Source: Thermoplasmatota archaeon
GTDB taxonomy: Archaea; Thermoplasmatota; E2; DHVEG-1
DNA length: 64,000 bases
Direction: 5' to 3'
NCBI GenBank assembly: GCA_030619765.1
Contig: JAUXAU010000005.1
Location: 1 to 64,000 of the forward strand
The position numbers and the translations under genes are program-made. Position 1 is the stretch's first letter. The number at the start of each line of letters is the position of its first letter. The notes below the pieces were generated by a model, which was not told the DNA's origin, ran no database searches, and saw nothing but the letters and a program-made list of their open reading frames with translations. Positions 1 through 64,000 of this stretch are shown in pieces.

Positions 1-118
1 CTTATTTTATATTACCTGGTACCGGTGTCCTTTGCTCTGATTGTGGGCAAGAACATTTAAAGAAAAAGAAAAGAGAATTGATAGGCTTTGGCTAGTGGTT
101 TTAGGTTTCAGAAAAACT

Positions 119-712
119 TTATCGAAATCTGTGCCAAGAGCGGTTTCTTATAGCGTTATAAATGTAATTAAGCAAGTCGTATTCAAAGAGATATTCTGTT
201 GGGTTCCATCCTACCATATGTGGTATGTCACTGTCGTTATCCACGTCAATAGATAAAACAAGCCAAATCTTAGCACCATCTAGAAAGTTTTCATCGAATT
301 CACGTGGGAGATCACTAGTATTTACAGAACCCTTGATATGGATTTTACCATTTTCATTTGTGGTGGCATTTCCTAAACAAATCAAGTTATTTCCTGGCCA
401 GGGATCAGGATAATAAATCAACGTGTAATTCTCACTTGGCTCTAGTCTACGCCCGTTGAATACAAAGTCAAATTCAGGGCCTTCAAGAATATATTTCATT
501 CTACCCCATGAACCGTTTCTGACAACCTCCCATGTATCTGGATCTTTCTCAACGAGAAATAGATGTGCAATATGAGAGTTTCCCGCTTGCCCATTACCCC
601 CCTTGGCTACAGGTCCTCTCCCGTTAGATTGCTTAGCTATTACTGCTCCTGCAAATATACCTGACATCAGCAGAACACCTATCAAGATTAATGCCCACAT
701 TTTTGTTTTCAT
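119..712 (-). CDS. Secreted hypothetical protein (N-terminal signal peptide)
   Basis: 197-aa ORF with hydrophobic N-terminus MKTKMWALILIGVLLMSGIFAGAVIA. Confidence 0.6.
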   Translation of the reverse strand: MKTKMWALILIGVLLMSGIFAGAVIAKQSNGRGPVAKGGNGQAGNSHIAHLFLVEKDPDTWEVVRNGSWGRMKYILEGPEFDFVFNGRRLEPSENYTLIYYPDPWPGNNLICLGNATTNENGKIHIKGSVNTSDLPREFDENFLDGAKIWLVLSIDVDNDSDIPHMVGWNPTEYLFEYDLLNYIYNAIRNRSWHRFR

Positions 713-833
713 CTTACCACTAATAGGTAGTGTTTACTTTTAAGTTTATAACACTTTCCTGAAAAAATTACATTTTGACATTTTGACACAATACTCTTAT
801 ATATAGTATTAGCAAATATTACTCTGATATGGT

Positions 834-1787
834 TTGATAAAGATGACTTGCTTAGTTAAAAAAGAAAAACAAGGTATTGATGAAGTCGTTCAATGTCCTG
901 AATGCGGTAATACACGTTTATCTAGAGACTATAACAGGGGTGAACTTGTCTGCAATGAGTGTGGGCTTGTGATAGATGAAGATTTTATCGATCATGGGCC
1001 TGAATGGCGGGCATTTGACAGTGATCAAAGAGAAAAAAGGGTACGTGTTGGTGCTCCGATGACCCTTACGATTCACGATAAGGGATTAACTACGGATATA
1101 GATTGGGCTAACAAAGATTCCTATGGGAAAATGATATCTCCAAGAAATCGTGGGCAATTATATAGACTTCGGAAATGGCAGCGTCGAATACGCATAGCAA
1201 ATTCAACGGAGAGAAACCTTGCTCGTGCGCTTTCCTATCTCGATCGGATAGCTTCAAGTATGGGGCTTCCAAGATCAGTCCGTGAAACCGCTGCGATGAT
1301 TTACCGGAAAGCAGCGTTGAAGAATTTGGTACGTGGTCGAAGTATAGAAGGTGTTGCTGCCGCAGCTTTGTACGCTGCATGCAGACAGTGTCATGTGCCA
1401 AGGACCCTTGATGAGATAAGTAGTGTAGCAGGTATATCAAGAAAGGATATTGGGAGAAACTATCGGTTCGTCACCAAGAAAATCAGATTGAAGCTTCTGC
1501 CTACGTCACCTGGGGATTATATTTCACGGTTTTGCAGTGAATTAAAGCTCGGTACCGAGGTTAAAGCAAAAGCTATGGAAATATTGAAATTAGCAACGGA
1601 AAAATCCTTGATTAGTGGTAGAAGCCCTGTAGGAAGTACAGCAGCATCTCTCTACATAGCATCTATTCTTTGTGGGGAACGGAGAACACAAAGGGAGATA
1701 GCGGATGTAGCAGGCGTCACCGAGGTAACCATTCGAAACAGGTACAAAGAACTGGTAAGGAAACTGGATATAGAGATTGCACTGTAG
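834..1787 (+). CDS. tfb: Transcription initiation factor IIB (TFB)
   Basis: N-terminal zinc ribbon [27 protein letters not shown] plus two cyclin-like repeats. Confidence 0.95.
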
Positions 1788-1797
1788 ACCCATCGTT

Positions 1798-2121
1798 CTA
1801 TTTGCTTTTCTTCTTAACTAAAAATATTTCAATAGAAGATACGTTAGATGTTCTACCTTCTTCATTGGTGAGATTTTCAGTACTGATTTTTATCTCTTTT
1901 ACTTCTGCATCTGTAACAAACCTGTTTCTCACAATTTCTGCAGTATCCACCGCTCTACTTATAGCTCTGCCCCTAGCCTTTATTACAACCTCGTCTGAAC
2001 CACCACTGAACTCTGTTATTACTGCAAGCACATAACTCATTGGCGGTTTCTTTCCAACATATACTACGTTTTCATCTGTCCTTTCTTCTGTTGTTTTTCC
2101 TACCATAGATTTTTCCTCCAT
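1798..2121 (-). CDS. albA: DNA/RNA-binding protein Alba
   Basis: [19 protein letters not shown]...[22 protein letters not shown] Alba signature. Confidence 0.88.
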
Positions 2122-2328
2122 TGAACATAGTTGACTACTTCCTGTTGATCTAATATTTCAAATTGCCTCCTATCCTATAAATGCTTCCATTAGACCAAAC
2201 TCTAAGAGTTTTATCCGAATTAGATGAATTTTCATACTCCATCAAAAAATATCTTCGACAACCCCTCCGTGAAATTTTCACCGAATTCCATCAATAAAAT
2301 CTCCATTTCAATCGAGCCTCTTCTCCCA

Positions 2329-2571
2329 TTACAATCCGCTCCTTTTTACCATTTCTCCAAACAACTTCCAACCTCTCATAGTATTCTTACTCATATAGAC
2401 AAACTTTCCCTTTACCCTATCAAATATAGAGACGATCTCATCATCATCCTCATGTATCGCAACAAGAACCTTGCCGTCGGAATATGCGCCATATCGGCCA
2501 CCGGAAGGAAGTGCATATCCGCCTATCTTCTTCATGTTTTTCCTTACTTCATCCGCGTTCGGTATTTCCAT
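2329..2571 (-). CDS. Small hypothetical protein
   Basis: 80-aa ORF, co-directional with following ORFs. Confidence 0.5.
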   Translation of the reverse strand: MEIPNADEVRKNMKKIGGYALPSGGRYGAYSDGKVLVAIHEDDDEIVSIFDRVKGKFVYMSKNTMRGWKLFGEMVKRSGL

Positions 2572-2650
2572 TTATATCGCCATATCCTATCAATGGGAAA
2601 AGTTGACTCAACTAATTCGTCAACATGAAGCCCCCCCTACTTTTTTTTAC

Positions 2651-2881
2651 TCAACAAACACAATGGTCGCTTAATTCCATAAACCAAGAACGCCAGTATG
2701 GAGATAAATTGTTGCCTGTTTTTGGATCTGTTCGAGTGTCTGGTTTTTCCTTTTTCGGTGTAATATAAACATCTATACCACCGTGTTTGTTTGTAATCAG
2801 ATGAACTTTCATGTTTTTCTTTTTTGCTTCTCTCTCGTATTGTTGAAGAGAGCAATAATTACATTGTGTCAATTCACTCAT
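2651..2881 (-). CDS. Small hypothetical protein
   Basis: 76-aa ORF abutting the next gene; chosen over overlapping 2637..2855 frame. Confidence 0.5.
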   Translation of the reverse strand: MSELTQCNYCSLQQYEREAKKKNMKVHLITNKHGGIDVYITPKKEKPDTRTDPKTGNNLSPYWRSWFMELSDHCVC

Positions 2882-3134
2882 TTTTTAATCCCTCCATATT
2901 ATCAACACCACTACTTTTTAATCTCATTAAAAGTTGGAGATAACTCACTGACTTATGAATGGTGTTCAGATCATTGACCTTATTTTTCCAAACATTCATA
3001 GTCTTGTCATCGAGCGATAAATCCCCAATCAAATCGACTGCTATCATCTTCAAACACTCGACCAGATCATAGTACCCACCGAATCCTTCCTGAGCTAGAA
3101 GATCATCCAGTTTGTTCCAATCTTCACGGTTCAT
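2874..3134 (-). CDS. Hypothetical protein
   Basis: 86-aa ORF, operon-like overlap with 3131..3460. Confidence 0.55.
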   Translation of the reverse strand: MNREDWNKLDDLLAQEGFGGYYDLVECLKMIAVDLIGDLSLDDKTMNVWKNKVNDLNTIHKSVSYLQLLMRLKSSGVDNMEGLKNE

Positions 3135-3460
3135 TTTTTATTTACCTCAAAATCCAACTTTTCAACCAATTCAACTAACACATCACCATGGCACGCCTCT
3201 GGCTTACACCAACAACACAATGTTTTTCCCTCAAGCTCATGGAGACAACCAAGCAGTTTCGGATTATCCTGTAAATATTCTCTGTATAATTCAATTGACT
3301 TTTGTCTACCATGTTTTTTTACAGAAAATGGATTATGCCATTTCGATTGTTGGAATGGAGTAAAGTAAACAGATCTGCCAATATAAGCATATTTGTCTGT
3401 TTCCTTCAATACTCTATTCCAAAAATCGGTCCCTTTGCCTTTCAAATTAATGACATTCAT
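3131..3460 (-). CDS. DUF4326-like protein
   Basis: YIGR...WHNPFSVKKHGR...LEGKTLCCWCKPEACHGDVLVELV pattern. Confidence 0.75.
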   Translation of the reverse strand: MNVINLKGKGTDFWNRVLKETDKYAYIGRSVYFTPFQQSKWHNPFSVKKHGRQKSIELYREYLQDNPKLLGCLHELEGKTLCCWCKPEACHGDVLVELVEKLDFEVNKK

Positions 3461-3803
3461 ATGATGGCCTCGCTACCTTTTTAACATCTTCAACAGTGTC
3501 AAGGAAAATCCTCGTTTGTTCAATTACCCTGTCTCTTTTTGACAGAACTCTGGCACCTCTAAAACGAGGGCTTGGATATTTTTTACACAAGCAAGAAGGG
3601 ATATCCAGGTTGCAGTTATCACACCACAAAAAATCTCTGTATTCACTCCAATGAAGCACCGTATCAAATGCTTTGGTACCACATATCGGGCAAGCATACC
3701 CGAGCTCCACAGGAAAGAATAATGACGTTCCAGAGGGTCTTCTACCGAGTAACTCTTCAGCACGTTTGTTTTTACTCTGTTTCTCTTTTGGTGTCTTATA
3801 CAT
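3447..3803 (-). CDS. Zinc-finger hypothetical protein
   Basis: CPICGTKAF...WCDNCNLDIPSCLC cysteine pairs. Confidence 0.6.
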   Translation of the reverse strand: MYKTPKEKQSKNKRAEELLGRRPSGTSLFFPVELGYACPICGTKAFDTVLHWSEYRDFLWCDNCNLDIPSCLCKKYPSPRFRGARVLSKRDRVIEQTRIFLDTVEDVKKVARPSYECH

Positions 3804-3914
3804 TCAAGGGTCCCTTCTAATATCAGTAATTTGAATAAAAGATGTACGGTTCCTTGCTTCATAATGGTTTGTAGCAATAGCTGACTTATTGGTTCTGGAA
3901 GTCAGCCATTGCTA

Positions 3915-5075
3915 TAGTTCGCAATTATCGAATGGGCTTCATCCATTGCTTGGCTCGCACATTGTTTGTGGGCTTCAACCTTCCATTGGCTCGCATTTTC
4001 TCCTTGGGCTTCACATTTTATGTGGCTCGCAATTTGTCAGTGGGCTTCACATTTTCACTGGCTCGCATTTTTTTATTGGGCTTCAACATTATATTGGCTC
4101 GCACGCTTTCTTTGGGCTTCACCTATGTGATGGCTCGCACATCTCAAATGGGTTTCAATTATCAACTGGCTCGCACGTTGTTTATGGGCTTCAACCTTCC
4201 ACTGGCTCGCATTTCCCTATTGGGCTTCAATCATCAAATGGCTCGCATATATTCGATGGGCTTCACATTCCAACTGGCTCGCATATTGGATATGGTTTTC
4301 AAAGTTTTTATGGCTCGCATAAACCCCATGGGCGTCATAAGTTCACTGGCTCGCATCTATGACATGGGCTTCAACGCTTCTATGGCTCGCACGTTGCAAA
4401 TGGGCTTCATGTTCTTCATGGCTCGCATCTTTTCCATGGTCTTCAAATCTAGAGTGGCTCGCATATCTCGATTGGGCTTCAACTTTCAACTGGCTCGCAT
4501 TTTTCCAATGGGCTTCAACCATCTAATGGCTCGCAGCTTGTCAGTGGGCTTCAATCTTTTCCTGGCTCGCAGTTTTTCAATGGGCTTCAATCTCTCAGTG
4601 GCTCGCATGTCTACCCTGGGCTTCAAACTCCCTATGGCTCGCACTATTACAATGGGCTTCAGTATCCCGATGGCTCGCACTCTCTATATGGGCTTCGGAT
4701 GTTACATGGCTCGCATTCACATCATGGGCTTCAGTCCTTTCCTGGCTCGCATATAGTATTTGGGCTTCAATATCCCATTGGCTCGCATTTCTTCTCTGGG
4801 CTTCAATCTTTATATGGCTCGCATATTTCCAATGGGCTTCAAATTGTACATGGCTCGCATTTTCTTCGTGGGCTTCAAATCCAAGATGGCTCGCACTTTT
4901 GGTTTGGGCTTCAGTTATCAACTGGCTCGCACTATTACGATGGGCTTCAGTATCCCGATGGCTCGCAAATTCCCCCTGGGCTTCATTCTTAGATTGGCTC
5001 GCATTTATTATCTGGGCTTCAACCCCTTATTGGCTCGCACATTTTATTTGGGTTTCAATCTTTTCTTGGCTATTT
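3915..5075. repeat. TIGR-like array 1: alternating 9-nt words TGGGCTTCA / TGGCTCGCA separated by 9-nt variable spacers, 36-bp period, 32 loop words
   Basis: Loop words start at 3933 + 36k for k=0..31 (3933...5049) without phase slip; flanking words degenerate (TAGTTCGCA at 3915, TGGCTATTT at 5067). Confidence 0.97.
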
Positions 5076-5085
5076 TTAACATCAT

Positions 5086-5970
5086 TTAGAAGTTGTATTT
5101 GCCTTCCCAGTCTACAGCATCTCTCCATGTAGTAACGTCTTTGTGTCCTAATGCCTCTTTCACATAGGGTTCTCTGACATCTAATCCTGCCATTTCCCTA
5201 GCACATCCATAATAATGGGCCAGGAAAAGCTTCCTCGTTACTCTGAGTGCCATGTTATGTGCATGCCCTTTTATGAGTTTGGTATCCTCTTTTTTGTATG
5301 GTTTACCGTATTTGGCTTCTAATTCACCTTCCGGGTATTTTCTGTTCAAATATCTTGTTTTAGCATCGTTGTAACATTTTCTATAGATTCCCTTGTTTTG
5401 TTTCATCAGATTATCACTGATTTTCCATGTAAAGGTCAGCAGACGCGGGTTGAACTTCTGATCCTTGTGTCGTTTAGGTGCTTTTCCATCTCCTGTTACA
5501 TCATTGCCTGTATGGCACCATAAACTGGAAGTTGTATGGTATTGTGAACAATCGCCAAATTCTTTTAACAAATTTGCACTGATAACAGGGCCGATGCCTC
5601 TGATTTTTTCCAGAAACTCGGTGTAGACTTTCTCTTGTAACACATACTCGAGCATCCTATTTTTATATTTGTCTTCGATGTTCTCCGATTCATCTGCCAG
5701 ATCCCAGCACATTTGTACATATCTATGTTCATGTTCGGTGATTTCTTTCTTTTCAAGTAAATCATTCCACAGATTGAAAAGTTGCTTGTCTGTATATTTC
5801 TTTTTGAAGTCTCTGTCTTCCTTTTTTTCTTCTACAGCGTCAAAATCTATTCCTTCTACTTTTTTTCTTATGATGTCTCTTATTCGATTTTTGGTGCTTA
5901 TTCTTACTTCTTGCATATCATAGTAGGCACCTGCTACTATCCTGCCTAACATTTTTGTTATATCTGACAT
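5086..5970 (-). CDS. Tas-like / IS110-C-terminal (Transposase_20, Nop-like) protein without recognisable nuclease domain
   Basis: N-terminal helical region (VAGAYYDMQEVRISTKNRIRDIIRKK) then IRGIGPVISANLLKEFGDCSQYHTTSSLWCHTGN...RLLTFTWKISDNLMKQNKGIYRKCYNDAKTRYLNRK...HNMALRVTRKLFLAHYYG, the IS110-type C-terminal pattern; no N-terminal DEDD/RuvC domain; stop codon 11 nt from array 1. Confidence 0.8.
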   Translation of the reverse strand: MSDITKMLGRIVAGAYYDMQEVRISTKNRIRDIIRKKVEGIDFDAVEEKKEDRDFKKKYTDKQLFNLWNDLLEKKEITEHEHRYVQMCWDLADESENIEDKYKNRMLEYVLQEKVYTEFLEKIRGIGPVISANLLKEFGDCSQYHTTSSLWCHTGNDVTGDGKAPKRHKDQKFNPRLLTFTWKISDNLMKQNKGIYRKCYNDAKTRYLNRKYPEGELEAKYGKPYKKEDTKLIKGHAHNMALRVTRKLFLAHYYGCAREMAGLDVREPYVKEALGHKDVTTWRDAVDWEGKYNF

Positions 5971-6140
5971 ATCATATCACTCCCTTTTGGTTTTCAATCT
6001 TGCATTAACTCCCAGGTGTCTCTCTGGTTTTTACGTTACGAATGACTATCATTCTAGGCCAACAACCATACAATCGGAGATGGGATTACACCCCTGAATC
6101 ATACCGCTGCCAGATGCCCATGCCTTATTTAACAAGAGAA

Positions 6141-6302
6141 TCATTTTTTACCCTCTTCATCTAACTTATCAAGGCCGATATTTAAGATAATTCTCAACAA
6201 CTCTGAATTATGTTTATACCTTCCAGAATTCATATAGGCCATAAATCGTTTGTATTGACTTTTTGTCGGTCTGACTATTAAACAATGATCGCTTTCTTCC
6301 AT
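6141..6302 (-). CDS. Small ribbon-helix-helix-like protein (53 aa)
   Basis: Not in ORF track; reads MEESDHCLIVRPTKSQYKRFMAYMNSGRYKHNSELLRIILNIGLDKLDEEGKK*. Confidence 0.55.
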   Translation of the reverse strand: MEESDHCLIVRPTKSQYKRFMAYMNSGRYKHNSELLRIILNIGLDKLDEEGKK

Positions 6303-6353
6303 TTTTCAGTTCTCCTTATTTTTTTATCGTTAAACCACCGGATTTTACCCCGG

Positions 6354-6760
6354 TGGCTTCGCATACCTTTTTTGGACTTCACAATATCAATGGCTCGCAC
6401 ATTTCCCATGGGCGTCAATACCCTACTGGCTCGCATATGTCAAGTGGGGTTCAAATCTGAAATGGCTCGCATATTGGGCATGGGCTTCAAATCTAAATTG
6501 GCTCGCACTATCACAATGGGCTTCAGTATCCCGATGGCTTGCATCTTTTTATTGGCCTTCAACATTTCATTGGCTCGCACTCTCTATATGGGCTTCAGAT
6601 GTTACATGGCTCGCAGATTTTCAATGGGCTTCACTCTTCTATTGGCTCACACATCTCAGATGGACTTCATACACCAATTGGTTCCGCAAGATTTATATGG
6701 ATTTTACATATGCCGTGGCTTGCAGAAGATATATGCATTTTATACCCATTCTGGCGGTAT
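6354..6760. repeat. TIGR-like array 2 (same words as array 1; 9 in-phase loop words plus degenerate end)
   Basis: Loop words start at 6373+36k for k=0..8; after a 10-nt edge word (TGGTTCCGCA) phase shifts +1 (6698, 6734). Confidence 0.93.
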
Positions 6761-6834
6761 GCCCCTTCTTGGCGTTCTTCGTTCCCAAGAACCATTCGGG
6801 AATACACGATAGCAATATTATAAACTGTACAAAT

Positions 6835-6892
6835 GATTAATAAAGGTAACTGTATTATTCATAAAATACATATGGTCATACAATAACAATAG
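6835..6892 (+). repeat. Left arm of 58-bp inverted repeat
   Basis: gattaataaaggtaactgtattattcataaaatacatatggtcatacaataacaatag; reverse complement of 7987-8044 with one mismatch. Confidence 0.95.
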
Positions 6893-6896
6893 GTAG

Positions 6897-7904
6897 ATGA
6901 TAAAAATGGCTAACAAAAAAAATAGAACAAGGGTTGGTGTATTGGGTGATGATTTAGATAAGAGAGAGACTACAAAAAAGATTAATTTTATATTAGAAGG
7001 ACCTAAAGAAACATGGTATACTATACAAGAAATAGTGGATCTTGGACAGGATAAATACGGATTAAACTTTCCTACAAAAGAGACGATATCTCGATATCTA
7101 AACTCTATGATGGACGATAAAAAAGTAGAAGTAAAAAAACCAGAGAAAAAAGGGTTAGCATATAAGTGGAGATTGAAAAAACATTTGTATGTGTATGAAG
7201 ATCTGGTATTCGATTACGATCTCAATGTATTAAACGAATTAAAAGACTATATCACACCTCTCCAAAGAGATATGCATAATATTTTAGTATTTGGTCCAGT
7301 AACCATCTGCAACTTCCCTTTGTATGATTTTAAAGAATGTAGAGAAGAAATTAAAGAAGCAGTGGTTATATTGAAAGATGCTACAGATAAATTAGATGAA
7401 TTATACATAGGACGGATATTGCATCTTGTTACCAATTATATTGATACACTAAACGAAATGAAGGCTCCTCTCTTGGATAAGCAGTTGATTTCTATTTTTA
7501 CTTCTGGGTTAGAAAATAAAGTACCCTTAGACCATAGATTGTGTAAGTGGGATAAACAGATTAATGAATGGATTAGAGAAACTATACCTGCAGATAACGA
7601 GGAGGAAAAGAGACTTGTTGTTAGCAAGGATCTCTCATTAGCTAAACTTCTGAAGAGTGAATATTACCCGTCCAAGGGGGATGATGAGGTTTTGGAACTG
7701 ATAGCCGATTACCATATTGGAAAAAATATCGGTGATTGTTTCCTTCACTTGTATCTTATGTTATCAGATGTCGTAATGATGCCACATCCCATCGTTATCG
7801 TTCGTAGCAATGTGACAGATCGGAAGGATTTAGCAAATTCTTATTCCAAGAGACGTATATTAGCACGAAAAGGTTTGTTAATTGATAAAAAGATTGTGAA
7901 ATGA
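6897..7904 (+). CDS. Hypothetical protein, possible winged-helix N-terminus
   Basis: 335-aa ORF starting 4 nt after the inverted-repeat arm; TIQEIVDLGQDKYGLNFPTKETISRYLNSMMDDKKVEVKKP resembles wHTH. Confidence 0.7.
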   Translation: MIKMANKKNRTRVGVLGDDLDKRETTKKINFILEGPKETWYTIQEIVDLGQDKYGLNFPTKETISRYLNSMMDDKKVEVKKPEKKGLAYKWRLKKHLYVYEDLVFDYDLNVLNELKDYITPLQRDMHNILVFGPVTICNFPLYDFKECREEIKEAVVILKDATDKLDELYIGRILHLVTNYIDTLNEMKAPLLDKQLISIFTSGLENKVPLDHRLCKWDKQINEWIRETIPADNEEEKRLVVSKDLSLAKLLKSEYYPSKGDDEVLELIADYHIGKNIGDCFLHLYLMLSDVVMMPHPIVIVRSNVTDRKDLANSYSKRRILARKGLLIDKKIVK

Positions 7905-7986
7905 GATTATAGCTAATCAGCGGGTTTTTAACCTTGGGTGTATCGGTTTATTAATATCGATAAAATAGAATTGAAATAATTTTTAT

Positions 7987-8044
7987 CTATCGTTATTGTA
8001 TGACCATATGTATTTTATGAATAATACAGTTACCTTTATTAATC
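7987..8044 (-). repeat. Right arm of 58-bp inverted repeat
   Basis: ctatcgttattgtatgaccatatgtattttatgaataatacagttacctttattaatc. Confidence 0.95.
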
Positions 8045-8063
8045 CTTTGTATGATTTTTAAGC

Positions 8064-8249
8064 ATGGTGAAAAGAATCCGGAAAAAAATCATAAAAATGG
8101 GGAAATCCAGGGGTATTACCATTCCCTATACGTACTTCGACCAGTGGCTAATGCAAGATAAGGAAATTACGGGATTTATGGTTGATCTTGGAAAAAACAT
8201 CCTGTTACGACCCATCTTTAGCAGGAAGAAAAAAGACTTGGAGGACTAA
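8064..8249 (+). CDS. AbrB/SpoVT-like small DNA-binding protein
   Basis: VKRIRKKIIKMGKSRGITIPYTYFDQW resembles AbrB swapped-hairpin. Confidence 0.55.
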   Translation: MVKRIRKKIIKMGKSRGITIPYTYFDQWLMQDKEITGFMVDLGKNILLRPIFSRKKKDLED

Positions 8250-8252
8250 AAA

Positions 8253-9005
8253 ATGCACGAAGAGTTATTCACAATTGCCCAACATTATGGGGATAATTGC
8301 AGCAATTGTAAAGAAATTTGCTGTGCCAATATGATACTGGATATAGATAGAGAGAACATTAAAGCCATGTCCAAGTACTTGAGAATGCAACCAGTAGAAT
8401 TCAGGCGAAAATACACAAAATTATATAATAACCTCTTCAAGGAAGGGGAAATTAAATCCCTCAGTGCAATGGGGAAAAAACAAGCAAAACGAAACTCAAG
8501 GGTTTTAGTGTTCAACACACATCCTCTTGACTCCGTTGAACTATCAAATGACCAGAGGACTCGGCTTATCGATACTATTGAGGAAATGTCCGGTGAAAAA
8601 GTAGGTAATGCTACTGAGGAAGTGGGTTTTTCTCTTTGTCCTTTTTATGATGAGAAAACCCATATGTGTACAGTACATTCTGTTCGCCCCACTGCTTGTC
8701 AACAGTATCCCTTCAACATTGTCGACAAGGAAACCATCGACATTCGAAAGGTTAACATCTGTGTCATTTCCACAAACTTTCTTCGAAGGTTTCAAAAGTT
8801 TGTGGAAAAAGCAGATACTCCAAATGCACAGAAATATGCTCAACAGGTCAAGGATGACATCCACAATGGTGGATATTCCAACCATTATCATCTACCGTTA
8901 CCTATTGTCCTCTTTTACATTGATTACGAATGCAAAAAACTGGGGATACGTACAAGTCCTAAATTTGAAAGAATTTCAGAGATAGCATTAGAGAAATGGA
9001 TATAG
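8253..9005 (+). CDS. YkgJ-type cysteine-cluster protein
   Basis: NCSNCKEICCANM ... FSLCPFYDEKTHMCTVHSVRPTACQQYPF. Confidence 0.8.
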   Translation: MHEELFTIAQHYGDNCSNCKEICCANMILDIDRENIKAMSKYLRMQPVEFRRKYTKLYNNLFKEGEIKSLSAMGKKQAKRNSRVLVFNTHPLDSVELSNDQRTRLIDTIEEMSGEKVGNATEEVGFSLCPFYDEKTHMCTVHSVRPTACQQYPFNIVDKETIDIRKVNICVISTNFLRRFQKFVEKADTPNAQKYAQQVKDDIHNGGYSNHYHLPLPIVLFYIDYECKKLGIRTSPKFERISEIALEKWI

Positions 9006-9020
9006 ACAGGAGTGTGCAAC

Positions 9021-10565
9021 ATGAGTGACGTTATCCTAGCTGAGAAACCCATCGCTGCCAAAAAGATGACAGACGTCCTTAACGTAAAAACCGTGCCAGC
9101 AGAAGGTCATCTATTGGAGCTGAAAGCAAAGGAACAAAAATGGATTCCCCCATACTTTGATTTGAAATGGGCTATACGGAAGAAGACCATTGACAAATTC
9201 AATAGAGTGATTAAACACTTAAAGAACGCCGATAAAATTTACATTGGGACAGATTACGATAATGAAGGGCAATTAATTTCGTATAACCTTTTAAAAGAAG
9301 CCGGAATTGATCCACATTCTGTACATCGAATGAAATTCAGCAGTTTGGAATCAGAGGCATTACAAACTGCTTTTGAGAATACAATCCCTTTTGACATGAA
9401 TATGGCTCTCTGTGCAGAAGTAAGACATCGTCTTGATTGGTATTTTGGGATGAACATCAGCAAGGCTCTCACTGAACTTCTAAAAAAGAAGGAAATGGTT
9501 CGTAGGTACTATCTGACGCCAGTTGGTAGGGTTCAGACTCCTGTATTGCACATCCTCGTGGCCAAGGAAAAGGAGATCGGTAGATTCGTAGCAAAAGATG
9601 AGTGGGTAATATCGCTGAATGGAGTCTATAATAGTAACAAAATTTTTTCAATAATAAGTTATAAAGCTGATACTGAAGACGATGCGAATAAGTTTACGGA
9701 TAGACTGGGTTCTGGTCTTATCGATCGTATTACTACTAGTACCCATGAGATTAAGATTTTCCCTCCGAGTAAGGATTATGTTGTAAAGGAGTGCTTGAAT
9801 CAGGGTATTTCTGCACACGTCATCGATTTTATACTGCAGGATTTGTATCAAGATGGATACATCAGCTATCCTCGTACCACATCTGAACAGTACAAAGTTC
9901 ACGGAGTTGATACGCAGAAGTACCTTAAACGACTGATTACTGTAATCCCACTGGCAGAGAAGGCTATCGGGAAGGAAGCAAGGGAAGGTAAGGAAGTTGG
10001 TGTGCATCCGGCTATCTATCCGATTGAGGCATATTTTGAGAAGGACCTAAAAGGGGTTGTTTGGAACATTATCGCTGATGCATTTGTAAAATCACATCTC
10101 CCACCAGAGGAATACACGGTCATAAAAACTTATGTTAATATCAATGGAGAGATTGAACTTGCCTATGACAATCCAGATCTAAACGAGGGAGATGAATTTG
10201 ATTTTGTCTACAGCATATCCAAGGGGAAATCATCCCCACCAAGGCGACTAGATCCCCAAAAAGTCTATGAGTGGATGGTCAAAACTGATCTCGGAACTGT
10301 CGATACGAGGACACAGACTCTCACTAAGCTTACAAGGACATATATATTCGAAACCAAGGATGGCATCTACACTTCTTCAAAAGGGATACAGATCTGTGAC
10401 ATACTTGCAAAACTTTATCCGGATATTATCAACATAGATCTCACAAGAAAGTTTGAGGAAATGATTGAAACGGTAAAGAATGGAGCAAAAGTAGAGCCGG
10501 TTCTTTCTCAAGGAAGAGAGACCGTAAGTGGTATAGTTAAAAAGATAAGAGAAGGTACTGAATAA
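9021..10565 (+). CDS. Type IA DNA topoisomerase
   Basis: TOPRIM region (VILAEKPIAAKKM...IYIGTDYDNEGQLI), GRVQTPVLHILVAKEKEI, YISYPRTTSE active-site region. Confidence 0.9.
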   Translation: MSDVILAEKPIAAKKMTDVLNVKTVPAEGHLLELKAKEQKWIPPYFDLKWAIRKKTIDKFNRVIKHLKNADKIYIGTDYDNEGQLISYNLLKEAGIDPHSVHRMKFSSLESEALQTAFENTIPFDMNMALCAEVRHRLDWYFGMNISKALTELLKKKEMVRRYYLTPVGRVQTPVLHILVAKEKEIGRFVAKDEWVISLNGVYNSNKIFSIISYKADTEDDANKFTDRLGSGLIDRITTSTHEIKIFPPSKDYVVKECLNQGISAHVIDFILQDLYQDGYISYPRTTSEQYKVHGVDTQKYLKRLITVIPLAEKAIGKEAREGKEVGVHPAIYPIEAYFEKDLKGVVWNIIADAFVKSHLPPEEYTVIKTYVNINGEIELAYDNPDLNEGDEFDFVYSISKGKSSPPRRLDPQKVYEWMVKTDLGTVDTRTQTLTKLTRTYIFETKDGIYTSSKGIQICDILAKLYPDIINIDLTRKFEEMIETVKNGAKVEPVLSQGRETVSGIVKKIREGTE

Positions 10566-10607
10566 TGACAGGAGTAATTCGTCAAAGGAAATAGAAAAGG
10601 TGAAACA

Positions 10608-10958
10608 ATGAATAACGTAAAAGAAAAAACAAGAGATATGGAAGAATTAACCAAGGAATTTTTGAAAAATCCAGAAGCAACCATAAAAAAATGGAAAGTT
10701 GCTGTTCATAAACCACAATGGGACATATGGTTCGTACCATATACTGAATCAGAGACAGGGATTTTTGGGTTTATGCCCTTCAATCCAGGTCCAAAAATGC
10801 TGAATAAAAGTATTGAATTTTTTAGAGATCAATATCAAGCCATCAGCCAACGTTATAACATTACATTTCCTGATGATATTCCACCGCCTGTTGAGAAAGA
10901 TATTCAACTAAAACGTATGAGAACAGTGATGAATCATATGAGGAAAACCATGAGGTAG
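10608..10958 (+). CDS. Hypothetical protein
   Basis: 116-aa ORF preceded by aaaggtgaaaca. Confidence 0.65.
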   Translation: MNNVKEKTRDMEELTKEFLKNPEATIKKWKVAVHKPQWDIWFVPYTESETGIFGFMPFNPGPKMLNKSIEFFRDQYQAISQRYNITFPDDIPPPVEKDIQLKRMRTVMNHMRKTMR

Positions 10959-10973
10959 AAGAGATAAATAAAA

Positions 10974-11729
10974 ATGACAACAGTAAATAAATCTGATAAT
11001 CAGCAAATCTCATGGGAAGACAAATTGCTATTGTACGATAAACTGAATAAACTGGGAGATAGGCTAGGTGGCGACTGTTTTACTTGCAATTACAATTGCT
11101 GTACAAACATGATGATAAGGTTAAATAGGAATGAAATAAGCAGCGTAAGTAATTACTTAAAAATATCAAAATCAGAATTCAGGAAAAAATATACTCACCT
11201 ATGTCAAGAAGGTGAATATGCCGTGACCTTCAATGGAAAAAAAAATATAGAAAAACTTACTACTACAAATGAGCAACAAGAGCAAATGATCAAAGAATGG
11301 GCAAACCGGCGGGTTCTGCTATTTGAGATAATTGATCAAGAACATCCATGGCATAAGGGAGGGACGTCAATTTGTCCATTTCTAGAGGAAAATAAAAGAT
11401 GCAAGATTCACTCTGTCCGGTTTGGGGATTGTCGCTATTACCCATTTGAAATGGTATTTATGGAGAATGCTCCTTTTCTTCAATTGAGAGACGTAAACCG
11501 ATGCCTAAAGACTACAGCAATACTTATCGCTATCAGAATTTTTTTTGATTATTATATGCCCGATGAGGATTTGATTGTCGATCTTAAATCAGTAATTGAC
11601 GTTATGTGGGGTAAAGAGATAGTTCAAGGATTTCCTATTCCTCTGCCAATTATGATGGACTTTGTAGACATGTGCAGTTCATATAATATGAAAGATGTAG
11701 TTTTAGGAAATAAAGGAGGTGAAAAATAA
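10974..11729 (+). CDS. YkgJ-type cysteine-cluster protein (paralogue of 8253-9005)
   Basis: DCFTCNYNCCTNMM...TSICPFLEENKRCKIHSVRFGDCRYYPF. Confidence 0.78.
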   Translation: MTTVNKSDNQQISWEDKLLLYDKLNKLGDRLGGDCFTCNYNCCTNMMIRLNRNEISSVSNYLKISKSEFRKKYTHLCQEGEYAVTFNGKKNIEKLTTTNEQQEQMIKEWANRRVLLFEIIDQEHPWHKGGTSICPFLEENKRCKIHSVRFGDCRYYPFEMVFMENAPFLQLRDVNRCLKTTAILIAIRIFFDYYMPDEDLIVDLKSVIDVMWGKEIVQGFPIPLPIMMDFVDMCSSYNMKDVVLGNKGGEK

Positions 11730-11730
11730 A

Positions 11731-12132
11731 ATGAACAACGTTGGGGAAAAATTAGATAATTCTCTCAAATTGTTAATAAGAGAAGACATAGACCTCGCTA
11801 GAACGAGGGTAGATTCGGATGGTGATCAGTGTTTTTATTTATCTGAAAAAGCGTACAATTTGAAAACAGAGGTTTGCCGAAATGAAGACATCCTGCGTTT
11901 TTCTCAATATTTCTTCGAACAGGAAGGCGTTTCACCAACAAGAGAGAACTTAATTATAGTCTATATTGATTTTGTTGTAATGTGTATTATGGAACAAACA
12001 AATATTAAAGGCTATCTGAGGAAATACAACATTAAAAACGTTGACGAGGAGGATATTTTTCGGACTTTAGTTTCCTTTTTTTTACTTGATGCAAGCAAAG
12101 AAGGGGTTATTGATTTTAGAAAGATAAAGTGA
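11731..12132 (+). CDS. Hypothetical protein
   Basis: ORF with preceding ggaggtgaaaaataaaATG. Confidence 0.6.
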   Translation: MNNVGEKLDNSLKLLIREDIDLARTRVDSDGDQCFYLSEKAYNLKTEVCRNEDILRFSQYFFEQEGVSPTRENLIIVYIDFVVMCIMEQTNIKGYLRKYNIKNVDEEDIFRTLVSFFLLDASKEGVIDFRKIK

Positions 12133-12168
12133 GTGAAAAACATGTTAGAATTGACAGAGGAATGAAAA

Positions 12169-12528
12169 ATGCTAGAGGACAATACCATTCTTAGGGAAGG
12201 GGTGCTCGTATGTCAGGACCCAGTGGGCGATATTATTATTTCGTCAAGGGATCTATGTCAAATGAGTAGAAAAATATATGAGGCAATCTTAACACTCCCA
12301 AAAGAAAAATTACATGAGATAGATTTGTGTATAATAGATTGGCTCAAAGTTGAATTGCCGAGGGCAGAACAACAATTAAAATTAACAGAGGGGTTGACTT
12401 TCAAAACCATGAAAGATCTTATTCTTACTATAAAATGCGTACTTGCTTTGCTGATGGAAAACAAGTGTATTGAAGTAGTGAACGAATTTGGGAAATATAT
12501 TATCTTTAACGAGAGAGAAAATGGATAA
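12169..12528 (+). CDS. Hypothetical protein
   Basis: 119-aa ORF in co-directional run. Confidence 0.6.
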   Translation: MLEDNTILREGVLVCQDPVGDIIISSRDLCQMSRKIYEAILTLPKEKLHEIDLCIIDWLKVELPRAEQQLKLTEGLTFKTMKDLILTIKCVLALLMENKCIEVVNEFGKYIIFNERENG

Positions 12529-12916
12529 AAAATCTCAAGAATCTATTAAGGAATCAATACGAATATTACGTATTGGTGGAATAATAGGTATGAAGGGACT
12601 TGGATATTTTTGTAAGACAGGTAGAAAAGAACTTACAAAAATTACTACAGCAGAAGCAGTTATTCAAGATCCTAGGATACCAAAACAGGTTTTTGTTATT
12701 GATCCATTGCCAACACAGTTTCTTCAAGACAGATATGATCTGATTGTAAAACTGGCAAGAGAATTAGGAATAAACGTTATCGATAGATCATTTTTGGAAT
12801 CAAAGCCTTTCTGCCACATCTGCAAACGGCATTATGATGAATACGACTGTGTCACAGGATTTCGAGATGGTAGTGCAATATTTACTTGTGAAAGCTGTTT
12901 AAGAGGTGGCAGGTAA
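12521..12916 (+). CDS. Hypothetical protein with C-terminal zinc finger
   Basis: CHICKRHYDEYDCVTGFRDGSAIFTCESC. Confidence 0.62.
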   Translation: MDKKSQESIKESIRILRIGGIIGMKGLGYFCKTGRKELTKITTAEAVIQDPRIPKQVFVIDPLPTQFLQDRYDLIVKLARELGINVIDRSFLESKPFCHICKRHYDEYDCVTGFRDGSAIFTCESCLRGGR

Positions 12917-12927
12917 ATGGAGGGGAA

Positions 12928-13146
12928 ATGAAAGCGAAGTGTCCGTATTGCCAAACACCTGTCAACATACGATCAGTGTATAATTTGTGCCGAAGGCATG
13001 GTGATGCCGATGGTATTACAGCAGCAACGGGTTATCATCGATGCCCTGGGTGTAACAAGGTGTTTGAATATTCAACTAGTGAAGTAAAAAGCTGGGAACA
13101 GGTTACTGAAACAACGATGTTGCCGGAGAAAGATAAGGTGAAATAA
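12928..13146 (+). CDS. Small zinc-ribbon protein
   Basis: CPYCQTPVNIRSVYNLC...YHRCPGCNKVFEY. Confidence 0.62.
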   Translation: MKAKCPYCQTPVNIRSVYNLCRRHGDADGITAATGYHRCPGCNKVFEYSTSEVKSWEQVTETTMLPEKDKVK

Positions 13147-13638
13147 ATGGAAAAAGATGATATAATAAAACAACAAGAAGAACATGACAAGAGAAAAAAA
13201 ATCATTCAAAAGCAGAAGTTGATAAATGACTATGGGCTTAAGATATTTGAAACAACAGCTGAAATGGAGTATAAAGTAAAGTTGGATGATGATGGGCATA
13301 TCTTAAATCCATTAACAGATGAGAAGATAGATGAGATCTGCAACATTTTAGGAATCGATGATTTGAAAATGAATGAATGTACACTTGCAATCACTGATGC
13401 TGATGACATCCAAAAGGCTGCTAAGACAAAAACCAATAGATTTCTTGCCCATTTTGTGAAAGCGAAAGGCAAAGAAGTCATGTTGCTGTCCTGGGTTGCA
13501 GAATATAATACTCCTGATAAGCATATTTTAGAGTTTACAGATAATAGTGTAAAAGGCTGTGAAAAAATAAATGAGTTATTAGTGAAGCATTTAGGAGATC
13601 TAGCTGGTTTTACTGAATTTGTTGAAAAACAAAGGTGA
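13147..13638 (+). CDS. Hypothetical protein
   Basis: 163-aa ORF, coupled to upstream gene through ggtgaaataa. Confidence 0.62.
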   Translation: MEKDDIIKQQEEHDKRKKIIQKQKLINDYGLKIFETTAEMEYKVKLDDDGHILNPLTDEKIDEICNILGIDDLKMNECTLAITDADDIQKAAKTKTNRFLAHFVKAKGKEVMLLSWVAEYNTPDKHILEFTDNSVKGCEKINELLVKHLGDLAGFTEFVEKQR

Positions 13639-13644
13639 AATAAA

Positions 13645-14610
13645 ATGGATGAAGAGTTGAAACGATTAGAGCAATTCGGGTTACTGAAGATTAGTAAAAT
13701 AAACTCGACTGGCGTAAAGTGTCGATTATCTAGTAATTGTATAGAGGGAATACTTAACTCCGTCCAAGGAGTATACACAGGGCATCAATCCTTGGGTGAA
13801 GAACTAAAAAAGATAGCATTAGATAGCATAAAAAATATGATACAGCAAATTAATTTTTGTACTGGAGATTGTTCTAGCTGCAATTTTTTTGCATGCAAAA
13901 TTATTTTCGAGATATGGGAACAAATGGAGAAAGCTGGTGAGGTTAAGCTAAAGACTGGTATGGTTGTTAGGCATCATACCTTGTTAACTTTATCTGTTGT
14001 GGAAGAAAAGGTAAAAGAAGTATTCAAAAGGGATGGGTTTGTTACATCTGCGCTTTTTACTCCTGATAGAATATATTATATGCCACCTTTTGAAAATGCT
14101 ACGGAAAAAGAAGACGCATATAAATCCTTGCGTAAAATTATTCAGGATGTAAACCCAGAGAAATACTGGTTTGTGTCTGAAGCATGGCTTGGATATAATA
14201 TATTTACAGCTCCTTCTGAGGATGAGAATAGAGAAAAAAAAGTAATAATTATAGAATATGGTCGTAGTGATCCAACGGAAGAAAAAACAGTTTTATATGA
14301 TTTGGATTTTGATAATCGTACTTTGGTTAATCGTGAAGAGCATACAGGAAATGAATATGATGATCGTATGAATTTTTATTTGGAAGATGTAGTAGAGGAA
14401 AGAGGACAGCAATTTGTCAAAGAAAAGTTAACCGAGTGGATACATGAACATGAAAAATCAGTTATCGAAGATGCGAAAGAATTCCTTGGTTCAAACGATA
14501 CAGAGTATGTTATCAAAAATATGGTAGAAGCAGCTTTGAATGATGGTATTTTTCCTCCCGGTTTTATTGATAAATATAAGGGAAAACAGGAGAAAGATAA
14601 GACTAATTGA
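13645..14610 (+). CDS. Hypothetical protein
   Basis: 321-aa ORF in co-directional run. Confidence 0.65.
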   Translation: MDEELKRLEQFGLLKISKINSTGVKCRLSSNCIEGILNSVQGVYTGHQSLGEELKKIALDSIKNMIQQINFCTGDCSSCNFFACKIIFEIWEQMEKAGEVKLKTGMVVRHHTLLTLSVVEEKVKEVFKRDGFVTSALFTPDRIYYMPPFENATEKEDAYKSLRKIIQDVNPEKYWFVSEAWLGYNIFTAPSEDENREKKVIIIEYGRSDPTEEKTVLYDLDFDNRTLVNREEHTGNEYDDRMNFYLEDVVEERGQQFVKEKLTEWIHEHEKSVIEDAKEFLGSNDTEYVIKNMVEAALNDGIFPPGFIDKYKGKQEKDKTN

Positions 14611-14637
14611 AAAGAGAAAAAAGATAAATGTGAGATA

Positions 14638-14856
14638 ATGAACTGCCCTAACTGTGGATATAAATTCGATGGTCATATGTGTATTGCCGATGAAAAAGCT
14701 GAATTTAGAGATGGTGATATCTCCATTTGTTTAAACTGTGGAGAGGTTCATCAATATAAAAATGGAGTTTTAGAGTTAATTGATATACGGGATCTCCCAA
14801 AAGAAATACAAGAAGAGATATTGAAAATAAATGCGGTTAGACAACTGATGAAATAA
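14638..14856 (+). CDS. Small zinc-ribbon protein
   Basis: MNCPNCGYKFDGHMC...ISICLNCGEVH. Confidence 0.62.
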   Translation: MNCPNCGYKFDGHMCIADEKAEFRDGDISICLNCGEVHQYKNGVLELIDIRDLPKEIQEEILKINAVRQLMK

Positions 14857-15368
14857 TGACCGAACTCAAACCCCAACTCTATTGTACTAAAAAAACCGAA
14901 GGACCTATATTCAGGCCTATTGAGAATGATAATTTTATAAAACCAAATGGGGGGATATGGACTTCTACTTATACTCCCAATGAGAAATATCCTAGTGCAT
15001 GGTATGAATGGTGTGCTATTGTAAGCCCTGGAAAGGTAGAGCCACCCTGCTATTTTTACATTCTATATCCCAAAGATACAGCAAAGGTATATACAATTAA
15101 TTCTCGCGAGGATCTAAAAAAACTCTATCAAAATGGTTTTGCTTGTACTGATACAGGTATTCCTTTTATAAAATTCCTCGATTTTGTGAAGGTTGCAAAA
15201 GTATATGATGCAATTCATCTCACTGAAAAGGGACAAGTAAGCACTCCCTTCTCATCTGGATCATATAGTCTAGACTGGGATTGTGAATGCACTCTATGGT
15301 TTAGAGATGTCTTTGAAGAGATAAAAAGTATCAATATTACGGAAGTATTAGAGGATGAGGTGAAATAG
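14856..15368 (+). CDS. Hypothetical protein
   Basis: 170-aa ORF overlapping the previous stop (ATGA-type junction). Confidence 0.6.
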   Translation: MTELKPQLYCTKKTEGPIFRPIENDNFIKPNGGIWTSTYTPNEKYPSAWYEWCAIVSPGKVEPPCYFYILYPKDTAKVYTINSREDLKKLYQNGFACTDTGIPFIKFLDFVKVAKVYDAIHLTEKGQVSTPFSSGSYSLDWDCECTLWFRDVFEEIKSINITEVLEDEVK

Positions 15369-15791
15369 TTGGAAGAAAAAAATCAGCGGGTTCTGCAAGA
15401 AGTTGAAACATTATTATCTGATCTATCTACAGAGTTTAATGTACCAATGCCTATGTACTGTGTCTACGATTTATATCCTATGAAACGACTCGGTGAATTC
15501 AAACCCCCTGGATCAGTTTCGAGAGCCAAAATATCTAATCCATTGGTTGGTGTGATACCAAAGGCATGGTTTGTTTCTGCTCGTAAAATATGTTATTTAG
15601 TGTTGTTTCTCCAGAATAGAAAGTTTGTTGGAAAGGAGAATATTGTCCATGAGTTTTTTCATTATAAACACTATGTCGAGAGTGATTATGACTGGAGGAA
15701 TAGAACATCAGAAGAACAGGAACAAGAAGAGAAAAGAACGCAGTCTGAAACAAGAAAATACATGAAGAAACTTAGAGAAAAGGTGAAATAA
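15369..15791 (+). CDS. HExxH metallopeptidase-like protein (TTG start)
   Basis: IVHEFFHYKHYVESDYDW. Confidence 0.6.
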   Translation: MEEKNQRVLQEVETLLSDLSTEFNVPMPMYCVYDLYPMKRLGEFKPPGSVSRAKISNPLVGVIPKAWFVSARKICYLVLFLQNRKFVGKENIVHEFFHYKHYVESDYDWRNRTSEEQEQEEKRTQSETRKYMKKLREKVK

Positions 15792-16274
15792 ATGAGATTT
15801 AAATCAAAAATAAAGAGGCAACAGAACAATGACGGGATAGGTTACAACATTTTTAAAATACCACAAGCGTTTACTGATGAAGAGGTCTATTTTGATAGAG
15901 TTATTGCAAATACCCTTCGGAAGATACCAGAAAATGTAAGAGACAAGATTATTATTAATGAAGTAATATTTAATCGTGGAATATCCGAAGATTATGGATC
16001 AGCAGACGAGTTATGGTTGCGAGTTTCATCAGAGGCAACAGAGATTAGACGTCCTCTCATTACATTAAATTTTACAAAGATGATGAATGACAATTTAACT
16101 GAATCTGATATGATGTTTCATATTGCGCATGAAATTGCCCATGTTGTTTTAGAACATCATAAACCACGTGAATTTAATATGGAGCAATGGTTAGCTGATG
16201 AACGAGAAGCAGATGAGTTAGCAAAGAAATGGGGGTTTAAAAAACCAAAAAAGAAAAAAGATAAGGTGAAATAG
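15792..16274 (+). CDS. HExxH metallopeptidase-like protein (ImmA/IrrE- or M48-like)
   Basis: FHIAHEIAHVVLEHHKP...ADEREADELAKKWGF. Confidence 0.72.
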   Translation: MRFKSKIKRQQNNDGIGYNIFKIPQAFTDEEVYFDRVIANTLRKIPENVRDKIIINEVIFNRGISEDYGSADELWLRVSSEATEIRRPLITLNFTKMMNDNLTESDMMFHIAHEIAHVVLEHHKPREFNMEQWLADEREADELAKKWGFKKPKKKKDKVK

Positions 16275-16276
16275 AA

Positions 16277-16570
16277 ATGAAAGGGAATTTTGATGGCGCA
16301 TTCGGATCACCGGGACCTGTTGGATGTATATTTTGCGGGGATAAAAAGGTGCCGGGGTCTTGTTGGCATGGTTCTACAGATATTTTTGTATGTTATCAAT
16401 GCATACGAGAAGGAATGTTAGGACGATTAATTGGAGATGCTATAGCAGATCATAATTGTAGTGAGTTAGATTATGGTACAGTGCATCAGGTGTTAGAGAG
16501 ATTATTAACAGCAACTGAGAAGGAAGCGTTATATACAATAATTCATCAAAAGGACATGCTAAAGAAATAG
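16277..16570 (+). CDS. ClpX-type C4 zinc-finger protein
   Basis: CIFCGDKKVPGSCWHGSTDIFVCYQCIREGMLGRLIGDAI. Confidence 0.65.
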   Translation: MKGNFDGAFGSPGPVGCIFCGDKKVPGSCWHGSTDIFVCYQCIREGMLGRLIGDAIADHNCSELDYGTVHQVLERLLTATEKEALYTIIHQKDMLKK

Positions 16571-16590
16571 GTATATTATGACGTAATTAT

Positions 16591-17078
16591 ATGTCCGAAA
16601 CAGCTGATGATTTAGAAAAGCAATTAGCAGCATTAAAAAACAACGTGAGAGGCTTGAAGAGGGAACAAAACAGGAAACAGCTACGGAACGTGCCCGTCGG
16701 ATTGCAGATTTTTATGGGATAGACATTAAAGGGTGGAAATTAAAGGAGCCATGTGGTAGCCCGTATTTGAGCATGGTAGTGGATTTGAAAACAAATACTA
16801 TATATCTTTGTTCAGCTTGGATGAAACATGAAACAGATGAGACAGTAGCGTTTTATCTTACCCATGAGGTTTCACATAGAAAAACAAAGGATGAGGCTCT
16901 TGCTACTCTTTATGGCATTGAGATATTAAAGGATAAAATGCCCTCTGATGATCTCAAAAAGAGGGCTAGCATATGGTATGACGATTATAGTGCTAGGACA
17001 CCCGAAGAGACGTTTTTATATCCCGCTGATCTTAAGTATTTAGAGAAGATAAGAAAGTATACTACTGGTGAAGAATAG
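16591..17078 (+). CDS. Third HExxH protein, expressed only if a -1 frameshift (or A-tract error) is allowed at 16635-16641
   Basis: Zero-frame ATG 16591 gives MSETADDLEKQLAAL then a stop shortly after; A AAA AAC at 16635-16641 followed in -1 frame by KKQRERLEEGTKQETATERARRIADFYGIDIKGWK...LTHEVSHRKTKDEA. Confidence 0.6.
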
Positions 17079-17201
17079 GTAAAAGAATGAAAAAATTAAG
17101 AAGAGTAGAAATATGGAGACGTAAAGTTTATCTACCAAAAACGTAATACAGATGAAAAGTGAAGTATAAAATTAACTGAATAAAAATAAGTAGGTGATTA
17201 A

Positions 17202-17558
17202 ATGAAAAGAAAAGCAAGTCGAGAAGATGCGAAACGATTGGAGAAACCTGCTAAAATACCGGAAATACTTGGAAGAGACGACATCGGAGAGGACCCTGGA
17301 CAATCTATAGATTTTGAAATTGTAAAAGATGACAAGGGTCGATTAATTCTACACACAGTAGGGGAACACATAACGACAGAAGATGAATATAACCGGTATC
17401 CTAAACCGTTTTTCGTGTCTAAAGAGTTAAAGGCGTTTTTGAAGGAAGAACTCCTCGACCGTGGAGCTGCTATGAGGAATGACCAAGAGCAGATGATATA
17501 CCTCACCTGTAATCCCCAAGATATAATTCATGATGATGATAACCAGAAAAAAAAATAA
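17202..17558 (+). CDS. Hypothetical protein
   Basis: 118-aa ORF. Confidence 0.55.
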   Translation: MKRKASREDAKRLEKPAKIPEILGRDDIGEDPGQSIDFEIVKDDKGRLILHTVGEHITTEDEYNRYPKPFFVSKELKAFLKEELLDRGAAMRNDQEQMIYLTCNPQDIIHDDDNQKKK

Positions 17559-17599
17559 AAAGAGTATTTTATAATATCTCTCCTAGTCTTGGTTCATTA

Positions 17600-18241
17600 T
17601 TAGGATTCTTTTTTATTCTTTTCTTTTTCCTTTCGCATTTCTTTAAATGTCTCACGGAACCATTTATCTACTTCTTCATCGCTGTCGTTACCAGTGTACT
17701 CACCATGTGATGCATCTAAAGTAGAAGATCTCATCCAGTATCCACGTACCCATTTAGGGAAGTCTCTAAGTTTTTCCACCTGTTTACATAATGCCATCAA
17801 TGGCATAAGTTCTGTTACTTCTTGGAAACCTAGTATTTCTCTTGTAACAATATATCCACGTTTCATAATGTAGCTTTCGATAGCTTCTTCAATGATACGA
17901 TTTCTAGTGATTTTCATAAGCTCCCATCTTTTAGTGTCCCTCTTGGCTATATCATCCAAAATTTCCACATATTCAGGGGGGAGGGAGATGGTAAACTTTC
18001 TCCATGGGTTATTTTCTAGTTCCTCTTGTAAATCATCTGCTTCACCTTGTGTGAATTCGATGATTCTATCATCGTCTTGATCGTAGGGTAGAGAAAGCCG
18101 ATATTTGCGGTTTCTCTCTTCTTCAGCTGCCTTTTTAAAGAATTGCTTTTTGGTTTCTTCTTTTTCTTCTAACATTTCTAACACCTTGTTAAATTGGGTA
18201 AGTTTTTTAATAACTTGCCATGTTATTGTATGTGCTATCAA
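17600..18241 (-). CDS. Ribbon-helix-helix-type putative regulator
   Basis: FTISLPPEYVEILDDIAKRDTKRWELMKITRNRIIEEAIESYIMKRG. Confidence 0.6.
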   Translation of the reverse strand: MIAHTITWQVIKKLTQFNKVLEMLEEKEETKKQFFKKAAEEERNRKYRLSLPYDQDDDRIIEFTQGEADDLQEELENNPWRKFTISLPPEYVEILDDIAKRDTKRWELMKITRNRIIEEAIESYIMKRGYIVTREILGFQEVTELMPLMALCKQVEKLRDFPKWVRGYWMRSSTLDASHGEYTGNDSDEEVDKWFRETFKEMRKEKEKNKKES

Positions 18242-18517
18242 GTATTTAATGCTTTCGGTATTTGGCTTGATCGGCGGTGATTAATTGTTATTGGACTACA
18301 AACAATGTGGATATGCATAAAAAATATGTGAGTATATTTTAATGAAAATTTATTATGGGTAATAAAATAATTAATATATATTTAGTTGGGAGAGTAGAAT
18401 GATATTAGTCGATGGTTAAAAATAAAAGAAGGGGAGAGGAGACGAAACTTTTAAATGGTCACAATAATATACTAATATTGCAAATAGTCAGATAAGAATT
18501 AGAATCTGGCAGACTAT

Positions 18518-18730
18518 TGCGAGCCAATGTAAGGATGAAGCCCAATGGAAAAGTGCGAGCCATTATGCAGTTGAAGCCCAGTTGAAATATGCGAGCCATA
18601 TAAAGATTGAAGCCCAAGAGTTTCTTGCGTATAGCCAAGATGGCTGTGAAACCCATGGAATTTCTGCGTAGCCAGGATGAATATGAAACCCACTTGGCAC
18701 TTGCGTAAACCAACAAACACATGAAGGCCA
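18518..18730. repeat. TIGR-like array 3, inverted relative to arrays 1 and 2 (TGCGAGCCA / TGAAGCCCA on + strand), ~6 units
   Basis: Edge words at 18518, 18554, 18590, 18626 (12 nt), 18665 (10 nt), 18702 (11 nt); loop words at 18536, 18572, 18608, 18647, 18684, 18722; every intervening spacer is 9 nt. Confidence 0.93.
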
Positions 18731-18806
18731 AAAGATAGTATTGACTAACTTATCAATTTTTAAGTCAGTCAATACTAATATTCAATATCAGATAGGAAAA
18801 TACTGC

Positions 18807-19034
18807 CTATTGAATTACCTTCCGCAGCCTTAACTCACCAATACCAATGGGTTCAATATCCAACATGTCTCCAGCCTTAAATCTATATAGATCGCATACT
18901 TGCTTCGGAATTGTGATAACGAAGCTACCGTGGACCAATCGTAGTTTTCGTTCCATATGGAAACCCATAGGGAGAATCACCGTATAAATGTATGGTATTA
19001 AGGAGAGTTTTTTACTTGTTTGGTAACCCATCAC
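18807..19034 (-). CDS. AbrB/SpoVT-type protein
   Basis: RKLRLVHGSFVITIPKQVCDLYRFKAGDMLDIEPIGIGELRLRKV. Confidence 0.7.
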   Translation of the reverse strand: MMGYQTSKKLSLIPYIYTVILPMGFHMERKLRLVHGSFVITIPKQVCDLYRFKAGDMLDIEPIGIGELRLRKVIQ

Positions 19035-19215
19035 TCTATCCTCTTTGTTTTAGAAAAAACCAAAAGAAAAACCCTGCTTGGCATGACTTATTATATAATA
19101 AAGACACTAATCATTATATCCTTATGACTGGAGTAAACGACCTTTAAAATCCAGATAAATCAAAACAAGGGGTAAAAACCTCTGTTTCACTTATAAATTC
19201 TCCTAGAACAGAATA

Positions 19216-19295
19216 TGGGCCCGCCGAACCGTGAACAGACTAACAGGAGAAAAACCAGGTAAAACATTACAGGTGTTTGATGGTTTTGATTTAGC
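19216..19295 (+). repeat. Degenerate att-like direct repeat, copy 1
   Basis: tgggcccgccga (same as tRNA-Pro 3' end in this window) + accgtgaacagactaacaggagaaaaaccaggtaaaaca. Confidence 0.75.
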
Positions 19296-19377
19296 AGATT
19301 TCGGTTCCGAAGATTTATATATAAAACTTCACTTATTTTATTTAAGATTGAAGTGCTTATCGAGAAGAAGGCATAAG

Positions 19378-22300
19378 ATGAAAAAAGAACTAATTGGATT
19401 TTTAATCTGTATATTGTTGGTTTCAACAGTTGTTTCACCTGTGGCTGGAACCGTAACTATTTGTAAAAAAACTTTAGCAGAAGAACAAGCTGTTTTTAAC
19501 AAATTGTCAAAAAATATGTTGAATGTCCCTGTAAAAATGGTTGATGAAGAAATAGAAAAGTATGAGACTTATGAAAACTCTGGCTCATTTTGGTTAGATA
19601 GAGCATACCACTTGAAGAACCCTTTTCCTGCAACGAACAGGAATGGCAATGATGATGCAGGATATAAGAAGGATGCAGGGGATGAAATTAGTGAATCTCT
19701 TGCCATATATCCTGGTGAGATGATTGATGATTGGCCGGGTAGAGGAAGAACTGGTAAATTAAACTCCACCGATGAAGATTGGTATTTATTCTCAGTTTGT
19801 GCTGGTCAAGATATCATTATTACTATGACTCCTCCAACAGGTCACAACTATGATATCGGTCTTTGGGACAAAAACGAAAATGAGAAAGCAACTTCTACAA
19901 ACTCTGGTAGTGCAACTGAATCAATAACATTCACTGCAGATTATACTGGTAAATGGTACATGAGAGTTCATTATATTAGCGGTACAGGTGAAGGACAATA
20001 CTCTTTTGATGTAACCTTATCTGGACAAAACGATGCAAATACAGGCAATGATGCCGGTGATAATTTTGCCTCTGCAACCTCAATTACAACTGGATCATAC
20101 GAAGGATATCTTGATATGAATGATGAAGAAGATTGGTATAAATTTAATATAAATGAAGGGCAAAACATTCATTTCATATTACTTATGAAAAACTACGCTT
20201 TGCTATCTGATTTTGATATCTATCTTTATAACCCTAATAGCTCAATGATACACGCTAAAAATTATTATTATGATGATGAACTTTTTTATCCTATAGATGA
20301 GTCAGGTTACTGGCGGGTAAGAATTAAGATATTTCCAGGTTACACAGACATTCCCGATCCAACAGAATGGGATTATTACACCTATGGTTCTGGTGCATAC
20401 AAATTGCAGTTTAATCTGGAATCAACCGTTCCAGACCCACCTAGCCCAATTCCACAGCCACAGATAACACCTATCGCGCAAACCTTCAAGATAGCAAATG
20501 ACCCAGATAGTAATAAGGATGAATATGGATATCTAGCGTCAATTCCAGCCTGTAACTATTTAGATGGTGGAGACAGATATCTTGCACCAATTGTTTATAC
20601 TGGCGATACGACACTAACAAATTGGTTTGGAACTGTTGATGATACCACTAATTATCTACTAGATGATTGGAACACATATCTTAGTGATCACGGTAAAACC
20701 GCGGTACAATATACTATTCCCTCTGATCCATTACAAGCCGCAGCTGAAATAGCAACACAAAATTGGGCTTCATCAGATTTGGCTGTTGTTGCCGTTGACG
20801 GAAGTGATTACGAGGATACCACTTCACAGGTTCTTCATGAAACAAAAACATTAACACGTAATGCTGAAGTTAAAACCATACCGAACGATAGTAATAAAAT
20901 AAAAAAAATGGGTAGTTCCTATATCTATCCTATGACATTGACGTCAGAATGGGGTGCTATTAATGTATCAATCTACGGACCTAGTATTCCAGGCGGAGGT
21001 ATGATTCATATTTACCCATCGTTAATTCAACTCTATCCCAAGTTTATGAGTCTCACAAGCGACTGGTGGCCCGCCTCTGCGGATATACCGAGATATGATA
21101 TTTATTATCCAGTTACAACACCTGGTATATGGGCAGCTGGAGTAAAAGCTCCTCTAGGGGATTGGGACTTTATAATTACTAAATATGAATGTGACAGATA
21201 TAACATAAAAGTCAATGACGATGACGCTACATTAAAAGCAACAGTAACAACCTCAACACCATCAGATCTTTTAGTGTTCCTAGTTGATCCACAAGGACAT
21301 ATTAGAGCACCAGATATCCCTGATTGGAATGGAGGACCCATCCTACCAATTCATGAATGGCATGGTTTTGATGATGGTGATCCTTCTACCCCATGTGATC
21401 CTTGGAGGGATTGGAATCCAGAGCCGCATACTGAGTTTACTGCTGAAGTGCTTCATCCTGAAAAAGGAACATGGACGGCAATTGTTGTACCAAGGAATGC
21501 ACAAGGGTCATCCAGCGTTCAATATACAATTAGTGCAGAAATAAGGAAGTTAAATCAGAAGCGTGTAAATGCAGCATTATCTGCTGCGAATGCTGCAGTA
21601 ATTGCCTCACAAGAACATGTTCCGCTGTTATATGTCAAAGAAAATAGTGTGCCTGCAGAGACACAAAATGCTTTTGCTACACTTGGTATTAGTAAAGTCA
21701 TATTTGTTGAAAATAATGAAATAGGAAACAATGTTCGGAATGACCTGCCGACTTTAGAGGCAGATTTAAAATCTATGCAAGAAATTATAGATTATATCAA
21801 AGACTATCCATCCTCTGAAAACTATATCACAATTACCTCACTGAAAACGGGAGATGGTTATTTTGCACCGTCTGCTATGATTGCCGCATATCATGGTTCA
21901 CCTGTTCTTCGTTTAGAAGAGGCAAAAAGTGCTGCTTCATCAGTGCCTGTAAATTATAATGTAATTGTAGGTCAGGTGAACAAAAATGTTTACGACGTTA
22001 TGGGCACCCCAACTGGAAAGATGCTCTGGAACAACCCAACAAACATTGAAGAATCTGAAGACACTAGCGATAGCCTTTTCCTAAATCTAGATGAAGAACC
22101 CATACCATTGTTTGGATCAGCAGAATCACCTAATCCTGCAGGTATGGCAAATCGAATAGATACCTGGAGACTTTGGGATGGAGACTACTATCATGGAAAT
22201 CGTGCTCCTGGTCATCTACCAATGTATAAGGAACCTGTTCCCGAATTTAGCAATTTTAAATTATTAATTGAGCTTATCAAGTACTTATTCTCTGGTAATA

Positions 22301-23367
22301 ACAGTGATCTCCCACCACTCGGAATGGATGCAAAACGATATTGGAATGAAGAGATGCACAAAGGCATTCACAAATGGATTAATGATTATGGGCTTAACAT
22401 AGATGGAAAAGAAGCATTTGTCTTTGTAGCACCGCGTAAGGATATTCGATTAGAGACTCATTCGGTGGTGATGGGTAACAATTCTTATTCTGGGCATATC
22501 CCTGGGGAGACACCAGCATATACATCAGATATAATTGTAAGAAATATTTTATATCCAGCGTTAATCTATGCAAATCCTAACAGGGATGTAACTAGCACTC
22601 AATTTATGAACTATCCTGATGGAGAAACCTGGAAGACAAACGACGGCGTTACCCATCAAGTAAAGTCAAGCCAAGTTCTCAAAAATGTGTTTATGTCTCA
22701 TGGAAGAACTTACGATGGTCATTGTCTGTGGGATGCTCATCTTGAACGTCTGAATGAAGGCGCCAGCGTCATGTACTATTCTGGTCATGGAACAGGCGGA
22801 AGTGGTATTTCTGCTCAGTATCTCCAAACAAATCATTCTAATTATCCGGATCAGATCTGGCCTGATGCTTGGCGAGGCTACATGTATGACAACTGGAAAA
22901 CAGCTCGTAATAATGGTATGCGATGGTATAACCCAGAAGCACCAAATCTATATGACTTCATTCACTTCAAATGGATAGATCAGCTGTTAGATAATCTCAA
23001 AAGTAACGCTGTTTTCTATATGTCTTGTTCAACTGGGCAACATTTTGGACCGCTTGTATATCTAGATCACGGAGCGGTAATGTGGTATGGTAATGCCGGC
23101 TCTGGACTATGCCCTGAGGCAGATCTTATGGATGACTGGTTCTTCGAAGACGCAATGATGCATGGAGAGCCTGTGGGTCTAGCTTATTCAAAATATGTAT
23201 GGCTTCACTACCGTGATTTTACAACAGGTGATCCAACATCAATGTATGGTCCATCATCAATGAAGGGTGTTACTACTATTAACTGTATATATGGAGATCC
23301 TAACCTAATTCTCTACAGTCCAGATTGGACTGCACCGGTACCAGTAGATTCTGTCTTAGATGATTAG
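19378..23367 (+). CDS. Secreted C25 (gingipain-like) peptidase with PPC-like domains and a CWB2-like region
   Basis: Signal peptide MKKELIGFLICILLVSTVVSPVAG; two DEDWY-type PPC-like domains; catalytic-like VMYYSGHGTGGS and FYMSCSTG. Confidence 0.82.
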   Translation: MKKELIGFLICILLVSTVVSPVAGTVTICKKTLAEEQAVFNKLSKNMLNVPVKMVDEEIEKYETYENSGSFWLDRAYHLKNPFPATNRNGNDDAGYKKDAGDEISESLAIYPGEMIDDWPGRGRTGKLNSTDEDWYLFSVCAGQDIIITMTPPTGHNYDIGLWDKNENEKATSTNSGSATESITFTADYTGKWYMRVHYISGTGEGQYSFDVTLSGQNDANTGNDAGDNFASATSITTGSYEGYLDMNDEEDWYKFNINEGQNIHFILLMKNYALLSDFDIYLYNPNSSMIHAKNYYYDDELFYPIDESGYWRVRIKIFPGYTDIPDPTEWDYYTYGSGAYKLQFNLESTVPDPPSPIPQPQITPIAQTFKIANDPDSNKDEYGYLASIPACNYLDGGDRYLAPIVYTGDTTLTNWFGTVDDTTNYLLDDWNTYLSDHGKTAVQYTIPSDPLQAAAEIATQNWASSDLAVVAVDGSDYEDTTSQVLHETKTLTRNAEVKTIPNDSNKIKKMGSSYIYPMTLTSEWGAINVSIYGPSIPGGGMIHIYPSLIQLYPKFMSLTSDWWPASADIPRYDIYYPVTTPGIWAAGVKAPLGDWDFIITKYECDRYNIKVNDDDATLKATVTTSTPSDLLVFLVDPQGHIRAPDIPDWNGGPILPIHEWHGFDDGDPSTPCDPWRDWNPEPHTEFTAEVLHPEKGTWTAIVVPRNAQGSSSVQYTISAEIRKLNQKRVNAALSAANAAVIASQEHVPLLYVKENSVPAETQNAFATLGISKVIFVENNEIGNNVRNDLPTLEADLKSMQEIIDYIKDYPSSENYITITSLKTGDGYFAPSAMIAAYHGSPVLRLEEAKSAASSVPVNYNVIVGQVNKNVYDVMGTPTGKMLWNNPTNIEESEDTSDSLFLNLDEEPIPLFGSAESPNPAGMANRIDTWRLWDGDYYHGNRAPGHLPMYKEPVPEFSNFKLLIELIKYLFSGNNSDLPPLGMDAKRYWNEEMHKGIHKWINDYGLNIDGKEAFVFVAPRKDIRLETHSVVMGNNSYSGHIPGETPAYTSDIIVRNILYPALIYANPNRDVTSTQFMNYPDGETWKTNDGVTHQVKSSQVLKNVFMSHGRTYDGHCLWDAHLERLNEGASVMYYSGHGTGGSGISAQYLQTNHSNYPDQIWPDAWRGYMYDNWKTARNNGMRWYNPEAPNLYDFIHFKWIDQLLDNLKSNAVFYMSCSTGQHFGPLVYLDHGAVMWYGNAGSGLCPEADLMDDWFFEDAMMHGEPVGLAYSKYVWLHYRDFTTGDPTSMYGPSSMKGVTTINCIYGDPNLILYSPDWTAPVPVDSVLDD

Positions 23368-23439
23368 ATATTTAGAGCGATACCTAGCTAAAATCAGGAG
23401 ACTATGATTACAGACAGTCTTTTTCTCCTGGAGAGTTCA

Positions 23440-23519
23440 TGGGCCCGCCGAACCGCAAACAATCTAACAGGAGAAAAACCAGGTAAAACAATATAGGTTT
23501 TTACGGTTTTAATTTTTAT
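23440..23519 (+). repeat. Degenerate att-like direct repeat, copy 2
   Basis: tgggcccgccgaaccgcaaacaatctaacaggagaaaaaccaggtaaaaca. Confidence 0.75.
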
Positions 23520-23874
23520 CTATCTTTTTCTTAAGATTTATTCCTGCTATTGATGATACAAATTCAATTGATGCATCAAAGATATCCTGATCTTTCAAAT
23601 AATCCTCTGATTTGTTCCTATTTATCTGGATCCATTCTCTCATTTTTCTGCCCATGGGTTGAAAATGCACAATCTCTTTCCTTTTTAGTAGTTCACTTGC
23701 TAATGATTCGGGAACTTTCACACAGACACCCTCCATATAAAGAGAAGCGAAAAGCTTACCTCCGACATAATAAGCAGGATGGCCGTACATCTTTCCTGGT
23801 TTAACGATTGGAATGTTTAGTAAAAACGAATCAAGAACTTCTTTATGTTTTGGATTAAATTGTACTTTTGCCAT
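23509..23874 (-). CDS. TfoX N-terminal-like protein
   Basis: GKMYGHPAYYVGGKLFASLYMEGVCVKVPE; start MAKVQFNPKH at 23874. Confidence 0.6.
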   Translation of the reverse strand: MAKVQFNPKHKEVLDSFLLNIPIVKPGKMYGHPAYYVGGKLFASLYMEGVCVKVPESLASELLKRKEIVHFQPMGRKMREWIQINRNKSEDYLKDQDIFDASIEFVSSIAGINLKKKIDKN

Positions 23875-23893
23875 TTTTATTATCCTCCTTCTA

Positions 23894-24415
23894 TTATGGT
23901 TTTTTTGCTGCGCTTCCAGGGCAGATAAACTGCATTTTACATTTTTCACAATCTATCTTATGCAGTATGCCATTAATAGCTACTAATGCAATGAAAGGAA
24001 CAAGGTAAACTAATTCATCAATTAGAGATACTTCGTTTATAGCTATCATGGCAATCATTACGATTATTGGTAGACCCATAAGTATCCCCCATGTTAATCC
24101 TGCAAGTTTTCCTCCAAGTTTTTGATCTCCAGTGTTTTTCTTAAATATAGCAGATGAAAGTTTTCCCCAACCGCAATGACACCATTTATCATAATAATAA
24201 CAATTTGTACAGAGATGTTTTCTCAGCATAAAAAATAACATAATCACAGCAAATAAAACATATAGTATTGAAACAAGAGGGAGGCTAATGATCTTGAGTG
24301 GGTACATGCCCAGAAATCCCAATATTATCATTCCAAAAATAAGAACATTCTCACATATAACGTAGCCTCTACTACATTCCTCTACGCCATCTTCATACAA
24401 TTTTTCTTTATTCAT
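23894..24415 (-). CDS. Membrane hypothetical protein
   Basis: 173-aa ORF with several hydrophobic segments and CTNCYYYDKWCHCGWGKLSS. Confidence 0.6.
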   Translation of the reverse strand: MNKEKLYEDGVEECSRGYVICENVLIFGMIILGFLGMYPLKIISLPLVSILYVLFAVIMLFFMLRKHLCTNCYYYDKWCHCGWGKLSSAIFKKNTGDQKLGGKLAGLTWGILMGLPIIVMIAMIAINEVSLIDELVYLVPFIALVAINGILHKIDCEKCKMQFICPGSAAKKP

Positions 24416-24486
24416 AATTTTTATTCCTCCAATCCTGGGAGATATGTAAGTGGTTTTTAAAAATCTAACGTAATTTTTTTTGAATA

Positions 24487-24532
24487 AGTGGGCCCGCCGA
24501 GATTTGAACTCGGGTTACCAGCACCCCAAGCT
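24487..24532. repeat. att direct repeat, left copy (partial tRNA-Pro)
   Basis: agtgggcccgccgagatttgaactcgggttaccagcaccccaagct. Confidence 0.95.
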
Positions 24533-25385
24533 AGATTATAAGGAGAAAATAATCGCTTCTCAGCAAGATTTGGACAGATATATTACACTTAGAGAAATAA
24601 GTGGTGTATGCAATCGTTGGTTGTACGAACTTAAGTTAATACTCAATGGATATCTATCATACACAAATAAAACAATATCTGAAGATAAAACCCTAGAATA
24701 TATCATGGTATTGAAAGATAAGTATTCACCATCTACCTATAGGAAACACGTATACCAAATACGTAAGTTCTTAACACAGCTAAAGATGGAATGGGCTAAT
24801 AACATTATACCACCACCAGAACCGAATTACATACCAAAAAGACTTACAAAGGATGATATAATTAATTCACTAGCCTACTTTAAGGAGCACACATTCTATA
24901 AACAGATAAAAACTATCATATTGCTCGGCTCTACTACAGGTATGAGAGCTGAGGAATTATATCAATTGCAACCAGATGATATTGATTTAGAAAATAGAAT
25001 TGTATACGTTAATCACAATCCAGATAATGGACAAAGCACAAAGACAGGACGGAATAGAATTGCAATATTCAACTTTGAGACAGAAGAGGCATTGCAAGGA
25101 TATCTATCTTATTTCAATAATAATAGTGCTCTAAAGTGCCTATTTAATAAGTATCATCTAGAAAGAATATTTCATAATGCACCTATCAAAGTGAAAGATT
25201 TACGTAAGTTCTTCAGCCAGGAGTGGGACAGACGTGGAGGACCAACATCCATTAAGAAAATCCTTATGGGGCACTCATTGAAAGGTGATGTTGATTTGAT
25301 GCATTATAACGCTCAATCAGAAGATGATTTGAAAAAGATATATGATAAGGTGATGGCCGAGGGAGCAGGGCTGAGGGAAGGGTAG
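24489..25385 (+). CDS. int: SSV-type tyrosine integrase, C-terminal catalytic part
   Basis: GSTTGMRAEELYQL (R), KVKDLRKFFSQEW (R), LMGHSLKGDVDLMHYN (H/Y); frame runs through the att site. Confidence 0.88.
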   Translation, partial: WARRDLNSGYQHPKLDYKEKIIASQQDLDRYITLREISGVCNRWLYELKLILNGYLSYTNKTISEDKTLEYIMVLKDKYSPSTYRKHVYQIRKFLTQLKMEWANNIIPPPEPNYIPKRLTKDDIINSLAYFKEHTFYKQIKTIILLGSTTGMRAEELYQLQPDDIDLENRIVYVNHNPDNGQSTKTGRNRIAIFNFETEEALQGYLSYFNNNSALKCLFNKYHLERIFHNAPIKVKDLRKFFSQEWDRRGGPTSIKKILMGHSLKGDVDLMHYNAQSEDDLKKIYDKVMAEGAGLREG

Positions 25386-25667
25386 TATAGAGAGGAAGAG
25401 AGGAGTGGAAGGGGATGTGGTAAGGGTAAATAGTGTAACCTGTTGATACCTTACCTTGTTAAAATTAATGGATATAAGTCTAATCGGTTTTAATCATTGA
25501 ATTATTGCTCTAATCTGAGTATTTTATCGTTAAAGTAGAGTCCCCTTTTCATCATTTCTCCAACTCTGCCCCCTTTCTCAATCAAATATTATAATTTAAT
25601 AGTCTAATAAAAAGAAAACATTTTGCAACGAGCTTTCCATTACGTATATAAGTGAGGTTAAATAAAA

Positions 25668-26150
25668 ATGACCGAACTCATAAAATCAAAATATATAAAC
25701 AAGAAGGCTGGAGAAGACGAAATCAAAGTTAGATTGAAGGAAGAGATAACGGAAATGTATGAAGGATTCCGATACATGGTCGGGAAGATTGGGATTGTAG
25801 ATGTTGAAATGGCAGAGCACGTTCCAAAAGAGGATAAGCCTTTCTACAACCCTTATAAATATGGTTGGGATGCAACAGAAGGAGTATGGGTAAAATTCGA
25901 TGAAGGATTGTATCTGATACCATGTAAATATTTGGATGTGTTAGTCCAGACATCTGTAGAATATGAACTTGTTTTGATGATATCGACTTTTGGTGCTAAT
26001 GGCCAAATAAGTAGAAATGATGTGAAGTTAAAAGATTCGGCAAGGACTCGAACCTATGCTTCATTATCAACCTTCGAAATTGGAACGTTATTATTCTTTG
26101 AGTTAAATAATTATTTATTTGATGGTGAGGGGTGTCGTACACATGAATAA
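25668..26150 (+). CDS. Hypothetical protein
   Basis: 160-aa ORF. Confidence 0.6.
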   Translation: MTELIKSKYINKKAGEDEIKVRLKEEITEMYEGFRYMVGKIGIVDVEMAEHVPKEDKPFYNPYKYGWDATEGVWVKFDEGLYLIPCKYLDVLVQTSVEYELVLMISTFGANGQISRNDVKLKDSARTRTYASLSTFEIGTLLFFELNNYLFDGEGCRTHE

Positions 26151-27576
26151 AACTATAGATGTTATAGATAGAGAATATCCTAAGGAAGTTGGGGATGCAT
26201 TACGAAAAGCATGGATGATAGTTGTTATAGGTAAGATGGGCTCTGGTAAAACCACAGAAGTAACCCGTATTGCAAAGTTTCTGGATAAAGAGGTTTTGAT
26301 TATTTCACCAAATCGCCCTGAAGAAGACCTCAAATTATTTGGTTCAAATAAGCTACCCGTACTTGAAAAAGGCAAAAGAGTTAAATCGAGTGTTGAGAAA
26401 TTAACCAAGAAAGAAGGAAGAGAGATGACAGTAATATTCGATGATGCACAAGCTCTAACGAAGAGACAACAGGAGTATATGACATCTAAAGGATTGCATA
26501 CTGATTTACGACATAGAAATCTAACACTGATTTTTATATATCACGATTCAAGGTATATTCCTGCACGTGTGTTATACGGTGGAGATTCATTTCTAATAAT
26601 CAAGAAAGGAGTATATTTCACTGAACATAAGTTAAGTCAGTATCTTACTGTTAAGAAGATTAGTAGTGTTATTTTGGATTACTGTAACTCTTTTGGGGAA
26701 CATGATAGTTTATATCTATTCAAGGATGGGTTTTATTATTATGTTAACGGTAGTGAAATGTTAGGTGAGTTTAGAGCGAGAACTCGAGGATATAAATTCG
26801 ATAGGAAATTTGCATATGAATTATTTTACCAAGGTTTTACAATACAAGAAGTGGCAGAAAAGATTGGTTGTGGGGCGGGTACAGCTCGACAAATGGCTAA
26901 AGAATTGCAGGAGGAAGACAAATCGTTTACCCTTGCACATAGTATGGAAAAGAAACCTGTAAGTGATTTGGGGTTTGGAATTCGGGATAAAAGTTATCTT
27001 ATCACTAAACGAATCAAAGAACCATTAAACACAGGAGAAGCTACTGGTGAAAAGATACAAAGAATAGAAAAGATGAAGTGTTCAGAGGATAAAGGAAATT
27101 TGGCTACAAGAGTTATCGGTGATATTCTTGAAGATATTCTGAAAAGGGCTTGGCCAAAATCTGAGAGTAATATAATTCTTATAATTAATGAAGGGAGAGG
27201 GGGTGGTGATATCATATTAGAATTTGATTCTAATCTTGTAGAAGTGGAAATTAAGAATTGGAATTCAAATTCAACCCATAGAAATTTAACTCCGAGTGAT
27301 ATTAAAAATAAAGTTATACCAAGATTCTCAGATAAAACTTCAATTAGATGGTTATTTGCCTGTGGCGTGAAATGTAATAAAGATGCAAGAATGTTACTTA
27401 GAGAAAATAATGTTCAAATTCTAAACTTAACACGTGAACAGATTACAAATCCAGATTCTGACCAGAGATATAGGTTAAGGAGACGTCTCTGGAACTGGTG
27501 TAAAAATCTCCCATCTATAGATATTCAAGAATTTGAGCATAGATTAACTCTGGTTCCACCATGGGTGTGGACGTAG
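26143..27576 (+). CDS. P-loop ATPase (A32/HerA-like) fused to HTH and PD-(D/E)XK nuclease-like domain
   Basis: Walker A GKMGSGKTT, Walker B MTVIFDDAQAL; HTH FTIQEVAEKIGCGAGTARQM; C-terminal GGGDIILEFDSNLVEVEIKNWNS. Confidence 0.75.
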   Translation: MNKTIDVIDREYPKEVGDALRKAWMIVVIGKMGSGKTTEVTRIAKFLDKEVLIISPNRPEEDLKLFGSNKLPVLEKGKRVKSSVEKLTKKEGREMTVIFDDAQALTKRQQEYMTSKGLHTDLRHRNLTLIFIYHDSRYIPARVLYGGDSFLIIKKGVYFTEHKLSQYLTVKKISSVILDYCNSFGEHDSLYLFKDGFYYYVNGSEMLGEFRARTRGYKFDRKFAYELFYQGFTIQEVAEKIGCGAGTARQMAKELQEEDKSFTLAHSMEKKPVSDLGFGIRDKSYLITKRIKEPLNTGEATGEKIQRIEKMKCSEDKGNLATRVIGDILEDILKRAWPKSESNIILIINEGRGGGDIILEFDSNLVEVEIKNWNSNSTHRNLTPSDIKNKVIPRFSDKTSIRWLFACGVKCNKDARMLLRENNVQILNLTREQITNPDSDQRYRLRRRLWNWCKNLPSIDIQEFEHRLTLVPPWVWT

Positions 27577-27678
27577 TAGTTTTTGTGTATCCTCAAACAA
27601 ATATTTACTATCTATTTTGGTTTTTAGCCCAGAATTTTAATGCATAATAAAGGGATTGTCATAATTTGAACATCATTA

Positions 27679-28218
27679 TTAACACCAGTTTGGTACAATA
27701 GTTAATCTATCAAAGAGTATAAGTATAAAAGCAAGTATTGCCCAAGGAATTGCTGCTAAAATTAAACATATAAGATATTTGGTAATACTAGTAAACCTCT
27801 CATTGTTATTGTCATAATCTACACTAATTCTTTCTGGGTGACTCCTTAATTGATGAAAAGTATTTATCACTTCATTACGTTCTTCCTTCTGTTGAAATTT
27901 ACTAGCAACTAAATTCATTAACTTGTTAAATGTTATATCATCCATTGCACATATCATATCTACCACTTTTTGTTTTATAGCAGTCTTATCATCCCGCTTT
28001 GGAATTGATAAAACGCTTTCTTCTCCCTTTCCAACATATTCACAAGCAATATCCTTGCTCTGTTTATCTATCGCCCTCTTACTTCTAACACTAAATAATG
28101 GTGATGCTCTGGCAATGGTAGATGATTTAGTAGTTTGATAACCAACTACACCTGTAAACGACACCAGAACAAGTATTACAACTGCGATGATACTACCAAT
28201 GAGTATTTTCTTGTTCAT
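27679..28218 (-). CDS. Secreted/anchored 'SPLFSVRSKRAI' family protein, copy A
   Basis: MNKKILIGSIIAVVILVLVSFTGVVGYQTT...ARASPLFSVRSKRAID shared with two other ORFs. Confidence 0.75.
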   Translation of the reverse strand: MNKKILIGSIIAVVILVLVSFTGVVGYQTTKSSTIARASPLFSVRSKRAIDKQSKDIACEYVGKGEESVLSIPKRDDKTAIKQKVVDMICAMDDITFNKLMNLVASKFQQKEERNEVINTFHQLRSHPERISVDYDNNNERFTSITKYLICLILAAIPWAILAFILILFDRLTIVPNWC

Positions 28219-28241
28219 TCTCTATCATACCTCATAAGTAT

Positions 28242-29789
28242 CTATAAAGGACCTTCCTCAAATTCTGCGTTGATAAAGAATAAGCCTATTCTCCCTGTAT
28301 AGTTGTTTGGAAATATTAGTTGTTGAAATCTATATTTCTCATACATAATATAAGTTATACCTGTTGTATGGTCTTCTGCTGAGTTTCCAGCAAAATCGTA
28401 AGCAATGGGATAAAAGGAGGAATCTTCAATATCATCAAGAAGTAATTCATAAACTCTAACTATAAATGCGAAAAAGGTCACATTTTCCTCAATAAGTTGT
28501 GGATTAAAAATTAATCCTATTACATAACTTCTTGTATGTATAGGTGGATAATTCCACTCATAAGGCTCTTCATAATCAGTACACATCAACAAACCATTCT
28601 TATAGAACTCTACTCTTTCTACACCACTTGTGGCATCACCGCAATATGCTATAAATATTACATACCATATACCATCTATCTTATCTGAATTCCAATAAAA
28701 GTCTATCCATGGTTCTGTTTGGTCAATCTTGAAAGATATAAAATCTGGAGTGGATGAGTATCCCTCATCGTCGATGACATACCACCAGAAACTATGTGCT
28801 CCATCATCGGAGATAACATTAGATTCAGTATACAATATCCAGTCCTCTTCATCAAGTTTATAATAAACTGCATCTATTCCATCAGGATCGGGTATCATAG
28901 AAATGGTAACGTCACTGACAGCCCAGTCATTTTCTCCCATTTTCTTATTAACAACTACTATAACATAAGCTGGTTTGGTATCTCCTCCCCTGGAGCAGTT
29001 AAGGGGCAACTTCTCTCCAGTCTCATGTTTTTCTCTTCCAACAATTTCAGTTATTGGAACAATACTCTGACTACTTTGATGACTACCTTCCTTAACTATA
29101 CATGCAGAGAACACAGATGATCCAATACCCGATGTAAAGTCGTAATCTGAATTTCCCGCTGCGTCGTATGCTATAGATTTGAATACTGCGGTTTTAAAGG
29201 ACGGTGTCCACACGATACTCCATTCGAATGGCGCTGCGTTATCAGTGAACATCAAAATAGTATATAGTAAGAACTCTACGTAATCCATACCGCTTGTGGC
29301 GTCACTGCAAGTTGCTGTAAAAACTACGTTGACATTATCTGGACTTTCCCACGTCAGGTCTACCATAGGTACTGTCTGATCTATCTTGAAATCAAATGGA
29401 CCATCCTCCTCCGATTGATTTCCCTCATAATCAACAGCATACCATTCAAGAATATGTTCTCCATCATCGGACGCGATAAACGATTCAGTATATTCAGTCC
29501 ATTCTCCACTATCAAAGCGATAATAAATTGCTGCTATCTCATCAGATTCATATGTAATTGTAAACGTAACATCGCTAACGTACCATTCGTTTTCTCCTAT
29601 TTCTCCTTCAACCTTAATCGTAATAAGAGATAACCCAGACCTCATTATTACAGAATCATCGGATGGAAGATTTTCTGTTGAAACATGTTTTTCAATTACA
29701 GTATTTCCAGTTGATGAAACAATACTCACACTAACGAACAAGAGAATAACAGCAAGGGCAATTCCTTTTTGATATTTGATATGCTTCAT
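28242..29789 (-). CDS. Secreted Ig-like-domain protein with internal duplication
   Basis: Signal peptide; two homologous halves (GENEWYVSDVTFTI.../GENDWAVSDVTISM...; FKIDQTVPMVDLTW.../FKIDQTEPWIDFYW...). Confidence 0.75.
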   Translation of the reverse strand: MKHIKYQKGIALAVILLFVSVSIVSSTGNTVIEKHVSTENLPSDDSVIMRSGLSLITIKVEGEIGENEWYVSDVTFTITYESDEIAAIYYRFDSGEWTEYTESFIASDDGEHILEWYAVDYEGNQSEEDGPFDFKIDQTVPMVDLTWESPDNVNVVFTATCSDATSGMDYVEFLLYTILMFTDNAAPFEWSIVWTPSFKTAVFKSIAYDAAGNSDYDFTSGIGSSVFSACIVKEGSHQSSQSIVPITEIVGREKHETGEKLPLNCSRGGDTKPAYVIVVVNKKMGENDWAVSDVTISMIPDPDGIDAVYYKLDEEDWILYTESNVISDDGAHSFWWYVIDDEGYSSTPDFISFKIDQTEPWIDFYWNSDKIDGIWYVIFIAYCGDATSGVERVEFYKNGLLMCTDYEEPYEWNYPPIHTRSYVIGLIFNPQLIEENVTFFAFIVRVYELLLDDIEDSSFYPIAYDFAGNSAEDHTTGITYIMYEKYRFQQLIFPNNYTGRIGLFFINAEFEEGPL

Positions 29790-29814
29790 ATTTACTCCTT
29801 AATCAAATAGAGAT

Positions 29815-30717
29815 TCAATGAAATTTAACTGTGATAAATTCAATTCGAGGGTCTCCTTGTAATTCAGGATTATAGTAATAACATGGGGTGAAAGAAATTT
29901 TTATGTGTTCAAAACCCGTGAAATTTTCAGGAGGCATGATGAATAGAGGTGCCTCCTTCTCTTCACCTACATCCAAAACTGTTTCAGGTTGGATATAAAC
30001 CCACCAATCTGGAGATGGAATTTCAATAATTTCAGATTTAACCAAAGTTAAACCATTACCAAGATTTTCTATTGAGATATTTAATTCTCCTATTTGCCCT
30101 GGCGGTATCTCTATTAAATTAGTCTCTGGTGTTATACTTATTATTGGCAGATAATCTGGCACAAACGGGAACTCCTCTTCACCCTCTGAACCATGTATCC
30201 AAGTGAAAAAACCAAAAGGCCCTTTAATACAAATAGATGCCCCCACTATTTTATAATATGATAATTCAAAAGCAGGTGCCCTTTCATCTAAAGTGATGCG
30301 GATATAGGATTGTTCATGACATGTCTCCCAATCTGTACCAATATAACAGTGTACCATATCGTGAGAAACCGTAATTGAAGCCCATTCAGGTACCTCCTTT
30401 ATAGATAATTCAATGGTCATACTCGCCCTTCCACGAAACCATCTTGTTATAATATCGGCGAACATACCAGAAACCTTATAGCTCACATTAAACGGAAAGA
30501 AGTATGCTCCACCTACAGGTTTTATCGGTTCGAGAAAATGCTCTAGGTCGAAATCAAACATTATATTCCCTTTTAAACCGAAAAAGAAGTCCTGAGGTTC
30601 ATTTTGAATATCATCTATTGGAGCAACCTTTGAAGTGATACCAGTTGGTATGCAAGATACTCCTATGAACAAGAAGACAACAGCAACTACTACTCCTTTC
30701 TTGATGAGGTTATTCAT
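29815..30717 (-). CDS. Secreted hypothetical protein
   Basis: Signal peptide MNNLIKKGVVVAVVFLFIGVSCIPTGIT. Confidence 0.7.
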   Translation of the reverse strand: MNNLIKKGVVVAVVFLFIGVSCIPTGITSKVAPIDDIQNEPQDFFFGLKGNIMFDFDLEHFLEPIKPVGGAYFFPFNVSYKVSGMFADIITRWFRGRASMTIELSIKEVPEWASITVSHDMVHCYIGTDWETCHEQSYIRITLDERAPAFELSYYKIVGASICIKGPFGFFTWIHGSEGEEEFPFVPDYLPIISITPETNLIEIPPGQIGELNISIENLGNGLTLVKSEIIEIPSPDWWVYIQPETVLDVGEEKEAPLFIMPPENFTGFEHIKISFTPCYYYNPELQGDPRIEFITVKFH

Positions 30718-30720
30718 TCT

Positions 30721-31773
30721 CTATACCACTCCTATGTCATTTGGTTCTTGTGCAGGATTCCAATCAAATTGAACCCAAGGAATATATCCAGATGGTGGTA
30801 ACCGTCCAAATATAGGTTTGGGAAAACTTCTTGGTTTATTCCAGTAGTTACCATCCCATTTAATAGTTGAGCGAATATCTCTTAATGCTTTATATTCAAA
30901 CCCAAATGCAAATGCCTCAATTAATAAGTAAGCGAATCGTGCGTTTACAAGATTACCTATAAAGTTATTCTTGGTTATTTTGCAATTAAAACAATTCATA
31001 GCAATAATACCGTAAAAACTGTATGAAATATTATTTAGAGAGATTACGTCATTAATACAATAAGAACCTGTTATTATACCCCACGTATTACTTGTTAAGG
31101 TATTTCCAAATATACTATTGTTATTGGAATACCAAACTAAATTTATTCCTGCTATGCAGTCTTTTATTATATTTCCAGATATGTTATTGTTTTTTCCTCT
31201 GTATAATACAATGCCTGAGTTGCATGTAATAGTGTTAGCGAAGATAGTATTGTATTCGCCATCATAGATATTAATTCCATTAGATGTGTTCTCATTAAAA
31301 ATATTATTTGCTATGATATTGTAATCTGATTGAATATTTAATAAATTGGTAGTTGTATTAATGATTTTATAACTTACAATTGTGAAACCACTTACAATAA
31401 CTCCATCAGCAGTTATATTAACAACGATTTCACCCCCACTCCCATTAATAACTGTAGTCTCTTTGTTCTCTCCTTTTAAAGTAATAGATTTATCCACTTC
31501 CAGATTCTCATTATACGGTGAACTATCATCGTAAACAAAAACCATATCACCATTTTCTGAATCGTTGATAGCATCCTGTATCTTCGTATAGTTATTGGGT
31601 CCACTGCCACCGACATACAAAGTGTCACCGTCAAAGGACACGGTAGATGGCTTTTCTACTATGTTAGTGCCAGTAGATGGAATAACACTTACACTAACGA
31701 ACAAGAGTATAACTGCAACTACTACTCCTTTCTTGATGAGGTTATTTCTTTTCATAACTTTCCCCCTCTTCAT
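30721..31773 (-). CDS. Secreted parallel beta-helix (NosD/CASH-like) protein
   Basis: LYVGGSGPNNYTKIQDAINDSENGDMVFVYDDSSPYNENLEVDKSITLKGE plus N-rich turns. Confidence 0.82.
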   Translation of the reverse strand: MKRGKVMKRNNLIKKGVVVAVILLFVSVSVIPSTGTNIVEKPSTVSFDGDTLYVGGSGPNNYTKIQDAINDSENGDMVFVYDDSSPYNENLEVDKSITLKGENKETTVINGSGGEIVVNITADGVIVSGFTIVSYKIINTTTNLLNIQSDYNIIANNIFNENTSNGINIYDGEYNTIFANTITCNSGIVLYRGKNNNISGNIIKDCIAGINLVWYSNNNSIFGNTLTSNTWGIITGSYCINDVISLNNISYSFYGIIAMNCFNCKITKNNFIGNLVNARFAYLLIEAFAFGFEYKALRDIRSTIKWDGNYWNKPRSFPKPIFGRLPPSGYIPWVQFDWNPAQEPNDIGVV

Positions 31774-31864
31774 ATTAATAATGCAGAACTAATATATTTG
31801 TTTAACTGACGTTTTATACAATAATTCCTGCCAATTTTGGTTTTTAGCCCAGAAGAATCAGCAT

Positions 31865-32479
31865 CTAAAGAGGACACGCCACAGTTGGACAAGCACCTAC
31901 TGAGGTAGCAGGAAAACAACCAAAAAGATGTGTAAGCCGTCCAAGTATAAAAACAAATAAATTATTAAAAATGCCTGATAAAATCATTAAAATTTTACAT
32001 GGCAAAAACCAAGGCACCCGACATGAAAGAAACTCATTGGTATCAAGGGGAGTATCCTTCGTGTCAAAATAATTTATATCATTTGGATTTTCCCTTATAT
32101 AAAAGAGAGCCTGTAATACATCTGATGTTTCTGTATCAGTCATCTGCTCTCTGTTTTTCAGGTTGAGAATAATTCGTGGAACGAGATTGCGGAATGCTTT
32201 GTCGTCCATTTTACTAATAATGTCTATAGTCTTTTGAACCTGCTCTGTTCTCTTCATTTTGCTTGAGAACTGGATATTGGTTGCCTCTCCCTTTCCAACA
32301 TAATCACAAGCAATATCCTTACTATCTCTGTCTATCGCTCTCTTACTTCTAACACTGAAAAGTGGCGATGCTCTAGCTAAAGTAGTTGATGTGGTTTGAT
32401 ACCCTACTACACCTGTAAATGACACCAGAACAAGTATTGCAACTGCTATGATACTACCAACGAGTATCTTTTTGTCCAT
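31865..32479 (-). CDS. 'SPLFSVRSKRAI' family protein, copy B (Cys-rich C-terminus)
   Basis: Same N-terminus as 27679-28218; ends GCFPATSVGACPTVACPL. Confidence 0.75.
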   Translation of the reverse strand: MDKKILVGSIIAVAILVLVSFTGVVGYQTTSTTLARASPLFSVRSKRAIDRDSKDIACDYVGKGEATNIQFSSKMKRTEQVQKTIDIISKMDDKAFRNLVPRIILNLKNREQMTDTETSDVLQALFYIRENPNDINYFDTKDTPLDTNEFLSCRVPWFLPCKILMILSGIFNNLFVFILGRLTHLFGCFPATSVGACPTVACPL

Positions 32480-32556
32480 ATTCTTTCCCCATATAATTCA
32501 TAGATGTTCTATTATTTAGGTTTTTAGCCCAGAAGAACCTAAGATATGATTAGATA

Positions 32557-33129
32557 TTAATTAAGACATTCCATAGTTTCACAAGGATAATGTCCGCCAC
32601 TTGTATTTAATAGTGCTCGGTATATCACAATAAATATTCCAATTAATGCTAAAAACATTGTAAAAACCCCACAAAAAGGAACCCAATTTCCAAAAGTATA
32701 ACCCTCAATCATATATATAGAATCATGCTTAACCTTTTCTGGATTGGTTCTCAATTGATGTAGTGCCATTACAATTTCATCAATATTCTCAATTTCTTTA
32801 TCATTATGCAGACGATTTCTTGCCATTTCTACAAATATATTAAATGATTTTTCGTCCATTCCTTTGATTATATCAAGTCCCTTCTGGAATAATTTGTTTC
32901 TACTATTCAATATGGGGAGTGGAAAACTTACTGCTTCTCCCTTCCCGACATAATCACAAGCAATATCCTTGCTTTCTTCGTCTATCGCCCTACTGCTTCT
33001 AACACTAAACAATGGTGATGCTCTGGCAATAGTTGAAGATGTAGTTTGAAACCCAACAACACCTGTGAGTGATACCAGAACTAGTATTACAACTGCGATG
33101 ATACTACCAATGAGTATCTTTTTATTCAT
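32557..33129 (-). CDS. 'SPLFSVRSSRAI' family protein, copy C
   Basis: Same N-terminus; ends GGHYPCETMECLN. Confidence 0.75.
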   Translation of the reverse strand: MNKKILIGSIIAVVILVLVSLTGVVGFQTTSSTIARASPLFSVRSSRAIDEESKDIACDYVGKGEAVSFPLPILNSRNKLFQKGLDIIKGMDEKSFNIFVEMARNRLHNDKEIENIDEIVMALHQLRTNPEKVKHDSIYMIEGYTFGNWVPFCGVFTMFLALIGIFIVIYRALLNTSGGHYPCETMECLN

Positions 33130-33135
33130 ATTCTA

Positions 33136-34197
33136 TCATACTCCTAAATCATATGGTTCTCGTGCTGGTCGCCAGTCGAAATTACGAATCAATGTTCCTG
33201 GAATATGATATGGGAGAAATTGTAGAAAATTAAATCTGAATCCAATCCAGTCATCCCAATAGTTACCTTCGTTACCTTTATTCCACTGGTTTATACCTTT
33301 ATCATAAGCACTTTGATTATTGTTAAAGAAATTATTATGATAAATTAAATTGATAGAGCTATACCATTTCTGCAGCCATATGCCCCTCCAGCTATTTGAA
33401 ATATTATTCTTAGAAATTGTATTGCAAGTGGAATTATAGATATATATTCCCTGACTGTTGCTTGAGACAGTATTGTTTGAAATTATATTTCTATTGCTGG
33501 AATAAAGTGTTACTATACCCACTCCATTTAGATTTATGACGTTTCCTAAGATGTTATTTTTAATACACTTAGTTACAAATCTTATACCAACAGAGTTATT
33601 GAGGATAATATTCTGTGTGAAGATATTGTTATTAGAATACCATGCTCGTATTCCAGCAACAAGGTTATTCAAGATATTATTATCTGAGATAATATTATTG
33701 TTAGAATAATGTAGACGTAAACCCTCTCCTAAATTATTTGAAATCGTATTACCAGATATGGTGTTGTAATTAGAATCTATCTCAATCCCTGCGTCGGTAA
33801 CTGGAGAAGACAAGCTACAATTTTGTATTGTAAACCCACTAATTGTTACATTATCAGCAGAAATAAAAATGACATCATCTTTTTCTCCACCATCAATAAT
33901 GGTTGTATCTCTATCCTCACCAATAAGATTAATAGACTTGTCAACTACCACATTTTCATAATAAGGCGATGAATCATCATAGACAAACACCGTATCCCCA
34001 TCAAAGGCATCGTCTATTGCATCCTGAATCTTCGTGTAATTTCCTGTTCCATTCCCACCAACATATAAGATATTGTCATCGAAGGACACGGTAGATGACT
34101 GTTCTAATACGTTAATTCCAGTTGAGGGAATAACACTCACACTAACGAACAATAGTACAATAGCAACTACTACTCCCTTCTTGATGAGGTTATTCAC
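33136..34197 (-). CDS. Secreted parallel beta-helix (NosD/CASH-like) protein
   Basis: NYTKIQDAIDDAFDGDTVFVYDDSSPYYENVVVDKSINLIGEDRDTTIIDGG. Confidence 0.82.
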   Translation of the reverse strand: MNNLIKKGVVVAIVLLFVSVSVIPSTGINVLEQSSTVSFDDNILYVGGNGTGNYTKIQDAIDDAFDGDTVFVYDDSSPYYENVVVDKSINLIGEDRDTTIIDGGEKDDVIFISADNVTISGFTIQNCSLSSPVTDAGIEIDSNYNTISGNTISNNLGEGLRLHYSNNNIISDNNILNNLVAGIRAWYSNNNIFTQNIILNNSVGIRFVTKCIKNNILGNVINLNGVGIVTLYSSNRNIISNNTVSSNSQGIYIYNSTCNTISKNNISNSWRGIWLQKWYSSINLIYHNNFFNNNQSAYDKGINQWNKGNEGNYWDDWIGFRFNFLQFLPYHIPGTLIRNFDWRPAREPYDLGV

Positions 34198-34312
34198 ACT
34201 CTTTCCCCCATTATAACCTATAGTGGTTCTTGTATTTAGTTTTTATCTACTGTTGGTTATATTTGATGCTTGTTCCATAAACATTTATATACCCAAGCAT
34301 CTATAGATATAA

Positions 34313-35806
34313 TTGGGAGGAATAATTAAAGTGAAGCATATCATCCCAATACTGGTTATCCTGTTGCTGTTATCATCTGGTTTTGTAGGTGTGTCAAATA
34401 CGGCAGATGAGGTAACTGTTTTAGAAGACCCTCCAGGCATTGTATGGAGTAAAACATATGGCGGAGTTGATGGTGATTATGCCATGTCTGTTCAGCAGAC
34501 TAAAGATGGTGGGTATATCGTTGGAGGATATACCGCATCATATGGTGCAGGTGATTTAGATGCATGGTTGATTAAGACAGATAGTGAGGGAAATGAATTA
34601 TGGAGTAAAACCTATGGGGGAGAATTTGCAGATGGTGCACTTTGTGTAATCGAGACAAATGATGGTGGCTATGCAATTGCGGGCTATGCAGAGTATTCTC
34701 AAGGTAATTTTGAATTATGGATTATAAAAACTTATGAAAATGGGACGGAGGTATGGAGTAAAAGATATAGAAAGGGAAATAGGGTTTTTGGAAATTGCAT
34801 AATCGAAACTGAATATGGATATGTAGTTGTGGCAAAAGCGAGTGGTGATGTGTGGCTTGTGGGAACCGATGAAAATGGGGAGATGGTCTGGAATAACACT
34901 TTTGGAGGAGCGGGAGGCGATACAGGAGATGCAGTGATCCAAGACGATTATGGGGACTATGTAATTGTAGGAACAACGTATTCTTTTGGTGAAGGTGATC
35001 CCGACATATGGCTCATAAAAACAAATGAAACTGGAGAGGAGCTTTGGAATAAAACTTTTGGCGGAGCGGGACACGATACAGGGGGAGATATTATCCAAAC
35101 ATATGATGGTGGATTTGCTATTACTGGTAGCCTTACCCCATATACTGGGGGGTGGAGAGATGTTTGTCTCATTAAAACTGACAAATATGGAAATGAAACC
35201 TGGACAAATCTATATGGAGGAGACGACTTGGATTATGGAAAATCTCTCATACAAACTATAGATGGGGATTATCTCATAGCGGGAATAACACATTCCTATG
35301 GACCCAAAGGTTTTAACGCTTGGATGATAAAAGCCGATGAAAATGGAAGCGAACTATGGAATGTGAGCCTTGGTGGCTGGAGTGACGACCATGGAAATTC
35401 TGTTACACAATCAAATGATGGAGGGTTTATAATCGCTGGAAAATATAGAAGGTTTGGTAGTTTCGATGATGCTTGGTTAATAAAAATCGGGCACAGACCT
35501 ATTGTGACAATTGATAAACCAATAAATGGGCTTTATTTCATGGATTTTTTGATTAGGCCTTATTTATTTCGAAGTCCTTTGATAATTGGGTCTATTAACG
35601 TAGAAGTTGATGCATCTGATAGTAAATACGATATTGACAGGGTGGAGTTCTACATCGATGATGAATTTCAAGCAAATGATTCTACAGACCCCTATAGCTG
35701 GAAATGGAATATGATGTCATTTTCCAGGCATACATTAAAAGTCACTGCGTTTAACACAAATGAAACCAGTGCCAGTGATGAAATGACGGTGTGGAAGTTC
35801 TTGTGA
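34313..35806 (+). CDS. Secreted repeat protein (propeller-like) with C-terminal Ig-like domain
   Basis: Repeated TYGGxxxDxxxSxxQTxDGGYIxxGxTxSYGxGDxDxWLIKTDxxGNExW. Confidence 0.78.
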   Translation: MGGIIKVKHIIPILVILLLLSSGFVGVSNTADEVTVLEDPPGIVWSKTYGGVDGDYAMSVQQTKDGGYIVGGYTASYGAGDLDAWLIKTDSEGNELWSKTYGGEFADGALCVIETNDGGYAIAGYAEYSQGNFELWIIKTYENGTEVWSKRYRKGNRVFGNCIIETEYGYVVVAKASGDVWLVGTDENGEMVWNNTFGGAGGDTGDAVIQDDYGDYVIVGTTYSFGEGDPDIWLIKTNETGEELWNKTFGGAGHDTGGDIIQTYDGGFAITGSLTPYTGGWRDVCLIKTDKYGNETWTNLYGGDDLDYGKSLIQTIDGDYLIAGITHSYGPKGFNAWMIKADENGSELWNVSLGGWSDDHGNSVTQSNDGGFIIAGKYRRFGSFDDAWLIKIGHRPIVTIDKPINGLYFMDFLIRPYLFRSPLIIGSINVEVDASDSKYDIDRVEFYIDDEFQANDSTDPYSWKWNMMSFSRHTLKVTAFNTNETSASDEMTVWKFL

Positions 35807-35901
35807 TTCTTGGAGAGGTTTCCATTGTTGCAGAAGATACTGGATGTTTTGAGGTTGAATATTGGATAAAGAAGTTGGTATAAAACTACGGATTGAATCA
35901 A

Positions 35902-36015
35902 ATGAACTGTAGAAAGTGTAATAAGAAATTATCCCCAGATGAAGAACAGAACAGAATCTGTTTTGAATGTTTGTATGATGCAAAAGATAACCATACTAAT
36001 ATTATTGATGCCTGA
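35902..36015 (+). CDS. Small zinc-finger ORF (37 aa)
   Basis: MNCRKCNKKLSPDEEQNRICFECLYDAKDNHTNIIDA*. Confidence 0.4.
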   Translation: MNCRKCNKKLSPDEEQNRICFECLYDAKDNHTNIIDA

Positions 36016-36360
36016 GCCGTTCTAAATATTTTCAGCGTAACGTTTACAAATGTATGCACAACTAAGTTACTATGGGAGAATAGATGCTTTTAGATACCTT
36101 AACGCAATCGAGGATTTCACGGTTTCAACAGAGGGTGTATAACGGTATAGCTGTTAGTATGTGTATTGCTTAACGGAATATAGGCTATTGGTGGAGGGTA
36201 TAGTGATGTTTTTAGATTGTAACAAATACGGGCTTGTAACATTAAGTAACGGATTATGTAACACTAAACATATATCAGATGAAACAATACTGAGTATTAC
36301 TCAATAGTATAAACTCATTGATAATTTATTATTAGATTCTAATCAATCATAAGGGGATTA

Positions 36361-37179
36361 ATGATGCCAATTAATGATGCTGAATACAATTCCTTAATTG
36401 GACGATTAAGGGCATATACAGAAGATTTAGAAGTAACTTATACTGCACCAAGTCAAAGAAATACTAAACTAGGAAATATTGGTGAGAAATTTGTAGGATA
36501 CTGTATTTGTCATAGCCTATGGAAGTTAGGTTATCCAATACATTTTGGTGGCTTACCTCACTCATATCATTTGTTATCTAAATTTGGTGCAGATGATGTA
36601 GGCCGGGGTGGTGTTGATTTTAAATTAATCATATCGAACTTAGATGAAGAAAGTTATGGGCTTTTAATTGAATCAAAGAATTGGAATCACTATTCAATAT
36701 CAAACACAGAATTTAATGGACAAATCCGTAATAGATTTACTAGACTAGATGATAATAATGAATATCAATGGATAGTAACAATGAACACCAGAAACATAGA
36801 TAATATTAGGACAAGATGTGAAGATAATAATATTCATATATTACCGATGAGGGACCAGATTACACCAGAAAATATCTCATTAGATAATATTATGAGACCG
36901 TTGTTTAGTGATTTCATAGATGAATTTACTACCCTAATTATGACTTTAGCTCCAGAACAGTCATATCCAGAGATTGCTGTTGAAGATTTTGGAGAAGATA
37001 GAACAGGTTTAATCATTCAAGATTTATTGTTGGGTGTACCATATCCAATAATAGAACAAAGATATACTCGCTCCAGAGCATATATCTCTGGATTGGCATC
37101 ATACATTAGGAGTTGGAATATCCCATTACCAGATAGGAGAAGGAGGGATTGGCGAAGGATATGGGAGTTGCAGGAGTAG
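36361..37179 (+). CDS. PD-(D/E)XK nuclease-like protein with C-terminal HTH-like region
   Basis: GRGGVDFKLIISNLDEESYGLLIESKNW. Confidence 0.65.
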   Translation: MMPINDAEYNSLIGRLRAYTEDLEVTYTAPSQRNTKLGNIGEKFVGYCICHSLWKLGYPIHFGGLPHSYHLLSKFGADDVGRGGVDFKLIISNLDEESYGLLIESKNWNHYSISNTEFNGQIRNRFTRLDDNNEYQWIVTMNTRNIDNIRTRCEDNNIHILPMRDQITPENISLDNIMRPLFSDFIDEFTTLIMTLAPEQSYPEIAVEDFGEDRTGLIIQDLLLGVPYPIIEQRYTRSRAYISGLASYIRSWNIPLPDRRRRDWRRIWELQE

Positions 37180-37616
37180 GTGGTTTGGAGCTAGGTAGTG
37201 TATATAGAGTAAAGAGAATTGAATTAGTAGTGATGGATGCTATACTAAATAGTGTTAAGGAGTGATACTTTACCTCAACTTTGAGCATCTATCTTATGAA
37301 ATATGGTACAAGATTCGTATGCAATTAAGTTACCTATTTGGTAGTTGTTTTAATTAATGCTGAGGTATGCCTATAGTCTGGTAGCAAATAGATTTATATA
37401 TACTATATTCATACTGAGTATTCATGTCAAAGATTAGGACTTGTATTACAATAGAGGAAGAAGTCTTTAATAAAGCAAAGGCTAAGGGTATCAACATAAG
37501 CTCCTTTGTAGATATAGAGCTAAGGAGATTTCTTGCTCTAACAGAAGGAAAACATATCGATTATGGTTCACAATCTGAATACCAAGGTAATGAGAAAGAT
37601 AACATAGACGAAGATG

Positions 37617-37662
37617 AGTGGGCCCGCCGAGATTTGAACTCGGGTTACCAGCACCCCAAGCT
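37617..37662. repeat. att direct repeat, right copy (within intact tRNA-Pro)
   Basis: Identical to 24487-24532. Confidence 0.95.
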
Positions 37663-37691
37663 GGAAGGATGCCAAGCTACCCCACGGGCCC
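37619..37691 (-). tRNA. tRNA-Pro(GGG)
   Basis: GGGCCCG acceptor, CCAGC-UUGGGGU-GCUGG anticodon arm, CCGAG-TTCAAAT-CTCGG T arm, CGGGCCC-A. Confidence 0.95.
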
Positions 37692-37764
37692 AGAGATAGG
37701 CCTATACATCTAATTTTTATTGAAAAACTTATTTGTAGATTTTGGAAAGATTTAATATTGTATT

Positions 37765-38094
37765 TTGGATGAGTTTTCATTCATGGATGCAACCGATCTA
37801 TTAGGTTTGACGGCAGGAGCCATAACATCTTTAGGTTTCATGCCCCAATTGATTCGAGGTTATAGAACCAAGAAACTTGATGATATATCGTATTATATGC
37901 CATTGACATTAGCATTTGGTATGTCGTTGTGGTTGCTCTATGGCATTGTTGTAGAAAAATTACCCATAATTGTTGCAAATGGTTTTGGAATCAGCTGCTG
38001 TTTCATTCTCATAATTATGAAAAGGATGTACTCTCCTGCAGATTCTATGGTACCAGATACAAATGGAGAAGAATCGTCTCGGGAGGAAAAATGA
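37765..38094 (+). CDS. SemiSWEET/PQ-loop transporter
   Basis: LGLTAGAITSLGFMPQLIRGYRTKKLDDISYYMPL. Confidence 0.85.
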   Translation: MDEFSFMDATDLLGLTAGAITSLGFMPQLIRGYRTKKLDDISYYMPLTLAFGMSLWLLYGIVVEKLPIIVANGFGISCCFILIIMKRMYSPADSMVPDTNGEESSREEK

Positions 38095-39086
38095 AAGAAA
38101 ACCTTCCAAAAGGACCATTTAGTTTCCTTTTTTCTTGGCGACCTTTTCCAATTTATGAATTGGTAAGTTATGTACTAATGTTTGCTAGTGTACCAATGTT
38201 GGCGTATGGATTACATACATATGATTGGGAGATTATAAAAACAATTATTTTAACGATATTAGCTCTCTACTCTGGTTTCCTTGCAGCACTTATATGGAAT
38301 GATATTACAGATATTGATATCGATGCTGTTGTTCATCCAGATCGGCCACTACCTGGAGGTAGGGTAAGCTCAAAAAAATTCTTTATGGTAGCACTGATAT
38401 TCTCGGCTATAACATTTACGTTTTCAATTCTCGTTAGCATATGGTGTTTCATATTAGTTGGAGCAGCAGCCTTATTTGTAACATTTCATAATAAATACCT
38501 GAAAAAAATTGTAAAGATTCCTGCATACTCTGAAATCTTCACTCCCTTACAGTGGGTTGTCGTTGCGATATTTGGATTCCTTGCGATATGGACTGTACTC
38601 CCACAAACTGCAGATTTTATTTTCACACTGCCGCTATTTGGAACTATTTCAACAAGTGGTTCAGAGATTCAAAATATGATCCTTCTTGTTCTTTTTACAT
38701 ACTTAGCAGATAACGCTCATGATTTACCAGAAGGAATACATGATGTAGAAGGAGACCGTAAACTAGGAGTAAAAACATACGCTACCTCTTTTGGAGAAAA
38801 AACTGCAGCAAAAATCTCCTTCTCCATGTTTGTACTTTCAGGTGTATTGGGTGTATTATTATACATAAGAACACTACTTTCTCCAATATTCTTGGTACTG
38901 TTTCTAATAGTATGGATACTCACGCTCCGTTGGTATTATAAACTCTTAAAATTGGAAAAGAAAAATAGGGCGGAGTTGGGAAAAATTGTTGGGAGAAAAG
39001 GCTACAACTATCTTCTTATGGTATATAATTTAGTATTTTTAGATGTAATATTACAAGTTATTAACTATCACTTTAACATAGTTTGA
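38091..39086 (+). CDS. UbiA-family prenyltransferase
   Basis: NDITDIDIDAVVHPDRPLPGGRVS and DVEGDRKLGVKT. Confidence 0.88.
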   Translation: MKENLPKGPFSFLFSWRPFPIYELVSYVLMFASVPMLAYGLHTYDWEIIKTIILTILALYSGFLAALIWNDITDIDIDAVVHPDRPLPGGRVSSKKFFMVALIFSAITFTFSILVSIWCFILVGAAALFVTFHNKYLKKIVKIPAYSEIFTPLQWVVVAIFGFLAIWTVLPQTADFIFTLPLFGTISTSGSEIQNMILLVLFTYLADNAHDLPEGIHDVEGDRKLGVKTYATSFGEKTAAKISFSMFVLSGVLGVLLYIRTLLSPIFLVLFLIVWILTLRWYYKLLKLEKKNRAELGKIVGRKGYNYLLMVYNLVFLDVILQVINYHFNIV

Positions 39087-39303
39087 ATTTTTAAAATGCG
39101 CCTGCACTATTTCAAGAGTATCTATTATGAGCATTCCATTTTTTTATATCTTCTCAGATTATGTAAAAATACAGGATATAATGCAATCATATCAGTTATA
39201 ATTAGAGGAAATTATTAAAAAATGTTTTGTCTAGAGAACCTGTGATAAAGGAATTAATCCAGCAATTTATTTTATACTAAAAAATCCTAAGGGAAAAATG
39301 TCT

Positions 39304-40224
39304 TTATTGTTTCAATAATTTTACCATTAATGCCATTTGTGTCCACATGCGATTTTCAGCCTCATCAATAATCACAGATTGGTTTCCATGAGCCAATTCT
39401 TTTGTAACTTCCTCTCCATAGTATATGGGCATACAATGCATGAAAATAGCATCTTTCTTGGCTTTATTCATAATATCTTGTGTTATTGTATATTCTTTTA
39501 AATCAGCCATTATTTGTTGTCTTTCTTTTTCATACCAGAGCGATACCCATGTGTCCGTAGCTATTATGTCAGCGTTTTTGACGGCATCAATATCATCTGT
39601 TATAGTTACTTGTAGGTTTTTCTTTTCAGCTATCTTATTTGCCTGGTCAACGAAGTATTTTGATGGCCAATGTTTCTTGTGCGAAATAACGGTTACATTC
39701 ATTCCGACAAGCGTACATCCTAAGAGGTAGGAATGCGTTAGGTTGTCGTCTCCATCTCCAATAAAAACAAAATTCAGCCCATGTAATCGTCCTTTCATTT
39801 CTTTAATAGTCATCAGATCAGCTAGTATCTGGCAGGGGTGTTCATCCATATCTAGCCCGTTTATTATAGGTACAGTAGCATATTTGGCAAATTCATGTAA
39901 ATCTTCTTTTTTTAAAGGTCTATACATTATGATGTTGACGTATCTTGATAATACCAAAGCAATATCTTCAACGGATTCTCTCTCACCTATTTTGATATCG
40001 TCTTTGTTCAGAAATACTGCATGACCGCCCAATAGGGTCGTACCTACTTCAAAAGAAGCTCTGGTTCGTGTCGACGCTCTTTCGAATATCATAGCAAGTA
40101 TTTTGCCCTTCAAATATTGAAACGTTTGACCATTTGTAGCATCTTGTTTTAATTTGATTCCTAGATCAATGATGTCTTCTATGTCATCTTTGACATCTAA
40201 TATGGAGAGCACATTTTTTTTCAT
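39304..40224 (-). CDS. argF: Ornithine carbamoyltransferase
   Basis: FERASTRTRASFEVG, MDEHPCQILADLMTI, FMHCMPIYYGEEV. Confidence 0.87.
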   Translation of the reverse strand: MKKNVLSILDVKDDIEDIIDLGIKLKQDATNGQTFQYLKGKILAMIFERASTRTRASFEVGTTLLGGHAVFLNKDDIKIGERESVEDIALVLSRYVNIIMYRPLKKEDLHEFAKYATVPIINGLDMDEHPCQILADLMTIKEMKGRLHGLNFVFIGDGDDNLTHSYLLGCTLVGMNVTVISHKKHWPSKYFVDQANKIAEKKNLQVTITDDIDAVKNADIIATDTWVSLWYEKERQQIMADLKEYTITQDIMNKAKKDAIFMHCMPIYYGEEVTKELAHGNQSVIIDEAENRMWTQMALMVKLLKQ

Positions 40225-40494
40225 AGACCCTGACAGGTGAAAAGCCCCTACTGTATTAAAATCTTTAGTATTCCCTTCTGTTCAACTACATTGGACTATT
40301 AAATATTTTTAGAGATTTATAACCGACAAATCCATTGTGATACAGATCCCAATAAGAAAAAGATATGAAATCACAGAAAATATCTGATATCTAAAAATTA
40401 GAATTTCGAATACTTTCGCTCAAAGAATAGGCTCGTACCGACGATAATAAAAACTTTAAATCCCATAAACTTACTCATCGATGTCCTAATAAAG

Positions 40495-41499
40495 GTGTCA
40501 ACATTGAAAGCAATTTCAAAATCAAATTTTACTATTAAAGATAAACTTTTTGCTCATTTGGAGACATGGAGACCATATACTGTATTATGGTGTGGACTTG
40601 TCAGTTTAGCAGGATCATGCATTGCCTTTGGTAATCTTCCTCCTTTAAAAATTGCAATTCTTGCTTTATTTGTACCTATGATGGGTTGGACGGCAGGACT
40701 ATATCTTGCAGATTTTATAGATAGAAAACTAGATGCTATACAGAAACCACATAGGCCTATTCCCTCGGGTAGAATTAAACCAATGGAAGCACTTGCAATA
40801 GGTGGTATATTTGCAATAACCGGATTTATCCTATCGTTTCTACTTAGTCTAAACAATATCATACTGGTATTTATAGTGGCACTACTCGTGCTTTTTTATG
40901 CAAAAATTTCAAAATCCCGAGGGATAATAGGAAACTTAAATAGAGGAATAGTTACAGTTGCTGCATATTTTTTTGGAGTGTTCTCTATAAACCAATCTAT
41001 CCAATCAATTCCCATCTACATCTGGCTACTAGCAATTGTATTCCTGTTTCATGATACCAACAGCAATCTTGTTGGTGCGATAAGAGATCGTGAGGGGGAT
41101 AAAAAAGGAGGTTACATAACTATACCTGTAAAATATGGTATAAAAAAATCCATATTCATTTCACTAGCTTTAACTATTGTTTGGTTTTTCCTTGCACTGT
41201 TCTTACCTTATTATTTTGAATTTTTAAAAATCGAATTTTATCTAGTAATGATAATCGACGTTTTAATTTTAATTTCTCTCTATGTTTACTTATTTAAGTC
41301 AATAACAAAATATTCAAGAGAAAAAGCCTTAAAATTTCATGAATTCTTTGTAATAGAACGTATAACTCTAGCATCAGCTTTCATATTTGGTATTGTAAAT
41401 ATCTACATTGCAGTGATTATTTACCTTTACGCACTTCTAGCTACCGGCGTTTCCCAATATTTACTTAGAAAAAGATATGAATTCAAGGAGATTCCATGA
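40495..41499 (+). CDS. UbiA-family prenyltransferase
   Basis: DFIDRKLDAIQKPHRPIPSGRI, HDTNSNLVGAIRDREGDKKGGYIT. Confidence 0.87.
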   Translation: MSTLKAISKSNFTIKDKLFAHLETWRPYTVLWCGLVSLAGSCIAFGNLPPLKIAILALFVPMMGWTAGLYLADFIDRKLDAIQKPHRPIPSGRIKPMEALAIGGIFAITGFILSFLLSLNNIILVFIVALLVLFYAKISKSRGIIGNLNRGIVTVAAYFFGVFSINQSIQSIPIYIWLLAIVFLFHDTNSNLVGAIRDREGDKKGGYITIPVKYGIKKSIFISLALTIVWFFLALFLPYYFEFLKIEFYLVMIIDVLILISLYVYLFKSITKYSREKALKFHEFFVIERITLASAFIFGIVNIYIAVIIYLYALLATGVSQYLLRKRYEFKEIP

Positions 41500-42443
41500 T
41501 GAAATGTCTTGTTACTGGTGCAGTGGGTTTTATTGGAGGTGCATTAGTAAAAAGACTGGTTAAAGAGGGATATGAAGTAATAGGACTAATTCATAAAGCT
41601 AAACCGAAAAATTACGAAAAAAATTCAGAATATGTAGAAGGTGATATAACAGAAATTGATTTCATAAAGCCTTTTGTTAAGAATGCTGATTTTGTTTTTC
41701 ACTGTGCTGCGATGGTAAAGGACTACGGCCCTAAGGAGATTTTTTATAAAGTAAATCTTGAAGGCACAAAAAACCTTGTTAAAGCGTCTGAAGAATTTGG
41801 AATTAAAAAATTCATTTTTCTGAGTCATATCAGACATAAATCTGAAAAAAGTGTTAGTTACTATAGTGAAACAAAAAAATTAGCTGAGCAATACCTTATA
41901 GAAAAATATCGACAGGATGGTTTTCCTGCGATCATAATTCGCCCAGGAAATGTATACGGCCCGGGGGCAACAACGTGGGTTTTAAGACCTCTTAAATCTA
42001 TTCAAAAAAACCGGATCTCCTTAGTAGATCATGGAAATGGTATTTTCCTGCATACCTATATTGACAATCTATTAGATGCAATAATTGCTGCATTAAATGA
42101 GCCAAAAGCTTTAGGTGAAACAATAGATATTACTGATGGGGACAATAATACCACCTGGCGTGAATACTTTAACACTATTGCAAAAATAGCTGGTAAACCC
42201 CCCATTAAAAGGAACATGTCTAAGAAAAATGCGTTATTTGTTGGTAAGTTGATGATGTTTTCAAATAAAGTATTTAAAATTAAGCCATGGGTTACACCGA
42301 TGGCAGTAAGGGTTCTTACTAATCAGAATAAAGTTTCAATTCAAAAAGCAAAATCTGTTTTGGGTTATATGCCCAAGATAGATTATCACGGAGGAATGGA
42401 ACAAATTGAAAAATGGCTTAAAAATGAGGGCTATATCCCTTGA
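41496..42443 (+). CDS. NAD-dependent epimerase/dehydratase
   Basis: VTGAVGFIGGALVKRL Rossmann motif, YSETKKLAEQY, RPGNVYGPG. Confidence 0.88.
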   Translation: MMKCLVTGAVGFIGGALVKRLVKEGYEVIGLIHKAKPKNYEKNSEYVEGDITEIDFIKPFVKNADFVFHCAAMVKDYGPKEIFYKVNLEGTKNLVKASEEFGIKKFIFLSHIRHKSEKSVSYYSETKKLAEQYLIEKYRQDGFPAIIIRPGNVYGPGATTWVLRPLKSIQKNRISLVDHGNGIFLHTYIDNLLDAIIAALNEPKALGETIDITDGDNNTTWREYFNTIAKIAGKPPIKRNMSKKNALFVGKLMMFSNKVFKIKPWVTPMAVRVLTNQNKVSIQKAKSVLGYMPKIDYHGGMEQIEKWLKNEGYIP

Positions 42444-42514
42444 TTAAAAACCTCTAAACTTGCTTTTTGGTTTGAGAATAATCCTGATATCAAGATGACG
42501 GTAATGCTATACAT

Positions 42515-43159
42515 TTGATGGAGGTTAATAAGATTACATCAAAATTGGTACGATTTCTCCTAGAAAAAATCGGCATAAAACTTGATGCTCATAAATTAAA
42601 AAAATTTATTGATTTAGGTTTTATAATCGTCGAAAAAATACTGGTCAAATTCTGGAAGTTATATCCTTTATATTTTGACTTTTATGATGAAATGACAGAA
42701 AATGAAATCAACCTAGCTAACATTTCAAAAGACGATGCGATCTTACATATCGGGTCTGGATCTATTCCTGCCACATCAATTCTTCTTGCAAAAAAATCAG
42801 GAGCACAGGTTACTAGTATAGATAATAACCCTCGCTCAGTAAAAGAGGCAGTTTCCTGTGTTTTGGAATCTGGTGTTGCTGATAAGGTTCAAATTCAACA
42901 CGCAGAGGCAAATCATTTTCCAGTTGACAAGTTTGACGTTATTGTTGTCTCTCAAGGAATAAGATCATACAAGACGCTTTTACAACATCTTTCTAGGGCT
43001 ATGAAGAGTGATGCCCGTGTGATTTTTAGGACCAGCTCTTCTCCTAGTGGTGAAATTGTTCAAAATGATCTGTTTCTCAAAGACATATTTAAGATTGGCA
43101 AAATAGTAGCACAAAAAAAGAACGCCTTACTTATTTCTATCCTATTATTAAAAAAATAA
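42515..43159 (+). CDS. SAM-dependent methyltransferase-like (nicotianamine synthase-like fold)
   Basis: ILHIGSGSIPATSILLAKKSGAQVTSIDNNPRSVKEA. Confidence 0.72.
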   Translation: MMEVNKITSKLVRFLLEKIGIKLDAHKLKKFIDLGFIIVEKILVKFWKLYPLYFDFYDEMTENEINLANISKDDAILHIGSGSIPATSILLAKKSGAQVTSIDNNPRSVKEAVSCVLESGVADKVQIQHAEANHFPVDKFDVIVVSQGIRSYKTLLQHLSRAMKSDARVIFRTSSSPSGEIVQNDLFLKDIFKIGKIVAQKKNALLISILLLKK

Positions 43160-43171
43160 TTTTTATTCCCA

Positions 43172-44467
43172 TTATTTTATTTGAATAATTTCCATTAGTC
43201 TTTTAACTGCTTTTTTTGCTCCATCCTCTTTTTGCAGTTTTTCTGATAATTTTTTAGAATTTTTTAGATAAGTGTCATAATTATCGAAAATTTTATTGAT
43301 TGATCGCACTAGTTCACGGGGTTTGAAATATTTCCATGATAACCTTATAGCACATCCATTTCTAACGAGATTATCTATGTTATATTGATGTTCCATCAGC
43401 ATAGGTATGCATATCGCTGGTTTCCCTGAATACGCTATTGTATATATCGTGCCACGACCTCCATGTGTAATAGCCAGGTCTACCTTCTTTAAGATTTTAT
43501 CCAATGATACAAACTCTTTGAATAAGATATTTTCATTTGTTTCAGGTAGTTTATCCTTATTCTTGGGATTTGAATAAACAGCTATTACATTATAGTCAGA
43601 TTCATTTAGAGTTTCTACAATTTTTAAAAGTAATCTGTCGAACTTGTAAGCACTTCCCATAACAAGTACGATAGATTTCCCCGGCCTTTTCAGATGGTTT
43701 ATAACATCAAAATCTATTTTGTTTTTTTGTTCTTTAAATAAATCTCCTGCAACAAGAGGACCGATATAATTTTCCAAGGGAAAATCTTCAGATGGTTGTA
43801 TCCCTAAAAAATTTATATCATCACAAACAAGAGTGTGATCACCAAAAAAGATGTCATTACAGTATTTGAAAGATCGAACCTGATATTTTGTAGCAACCTT
43901 GTTAAATTCTTTGACAAACCTTTTATTATTTAACAAATACCATTTTGCAATTCGATTTTTTAGCGATTTAGGTAACAGTTTTGTAAAGAAATTTTCGTAG
44001 CTCTCAGGAAATGTTGCAAAACCTGATTTGAAGTAAGGTGGTGTAGTTGTCCCAGAAGTGACAACAACAAGTGGTATTTTTAAAGCCCTAGCGGAGATAC
44101 TACAAGTTGCATTAAACGCACTCACAATTAAATCGATCCTGCTTTTTGTGAATGCCTCAATTTCCTCCTTAACTGCTCTTTCAATGATTCTTTCCTTGAA
44201 TTGGCGAACCATTATTTTTTCAAACGGTACCCCTTTTCTATATAGTTGTACTAGTTCATCTTGGTACTCTCCCATAAGATTACCTAATCTAACTACTTTA
44301 CATCCAATATTCTCTGCTAAATATTCGTATTTTCCTTCGTGACTAAAGAAAATCGCTTTTCCACCTATCTCCATATATGATTTTGCAATTTTAACTAAGG
44401 GAATGGTTTCTCCCATACTGGAAAAGCATGGGAAAAACCCTATCAGCGGTTTTCCTGTATGAATCAT
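43172..44467 (-). CDS. MGT/UGT-type glycosyltransferase
   Basis: C-terminal VDLAITHGGRGTIYTIAYSGKPAICIPMLMEHQYNIDNLVRNGCAI. Confidence 0.82.
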   Translation of the reverse strand: MIHTGKPLIGFFPCFSSMGETIPLVKIAKSYMEIGGKAIFFSHEGKYEYLAENIGCKVVRLGNLMGEYQDELVQLYRKGVPFEKIMVRQFKERIIERAVKEEIEAFTKSRIDLIVSAFNATCSISARALKIPLVVVTSGTTTPPYFKSGFATFPESYENFFTKLLPKSLKNRIAKWYLLNNKRFVKEFNKVATKYQVRSFKYCNDIFFGDHTLVCDDINFLGIQPSEDFPLENYIGPLVAGDLFKEQKNKIDFDVINHLKRPGKSIVLVMGSAYKFDRLLLKIVETLNESDYNVIAVYSNPKNKDKLPETNENILFKEFVSLDKILKKVDLAITHGGRGTIYTIAYSGKPAICIPMLMEHQYNIDNLVRNGCAIRLSWKYFKPRELVRSINKIFDNYDTYLKNSKKLSEKLQKEDGAKKAVKRLMEIIQIK

Positions 44468-44520
44468 ATCTTTACTTCACCATTTTAATTTTCATAATAT
44501 TTGACATATCAAAGCTATGA

Positions 44521-45303
44521 TTATAATGATATGAAATCATTTTTTATTAATCCAATACCTGCCCATTTTTGATCATAATTTTTTACAATTTTTATATTAT
44601 CATATTTTGATTCTATTTCATTCCAGAATTTATTTACTTCAACGCCTCTAACTTTGCATTCGATTATATCATGAAGTGCGATCGTACCATTTCTTTTAAC
44701 AAGTAAACTATATATTTCAAAGTCCTTTTTTACTCCTTTGTATGTGTGATCACCATCTATAAACAAAAAATCAATTTCTCTTCCATCCAAAATAGCTTTA
44801 ACCGCTTCTAAAGTTTCCTTTTTGTGAGAGTTTCCTCTAATTAAATGAATTTGCTGGTTTTTTGATGCAAATGACTTATATAAAGGTGTCCTTGCTATAG
44901 AATAACCCCCACCAAATCCCCCCCCAGGCAAATCAATACTTATAATAACGGCATCTTTAGAAGCTATACGAGAGAACAAAAACAATGTACCACCACTTTC
45001 TGTTCCAATTTCAAGTATATATTTTGGTTTTTCTTTTTCAATTTTTTTTAAAAGTTCTAAAAGTTCATAACGAACTTGTAGAGGCGTAATAAGCCCATGA
45101 CAAAATGTATAAGTAAAGTTAATTAATTTATCTAAATCATTTTTTGTATTAATTTTCCTAATTTTATTCATTGCATACGGGAGGATAGGAATAAATAAGA
45201 AATGTTTCCAGATATAACTCAGAATTATCCTAACAGCTGTCGAAAACTCTTCTTCTCTAAGAAATTCAACTGCGAATTTTAATAGTTGAAACATAATATT
45301 CAT
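44521..45303 (-). CDS. Class I SAM methyltransferase / cephalosporin hydroxylase-like
   Basis: ILEIGTESGGTLFLFSRIA, FLFIDGDHTYKGVKKDFEIY. Confidence 0.75.
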   Translation of the reverse strand: MNIMFQLLKFAVEFLREEEFSTAVRIILSYIWKHFLFIPILPYAMNKIRKINTKNDLDKLINFTYTFCHGLITPLQVRYELLELLKKIEKEKPKYILEIGTESGGTLFLFSRIASKDAVIISIDLPGGGFGGGYSIARTPLYKSFASKNQQIHLIRGNSHKKETLEAVKAILDGREIDFLFIDGDHTYKGVKKDFEIYSLLVKRNGTIALHDIIECKVRGVEVNKFWNEIESKYDNIKIVKNYDQKWAGIGLIKNDFISL

Positions 45304-45351
45304 ACTCTTAAATCATTTACAATTAAACTTCGCCATCGAATGACAATTATA

Positions 45352-46455
45352 TCATTTGAAACAGGATGGATCTTCTCTACACAATGCTTCAAAAGGATCT
45401 TCATCATTATCTTTACTAGTTGTAAATGCTAACCCTCTACAGCCAATACATTGGGAAAGATGCTCGCAATTCCTACATTTACCTTGTAGATATTTGTCAA
45501 TATTTCTAGCTCTTTTAAAGAACGGGAGTTCGATTATTTCCTTCAGTGAATAGTTCTTAATATTTGCAATATTTACCTGAATATCAGAACAAGGCCGAAC
45601 AAAACCTTCAACCGTTATATATAGATTATACATGACTTGAAAACAGCCGGAAGCCAAAAGAGGGGTATAAGGAAGCCAATCATATCCATATTCACTCCTG
45701 TCAAGTTCCAGTATTTGTAATTTTAGTTTTTTCCACTCCTCCCGACTAAGGAGAAGATTATTAACCTCATCACCTCTTTCATTTGGAATCATCATCTCCA
45801 AATTAGGGAAAATCTTTCTATCTCTACAAAACTTCCATATTGCTGGAACACTGGGAGCATTTTGCTTATTGACAAGAAATGAAGCACCAAGTTTAAGTCT
45901 TTGTTCATCTTTAAAATTTAGATAACCAACATCTATAAGATTTTGTAACCCTCGCATAATGTTTTTATATGCACCTTTTACACAAGACATCTCATCTTGA
46001 ATTTTTTCATCAAGAGAATCAAGTTTGATAATTACAGATACATTATGATCGAGTAGAAATTGCGCTAAATCTTTTGTCATTGTTTGATTATTTGTAAATA
46101 TAACAGGTATCAGGTTTATTGAATGTACATATTTAACAAGATCTCGGAATCTTGGATAAATTGTCGGTTCTCCACCGCCGATAATTACAATCGATTCAGC
46201 TTTTAGATCTTTGGCCTGATTAATAACATCGATTATTTCTTCGTATTTAATTTCGTTTGGAAGGGCCTTACCACCTGCACTATAACAATAACTACATCGT
46301 AAATTACACTTTAAACTAGTTTCAACCCTAATAGATAAAATTTGGCCATTATCTCTAACCTCTCTAGCTCTTTCTGGAGAAAAATAATAGCCTTCTAGTT
46401 TTGGGGCATCTCTTAACTTCTTTTTTACAACCTTTTCGTCGTCTTTCGATTTCAC
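45352..46455 (-). CDS. Radical SAM/SPASM protein
   Basis: LKCNLRCSYCYSAGG and C-terminal CRNCEHLSQCIGCRG. Confidence 0.88.
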   Translation of the reverse strand: MKSKDDEKVVKKKLRDAPKLEGYYFSPERAREVRDNGQILSIRVETSLKCNLRCSYCYSAGGKALPNEIKYEEIIDVINQAKDLKAESIVIIGGGEPTIYPRFRDLVKYVHSINLIPVIFTNNQTMTKDLAQFLLDHNVSVIIKLDSLDEKIQDEMSCVKGAYKNIMRGLQNLIDVGYLNFKDEQRLKLGASFLVNKQNAPSVPAIWKFCRDRKIFPNLEMMIPNERGDEVNNLLLSREEWKKLKLQILELDRSEYGYDWLPYTPLLASGCFQVMYNLYITVEGFVRPCSDIQVNIANIKNYSLKEIIELPFFKRARNIDKYLQGKCRNCEHLSQCIGCRGLAFTTSKDNDEDPFEALCREDPSCFK

Positions 46456-46744
46456 TTGATTTCCCCTCTTAAATTTTATTTTTTCATTGTATTCTTATTG
46501 GCTATTTTAATAATTATGAAATATACGGTATATAAATGTTTGTAAAAAAGCTCATCTATTTCTGTGGTACCAAAAAAATAATTTCATTAGGAATAGATGA
46601 TAATTATATAAACGATAAAAACGATAGCTTAAAATAAGAAAAAATTGTCTGAGCGAGGGATATAACATCATAGAAAAATTTGGCCCCTTTGTAAAATCAA
46701 AGTTAGAAGAAAAACCAACTACTCAAAAAACCATTTTTAAATCA

Positions 46745-48046
46745 GTGTTTAGTAAGTTTGTTAGAAAGTATATGGAGGAATATAAATGGCTAAAACTAAA
46801 AAAATCAATTAAATACGCCTATAATACTTCCCCGTTTTACCATGATCTTTTCAAAAAAAATAATCTGAAGCCTAGTGATATTAAATCATTTAAAGATATG
46901 AATAAAATTCCTTTTACAACCGCTGATGATTTACAAGAAAAAACAAAATCTTTTTTTTCAGTTCCAGAAGATAAATTTGTAACAGTTTTTACTTCAGCTG
47001 GTACCACTGGTAAACCAAAAAAAGCATATTTTACAAAAAAGGATATTGATAAGATAATAACTTCAACTATCACTGGATTGCAGCTCATGTATAGTATTAC
47101 ACCTAGGGATGTTGTTCGTTTATCATTCGAAATAGGATATGGTGCAGAAATCTCAGGGAGCAGGTATTGTATGAATAAAGCATATGAAGGAATTGGTGCG
47201 TTAACAGTTGCCCCTAGTAGATTAAGAGTTGAGGAAGAACTAGAAATTTTTAAAGATTATAAACCAACAATTTTCATGGATGTTTCTTCACGTGTCAATT
47301 ATCTTACAAATGAAATGAAAAAAATTTATGATTTAAAAAAATTGGGTGTTAAAAAAATACTTATTGGGGCTGAGCCGACACCAAATGCGATGAGGAAGTT
47401 TATTGAAGAAAGTTGGAATGCAGATGTTTTCATAGGATATGGTACAACAGAAACTGGTGTACTTCAAGCTGGTGAGTGTGAGGAAAAGAATGGTATGCAT
47501 CTCAATGAATTTAATTTCTTCACCGAAGTTGTTGATCCAGCGACAGGTGAAATTTTAGAAGATGGGAACCTTGGTGAATTTATTTTTACAACTTATGATC
47601 GCGAGGGAATGCCATTAATTCGCTATAGAACACGTGATCTTGGGAGGATACTACCTGAGATGTGTCCGTGCGGTTTACCGTTTAAAAGAATGGTAATTAA
47701 AGGAAGAGTTGATGATATGATTTCAATTGGTGCTGGCGACAATCTGTATACACGGCGTTTTGATGATATTCTCTTTGAAATACCAGAGGTCATCGAATAC
47801 CAGGTTATTCTTAATAGAAAAAATATCAAAGATGAAATCACCATAGTTGTGGAAACTGAAATAATTAAAGATTCATTACGCGAAAGAATTTTAGAAGCTA
47901 TCATGGAAATGCCTGAGATAAATTCAGGTGTTCTTAGTTCAAAAACTATTGAAAAACCTGAGATCAAACTTGTTAAGCCAAATACTTTTGATAGAAACTC
48001 CACTAAACAAAGAAGACTTATAGATAACAGAAATCTATACGATTAA
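46745..48046 (+). CDS. PaaK-like AMP-forming ligase
   Basis: FTSAGTTGKPKKAYFT, YGTTETGV, YRTRDLGRI. Confidence 0.85.
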   Translation: MFSKFVRKYMEEYKWLKLKKSIKYAYNTSPFYHDLFKKNNLKPSDIKSFKDMNKIPFTTADDLQEKTKSFFSVPEDKFVTVFTSAGTTGKPKKAYFTKKDIDKIITSTITGLQLMYSITPRDVVRLSFEIGYGAEISGSRYCMNKAYEGIGALTVAPSRLRVEEELEIFKDYKPTIFMDVSSRVNYLTNEMKKIYDLKKLGVKKILIGAEPTPNAMRKFIEESWNADVFIGYGTTETGVLQAGECEEKNGMHLNEFNFFTEVVDPATGEILEDGNLGEFIFTTYDREGMPLIRYRTRDLGRILPEMCPCGLPFKRMVIKGRVDDMISIGAGDNLYTRRFDDILFEIPEVIEYQVILNRKNIKDEITIVVETEIIKDSLRERILEAIMEMPEINSGVLSSKTIEKPEIKLVKPNTFDRNSTKQRRLIDNRNLYD

Positions 48047-49359
48047 TTGTATGTCTTTGTTTTTGTATTTATTTTGGAGCTATTGATTCTCCTAAAACCA
48101 CATTTTATCTTTGGATATGGCATTAGTTGAAATTTAGTAAACATTTTTTTCCCAAGGTGGCTAGAGTGTAAATCAACTGACATACCAACGCCCTTAGGTG
48201 GGAGTAAAAAATCAAATTTTAAAGAATTATGACCAAGGATTGATGGCTGCCGTTGAATTTCAATTTTACAGTCACCCTGAAGCTTCACAGTTCTCTCATT
48301 ATCAGTGTAGACACCCTCAATTCGACCGGGCATTTCACATATTATGTAAGCTTTATAGAAATTACCTTTTCTATACGGAGAAATATATTCAAAGTTCTCA
48401 GTTGTCATCCAGACTCGTAGATTTATTTTTTTGTCATTTAGCTGCCCGCATAGTTCAATGTCACAGGGGTAATACATATCATATTTTTTGATGTATAGGA
48501 GTTTGTTATAATGAAATTGCACATTGCAAAAATCCCAGAATTCTTTTCCGTCAGGGGTTATAGATAATACGCCAAACGCAGGCCCTTCAGTTAACCAAAA
48601 CATGGAATTACCGTAGAATACACTCCAATTATTATCAAAAACACCCCAAAACCAGTCGTTTCCCATAATGTTATTATCAGTTGCAAATCCAATTCGTCGT
48701 GGAAATCCTGGTCTGCGTTGTGATAGCCACCAGGCAACAAGTCTTGCATATATGGAAATGGTTTGTTTGATTCCTGAGAGTTTTTGAAACGGGTTTTTAT
48801 ATGACCAGTTACCATAGGCATGTTCAAGATATCCCTTCCCCTTAATGTTGTACGATTTATCTCCTATATTTAACTTTCCAGAGATATCACAATTAAGTAG
48901 CCATCCATATCTATAATAATCAAATCCTATTGGCAGGAAACCATTTGTGATATTCTGTGCACTCCAATGAGGTAATGATTGGGCCTTGTAACCAATATCT
49001 GCCATAAACTCTTGTTTGCCATCGTCAATATGAACATGATAATTGGGATATAACCCATTATATGAAGATTTCTTATATGATACTTCAACCTTGTTTTTCT
49101 TATGAGACAGCTTGTTAACATCATCGTTAAAGTTTTGATGGATGACACATTTCCTATTTGTCATATCAAAAAGAGTATGAGCAATAAAACATGAAGGCGT
49201 CTCCTGTTCATATGCCATCGTCGTTTTTAGAGTCCACTTTCTATTGTCCTCTAGGGTTTTGAATAAGCTCTCAAAACACCACCATTCTTTCATAGACGGG
49301 TGGTGATCCCCCTCATCTTGAGGAGTCCATGGATTTTTTAACTTGACTTTTTCTATCAT
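48043..49359 (-). CDS. AttH/CrtC-like (lipocalin-type) hydratase-like protein
   Basis: HPSMKEWWCFESLFKT...YLEHAYGNW; similar layout to 52432-53721. Confidence 0.62.
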   Translation of the reverse strand: MIEKVKLKNPWTPQDEGDHHPSMKEWWCFESLFKTLEDNRKWTLKTTMAYEQETPSCFIAHTLFDMTNRKCVIHQNFNDDVNKLSHKKNKVEVSYKKSSYNGLYPNYHVHIDDGKQEFMADIGYKAQSLPHWSAQNITNGFLPIGFDYYRYGWLLNCDISGKLNIGDKSYNIKGKGYLEHAYGNWSYKNPFQKLSGIKQTISIYARLVAWWLSQRRPGFPRRIGFATDNNIMGNDWFWGVFDNNWSVFYGNSMFWLTEGPAFGVLSITPDGKEFWDFCNVQFHYNKLLYIKKYDMYYPCDIELCGQLNDKKINLRVWMTTENFEYISPYRKGNFYKAYIICEMPGRIEGVYTDNERTVKLQGDCKIEIQRQPSILGHNSLKFDFLLPPKGVGMSVDLHSSHLGKKMFTKFQLMPYPKIKCGFRRINSSKINTKTKTYN

Positions 49360-49409
49360 AGTTTTACAATGTATAATAGTCCAACGTTTAAATACAATTA
49401 AGAAACATA

Positions 49410-50729
49410 TCAGAAATTAAAATCTCGTTTATAATATCGTCTATAGGAAACACCTGTAGCAGCTGGTATAATACCAGAGAATTTTTTTGTAGTCACCATA
49501 ATTTTTGAAATCTTTTTCAACAAATTATATGATGAATAAAACTCCTTTGCTACCATCCTTGCACCTTCCAATAGCTCTTTTTCAGTCATGTTTTTAGGCT
49601 TAAAAACAACATTAACCTGATTATAGAGAGACCAATCCCTTGTAAGTATTCTTCCGTCCCGTTCAAGCCTATCAAACAATGGTGTACCAGGATAAGGAGT
49701 AAGAATATTTAACTCAAGGACATCCAAATCCCAGTCATTAATGGTCTCAAGCGTTGTATCAAAAATATCAGGCGTATCCTCATCAAATCCAAAAATAATT
49801 CCACCCTGAATCGTCATATCATGGTCATGGACTCTTTTTATCATTTTTTTAAAATCCTTTACTTTGTTATGGGTTTTTTTAATATTGTTAAGTGCCTCTT
49901 GATTCACCGATTCAAAACCAACAAACCATTCAACACAACCTGATTTTCTCGCGAGTTCTAAAAATTCTTTATCAACTTTACCAAGAATATCAGACGTGCC
50001 ATTTGCCGCCCACCCTTTATGTATTTTCTGTCGAATCATCTCCTTAAAAAGCTCCATAGCATACTTTCGGTGTAACGTAAGATGAGGATCATGAAATATA
50101 AACAACTTATTCGGCATATTTTTTATTTCCTCAACAACAGCTTTAACCGGACGTTGCTTCACGACATTTCCACAAAAACTACTAATAGCACAAAACTCAC
50201 ATCGATTAGAACAACCCCTTGTGGTCTGTAAGGCACCTAAAAACGGGTTATGCTTAATGAGATCTCTCCTTAGCGGAGGCACTATAGATATATCAAAATC
50301 ATGATTCCTCTCATAAATTGGTTTTAATTTACCCTTCCCAAAATCTTTAATTACCTGAGGCCAACTAGCCTCAGCCATCCCCATAACAACACTATCAGCA
50401 TGTTGTCTCGCTTCCTCAGGCATTGCCGTTGGATGATATCCACCAAGGACAACAGTTTTCCCACGTTTTCTAAATTCATCAGCAATTTGATAAACACGAG
50501 GAGCTGTCATCGTATAACAAGTTATACCAACTAAATCCACATCTTCATCAAAATCAATCGGATCATAATTCTCATTAATAATTTTCACTGAATGGCTCCT
50601 AGGAGTTAATGCGGCAAGATGCGGAAGGGTAATAATAGGATAGCCGGAAACTATCGTTCTCCATGACCCTCTATCCTTAAAGGTGATAACACCATGTTCA
50701 ATCCTTGGGAACACAAGTAAGATATTCAT
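49410..50729 (-). CDS. B12-binding radical SAM protein
   Basis: VVLGGYHPTAMPEEARQHADSVVMGMAEASWPQ; TTRGCSNRCEFCAISSF. Confidence 0.88.
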   Translation of the reverse strand: MNILLVFPRIEHGVITFKDRGSWRTIVSGYPIITLPHLAALTPRSHSVKIINENYDPIDFDEDVDLVGITCYTMTAPRVYQIADEFRKRGKTVVLGGYHPTAMPEEARQHADSVVMGMAEASWPQVIKDFGKGKLKPIYERNHDFDISIVPPLRRDLIKHNPFLGALQTTRGCSNRCEFCAISSFCGNVVKQRPVKAVVEEIKNMPNKLFIFHDPHLTLHRKYAMELFKEMIRQKIHKGWAANGTSDILGKVDKEFLELARKSGCVEWFVGFESVNQEALNNIKKTHNKVKDFKKMIKRVHDHDMTIQGGIIFGFDEDTPDIFDTTLETINDWDLDVLELNILTPYPGTPLFDRLERDGRILTRDWSLYNQVNVVFKPKNMTEKELLEGARMVAKEFYSSYNLLKKISKIMVTTKKFSGIIPAATGVSYRRYYKRDFNF

Positions 50730-50756
50730 ACGAATTCAACTATTATTTCAATTTCT

Positions 50757-52049
50757 TTAAATTTGTAATTTTTCCCTTTTATAGAATGACCTCATAGTTA
50801 AATTACCGCCAAATGTCATTATCGATTTTATCGGACCACGATTACGAGGGTTGAAACTCCGTTTTAAACAATTTTTAACTGAATAGAACTCTGCAGCGAC
50901 CTCTCTGATTCCCTCAAAGAGTTCTTTCTCAGTCATCTTTTTTGGCTTGAAATTAACAGTACCCTCTGCATATCGAGACCAATCGTACGATGTTATCCTT
51001 CCCTCTTTTTCCAGTCGTTCAAATAACCGTGTACCAGGATATGGTGTCACAATACTAAACGATACCTCATCTAAATCCCATTCATACATCGCCTTAAGTG
51101 TCTCACGAAATGTATCTGGAGTGTCATTATCAAATCCAAACATAAAGAATCCTACCACGTTCATCCCATGATCTCGGATTTTTTTAATAGCTTTCTCATA
51201 ATTCTCCACTTTATTAGTTCGTTTTCCAGCTTGATTTATGTTTTCTTGAGAAATAGATTCAACGCCCATATACCATTTATAGACCCCTGCCTCACTAGAT
51301 ATTCTTAATAACTCATCATCTCTTGATAAAACATTAATATTGCCAAAACAATGTAATTTTTTATTTAACGATGACATTTCTCGAAACAACGATTTTGAAT
51401 AAGAAGGGCTAATTGTTAACGAAGCGTCTGCAAAAAATATGACTTTTGATTTAATGGTTTTCATCTCATTGATAATATGATCCACTAATCTTCCTCGGAA
51501 GCGTGGTCCTTCTACTTTTTGCATTGCACAAAATTCACATCCTGTTGGACATCCACGTGATGCCTGAATAGCCTCCATATAAGTATATATACCAATGTCA
51601 TGCCGTGCAGGAGGAATAAGTTCAGGTTCCACAAGTTTATCTGCTTTATAGAATGGTTTGAGTTTTCCATTTTCCAGATCTTTTAAAAGTTGAGGCCATG
51701 TAAGCTCTGCTTCACCCATTACTACGCTATCTGCATGCTGTTTTGCCTCTTCCGGCAATAATGATGCATGGTATCCACCAAAAACAACCTTCACCCCTTG
51801 TTTTCTGAATACATCTGAGATTTCGTATCCTCGTAAAGAGTTATAGGTAAGACAGGAGATACCTATAAGATCGTAGTTTTTGTTGAAGTTAACTGTTTCA
51901 TAACGTTCATCTACGATTTCTACCGCGTGTTCTCTAGGAGTTATCGCTGCTATTTGCTGGAGAGTCAAGGAAGGATATGAAAATTTAGAAAAAAAACTTC
52001 TTTTCACATTAGTATGAGGCATTATCAGCAGTATTTTCATAGGGCTCAT
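50757..52049 (-). CDS. B12-binding radical SAM protein (paralogue)
   Basis: VVFGGYHASLLPEEAKQHADSVVMGEAELTWPQ; ASRGCPTGCEFCAMQKV. Confidence 0.88.
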   Translation of the reverse strand: MSPMKILLIMPHTNVKRSFFSKFSYPSLTLQQIAAITPREHAVEIVDERYETVNFNKNYDLIGISCLTYNSLRGYEISDVFRKQGVKVVFGGYHASLLPEEAKQHADSVVMGEAELTWPQLLKDLENGKLKPFYKADKLVEPELIPPARHDIGIYTYMEAIQASRGCPTGCEFCAMQKVEGPRFRGRLVDHIINEMKTIKSKVIFFADASLTISPSYSKSLFREMSSLNKKLHCFGNINVLSRDDELLRISSEAGVYKWYMGVESISQENINQAGKRTNKVENYEKAIKKIRDHGMNVVGFFMFGFDNDTPDTFRETLKAMYEWDLDEVSFSIVTPYPGTRLFERLEKEGRITSYDWSRYAEGTVNFKPKKMTEKELFEGIREVAAEFYSVKNCLKRSFNPRNRGPIKSIMTFGGNLTMRSFYKREKLQI

Positions 52050-52431
52050 CTTTCGGGATGTTTATACTGTATATTAACATTTTCCTGTTTAGATTTTTTT
52101 ATCCTTATATGTTGATATACCATTTTCTTGAAAATATCAGTAAATCTTCATGAAATATCTCCATATGATGTAAGCAACCATTTAAAATTTTCTAGATTGA
52201 AGAGAACAATCAAGGGAGATTTTTTTCCTAGAATCATTGTAATAGCATTCTATTGAAAACATTTTTTAATATCGCTCTTTTCTATCAGATTTTTCTTCGA
52301 AATGATTTTTTGGGTAATCTATCACTCTTTATTAAAACCTGCTCTTTAGGAATTTTGGTAATAACTGTAAAGAAAACTATTAATAATAAATATAGTGAAA
52401 TAATATATAAAAATAAATAGTTTGGTGGAGA

Positions 52432-53721
52432 ATGAAAATTAAGCTAAAAAAGATTGATGCCGTAATAGTGGTAGCATTGATAGTAGTTGCAGGACTTTTT
52501 TTGTATAGAGCAGGTTATATTTCTTTACCACTATTTGATGGGGAAGTTACTCCACCAGAAGACGGAAATGTAACGACTCCGCCACCAGAAATACCAACTC
52601 CGCCAACTTCTTTTATACCCTCTTTCAGGAGAGATGTTTCACCTGAGGATGAGGGAGTGCATTATGATAAAATTCGTATATCTAGAGAATGGTGGTACTT
52701 TGGAGCAGTATTTAACGATGAGGATAGTGAATTAAAGGATTGGTCTGTGTCAATAAGCTTTAATCATATGGCTCTAGGTGATTTACTTGGAACATTAAAA
52801 CCAGATCTTCTAGTAGTCACATTACATGGCGAGAATGGAGAAACGTTTGGAGGTATGGTCAATAAAAAGAGGTATCTTGGAATTTTAAACTCTGGTACTC
52901 TTATGGCAAGTTCTCCAGGAGTAAACGTAGAATTTGAGGATTCGTGGGCTGAAGGCGAATATCCAAACTGGCATGTCCATGCCGAAGATAAAGATATAGA
53001 TAACACTCATGAAATTGTCATAGATTTAGATTATAAAACAAGTTCGCTCCCTATATGGACAATCGGTACTAGAGCTTTTGATAAATCAAAAAGCAGTATT
53101 GCAAATTATCTATTTACAGGATGTGAAGTTACTGGTACAGTAGAAATCGATGGCGAGGAATTTATAGTAAAAGGAACTGGACATCATGAACATGCGTGGT
53201 CTCCAAAAGCTGTAACAAAGGGATTAATCAATGGATGGGACTGGTTTCATGTGACATTGGACAATGGATGGAACATCTATGAAAGTAATTATTATCCAAC
53301 ACCTCAGTTTGTATCTACTAAAACATCTAGAATAAACCCGTTTGGTACCTTACTTATAACCACGGATAATGGGGAGACTATGACAGAACTGAAAAATGTT
53401 GATCTAAAAATAACAAGAGAAGATAATAAGATATTTCCGTTTGTAAGAATGCCAGCAGATTTCAGTATAACTGCAAAACCTAGTTTAAATCCCATTTATG
53501 TTATAAGTCAATCATTATTGTATGGAACAAACACAAAATTGGATGTAAATATTGAAATAGAAAATTCATACAATAAAGTATGGAAATTTCCTACCTATGT
53601 GGGAATGAAAATTGGAGCTTGTGTGATTGAAGGCACATTATCGTGGTCTGATGATGAAGGTGAACATCAAATACCCATAAATGGAATAGGTGTTTCTTGG
53701 AGTATGCGTGCGTTGTTATAG
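52432..53721 (+). CDS. Membrane-anchored AttH/CrtC-like protein
   Basis: N-terminal TM, RISREWWYFGAVFND...GHHEHAWSPK. Confidence 0.7.
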   Translation: MKIKLKKIDAVIVVALIVVAGLFLYRAGYISLPLFDGEVTPPEDGNVTTPPPEIPTPPTSFIPSFRRDVSPEDEGVHYDKIRISREWWYFGAVFNDEDSELKDWSVSISFNHMALGDLLGTLKPDLLVVTLHGENGETFGGMVNKKRYLGILNSGTLMASSPGVNVEFEDSWAEGEYPNWHVHAEDKDIDNTHEIVIDLDYKTSSLPIWTIGTRAFDKSKSSIANYLFTGCEVTGTVEIDGEEFIVKGTGHHEHAWSPKAVTKGLINGWDWFHVTLDNGWNIYESNYYPTPQFVSTKTSRINPFGTLLITTDNGETMTELKNVDLKITREDNKIFPFVRMPADFSITAKPSLNPIYVISQSLLYGTNTKLDVNIEIENSYNKVWKFPTYVGMKIGACVIEGTLSWSDDEGEHQIPINGIGVSWSMRALL

Positions 53722-53725
53722 TCTT

Positions 53726-54109
53726 TTACTTAATTTCAACAGTTCCATTATCAGCATCTAATAATACAGTGTCCCCATCTTTTATTTTTTCAATTTCTAT
53801 TTGGTCAACACAGGGAATCCCTGCCAAAATAACACCCGTCGCTACTATTGTTTCTGTTTCCTTATTAATGATTCCACTTGGTGCAACCCCATTCTTCTTT
53901 AACCCGTAGATAACATACGATCCAACTGTCGAACCCTTACCACATGGAAAAACAAGTATCTTATCTTCTACAGATCTTCCCTCCAGCGGGTGGCCTTTTT
54001 CGATAACGATGCCAGTTTTTATATCTATTCCACCATAGAAACCAATAGGCTCCTCTGAAACAATAGCTACGCTCTCGATTTTTCCAGGGGATATCATTCT
54101 TCCCTTCAT
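53726..54109 (-). CDS. Aconitase X swivel/small subunit (phosphomevalonate dehydratase small subunit)
   Basis: GFYGGIDIKTGIVIEKGHPLEGRSVEDKILVFPCGKGSTVGSYVIY. Confidence 0.9.
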   Translation of the reverse strand: MKGRMISPGKIESVAIVSEEPIGFYGGIDIKTGIVIEKGHPLEGRSVEDKILVFPCGKGSTVGSYVIYGLKKNGVAPSGIINKETETIVATGVILAGIPCVDQIEIEKIKDGDTVLLDADNGTVEIK

Positions 54110-55290
54110 AATTGCGCCTCTATTAGCTTGTTTATATTTGCAAAAACAACTTCCTGTTTACAAAAGCCTGGCAAATAATTTGCCGCTTTACCGGAGTTTA
54201 CACCTGTGGTTTTATATCCCATTTTCTCAATAGGTGAAACAACCATGCAAGTATCAGCAACAACGTAACCTCCAGCCTTCTCGATTATTTCGGTGAAACC
54301 CATTCTATCTGCTGCCTCTTTCATCATTCTTGAAGTACATATCCAAATGGGTTTCTTCAAACGTTTATCTTTAAGCTTGCCTGCAAGCGTTGAAATCTCC
54401 CTAAGAGATGCATGCGGACATCCTAGAATTACAACATCTGGGTCTTTACCAGAATTCAGTTTCTCATAGGTTTCATCAAGTTCTCTTTTTCCAACGTTTA
54501 TTGTTTCCAAACCATTTTTTTCAACCAGATCCGCCTCCGGCGTTAATTCCTCGACGTGATACAATGCAACTGCTCCTGAGGCAGCCATCGCAGCACCAAG
54601 TGCCTTTAACTGATCTGTGTTTGCATTTTTTATTCCTATAAAGTACGGAATCTTATTTTTAACCTGCTTACCAACAAAATAACCAAGAGCACCAAAATCA
54701 GCATTAAAGTCCAAGTCAGCGTCCACCTTAACTTTAATGTTAGGTTGACGTTTTTCCCAGAGATGCAATCCATAGTTTGGTGTTCTATTGCAAATAGCAG
54801 CAGCAAGAGCAGAAGGTCCCCCTTCTCTATTGGTTCTTGCTCCAATTACTGAATTAGAAAATGAAACCGCAGAAGATTCTGACCAGGCTATATGTTCTCT
54901 AAAACGTGGTAAATTACCAGCAAGATACGGTGTACAGGTAGAGGTGACTACAATACCCATGTTTTTGAATGCATCCATTATCCTCAGCTGATTCTTTGCA
55001 AAATCTTTTGGAAAACCTATTTTCTCCCAATTCTCAAGATCCATTCCTGCAGGATTGAGATAGGTAAGTACCTTTACCTTGGCGCCTTTTGATGCCATGT
55101 CTTCTAAGAACTCTATACCTGGATCACTAATGGATTTGTAAGAAACACCTGCAACCTGAACAGATCCTACAGGTATCATCTTATCAGCACCGTATATCTC
55201 TCCCAATCGTACAAGTAGCCTAAACAATCTCTCTTCTACTTCCCCTTCATCGCCATCAAGAATTTTCTCTTCTTCTTTAGTTAAATACAT
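54106..55290 (-). CDS. Aconitase X catalytic/large subunit (phosphomevalonate dehydratase large subunit)
   Basis: STCTPYLAGNLPRFREHIAWSESSAVSFSNSVIGARTNREGGPSALAAAICNRTPNYGLH. Confidence 0.92.
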   Translation of the reverse strand: MYLTKEEEKILDGDEGEVEERLFRLLVRLGEIYGADKMIPVGSVQVAGVSYKSISDPGIEFLEDMASKGAKVKVLTYLNPAGMDLENWEKIGFPKDFAKNQLRIMDAFKNMGIVVTSTCTPYLAGNLPRFREHIAWSESSAVSFSNSVIGARTNREGGPSALAAAICNRTPNYGLHLWEKRQPNIKVKVDADLDFNADFGALGYFVGKQVKNKIPYFIGIKNANTDQLKALGAAMAASGAVALYHVEELTPEADLVEKNGLETINVGKRELDETYEKLNSGKDPDVVILGCPHASLREISTLAGKLKDKRLKKPIWICTSRMMKEAADRMGFTEIIEKAGGYVVADTCMVVSPIEKMGYKTTGVNSGKAANYLPGFCKQEVVFANINKLIEAQL

Positions 55291-55598
55291 TTCTCTAACT
55301 CCTTACAATTTTCAACTAATTTCTTGATATCATCTTTTGTCGCACTATCTATATGAATACCACCGATTACAACTACCTTGGTGCCATATTTCTTACATGC
55401 TGTCTCGGCAATTGGTTTTAAAACAATATCGTCGTAATGCCCTGCTAAACGTATGATCTGAGGTTCTTTATTTGGTTCGCAGAAAACAATTCCTCCAATA
55501 TGAGATCGTTCACCTCCACCTAGAATATAGAGGAGATCATCACCAATCTTTTTCTCCTCAAGCCACACTTTGAATTTACCATCACCTGAGGTAATCAT
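55281..55598 (-). CDS. Small conserved protein, possibly prenyl-flavin chaperone (LpdD)-like
   Basis: GDDLLYILGGGERSHIGGIVFC; located between UbiD-like and AcnX genes. Confidence 0.6.
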   Translation of the reverse strand: MITSGDGKFKVWLEEKKIGDDLLYILGGGERSHIGGIVFCEPNKEPQIIRLAGHYDDIVLKPIAETACKKYGTKVVVIGGIHIDSATKDDIKKLVENCKELEKCI

Positions 55599-56892
55599 CT
55601 ATATCAACTTTTTTGTATCTAACAACCTCATATTTACTTTTATCAACATGAGGTGGAATCGTTGCATCAACGCCTATCTTTGTCGTGAGAGTTTTCTTCC
55701 CCGCTTCATGTTTACCTGAGGGATCAAGAGAGCTACCCGGTTGATCGAGTTTTATAATCAAGTCCTTATCACCCTGAAATCTTGTTGCAATAGCCCATTC
55801 AATGGCATTTGGATTGTAAATGTCAACATTCTCATCAACGATGACCACATGTTTCATACTTTTATGACCATTAAATGCAGCTTCAATAGCTTTTTTCCCA
55901 TCATCAGGATGCTTCTTCTCTATCTGAACAACACCATGAAGCCATGAACCACCACCCATTGTTACAAGCACATTTTTACAGTTTACTACTTTACTTACTT
56001 CGTTATAAATTGTTGGTTCTTTTGGCATACCCATGAGCATTTTGTGTTCCAGCCTACCAGGAATCAACGCTTGATACATTGCATCCTTTCTATGTGTTAT
56101 ACAATCAACGACAAAAACAGGCTCTTGTCGTTCAAAATCCCTTGTTTCAGTAAGGTCAACAAAGGGACCCTCGCGATCGAGCTCCTTCGTAAGTCTTCCT
56201 TCTATAACGAATTCTGATTCAGCTGGAACTTCAAGATCTTTTGTTATACATTTAACCATGGGTGTTTTATCAAGAGCATTTGCTATGGAAAATTCATCAA
56301 CACCGGAAGGCGGTCCAAGTGAAGCTGCAATCATAACCGCTACAGAGTTACCAATACATACTGCCATCTCTAGATCTCCCTCGAGTTTGTCGTAAGTGGT
56401 ACGAGTTTGCCTATTTTTAATGAGACGCGCAGTGAATTTGTTTTTACCAATTTCCATTAAACGATGATATGACACGTTTCTACCAGTATCAGGATCTTTT
56501 ATCGTTGAAACTGTAGCCGAGGCATATCTGCCACCATCATCATCTAAATGATAGAGAAGTGGGATTTTACTTAGGTCAGGATCTTTTATTATCACTTCTT
56601 GACATGGCGCTTTATCTATTATCTCTGGTTCTTTTGGATTGCGAAGCGATTCAACAAGGCTAAACAAAAGTTTATCCTTAGTTGTCCCAAGACCTTTGGC
56701 AATAACATCTCTATTTGAGGTAATACCACTAAAAACCTGGAAATCAAATCCTTTAACATTCTCAAAAATTACTGGTTTTTCATTAAGAGAATACATGATA
56801 TTTGCTATTTCATAATTTGTAGATACTTCTTTTTTTATACGTATCAATTTATTGTCCTTTTCAAGTGTGGATAGAAAATCACGAAGATTCAT
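55582..56892 (-). CDS. UbiD-family decarboxylase (candidate anhydromevalonate phosphate decarboxylase)
   Basis: KPVIFENVKGFDFQVFSGITSNRDVIAKGLG ... VEFVIEGRLTKELDREGPFVDLT-like segment and DKSKYEVVRYKKVDIDDYLR. Confidence 0.9.
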   Translation of the reverse strand: MNLRDFLSTLEKDNKLIRIKKEVSTNYEIANIMYSLNEKPVIFENVKGFDFQVFSGITSNRDVIAKGLGTTKDKLLFSLVESLRNPKEPEIIDKAPCQEVIIKDPDLSKIPLLYHLDDDGGRYASATVSTIKDPDTGRNVSYHRLMEIGKNKFTARLIKNRQTRTTYDKLEGDLEMAVCIGNSVAVMIAASLGPPSGVDEFSIANALDKTPMVKCITKDLEVPAESEFVIEGRLTKELDREGPFVDLTETRDFERQEPVFVVDCITHRKDAMYQALIPGRLEHKMLMGMPKEPTIYNEVSKVVNCKNVLVTMGGGSWLHGVVQIEKKHPDDGKKAIEAAFNGHKSMKHVVIVDENVDIYNPNAIEWAIATRFQGDKDLIIKLDQPGSSLDPSGKHEAGKKTLTTKIGVDATIPPHVDKSKYEVVRYKKVDIDDYLR

Positions 56893-57842
56893 TACTCGAT
56901 ACCGCCCCGGGATGCACCTATTACTGTCTTCATGGTTTGAAATCCCTCTTTTTCAATGGCATTTGTCACCTTTTCTTGCAGTTCTTTACCTGGCGTCAAA
57001 GCGATCATGTTCCCCCCTAAGCCGCCACCGGTAAGTTTCGATCCAAGAGCACCGTGCTCTCGTGCAACATTTACAAGAAAATCAAGTTCCCTCGATGAAA
57101 CTTCTATCTGTTGCAATAGTTTATGATTTTCATTCATGAGCTTTCCAACTTCTTTATAGTCCCCCTCACGCAAAGCTCTTTTTGCTAAATATGCTATATT
57201 TTCAGTTCTATCAAATATCTCCTTATATTTCTCAGGGTTTTTCTCTTTCCTCTCTCTAACACCAGCAACTGCAGCAGATGTGTTTGCAACTTTGCCAGTA
57301 TTACCTATTACGATTTCAATGGGGTTAGAGATCGGGATTTTTTCTATGATATTATTTTCTCCTTTTTGAAACCAAATAAGCCCTCCATAAGTTGATGCGG
57401 TGTTGTCGACTCCTGATGGAGTACCGTGATATCCTTTCTCTCCTTCATATGATATATCATTAATTTCGTCATCTGATAGATTGAGGTTATAATAATCTGA
57501 GAGGGCTCTCCCAATTGCCACACACGAAGCTGCACTGGCACCGATGCCGCTTGCTGCATAAAGATTTCCATTCAACGTAATTTTGATTCCATTTTTGGAC
57601 GTGTCAATGCCCATTTTCTTCAAAATTCTATTAATGGAATCATATTGTTGGTCAATTTTTTCTTCTTTGTAATTCGGGGTTGCATTCCGATTATCTTCTA
57701 GTATTAACGTAGGTTGATCATATGGTTCTATTTTAGCAACCGTATATTTGCCTATTGCAGTAACAATTGATGGTATCCCATATACTACAAAGTGCTCATT
57801 AAATAAAATGGCCTTCCCAAAGCCGATGCCTTGACCTTTCAT
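56892..57842 (-). CDS. mvk: Mevalonate kinase (GHMP)
   Basis: GKAILFNEHFVVYGIPSI, GIGASAASCVAIGRAL, KLTGGGLGGNMIAL. Confidence 0.92.
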   Translation of the reverse strand: MKGQGIGFGKAILFNEHFVVYGIPSIVTAIGKYTVAKIEPYDQPTLILEDNRNATPNYKEEKIDQQYDSINRILKKMGIDTSKNGIKITLNGNLYAASGIGASAASCVAIGRALSDYYNLNLSDDEINDISYEGEKGYHGTPSGVDNTASTYGGLIWFQKGENNIIEKIPISNPIEIVIGNTGKVANTSAAVAGVRERKEKNPEKYKEIFDRTENIAYLAKRALREGDYKEVGKLMNENHKLLQQIEVSSRELDFLVNVAREHGALGSKLTGGGLGGNMIALTPGKELQEKVTNAIEKEGFQTMKTVIGASRGGIE

Positions 57843-58035
57843 AATTATCCCATTGATTATCTCAAATTTTTTGGTTACAACATTAAATAGGTATATTATT
57901 TTTATGGAATCGAATGTCTTGCAGTTGTATGTGGAGGAAAGGAAGGTTTATTCCCATTAATCCTTAAGCCTGTTAGTCGGCGATGTTTTTTTCAAAAATT
58001 ATAAATTATATTTATTAATGATCATCTAAACACAT

Positions 58036-61000
58036 TTATTGTGTATGTCGAATAAGTTCCGTTTTTCTAGTTTCTGTTAAAGAAAGAAGGAAACCAATAA
58101 ATCCTTTAAGAACGGTTGTAATTAAAAAACCCATTATGGATAGAACAAAAATTTTTTCTCCTTCTATTGAAAAAAAAGTTGAAAACAATAAAATCGCGGT
58201 ATATTCGCGAACTCCTAGACCAGCGAAAGAAATCGGTATAAAACCTGCAGCATTAGCAATAGGATATAACAAAAGAAAATAAAGATAAGGAATGTTCAAT
58301 CCAAGTGCTAAGACAATGATATATTCCTGAGTAAAGATAATGATCCAGGTAAAAGCCCCTAAAATAAGAGGGAAAATTAATCTTTTTATACTTGGAAAAT
58401 CCTTGTAAAATGTATCAATAAATCTATTAAGATGATTTCTTAATTTTTTTGGGGTGAAATACCTTACAAGAGAATACAAAAGTTTTTCTCCTCTTTCTTT
58501 TTTAATGAAATATAAAAGTATTATGCTCAAAATAATAATCCAAATGACGGTTATATAGAATAATTCGGGGAATAATCCAATAATTATTAACCCTCCGATA
58601 ACCATCATTATATAAAGAGAAAGTGTACGAATTACTGTATCAATAAATACATTTATAAAAAGTTTACCATAGGGTTCCCCAGTATATTCTTTCATGTGAG
58701 GGACTTTTATGAGTTGGCCAATATATCCTGGTGAGATGGTTCCGTAAAAATATCCTATTAAATGTATCTTAAGAGATCGAAAGTAAGGAATTTTTATTTT
58801 TTGCTCCTTTTGAACTAATTGCCAGGCATAGTTTCTAATAATCAGAACAGGAATTGTTAGAAAAACTGAGATAATTATATATGTTGGTGGAATTGAAAGA
58901 AATGCATCAATTATTTCTCCGACATCTAAACTATAAATGAGAAAAATGAATATAGTAATGCCAATAAATGGAAGAATTTTTTTGGCTTTGTTAAAATTTT
59001 TTTTCGACAATAGTTTGACTGATAAAAGATTTCGCTTAAAATTTAATATCACAATGATTAAGATAATAATCGCCGATAGAATATACAAATAAAATCCAAT
59101 GGCGGGCCCCCAACTGCAATACAACGCTTCATACGTTCCTTCTCCCGGTATAACAATATTAACGTTTCCTTGCCCAATAAAATCACCGACATCTACTTTT
59201 GCAAACTCAGACATTGTAATCGAAAACAATACAAGTGAGGCAACCAAGATTAAACCCGCAGAAGAGGTAGATAGCAATGAAAACCGTTTTTTACCATATC
59301 GATTGAAAACAATACTCACAATTAAGAACAGACAACTGACAATTGTTAATAATGGTAGAACACTCATAACATGTACGAATATCTCTGGGAGATACTCGAT
59401 CTCTCCACCAATAACATTTTGTGAGACAGTTAAAGTGACAAGATTTACGGGATGTAAAAACATACTGGTTGTTGTTTCTACATTAGAAACGGAACCATGT
59501 AGTATCCACCATGGGCTTATAGTTGATATGATTGCTAGTGTTATTGCGAATATTTTCAGGAAGGATTTGATTTCTTTTTTTCTTAGGGTTAGATATGTGC
59601 CTATTAATAAAAAAATTGCAGAAGAGCATATTATGATAATGGGAAAAATCGGCTCTTCTGTTGTTATTAGATTAAAAGTTCTTTCGCTAATAACGTTGAT
59701 TTTTCTTTCGCTTATTAAATTCTCATCGAGATAAACTTCGGCTTTGTAGTTTCCCGGTGGTAGTGAAAATTGCGAAAGACCTTTTTCGCTACCATTTTTT
59801 TGTACTTTGTTACCTTCTCTTATTATCATTATATTTGCGTCTTTTAATGGAGTGCCTCTAGAATTAAATGTATATACTTTTATGTTAAATTCAGCTGGAA
59901 AAACAAGATTAATCTTTTCATCTGAGCTAATTTCTATGTTTTGTTCTTCTGAAAATGATTTATACTGTAAGTTAAGTTGGTAATTAGCTGGAATTAGATT
60001 TGAAAAAAGAAAATTACTTGCCGGAAGTTTTTCTGCAGATATTACTGTCGGTTCAGCCATTTCCTTGCTAGTAAGAACTGGATTGAGATCAATTTCTGGG
60101 GGTAATCCCCAGGTATCTAAAATTTTTAATGTAAGATGATATCGTTCAATATTCATTGATTTTTTTATTGGAACTACGGTTCTAATGCTCCTTAATTTTA
60201 CAGGTTCCTCATGTATTACAAAACCATTGTATAATACCTTAAGATTGTAGCTACTTAAAATACTGGATGGTGCTTTTATTAAAGCTTGACCATTATCATC
60301 AGTGATGCTTTTTGATATGGGGGTATCATCCTTTAATAAAATCACTTTTGCATCTTTTACACCTTCTTCGTTCTGATCAAATACGTTAACGTAAACAGAC
60401 CTCTCAGGTTTACAAAAAACACGTGTTTTAGTGTCTTCTTGTACGTCTACAATTGTAAATCCTATGTATTTTCTATCTTTTCCAATTGTAGGATTTTCTT
60501 TGTAGATTTTCACAAGATATCTACCGGGTTCCAGATTTTGGAACCTTAGTTTTTTGAAAAATGTAAGATTTTTCCAGTCAAAGATTCCTAACGCTAATTT
60601 GATTTTCTGAATAAGCGTTGTATCATCAAAACTTGGAAGCGGATTTGTCGATATCCGTCTGGCTATTCCTGTTGACATGATGTTTTCATTATGGTATAAT
60701 TCTGCGCTGATGTAGGATAGATTTTTACCGGTTAGCACGGATAGAGGGAATCCCATTGGAACTGATGGTGCTATGTGGAGAAATATTGTTAGGGAGTAGG
60801 TTTCTTTTTCTTTAATGTTTTCTGTGATTTCTTCTATTTTTGATGGTCTAATTTTTGAGAGTTTTTGGAATATGTCTGCTTCCTGTTTTACGGCTTGGTA
60901 GCCTCCAATCTCGGTAGAGAAAAATTCTACATCGAACTCTACGGTAAACCCTTCAGAAATTTCAAGATCATGGGGATATCCTTTTTCATAGGAATTTCTA

Positions 61001-62280
61001 CCCAGTTGTAAAGAGGCCACTTTATTTTCAATTCCTGGTAGATTAGGATATCCTGATTCGTATACTTTCAGTTGTATTCCGTCTCTTTCATCTGTTCCAG
61101 ATTTTACTACACTGTTCGAACTTAGGATAAGAGCATGAGCAATTCCAGATTGGCCCTCGTCAAATGAAACCCATGTTTTATTTCCAAGATCTACATCATG
61201 ACGGGTATCAACTATAGAGATATCCCAATCGCCATCGTTATATTGAGGATCGGGATCCAACCTATATTCTCTGATTATATCGTCTTCTGTGTATACGTGA
61301 AGATACGGGAATATTTTTCCAAAATTCAACTCTTTTATTGCATTGCTTCTGATACCACCGCAGTTAATGCTGGCGAACATCCCATCATAGTTTGCATTAG
61401 GTGTAACTCTACATTCTTTTAACGTATCGTGTTTTACATGAATGAATATACTCCTGTTCTCATTGGGACAATAGTAATATTTGTATATTGCAGTTGTTTG
61501 GATGTCCTCTCGATACGTTCCACTAATTATTCCAAACTCAATCATGAGATTACCATCCACAAAAATTTCCTTAGAAATAAGTCGTTCAATCGTGGAACTA
61601 TAATCGCCTACTTCTGTACCATAGTAGTACCAAAAATCGAAAGATGCTATTACCTCACCATTGCTAGGAACAACTTTATCTGATTTCGACTTCAATTTGG
61701 TTACCTGTTGCGCGATACCTTTTCCCATAATGTTTCCGTCTTGAGCAACTGCATAAACGACAAACCCCTCTTCAGATATCTCGTAATGATTTGATTTTAA
61801 AAAATAGCCTGGAAAAGGTTCATACTGATAATAAGATTCTTTGATTTCAACCCGATCTGGATAATTTGGACCAGATTTTTCATTTTCGTCATAATATACA
61901 TAATAACGTTCATTACCATTGGCATCCTCAGGAATTAGAAAAACAAGACTACAGGCTTCTATGTGATTATCATCAGAATAATTTAGATCATATATTTGGG
62001 ATTCTATCTCTTTTAGATTTCCGTTTTCTTGAAAAACAACTCTTACAGAATGTTTTTTTTCGTTTTTTGCCCAACAAAGATCGTCAAATTCTATTCGAGT
62101 GTCAATTGGCTGATGTTTTGCAATTTCTGTACTGGTATCTATTGGAATTACTATCTCCTGTTTAAAGGACCAATCATTATCCCACGTCGACGAATCAACT
62201 TCTAATGAACCAACTGGTAAAATTAGTAAAAATATTAAATTTACCAGTAATAAGGATACGGATAGCTTCTTTAAAATCAA
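58036..62280 (-). CDS. Large membrane protein: extracytoplasmic beta-sandwich regions fused to LPG-synthase-TM (flippase-like) domain
   Basis: IGYFYGTISPGYIGQLIKVPHMK ... GFIPISFAGLGVREYTAILLFS. Confidence 0.8.
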   Translation of the reverse strand: MILKKLSVSLLLVNLIFLLILPVGSLEVDSSTWDNDWSFKQEIVIPIDTSTEIAKHQPIDTRIEFDDLCWAKNEKKHSVRVVFQENGNLKEIESQIYDLNYSDDNHIEACSLVFLIPEDANGNERYYVYYDENEKSGPNYPDRVEIKESYYQYEPFPGYFLKSNHYEISEEGFVVYAVAQDGNIMGKGIAQQVTKLKSKSDKVVPSNGEVIASFDFWYYYGTEVGDYSSTIERLISKEIFVDGNLMIEFGIISGTYREDIQTTAIYKYYYCPNENRSIFIHVKHDTLKECRVTPNANYDGMFASINCGGIRSNAIKELNFGKIFPYLHVYTEDDIIREYRLDPDPQYNDGDWDISIVDTRHDVDLGNKTWVSFDEGQSGIAHALILSSNSVVKSGTDERDGIQLKVYESGYPNLPGIENKVASLQLGRNSYEKGYPHDLEISEGFTVEFDVEFFSTEIGGYQAVKQEADIFQKLSKIRPSKIEEITENIKEKETYSLTIFLHIAPSVPMGFPLSVLTGKNLSYISAELYHNENIMSTGIARRISTNPLPSFDDTTLIQKIKLALGIFDWKNLTFFKKLRFQNLEPGRYLVKIYKENPTIGKDRKYIGFTIVDVQEDTKTRVFCKPERSVYVNVFDQNEEGVKDAKVILLKDDTPISKSITDDNGQALIKAPSSILSSYNLKVLYNGFVIHEEPVKLRSIRTVVPIKKSMNIERYHLTLKILDTWGLPPEIDLNPVLTSKEMAEPTVISAEKLPASNFLFSNLIPANYQLNLQYKSFSEEQNIEISSDEKINLVFPAEFNIKVYTFNSRGTPLKDANIMIIREGNKVQKNGSEKGLSQFSLPPGNYKAEVYLDENLISERKINVISERTFNLITTEEPIFPIIIICSSAIFLLIGTYLTLRKKEIKSFLKIFAITLAIISTISPWWILHGSVSNVETTTSMFLHPVNLVTLTVSQNVIGGEIEYLPEIFVHVMSVLPLLTIVSCLFLIVSIVFNRYGKKRFSLLSTSSAGLILVASLVLFSITMSEFAKVDVGDFIGQGNVNIVIPGEGTYEALYCSWGPAIGFYLYILSAIIILIIVILNFKRNLLSVKLLSKKNFNKAKKILPFIGITIFIFLIYSLDVGEIIDAFLSIPPTYIIISVFLTIPVLIIRNYAWQLVQKEQKIKIPYFRSLKIHLIGYFYGTISPGYIGQLIKVPHMKEYTGEPYGKLFINVFIDTVIRTLSLYIMMVIGGLIIIGLFPELFYITVIWIIILSIILLYFIKKERGEKLLYSLVRYFTPKKLRNHLNRFIDTFYKDFPSIKRLIFPLILGAFTWIIIFTQEYIIVLALGLNIPYLYFLLLYPIANAAGFIPISFAGLGVREYTAILLFSTFFSIEGEKIFVLSIMGFLITTVLKGFIGFLLSLTETRKTELIRHTQ

Positions 62281-62502
62281 CTTCTCACAATTCCATTTGG
62301 CTGACTTTTATTAAAAAAATAATATCTCATTATTATTTAAATCTATTTAACTTAAATAAATATCATTTTTATTCTCATTCTATAATTGGATATGTGCCAA
62401 AAAAATAAATTATATTTTTATTTTAAATTTTATCAGAATTTTTTTTTTGATACCTTAAAAATAGTTAGGCTCTATATATCAGAAGATTTATACACATTTA
62501 AA

Positions 62503-63075
62503 ATGAAAGAAGTGCTTCGCCAAAAAATGTTGAAGAAAAGAAGCGATGTACCTAAATCAAAGATATTAGAAAAAAGTAATCAAATAAAAAAAAGACTTTT
62601 TAAAATAAAAGAGTTCAATCAGGCGAGTGCAATTCTCTTTTACGCTTCTTATGATAATGAGGTTTATACTCACAATATGATAAAGGAATGTATATCAAAG
62701 GGGAAACATGTAATTGTACCAGTCACCAGCAAAGAGAACAGAAGTTTAATTTTATCTAAACTAGAAAACTGGGAGGATCTTGAATGTGGTGTTTATGGTA
62801 TTTTAGAACCTGGAAAAGAACATGTGAAAGAAGTCTCTCTCGATGTGATTGATCTCATTGTTATTCCCGGTGTCGCCTTTGATGAGCGCGGCTATAGGAT
62901 TGGACACGGGATGGGTTACTATGACGGCCTATTGGTAAATTCTACAAAGGCTAATCACATTGGATTGGCTTTTGAGTTTCAGTTAGTAGATGAAATACCC
63001 ATAGAATATCATGATATGAAAGTAGATAAAATTGTTACTGAAGAAAGAATAATCACTTGTAGCGATGCTATGTGA
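62503..63075 (+). CDS. 5-formyltetrahydrofolate cyclo-ligase
   Basis: IVIPGVAFDERGYRIGHGMGYYDGLL; start taken at MKEVLRQKM rather than upstream. Confidence 0.87.
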   Translation: MKEVLRQKMLKKRSDVPKSKILEKSNQIKKRLFKIKEFNQASAILFYASYDNEVYTHNMIKECISKGKHVIVPVTSKENRSLILSKLENWEDLECGVYGILEPGKEHVKEVSLDVIDLIVIPGVAFDERGYRIGHGMGYYDGLLVNSTKANHIGLAFEFQLVDEIPIEYHDMKVDKIVTEERIITCSDAM

Positions 63076-64000
63076 CTATCTCTTTTAGCTTATCCCTCTC
63101 TATCGCTTTTTTTATCTCCATTGCTATCCTTTCACCATAGCTTATTGACTCACCGTAAAGATAACCAGAATGCGGCGTGAAACGAGTCAGCGGACTGCCA
63201 GGTATTCTCATTGAAACATCAAAAACTACCATTTCTTCTTTTCCTTTATCCGCAGCAATGGCACCCTGAAGCGCAAATGGACCAATTATGCCAGGAGGAT
63301 ATTCCTTTTTAGTGGTTTTAACAAATTTTTCACCAAGTGTAAATATTTTCTCAATAATGGATTCCTTAGTTGTCGCTGCGATATGACCAGTCTCGATTAT
63401 TTTAGGTTTCATATGTTTAAGAACTTCCAGTTGTTCATTTGCAGGAAGCCGGATAAGACCATCAAGATTAGTTTGTCTTCTCGTATCTGTGCCCATTATC
63501 TCAAGCTCGTCATCAATTACTGAATAGAAATAATTGAAATTAATCTGCGCACCAATAACATATTCCTCAATGACTGCTTTTTCAAGCGCTTTTTTTGTTA
63601 TCATTCTCTTGGCAAGCATTTCATCAGATTTTTTCTTATAATCATCATAATTTGTTGCATAGAAAAAAGCTCTTTCATAGCCTCGAATAGCTTCATTCAC
63701 TTTTATTATTACAAGCCTATCAATATCCTTTGGTGATTTGAATATCTTGGGAAACCGTATACCTGCCTTTTCTAAAAGATAATATTGATTCTTTGGAACA
63801 TCCCTTTCCTCGAGTTTTAGCATAGAACGGGTTCCGTAAATTGGAACCATGAAATTTTTTTCTATATCATTAAAGTCGAAATAAACCCAGAAATATCTGT
63901 TATGTATAAAGATAGCATTTTCCTTTCTCAATTGCTCCTGAACTTTTGGTTTTGTAATATCTGAGAACTTGTCAAGAACTATTGTCTCATCAACACAACC
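63068..64000 (-). CDS. purP: Formate-dependent AICAR ligase PurP, 5' end outside window
   Basis: FMVPIYGTRSMLKLEERD, GPFALQGAIAADKGKEEMVVFDVSMRIPGSPLTRFTPHSGYLYGE; frame stays open to 64000. Confidence 0.92.
   Translation of the reverse strand, partial: GCVDETIVLDKFSDITKPKVQEQLRKENAIFIHNRYFWVYFDFNDIEKNFMVPIYGTRSMLKLEERDVPKNQYYLLEKAGIRFPKIFKSPKDIDRLVIIKVNEAIRGYERAFFYATNYDDYKKKSDEMLAKRMITKKALEKAVIEEYVIGAQINFNYFYSVIDDELEIMGTDTRRQTNLDGLIRLPANEQLEVLKHMKPKIIETGHIAATTKESIIEKIFTLGEKFVKTTKKEYPPGIIGPFALQGAIAADKGKEEMVVFDVSMRIPGSPLTRFTPHSGYLYGESISYGERIAMEIKKAIERDKLKEIVT

What the first reader, a model, noticed from the sequence alone, without database searches (positions are those of the whole stretch)
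4660..6642. Shared spacer pairs reveal the unit boundary: edge = TGGCTCGCA, loop = TGGGCTTCA
The same A/B pairs recur with different outer neighbours. ctattacaa-loop-gtatcccga (array 1), ctattacga-loop-gtatcccga (array 1 again) and ctatcacaa-loop-gtatcccga (array 2). ctctctata-loop-gatgttaca occurs in arrays 1 and 2. cattgtttg-loop-accttccat vs cgttgttta-loop-accttccac lie within array 1. tttttttat-loop-acattatat (array 1) vs tctttttat-loop-acatttcat (array 2). In each case what is conserved is N9-TGGGCTTCA-N9, bounded by TGGCTCGCA, so the inherited unit is edge-A-loop-B-edge.
Basis: seen in the sequence. Interest (0 to 1): 0.85.

Follow-up and report, generated by a model that had tools for sequence, protein, structure and literature searches.

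The report
TIGR guide-RNA array, inherited by unit
These archaeal repeats are a TIGR-Tas guide-RNA array, a recently described CRISPR-like system, and comparison with related viruses shows that each pair of short guides across the 'loop' repeat is copied and reshuffled as one module.

Summary
Array 1 (3920-5071) has 32 units of 36 bp, A9-TGGGCTTCA-B9-TGGCTCGCA. Array 2 (6360 to about 6750) and array 3 (minus strand, about 18518-18735) match. All four listed spacer pairs recur with changed outer neighbours.

The locus is TIGR-Tas (Faure et al. 2025, PMC12045711). The gene between arrays 1 and 2 encodes a nuclease-less TasA: NCBIfam NF052498, 138 bits against a cut-off of 100; its model matches solved TasR and TasH.

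TGGCTCGCA is the edge word: arrays open with half an edge (CGCA) and close with the other half (TGGCT). The proposed test was run on 111 arrays and 1,910 spacers, mostly viral. With an exact shared spacer, only the loop partner was kept in 18 families, only the edge partner in 3 (p=0.0015). In one virus clade the pairs split 42:0, units are reordered, and loop-word variants travel with the unit (89% against 43%) while left-edge variants do not.

Caveats: without that clade the bias is weak (7:3, p=0.34), hybrid units exist, and no target was found. The unit itself is published; its shuffling is the new part.

The parts
3920..5071 (+). TIGR array 1: 5'-truncated edge CGCA, 32 units of A9-TGGGCTTCA-B9-TGGCTCGCA, ending in the 3'-truncated edge TGGCT followed by ATTTTT
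6360..6750 (+). TIGR array 2: 5'-truncated edge CGCA, about 8-9 good units to 6669, then decayed words
18518..18735 (-). TIGR array 3: about 6 units; the promoter-proximal edge words have drifted in length (TGGCTATACGCA, TGGCTACGCA)
5086..5970 (-). tasA, 294 aa solo-Nop TIGR-associated protein without a nuclease domain
   Evidence: NF052498 138 bits against cut-off 100; PDB sequence and fold matches to TasR 9mty and TasH 9w04/21kl; AlphaFold2 pLDDT 88
3872..3915 (+). stem-loop directly before array 1
   Evidence: fold z -4.6 (structure)
6335..6356 (+). stem-loop directly before array 2
   Evidence: fold z -4.1 (structure)
18736..18777 (-). stem-loop directly before array 3
   Evidence: 17-bp stem
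4644..4670 (+). shared unit CTATTACAA-loop-GTATCCCGA (also 4932-4958 and 6508-6534 with one substitution each)
4680..4706 (+). shared unit CTCTCTATA-loop-GATGTTACA (also 6580-6606)

Best explanation
This is a TIGR-TasA locus of an archaeon. The arrays would be transcribed and cut in the middle of each TGGCT|CGCA edge word into 36-nt guide RNAs (4+9+9+9+5 nt: CGCA-A-TGGGCTTCA-B-TGGCT). A TasA dimer would bind each guide and use spacers A and B to bind opposite strands of one 18-bp DNA site (A followed by the reverse complement of B). Because A and B work only as a pair, the unit that survives duplication, loss and reshuffling is A-loop-B with breakpoints in the edge words. Shown here: the array anatomy, the TasA identity, the half-edge ends, co-inheritance across the loop and reshuffling of whole units. 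Inferred from the published TIGR systems: processing, target pairing, and selection on the pair as the reason for the linkage.
For: The 36-bp period with two 9-nt words and two 9-nt spacers matches the TIGR definition (PMC12045711). tasA lies between the arrays. The profile aligns from residue 108 of the 331-aa TasR chain, so the N-terminal nuclease part is missing. Arrays begin with half an edge and end with the complementary half. Co-inheritance is 18:3 families over 111 arrays (null for any kept partner about 0.2 pairs) and 42:0 pairs in the L079 virus clade. Flanks of that clade are about 77-97% identical, mostly 82-92%, while units are reordered; the edge link is kept in 10 of 70 cases. 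Loop-word variants co-travel in 34 of 38 shared units against 43% background; left-edge variants match at background (69% against 68%).
Against: Without the virus clade the bias is only 7:3 families (p=0.34), and within the window 4:1. Counter-examples exist: the L092 1.5-unit duplication, the window a1-25/26 against array 3 case, hybrid units in L135 and L138, and single-spacer replacement between near-identical arrays L092 and L099. No RNA data were available. No target was found in about 2 Mb of fetched DNA (both strands counted), in 101 genomes (own and related), or in IMG/VR.
Confidence: 0.92

Rival explanations
1. The linkage is a recombination artefact: the edge word is more uniform than the loop word, so recombination or slippage simply breaks at edges, with no selection on the A-B pair.
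For: Edge words are more uniform than loop words: chance that two are identical 0.82 against 0.54 in the window, and 0.59 against 0.44 in the virus clade.
Against: In the clade the uniformity ratio is about 1.3, which would predict a split near 57:43, not 42:0. Both words are short, equal in length and equally frequent.
Confidence: 0.15
2. The recurrences are chance matches between low-complexity, pyrimidine-rich 9-mers and say nothing about units.
For: Window spacers are strongly biased (T at positions 3-5, few G), and many single-spacer near-matches have unrelated partners.
Against: Shuffles that keep the composition give 0.38 double matches against 6 observed. In the larger set the null is 0.16 against dozens observed. 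The viral clade shares 38 unit pairs with a mean of 1.2 mismatches in 18 nt.
Confidence: 0.03
3. The repeats encode a repetitive protein (12-residue period) or bind a DNA-binding protein, rather than guide RNAs.
For: The 36-bp period keeps frame, and an ORF of 274 codons runs through array 1.
Against: Variable blocks show no codon-like constraint, register slips of 1-3 bp are common in viral arrays, arrays end at half-edges, and a Tas protein lies next to them in the window and in many of the viral loci.
Confidence: 0.02

Closest known systems
TIGR-TasA dual-repeat systems (Faure et al. 2025, PMC12045711; e.g. Flavonifractor plautii FpTIGR)
   Same: Two alternating short repeats with 9-nt spacers, half-edge ends, solo-Nop Tas protein beside the arrays, unit length equal to the 36-nt tigRNA
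   Different: Long array (32 units against the usual 5-15), three arrays, an archaeal genome with a second TIGR locus, and a hairpin before each array. RNA and targets not shown here
TIGR-TasR / TasH (Thermoproteota LB_CRA_1; Salicola phage CGphi29; PDB 9mty, 9w04, 21kl)
   Same: Homologous Nop core by sequence and fold; same array logic
   Different: No RuvC or HNH nuclease domain here; repeats end in GCA/TCA rather than CCA
IS110 / IS621 bridge-RNA recombinases
   Same: Distantly related Nop-type RNA-binding core (Pfam PF02371 below its cut-off; fold E about 3e-3)
   Different: No DEDD transposase domain; array of guides rather than one bridge RNA
CRISPR-Cas arrays
   Same: Alternation of repeat and spacer, transcribed guide units
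   Different: Two different 9-nt repeats, two 9-nt spacers per guide, no cas genes found among the ORFs examined

Membership tests
TIGR-Tas (dual-repeat, TasA type) | Two distinct alternating 8-12-nt repeats separated by about 9-nt spacers | tested here: met
TIGR-Tas (dual-repeat, TasA type) | Adjacent Nop-domain Tas protein | tested here: met
   NF052498 138 bits over the cut-off of 100; Foldseek matches to TasR and TasH E about 1e-9
TIGR-Tas (dual-repeat, TasA type) | TasA subtype: no RuvC or HNH domain | tested here: met
   No nuclease domain in Pfam; aligns to TasR only from residue 108 on
TIGR-Tas (dual-repeat, TasA type) | Arrays begin and end with truncated edge repeats | tested here: met
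   CGCA at 3920 and 6360, TGGCT at 5067-5071; 41 of 65 related arrays
TIGR-Tas (dual-repeat, TasA type) | Box D (UG) at the start and box C (CCA in TasR) at the end of both repeats | tested here: inconclusive
   Both words start TGG and end CA; the CCA form is not present, and the paper allows divergence
TIGR-Tas (dual-repeat, TasA type) | Processing to 36-nt tigRNAs cut in the edge | not testable with these tools
   Needs RNA; the unit length 4+27+5 = 36 fits
TIGR-Tas (dual-repeat, TasA type) | A and B pair with opposite strands of one target | tested here: inconclusive
   No A.rc(B) site above decoys
CRISPR-Cas | Single 25-36-nt repeat with similar-sized spacers and cas genes | tested here: not met
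IS110 transposon | DEDD transposase domain with bridge RNA | tested here: not met
   Only a sub-threshold C-terminal domain match

The most novel reading that the evidence does not exclude
TIGR arrays evolve by copying, losing and reordering whole tigRNA units between related viruses, with rarer replacement of a single spacer inside a unit. Array content turns over much faster than the flanking genome. This would be a partial answer to the published open question of how TIGR arrays expand and are maintained.
Probability: 0.55. Interest if true: 0.6.

Novelty: new member of a known kind. Interest (0 to 1): 0.45.

Why it matters
[quoted passage not shown]). Comparing related arrays shows, without any RNA experiment, that the functional guide is also the evolutionary unit, and that viruses reshuffle these units. 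That gives a genetic handle on how guide repertoires change, and narrows which spacer pairs to use when hunting for natural targets.

Tried and rejected
Target search for A followed by rc(B) with a gap of 0-2: no enrichment over mispaired decoys in about 2 Mb of fetched DNA counted on both strands. For the two most recurrent window pairs, 101 genomes (own and related) gave only 2-mismatch matches; these did not exceed the reversed-pattern control for one pair and were modestly above it for the other, and they were scattered over unrelated genomes with a single one in the own genome, so they were not taken as targets. IMG/VR gave 1, 1 and 2 stretches for three exact patterns, chance level. A general leader hairpin before TIGR arrays was tested and rejected: strong in the window, absent in most viral arrays. 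A codon-like (3-periodic) pattern in spacer substitutions was looked for by eye in the shared units and not seen.

Full report
CHECK. The two words TGGCTCGCA and TGGGCTTCA occur 40 and 35 times in the window, against 0.09 and 0.36 expected. They alternate with 9-nt variable blocks at an exact 36-bp period. Array 1 runs from 3920 to 5071 (32 units), array 2 from 6360 to about 6669 with decayed words to about 6750, and array 3 lies on the minus strand at about 18518-18735. In the window, six unit pairs match on both sides of the loop (0.38 expected from shuffles, at most 3 in 500) and one on both sides of the edge (0.29 expected).

WHAT IT IS. The anatomy is that of a TIGR array (edge, spacer A, loop, spacer B) as described by Faure et al. 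2025 (PMC12045711). The gene between arrays 1 and 2 (5086-5970, minus, 294 aa) passes the curated cut-off of NCBIfam NF052498, TIGR-Tas (138 bits against 100). By sequence it matches the solved TasR and TasH chains. A model with mean pLDDT 88 has TasR and TasH as its best PDB matches (E about 1e-9), ahead of IS110-type recombinases. It aligns to TasR only from residue 108 and has no nuclease domain in Pfam, so it is a TasA. The genome holds a second TIGR locus with different words on contig 16, next to a ParB-like gene, as reported for some TasA loci.

WHICH WORD IS THE EDGE. Arrays begin with the last four bases of TGGCTCGCA and end with its first five. In the window these are CGCA at 3920 and 6360 and TGGCT at 5067-5071. 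Among 65 distinct arrays that open with a loop word, 41 are preceded by CGCA. CGCA + 9 + 9 + 9 + TGGCT is 36 nt, the published tigRNA length.

CO-INHERITANCE. Motif searches of IMG/VR and of one-per-species genomes gave 111 distinct arrays with 1,910 spacers. For every pair of exactly identical spacers I asked whether the loop partner and the edge partner were also alike (at most 2 mismatches). Loop partner only: 46 pairs in 18 families. Edge partner only: 6 pairs in 3 families. Chance expectation for any kept partner: about 0.2 pairs. The sign test over families gives p = 0.0015. Most of the weight comes from one clade of viruses (L079, L082, L133, L135/L140, L138) whose tas loci are about 77-97% identical in the flanks, mostly 82-92%. 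There, 42 discordant pairs keep the loop partner and none the edge partner. Shared units stand in different, sometimes reversed, order, and the edge link is kept for only 10 of 70 shared units. Loop-word variants are identical in 34 of 38 shared units against 43% for other units, while left-edge variants match at background (69% against 68%). Hence the block that moves is A-loop-B and the joins lie in the edge words.

LIMITS. Leaving out that clade, the families stand at 7:3 (p = 0.34), or 12:3 with a looser anchor (p = 0.035); the window alone is 4:1 with a looser anchor. Exceptions are real: a 1.5-unit duplication in L092, hybrid units in L135 and L138, adjacent units sharing only one spacer (L016, L067, L085), and one spacer replaced between otherwise near-identical arrays L092 and L099. 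The greater uniformity of edge words (0.59 against 0.44 in the clade) could bias recombination to edges but not to 42:0.

HOW IT MOST LIKELY WORKS. By the published mechanism, a tigRNA is cut in the middle of flanking edges and spacers A and B bind opposite strands of one site. From the published 3' overhangs I infer the site to be A followed by the reverse complement of B. A unit with a foreign A or B has no target, so selection would keep the pair together; this is inference. TasA has no nuclease, so binding, blocking or bending DNA is the likely effect. No target was found in fetched DNA, in 101 genomes or in IMG/VR, so the role stays open.

NOVELTY. The system and the unit are published; only a handful of held papers mention TIGR arrays and I saw none on array evolution, judging from titles and abstracts apart from the TIGR-Tas paper itself. 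What is added is a genetic demonstration that the tigRNA unit is also the inherited unit, and that related viruses reshuffle such units.

Noticed in passing
24487-24532 and 37617-37662: Perfect 46-bp direct repeat equal to the 3' part of tRNA-Pro (37618-37691, minus), with an integrase gene (24480-25385) starting in the left copy: a 13.2-kb element integrated in tRNA-Pro. The TIGR region lies just outside it; 12-bp pieces of the same sequence recur at 19216 and 23440.
   Followed up: partly
6818-6895 and 7984-8061: 78-nt inverted repeats (91%) flank a 335-aa ORF (6897-7904) of no known family, directly after the decayed end of array 2: transposon-like.
   Followed up: no
3872-3915, 6335-6356, 18736-18777 (minus): A strong stem-loop stands directly before each of the three window arrays but before few viral arrays.
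   Followed up: partly
all fetched arrays: Both A and B spacers are pyrimidine-rich on the transcript strand (C>G in 84% of arrays, T>A in 82%), odd if they were copied from random target DNA, since A and B pair with opposite strands.
   Followed up: no
L092 and L099 arrays: Two near-identical arrays differ by one substitution and by the complete replacement of one A spacer (TTTTGTCAT against GCATCGGCCT).
   Followed up: partly
G000:C16:25413-26033 (L027, L023): Second TIGR-TasA locus in the same archaeal genome, with words TGACTCGCT/TGGTTTTCT and a ParB-like gene directly upstream of tasA.
   Followed up: partly
L013 arrays: A spacer and its rare loop variant (TGTAACCCA-CGGGTTTCA) occur in two arrays with different B spacers: a break on the B side of a loop.
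   Followed up: no
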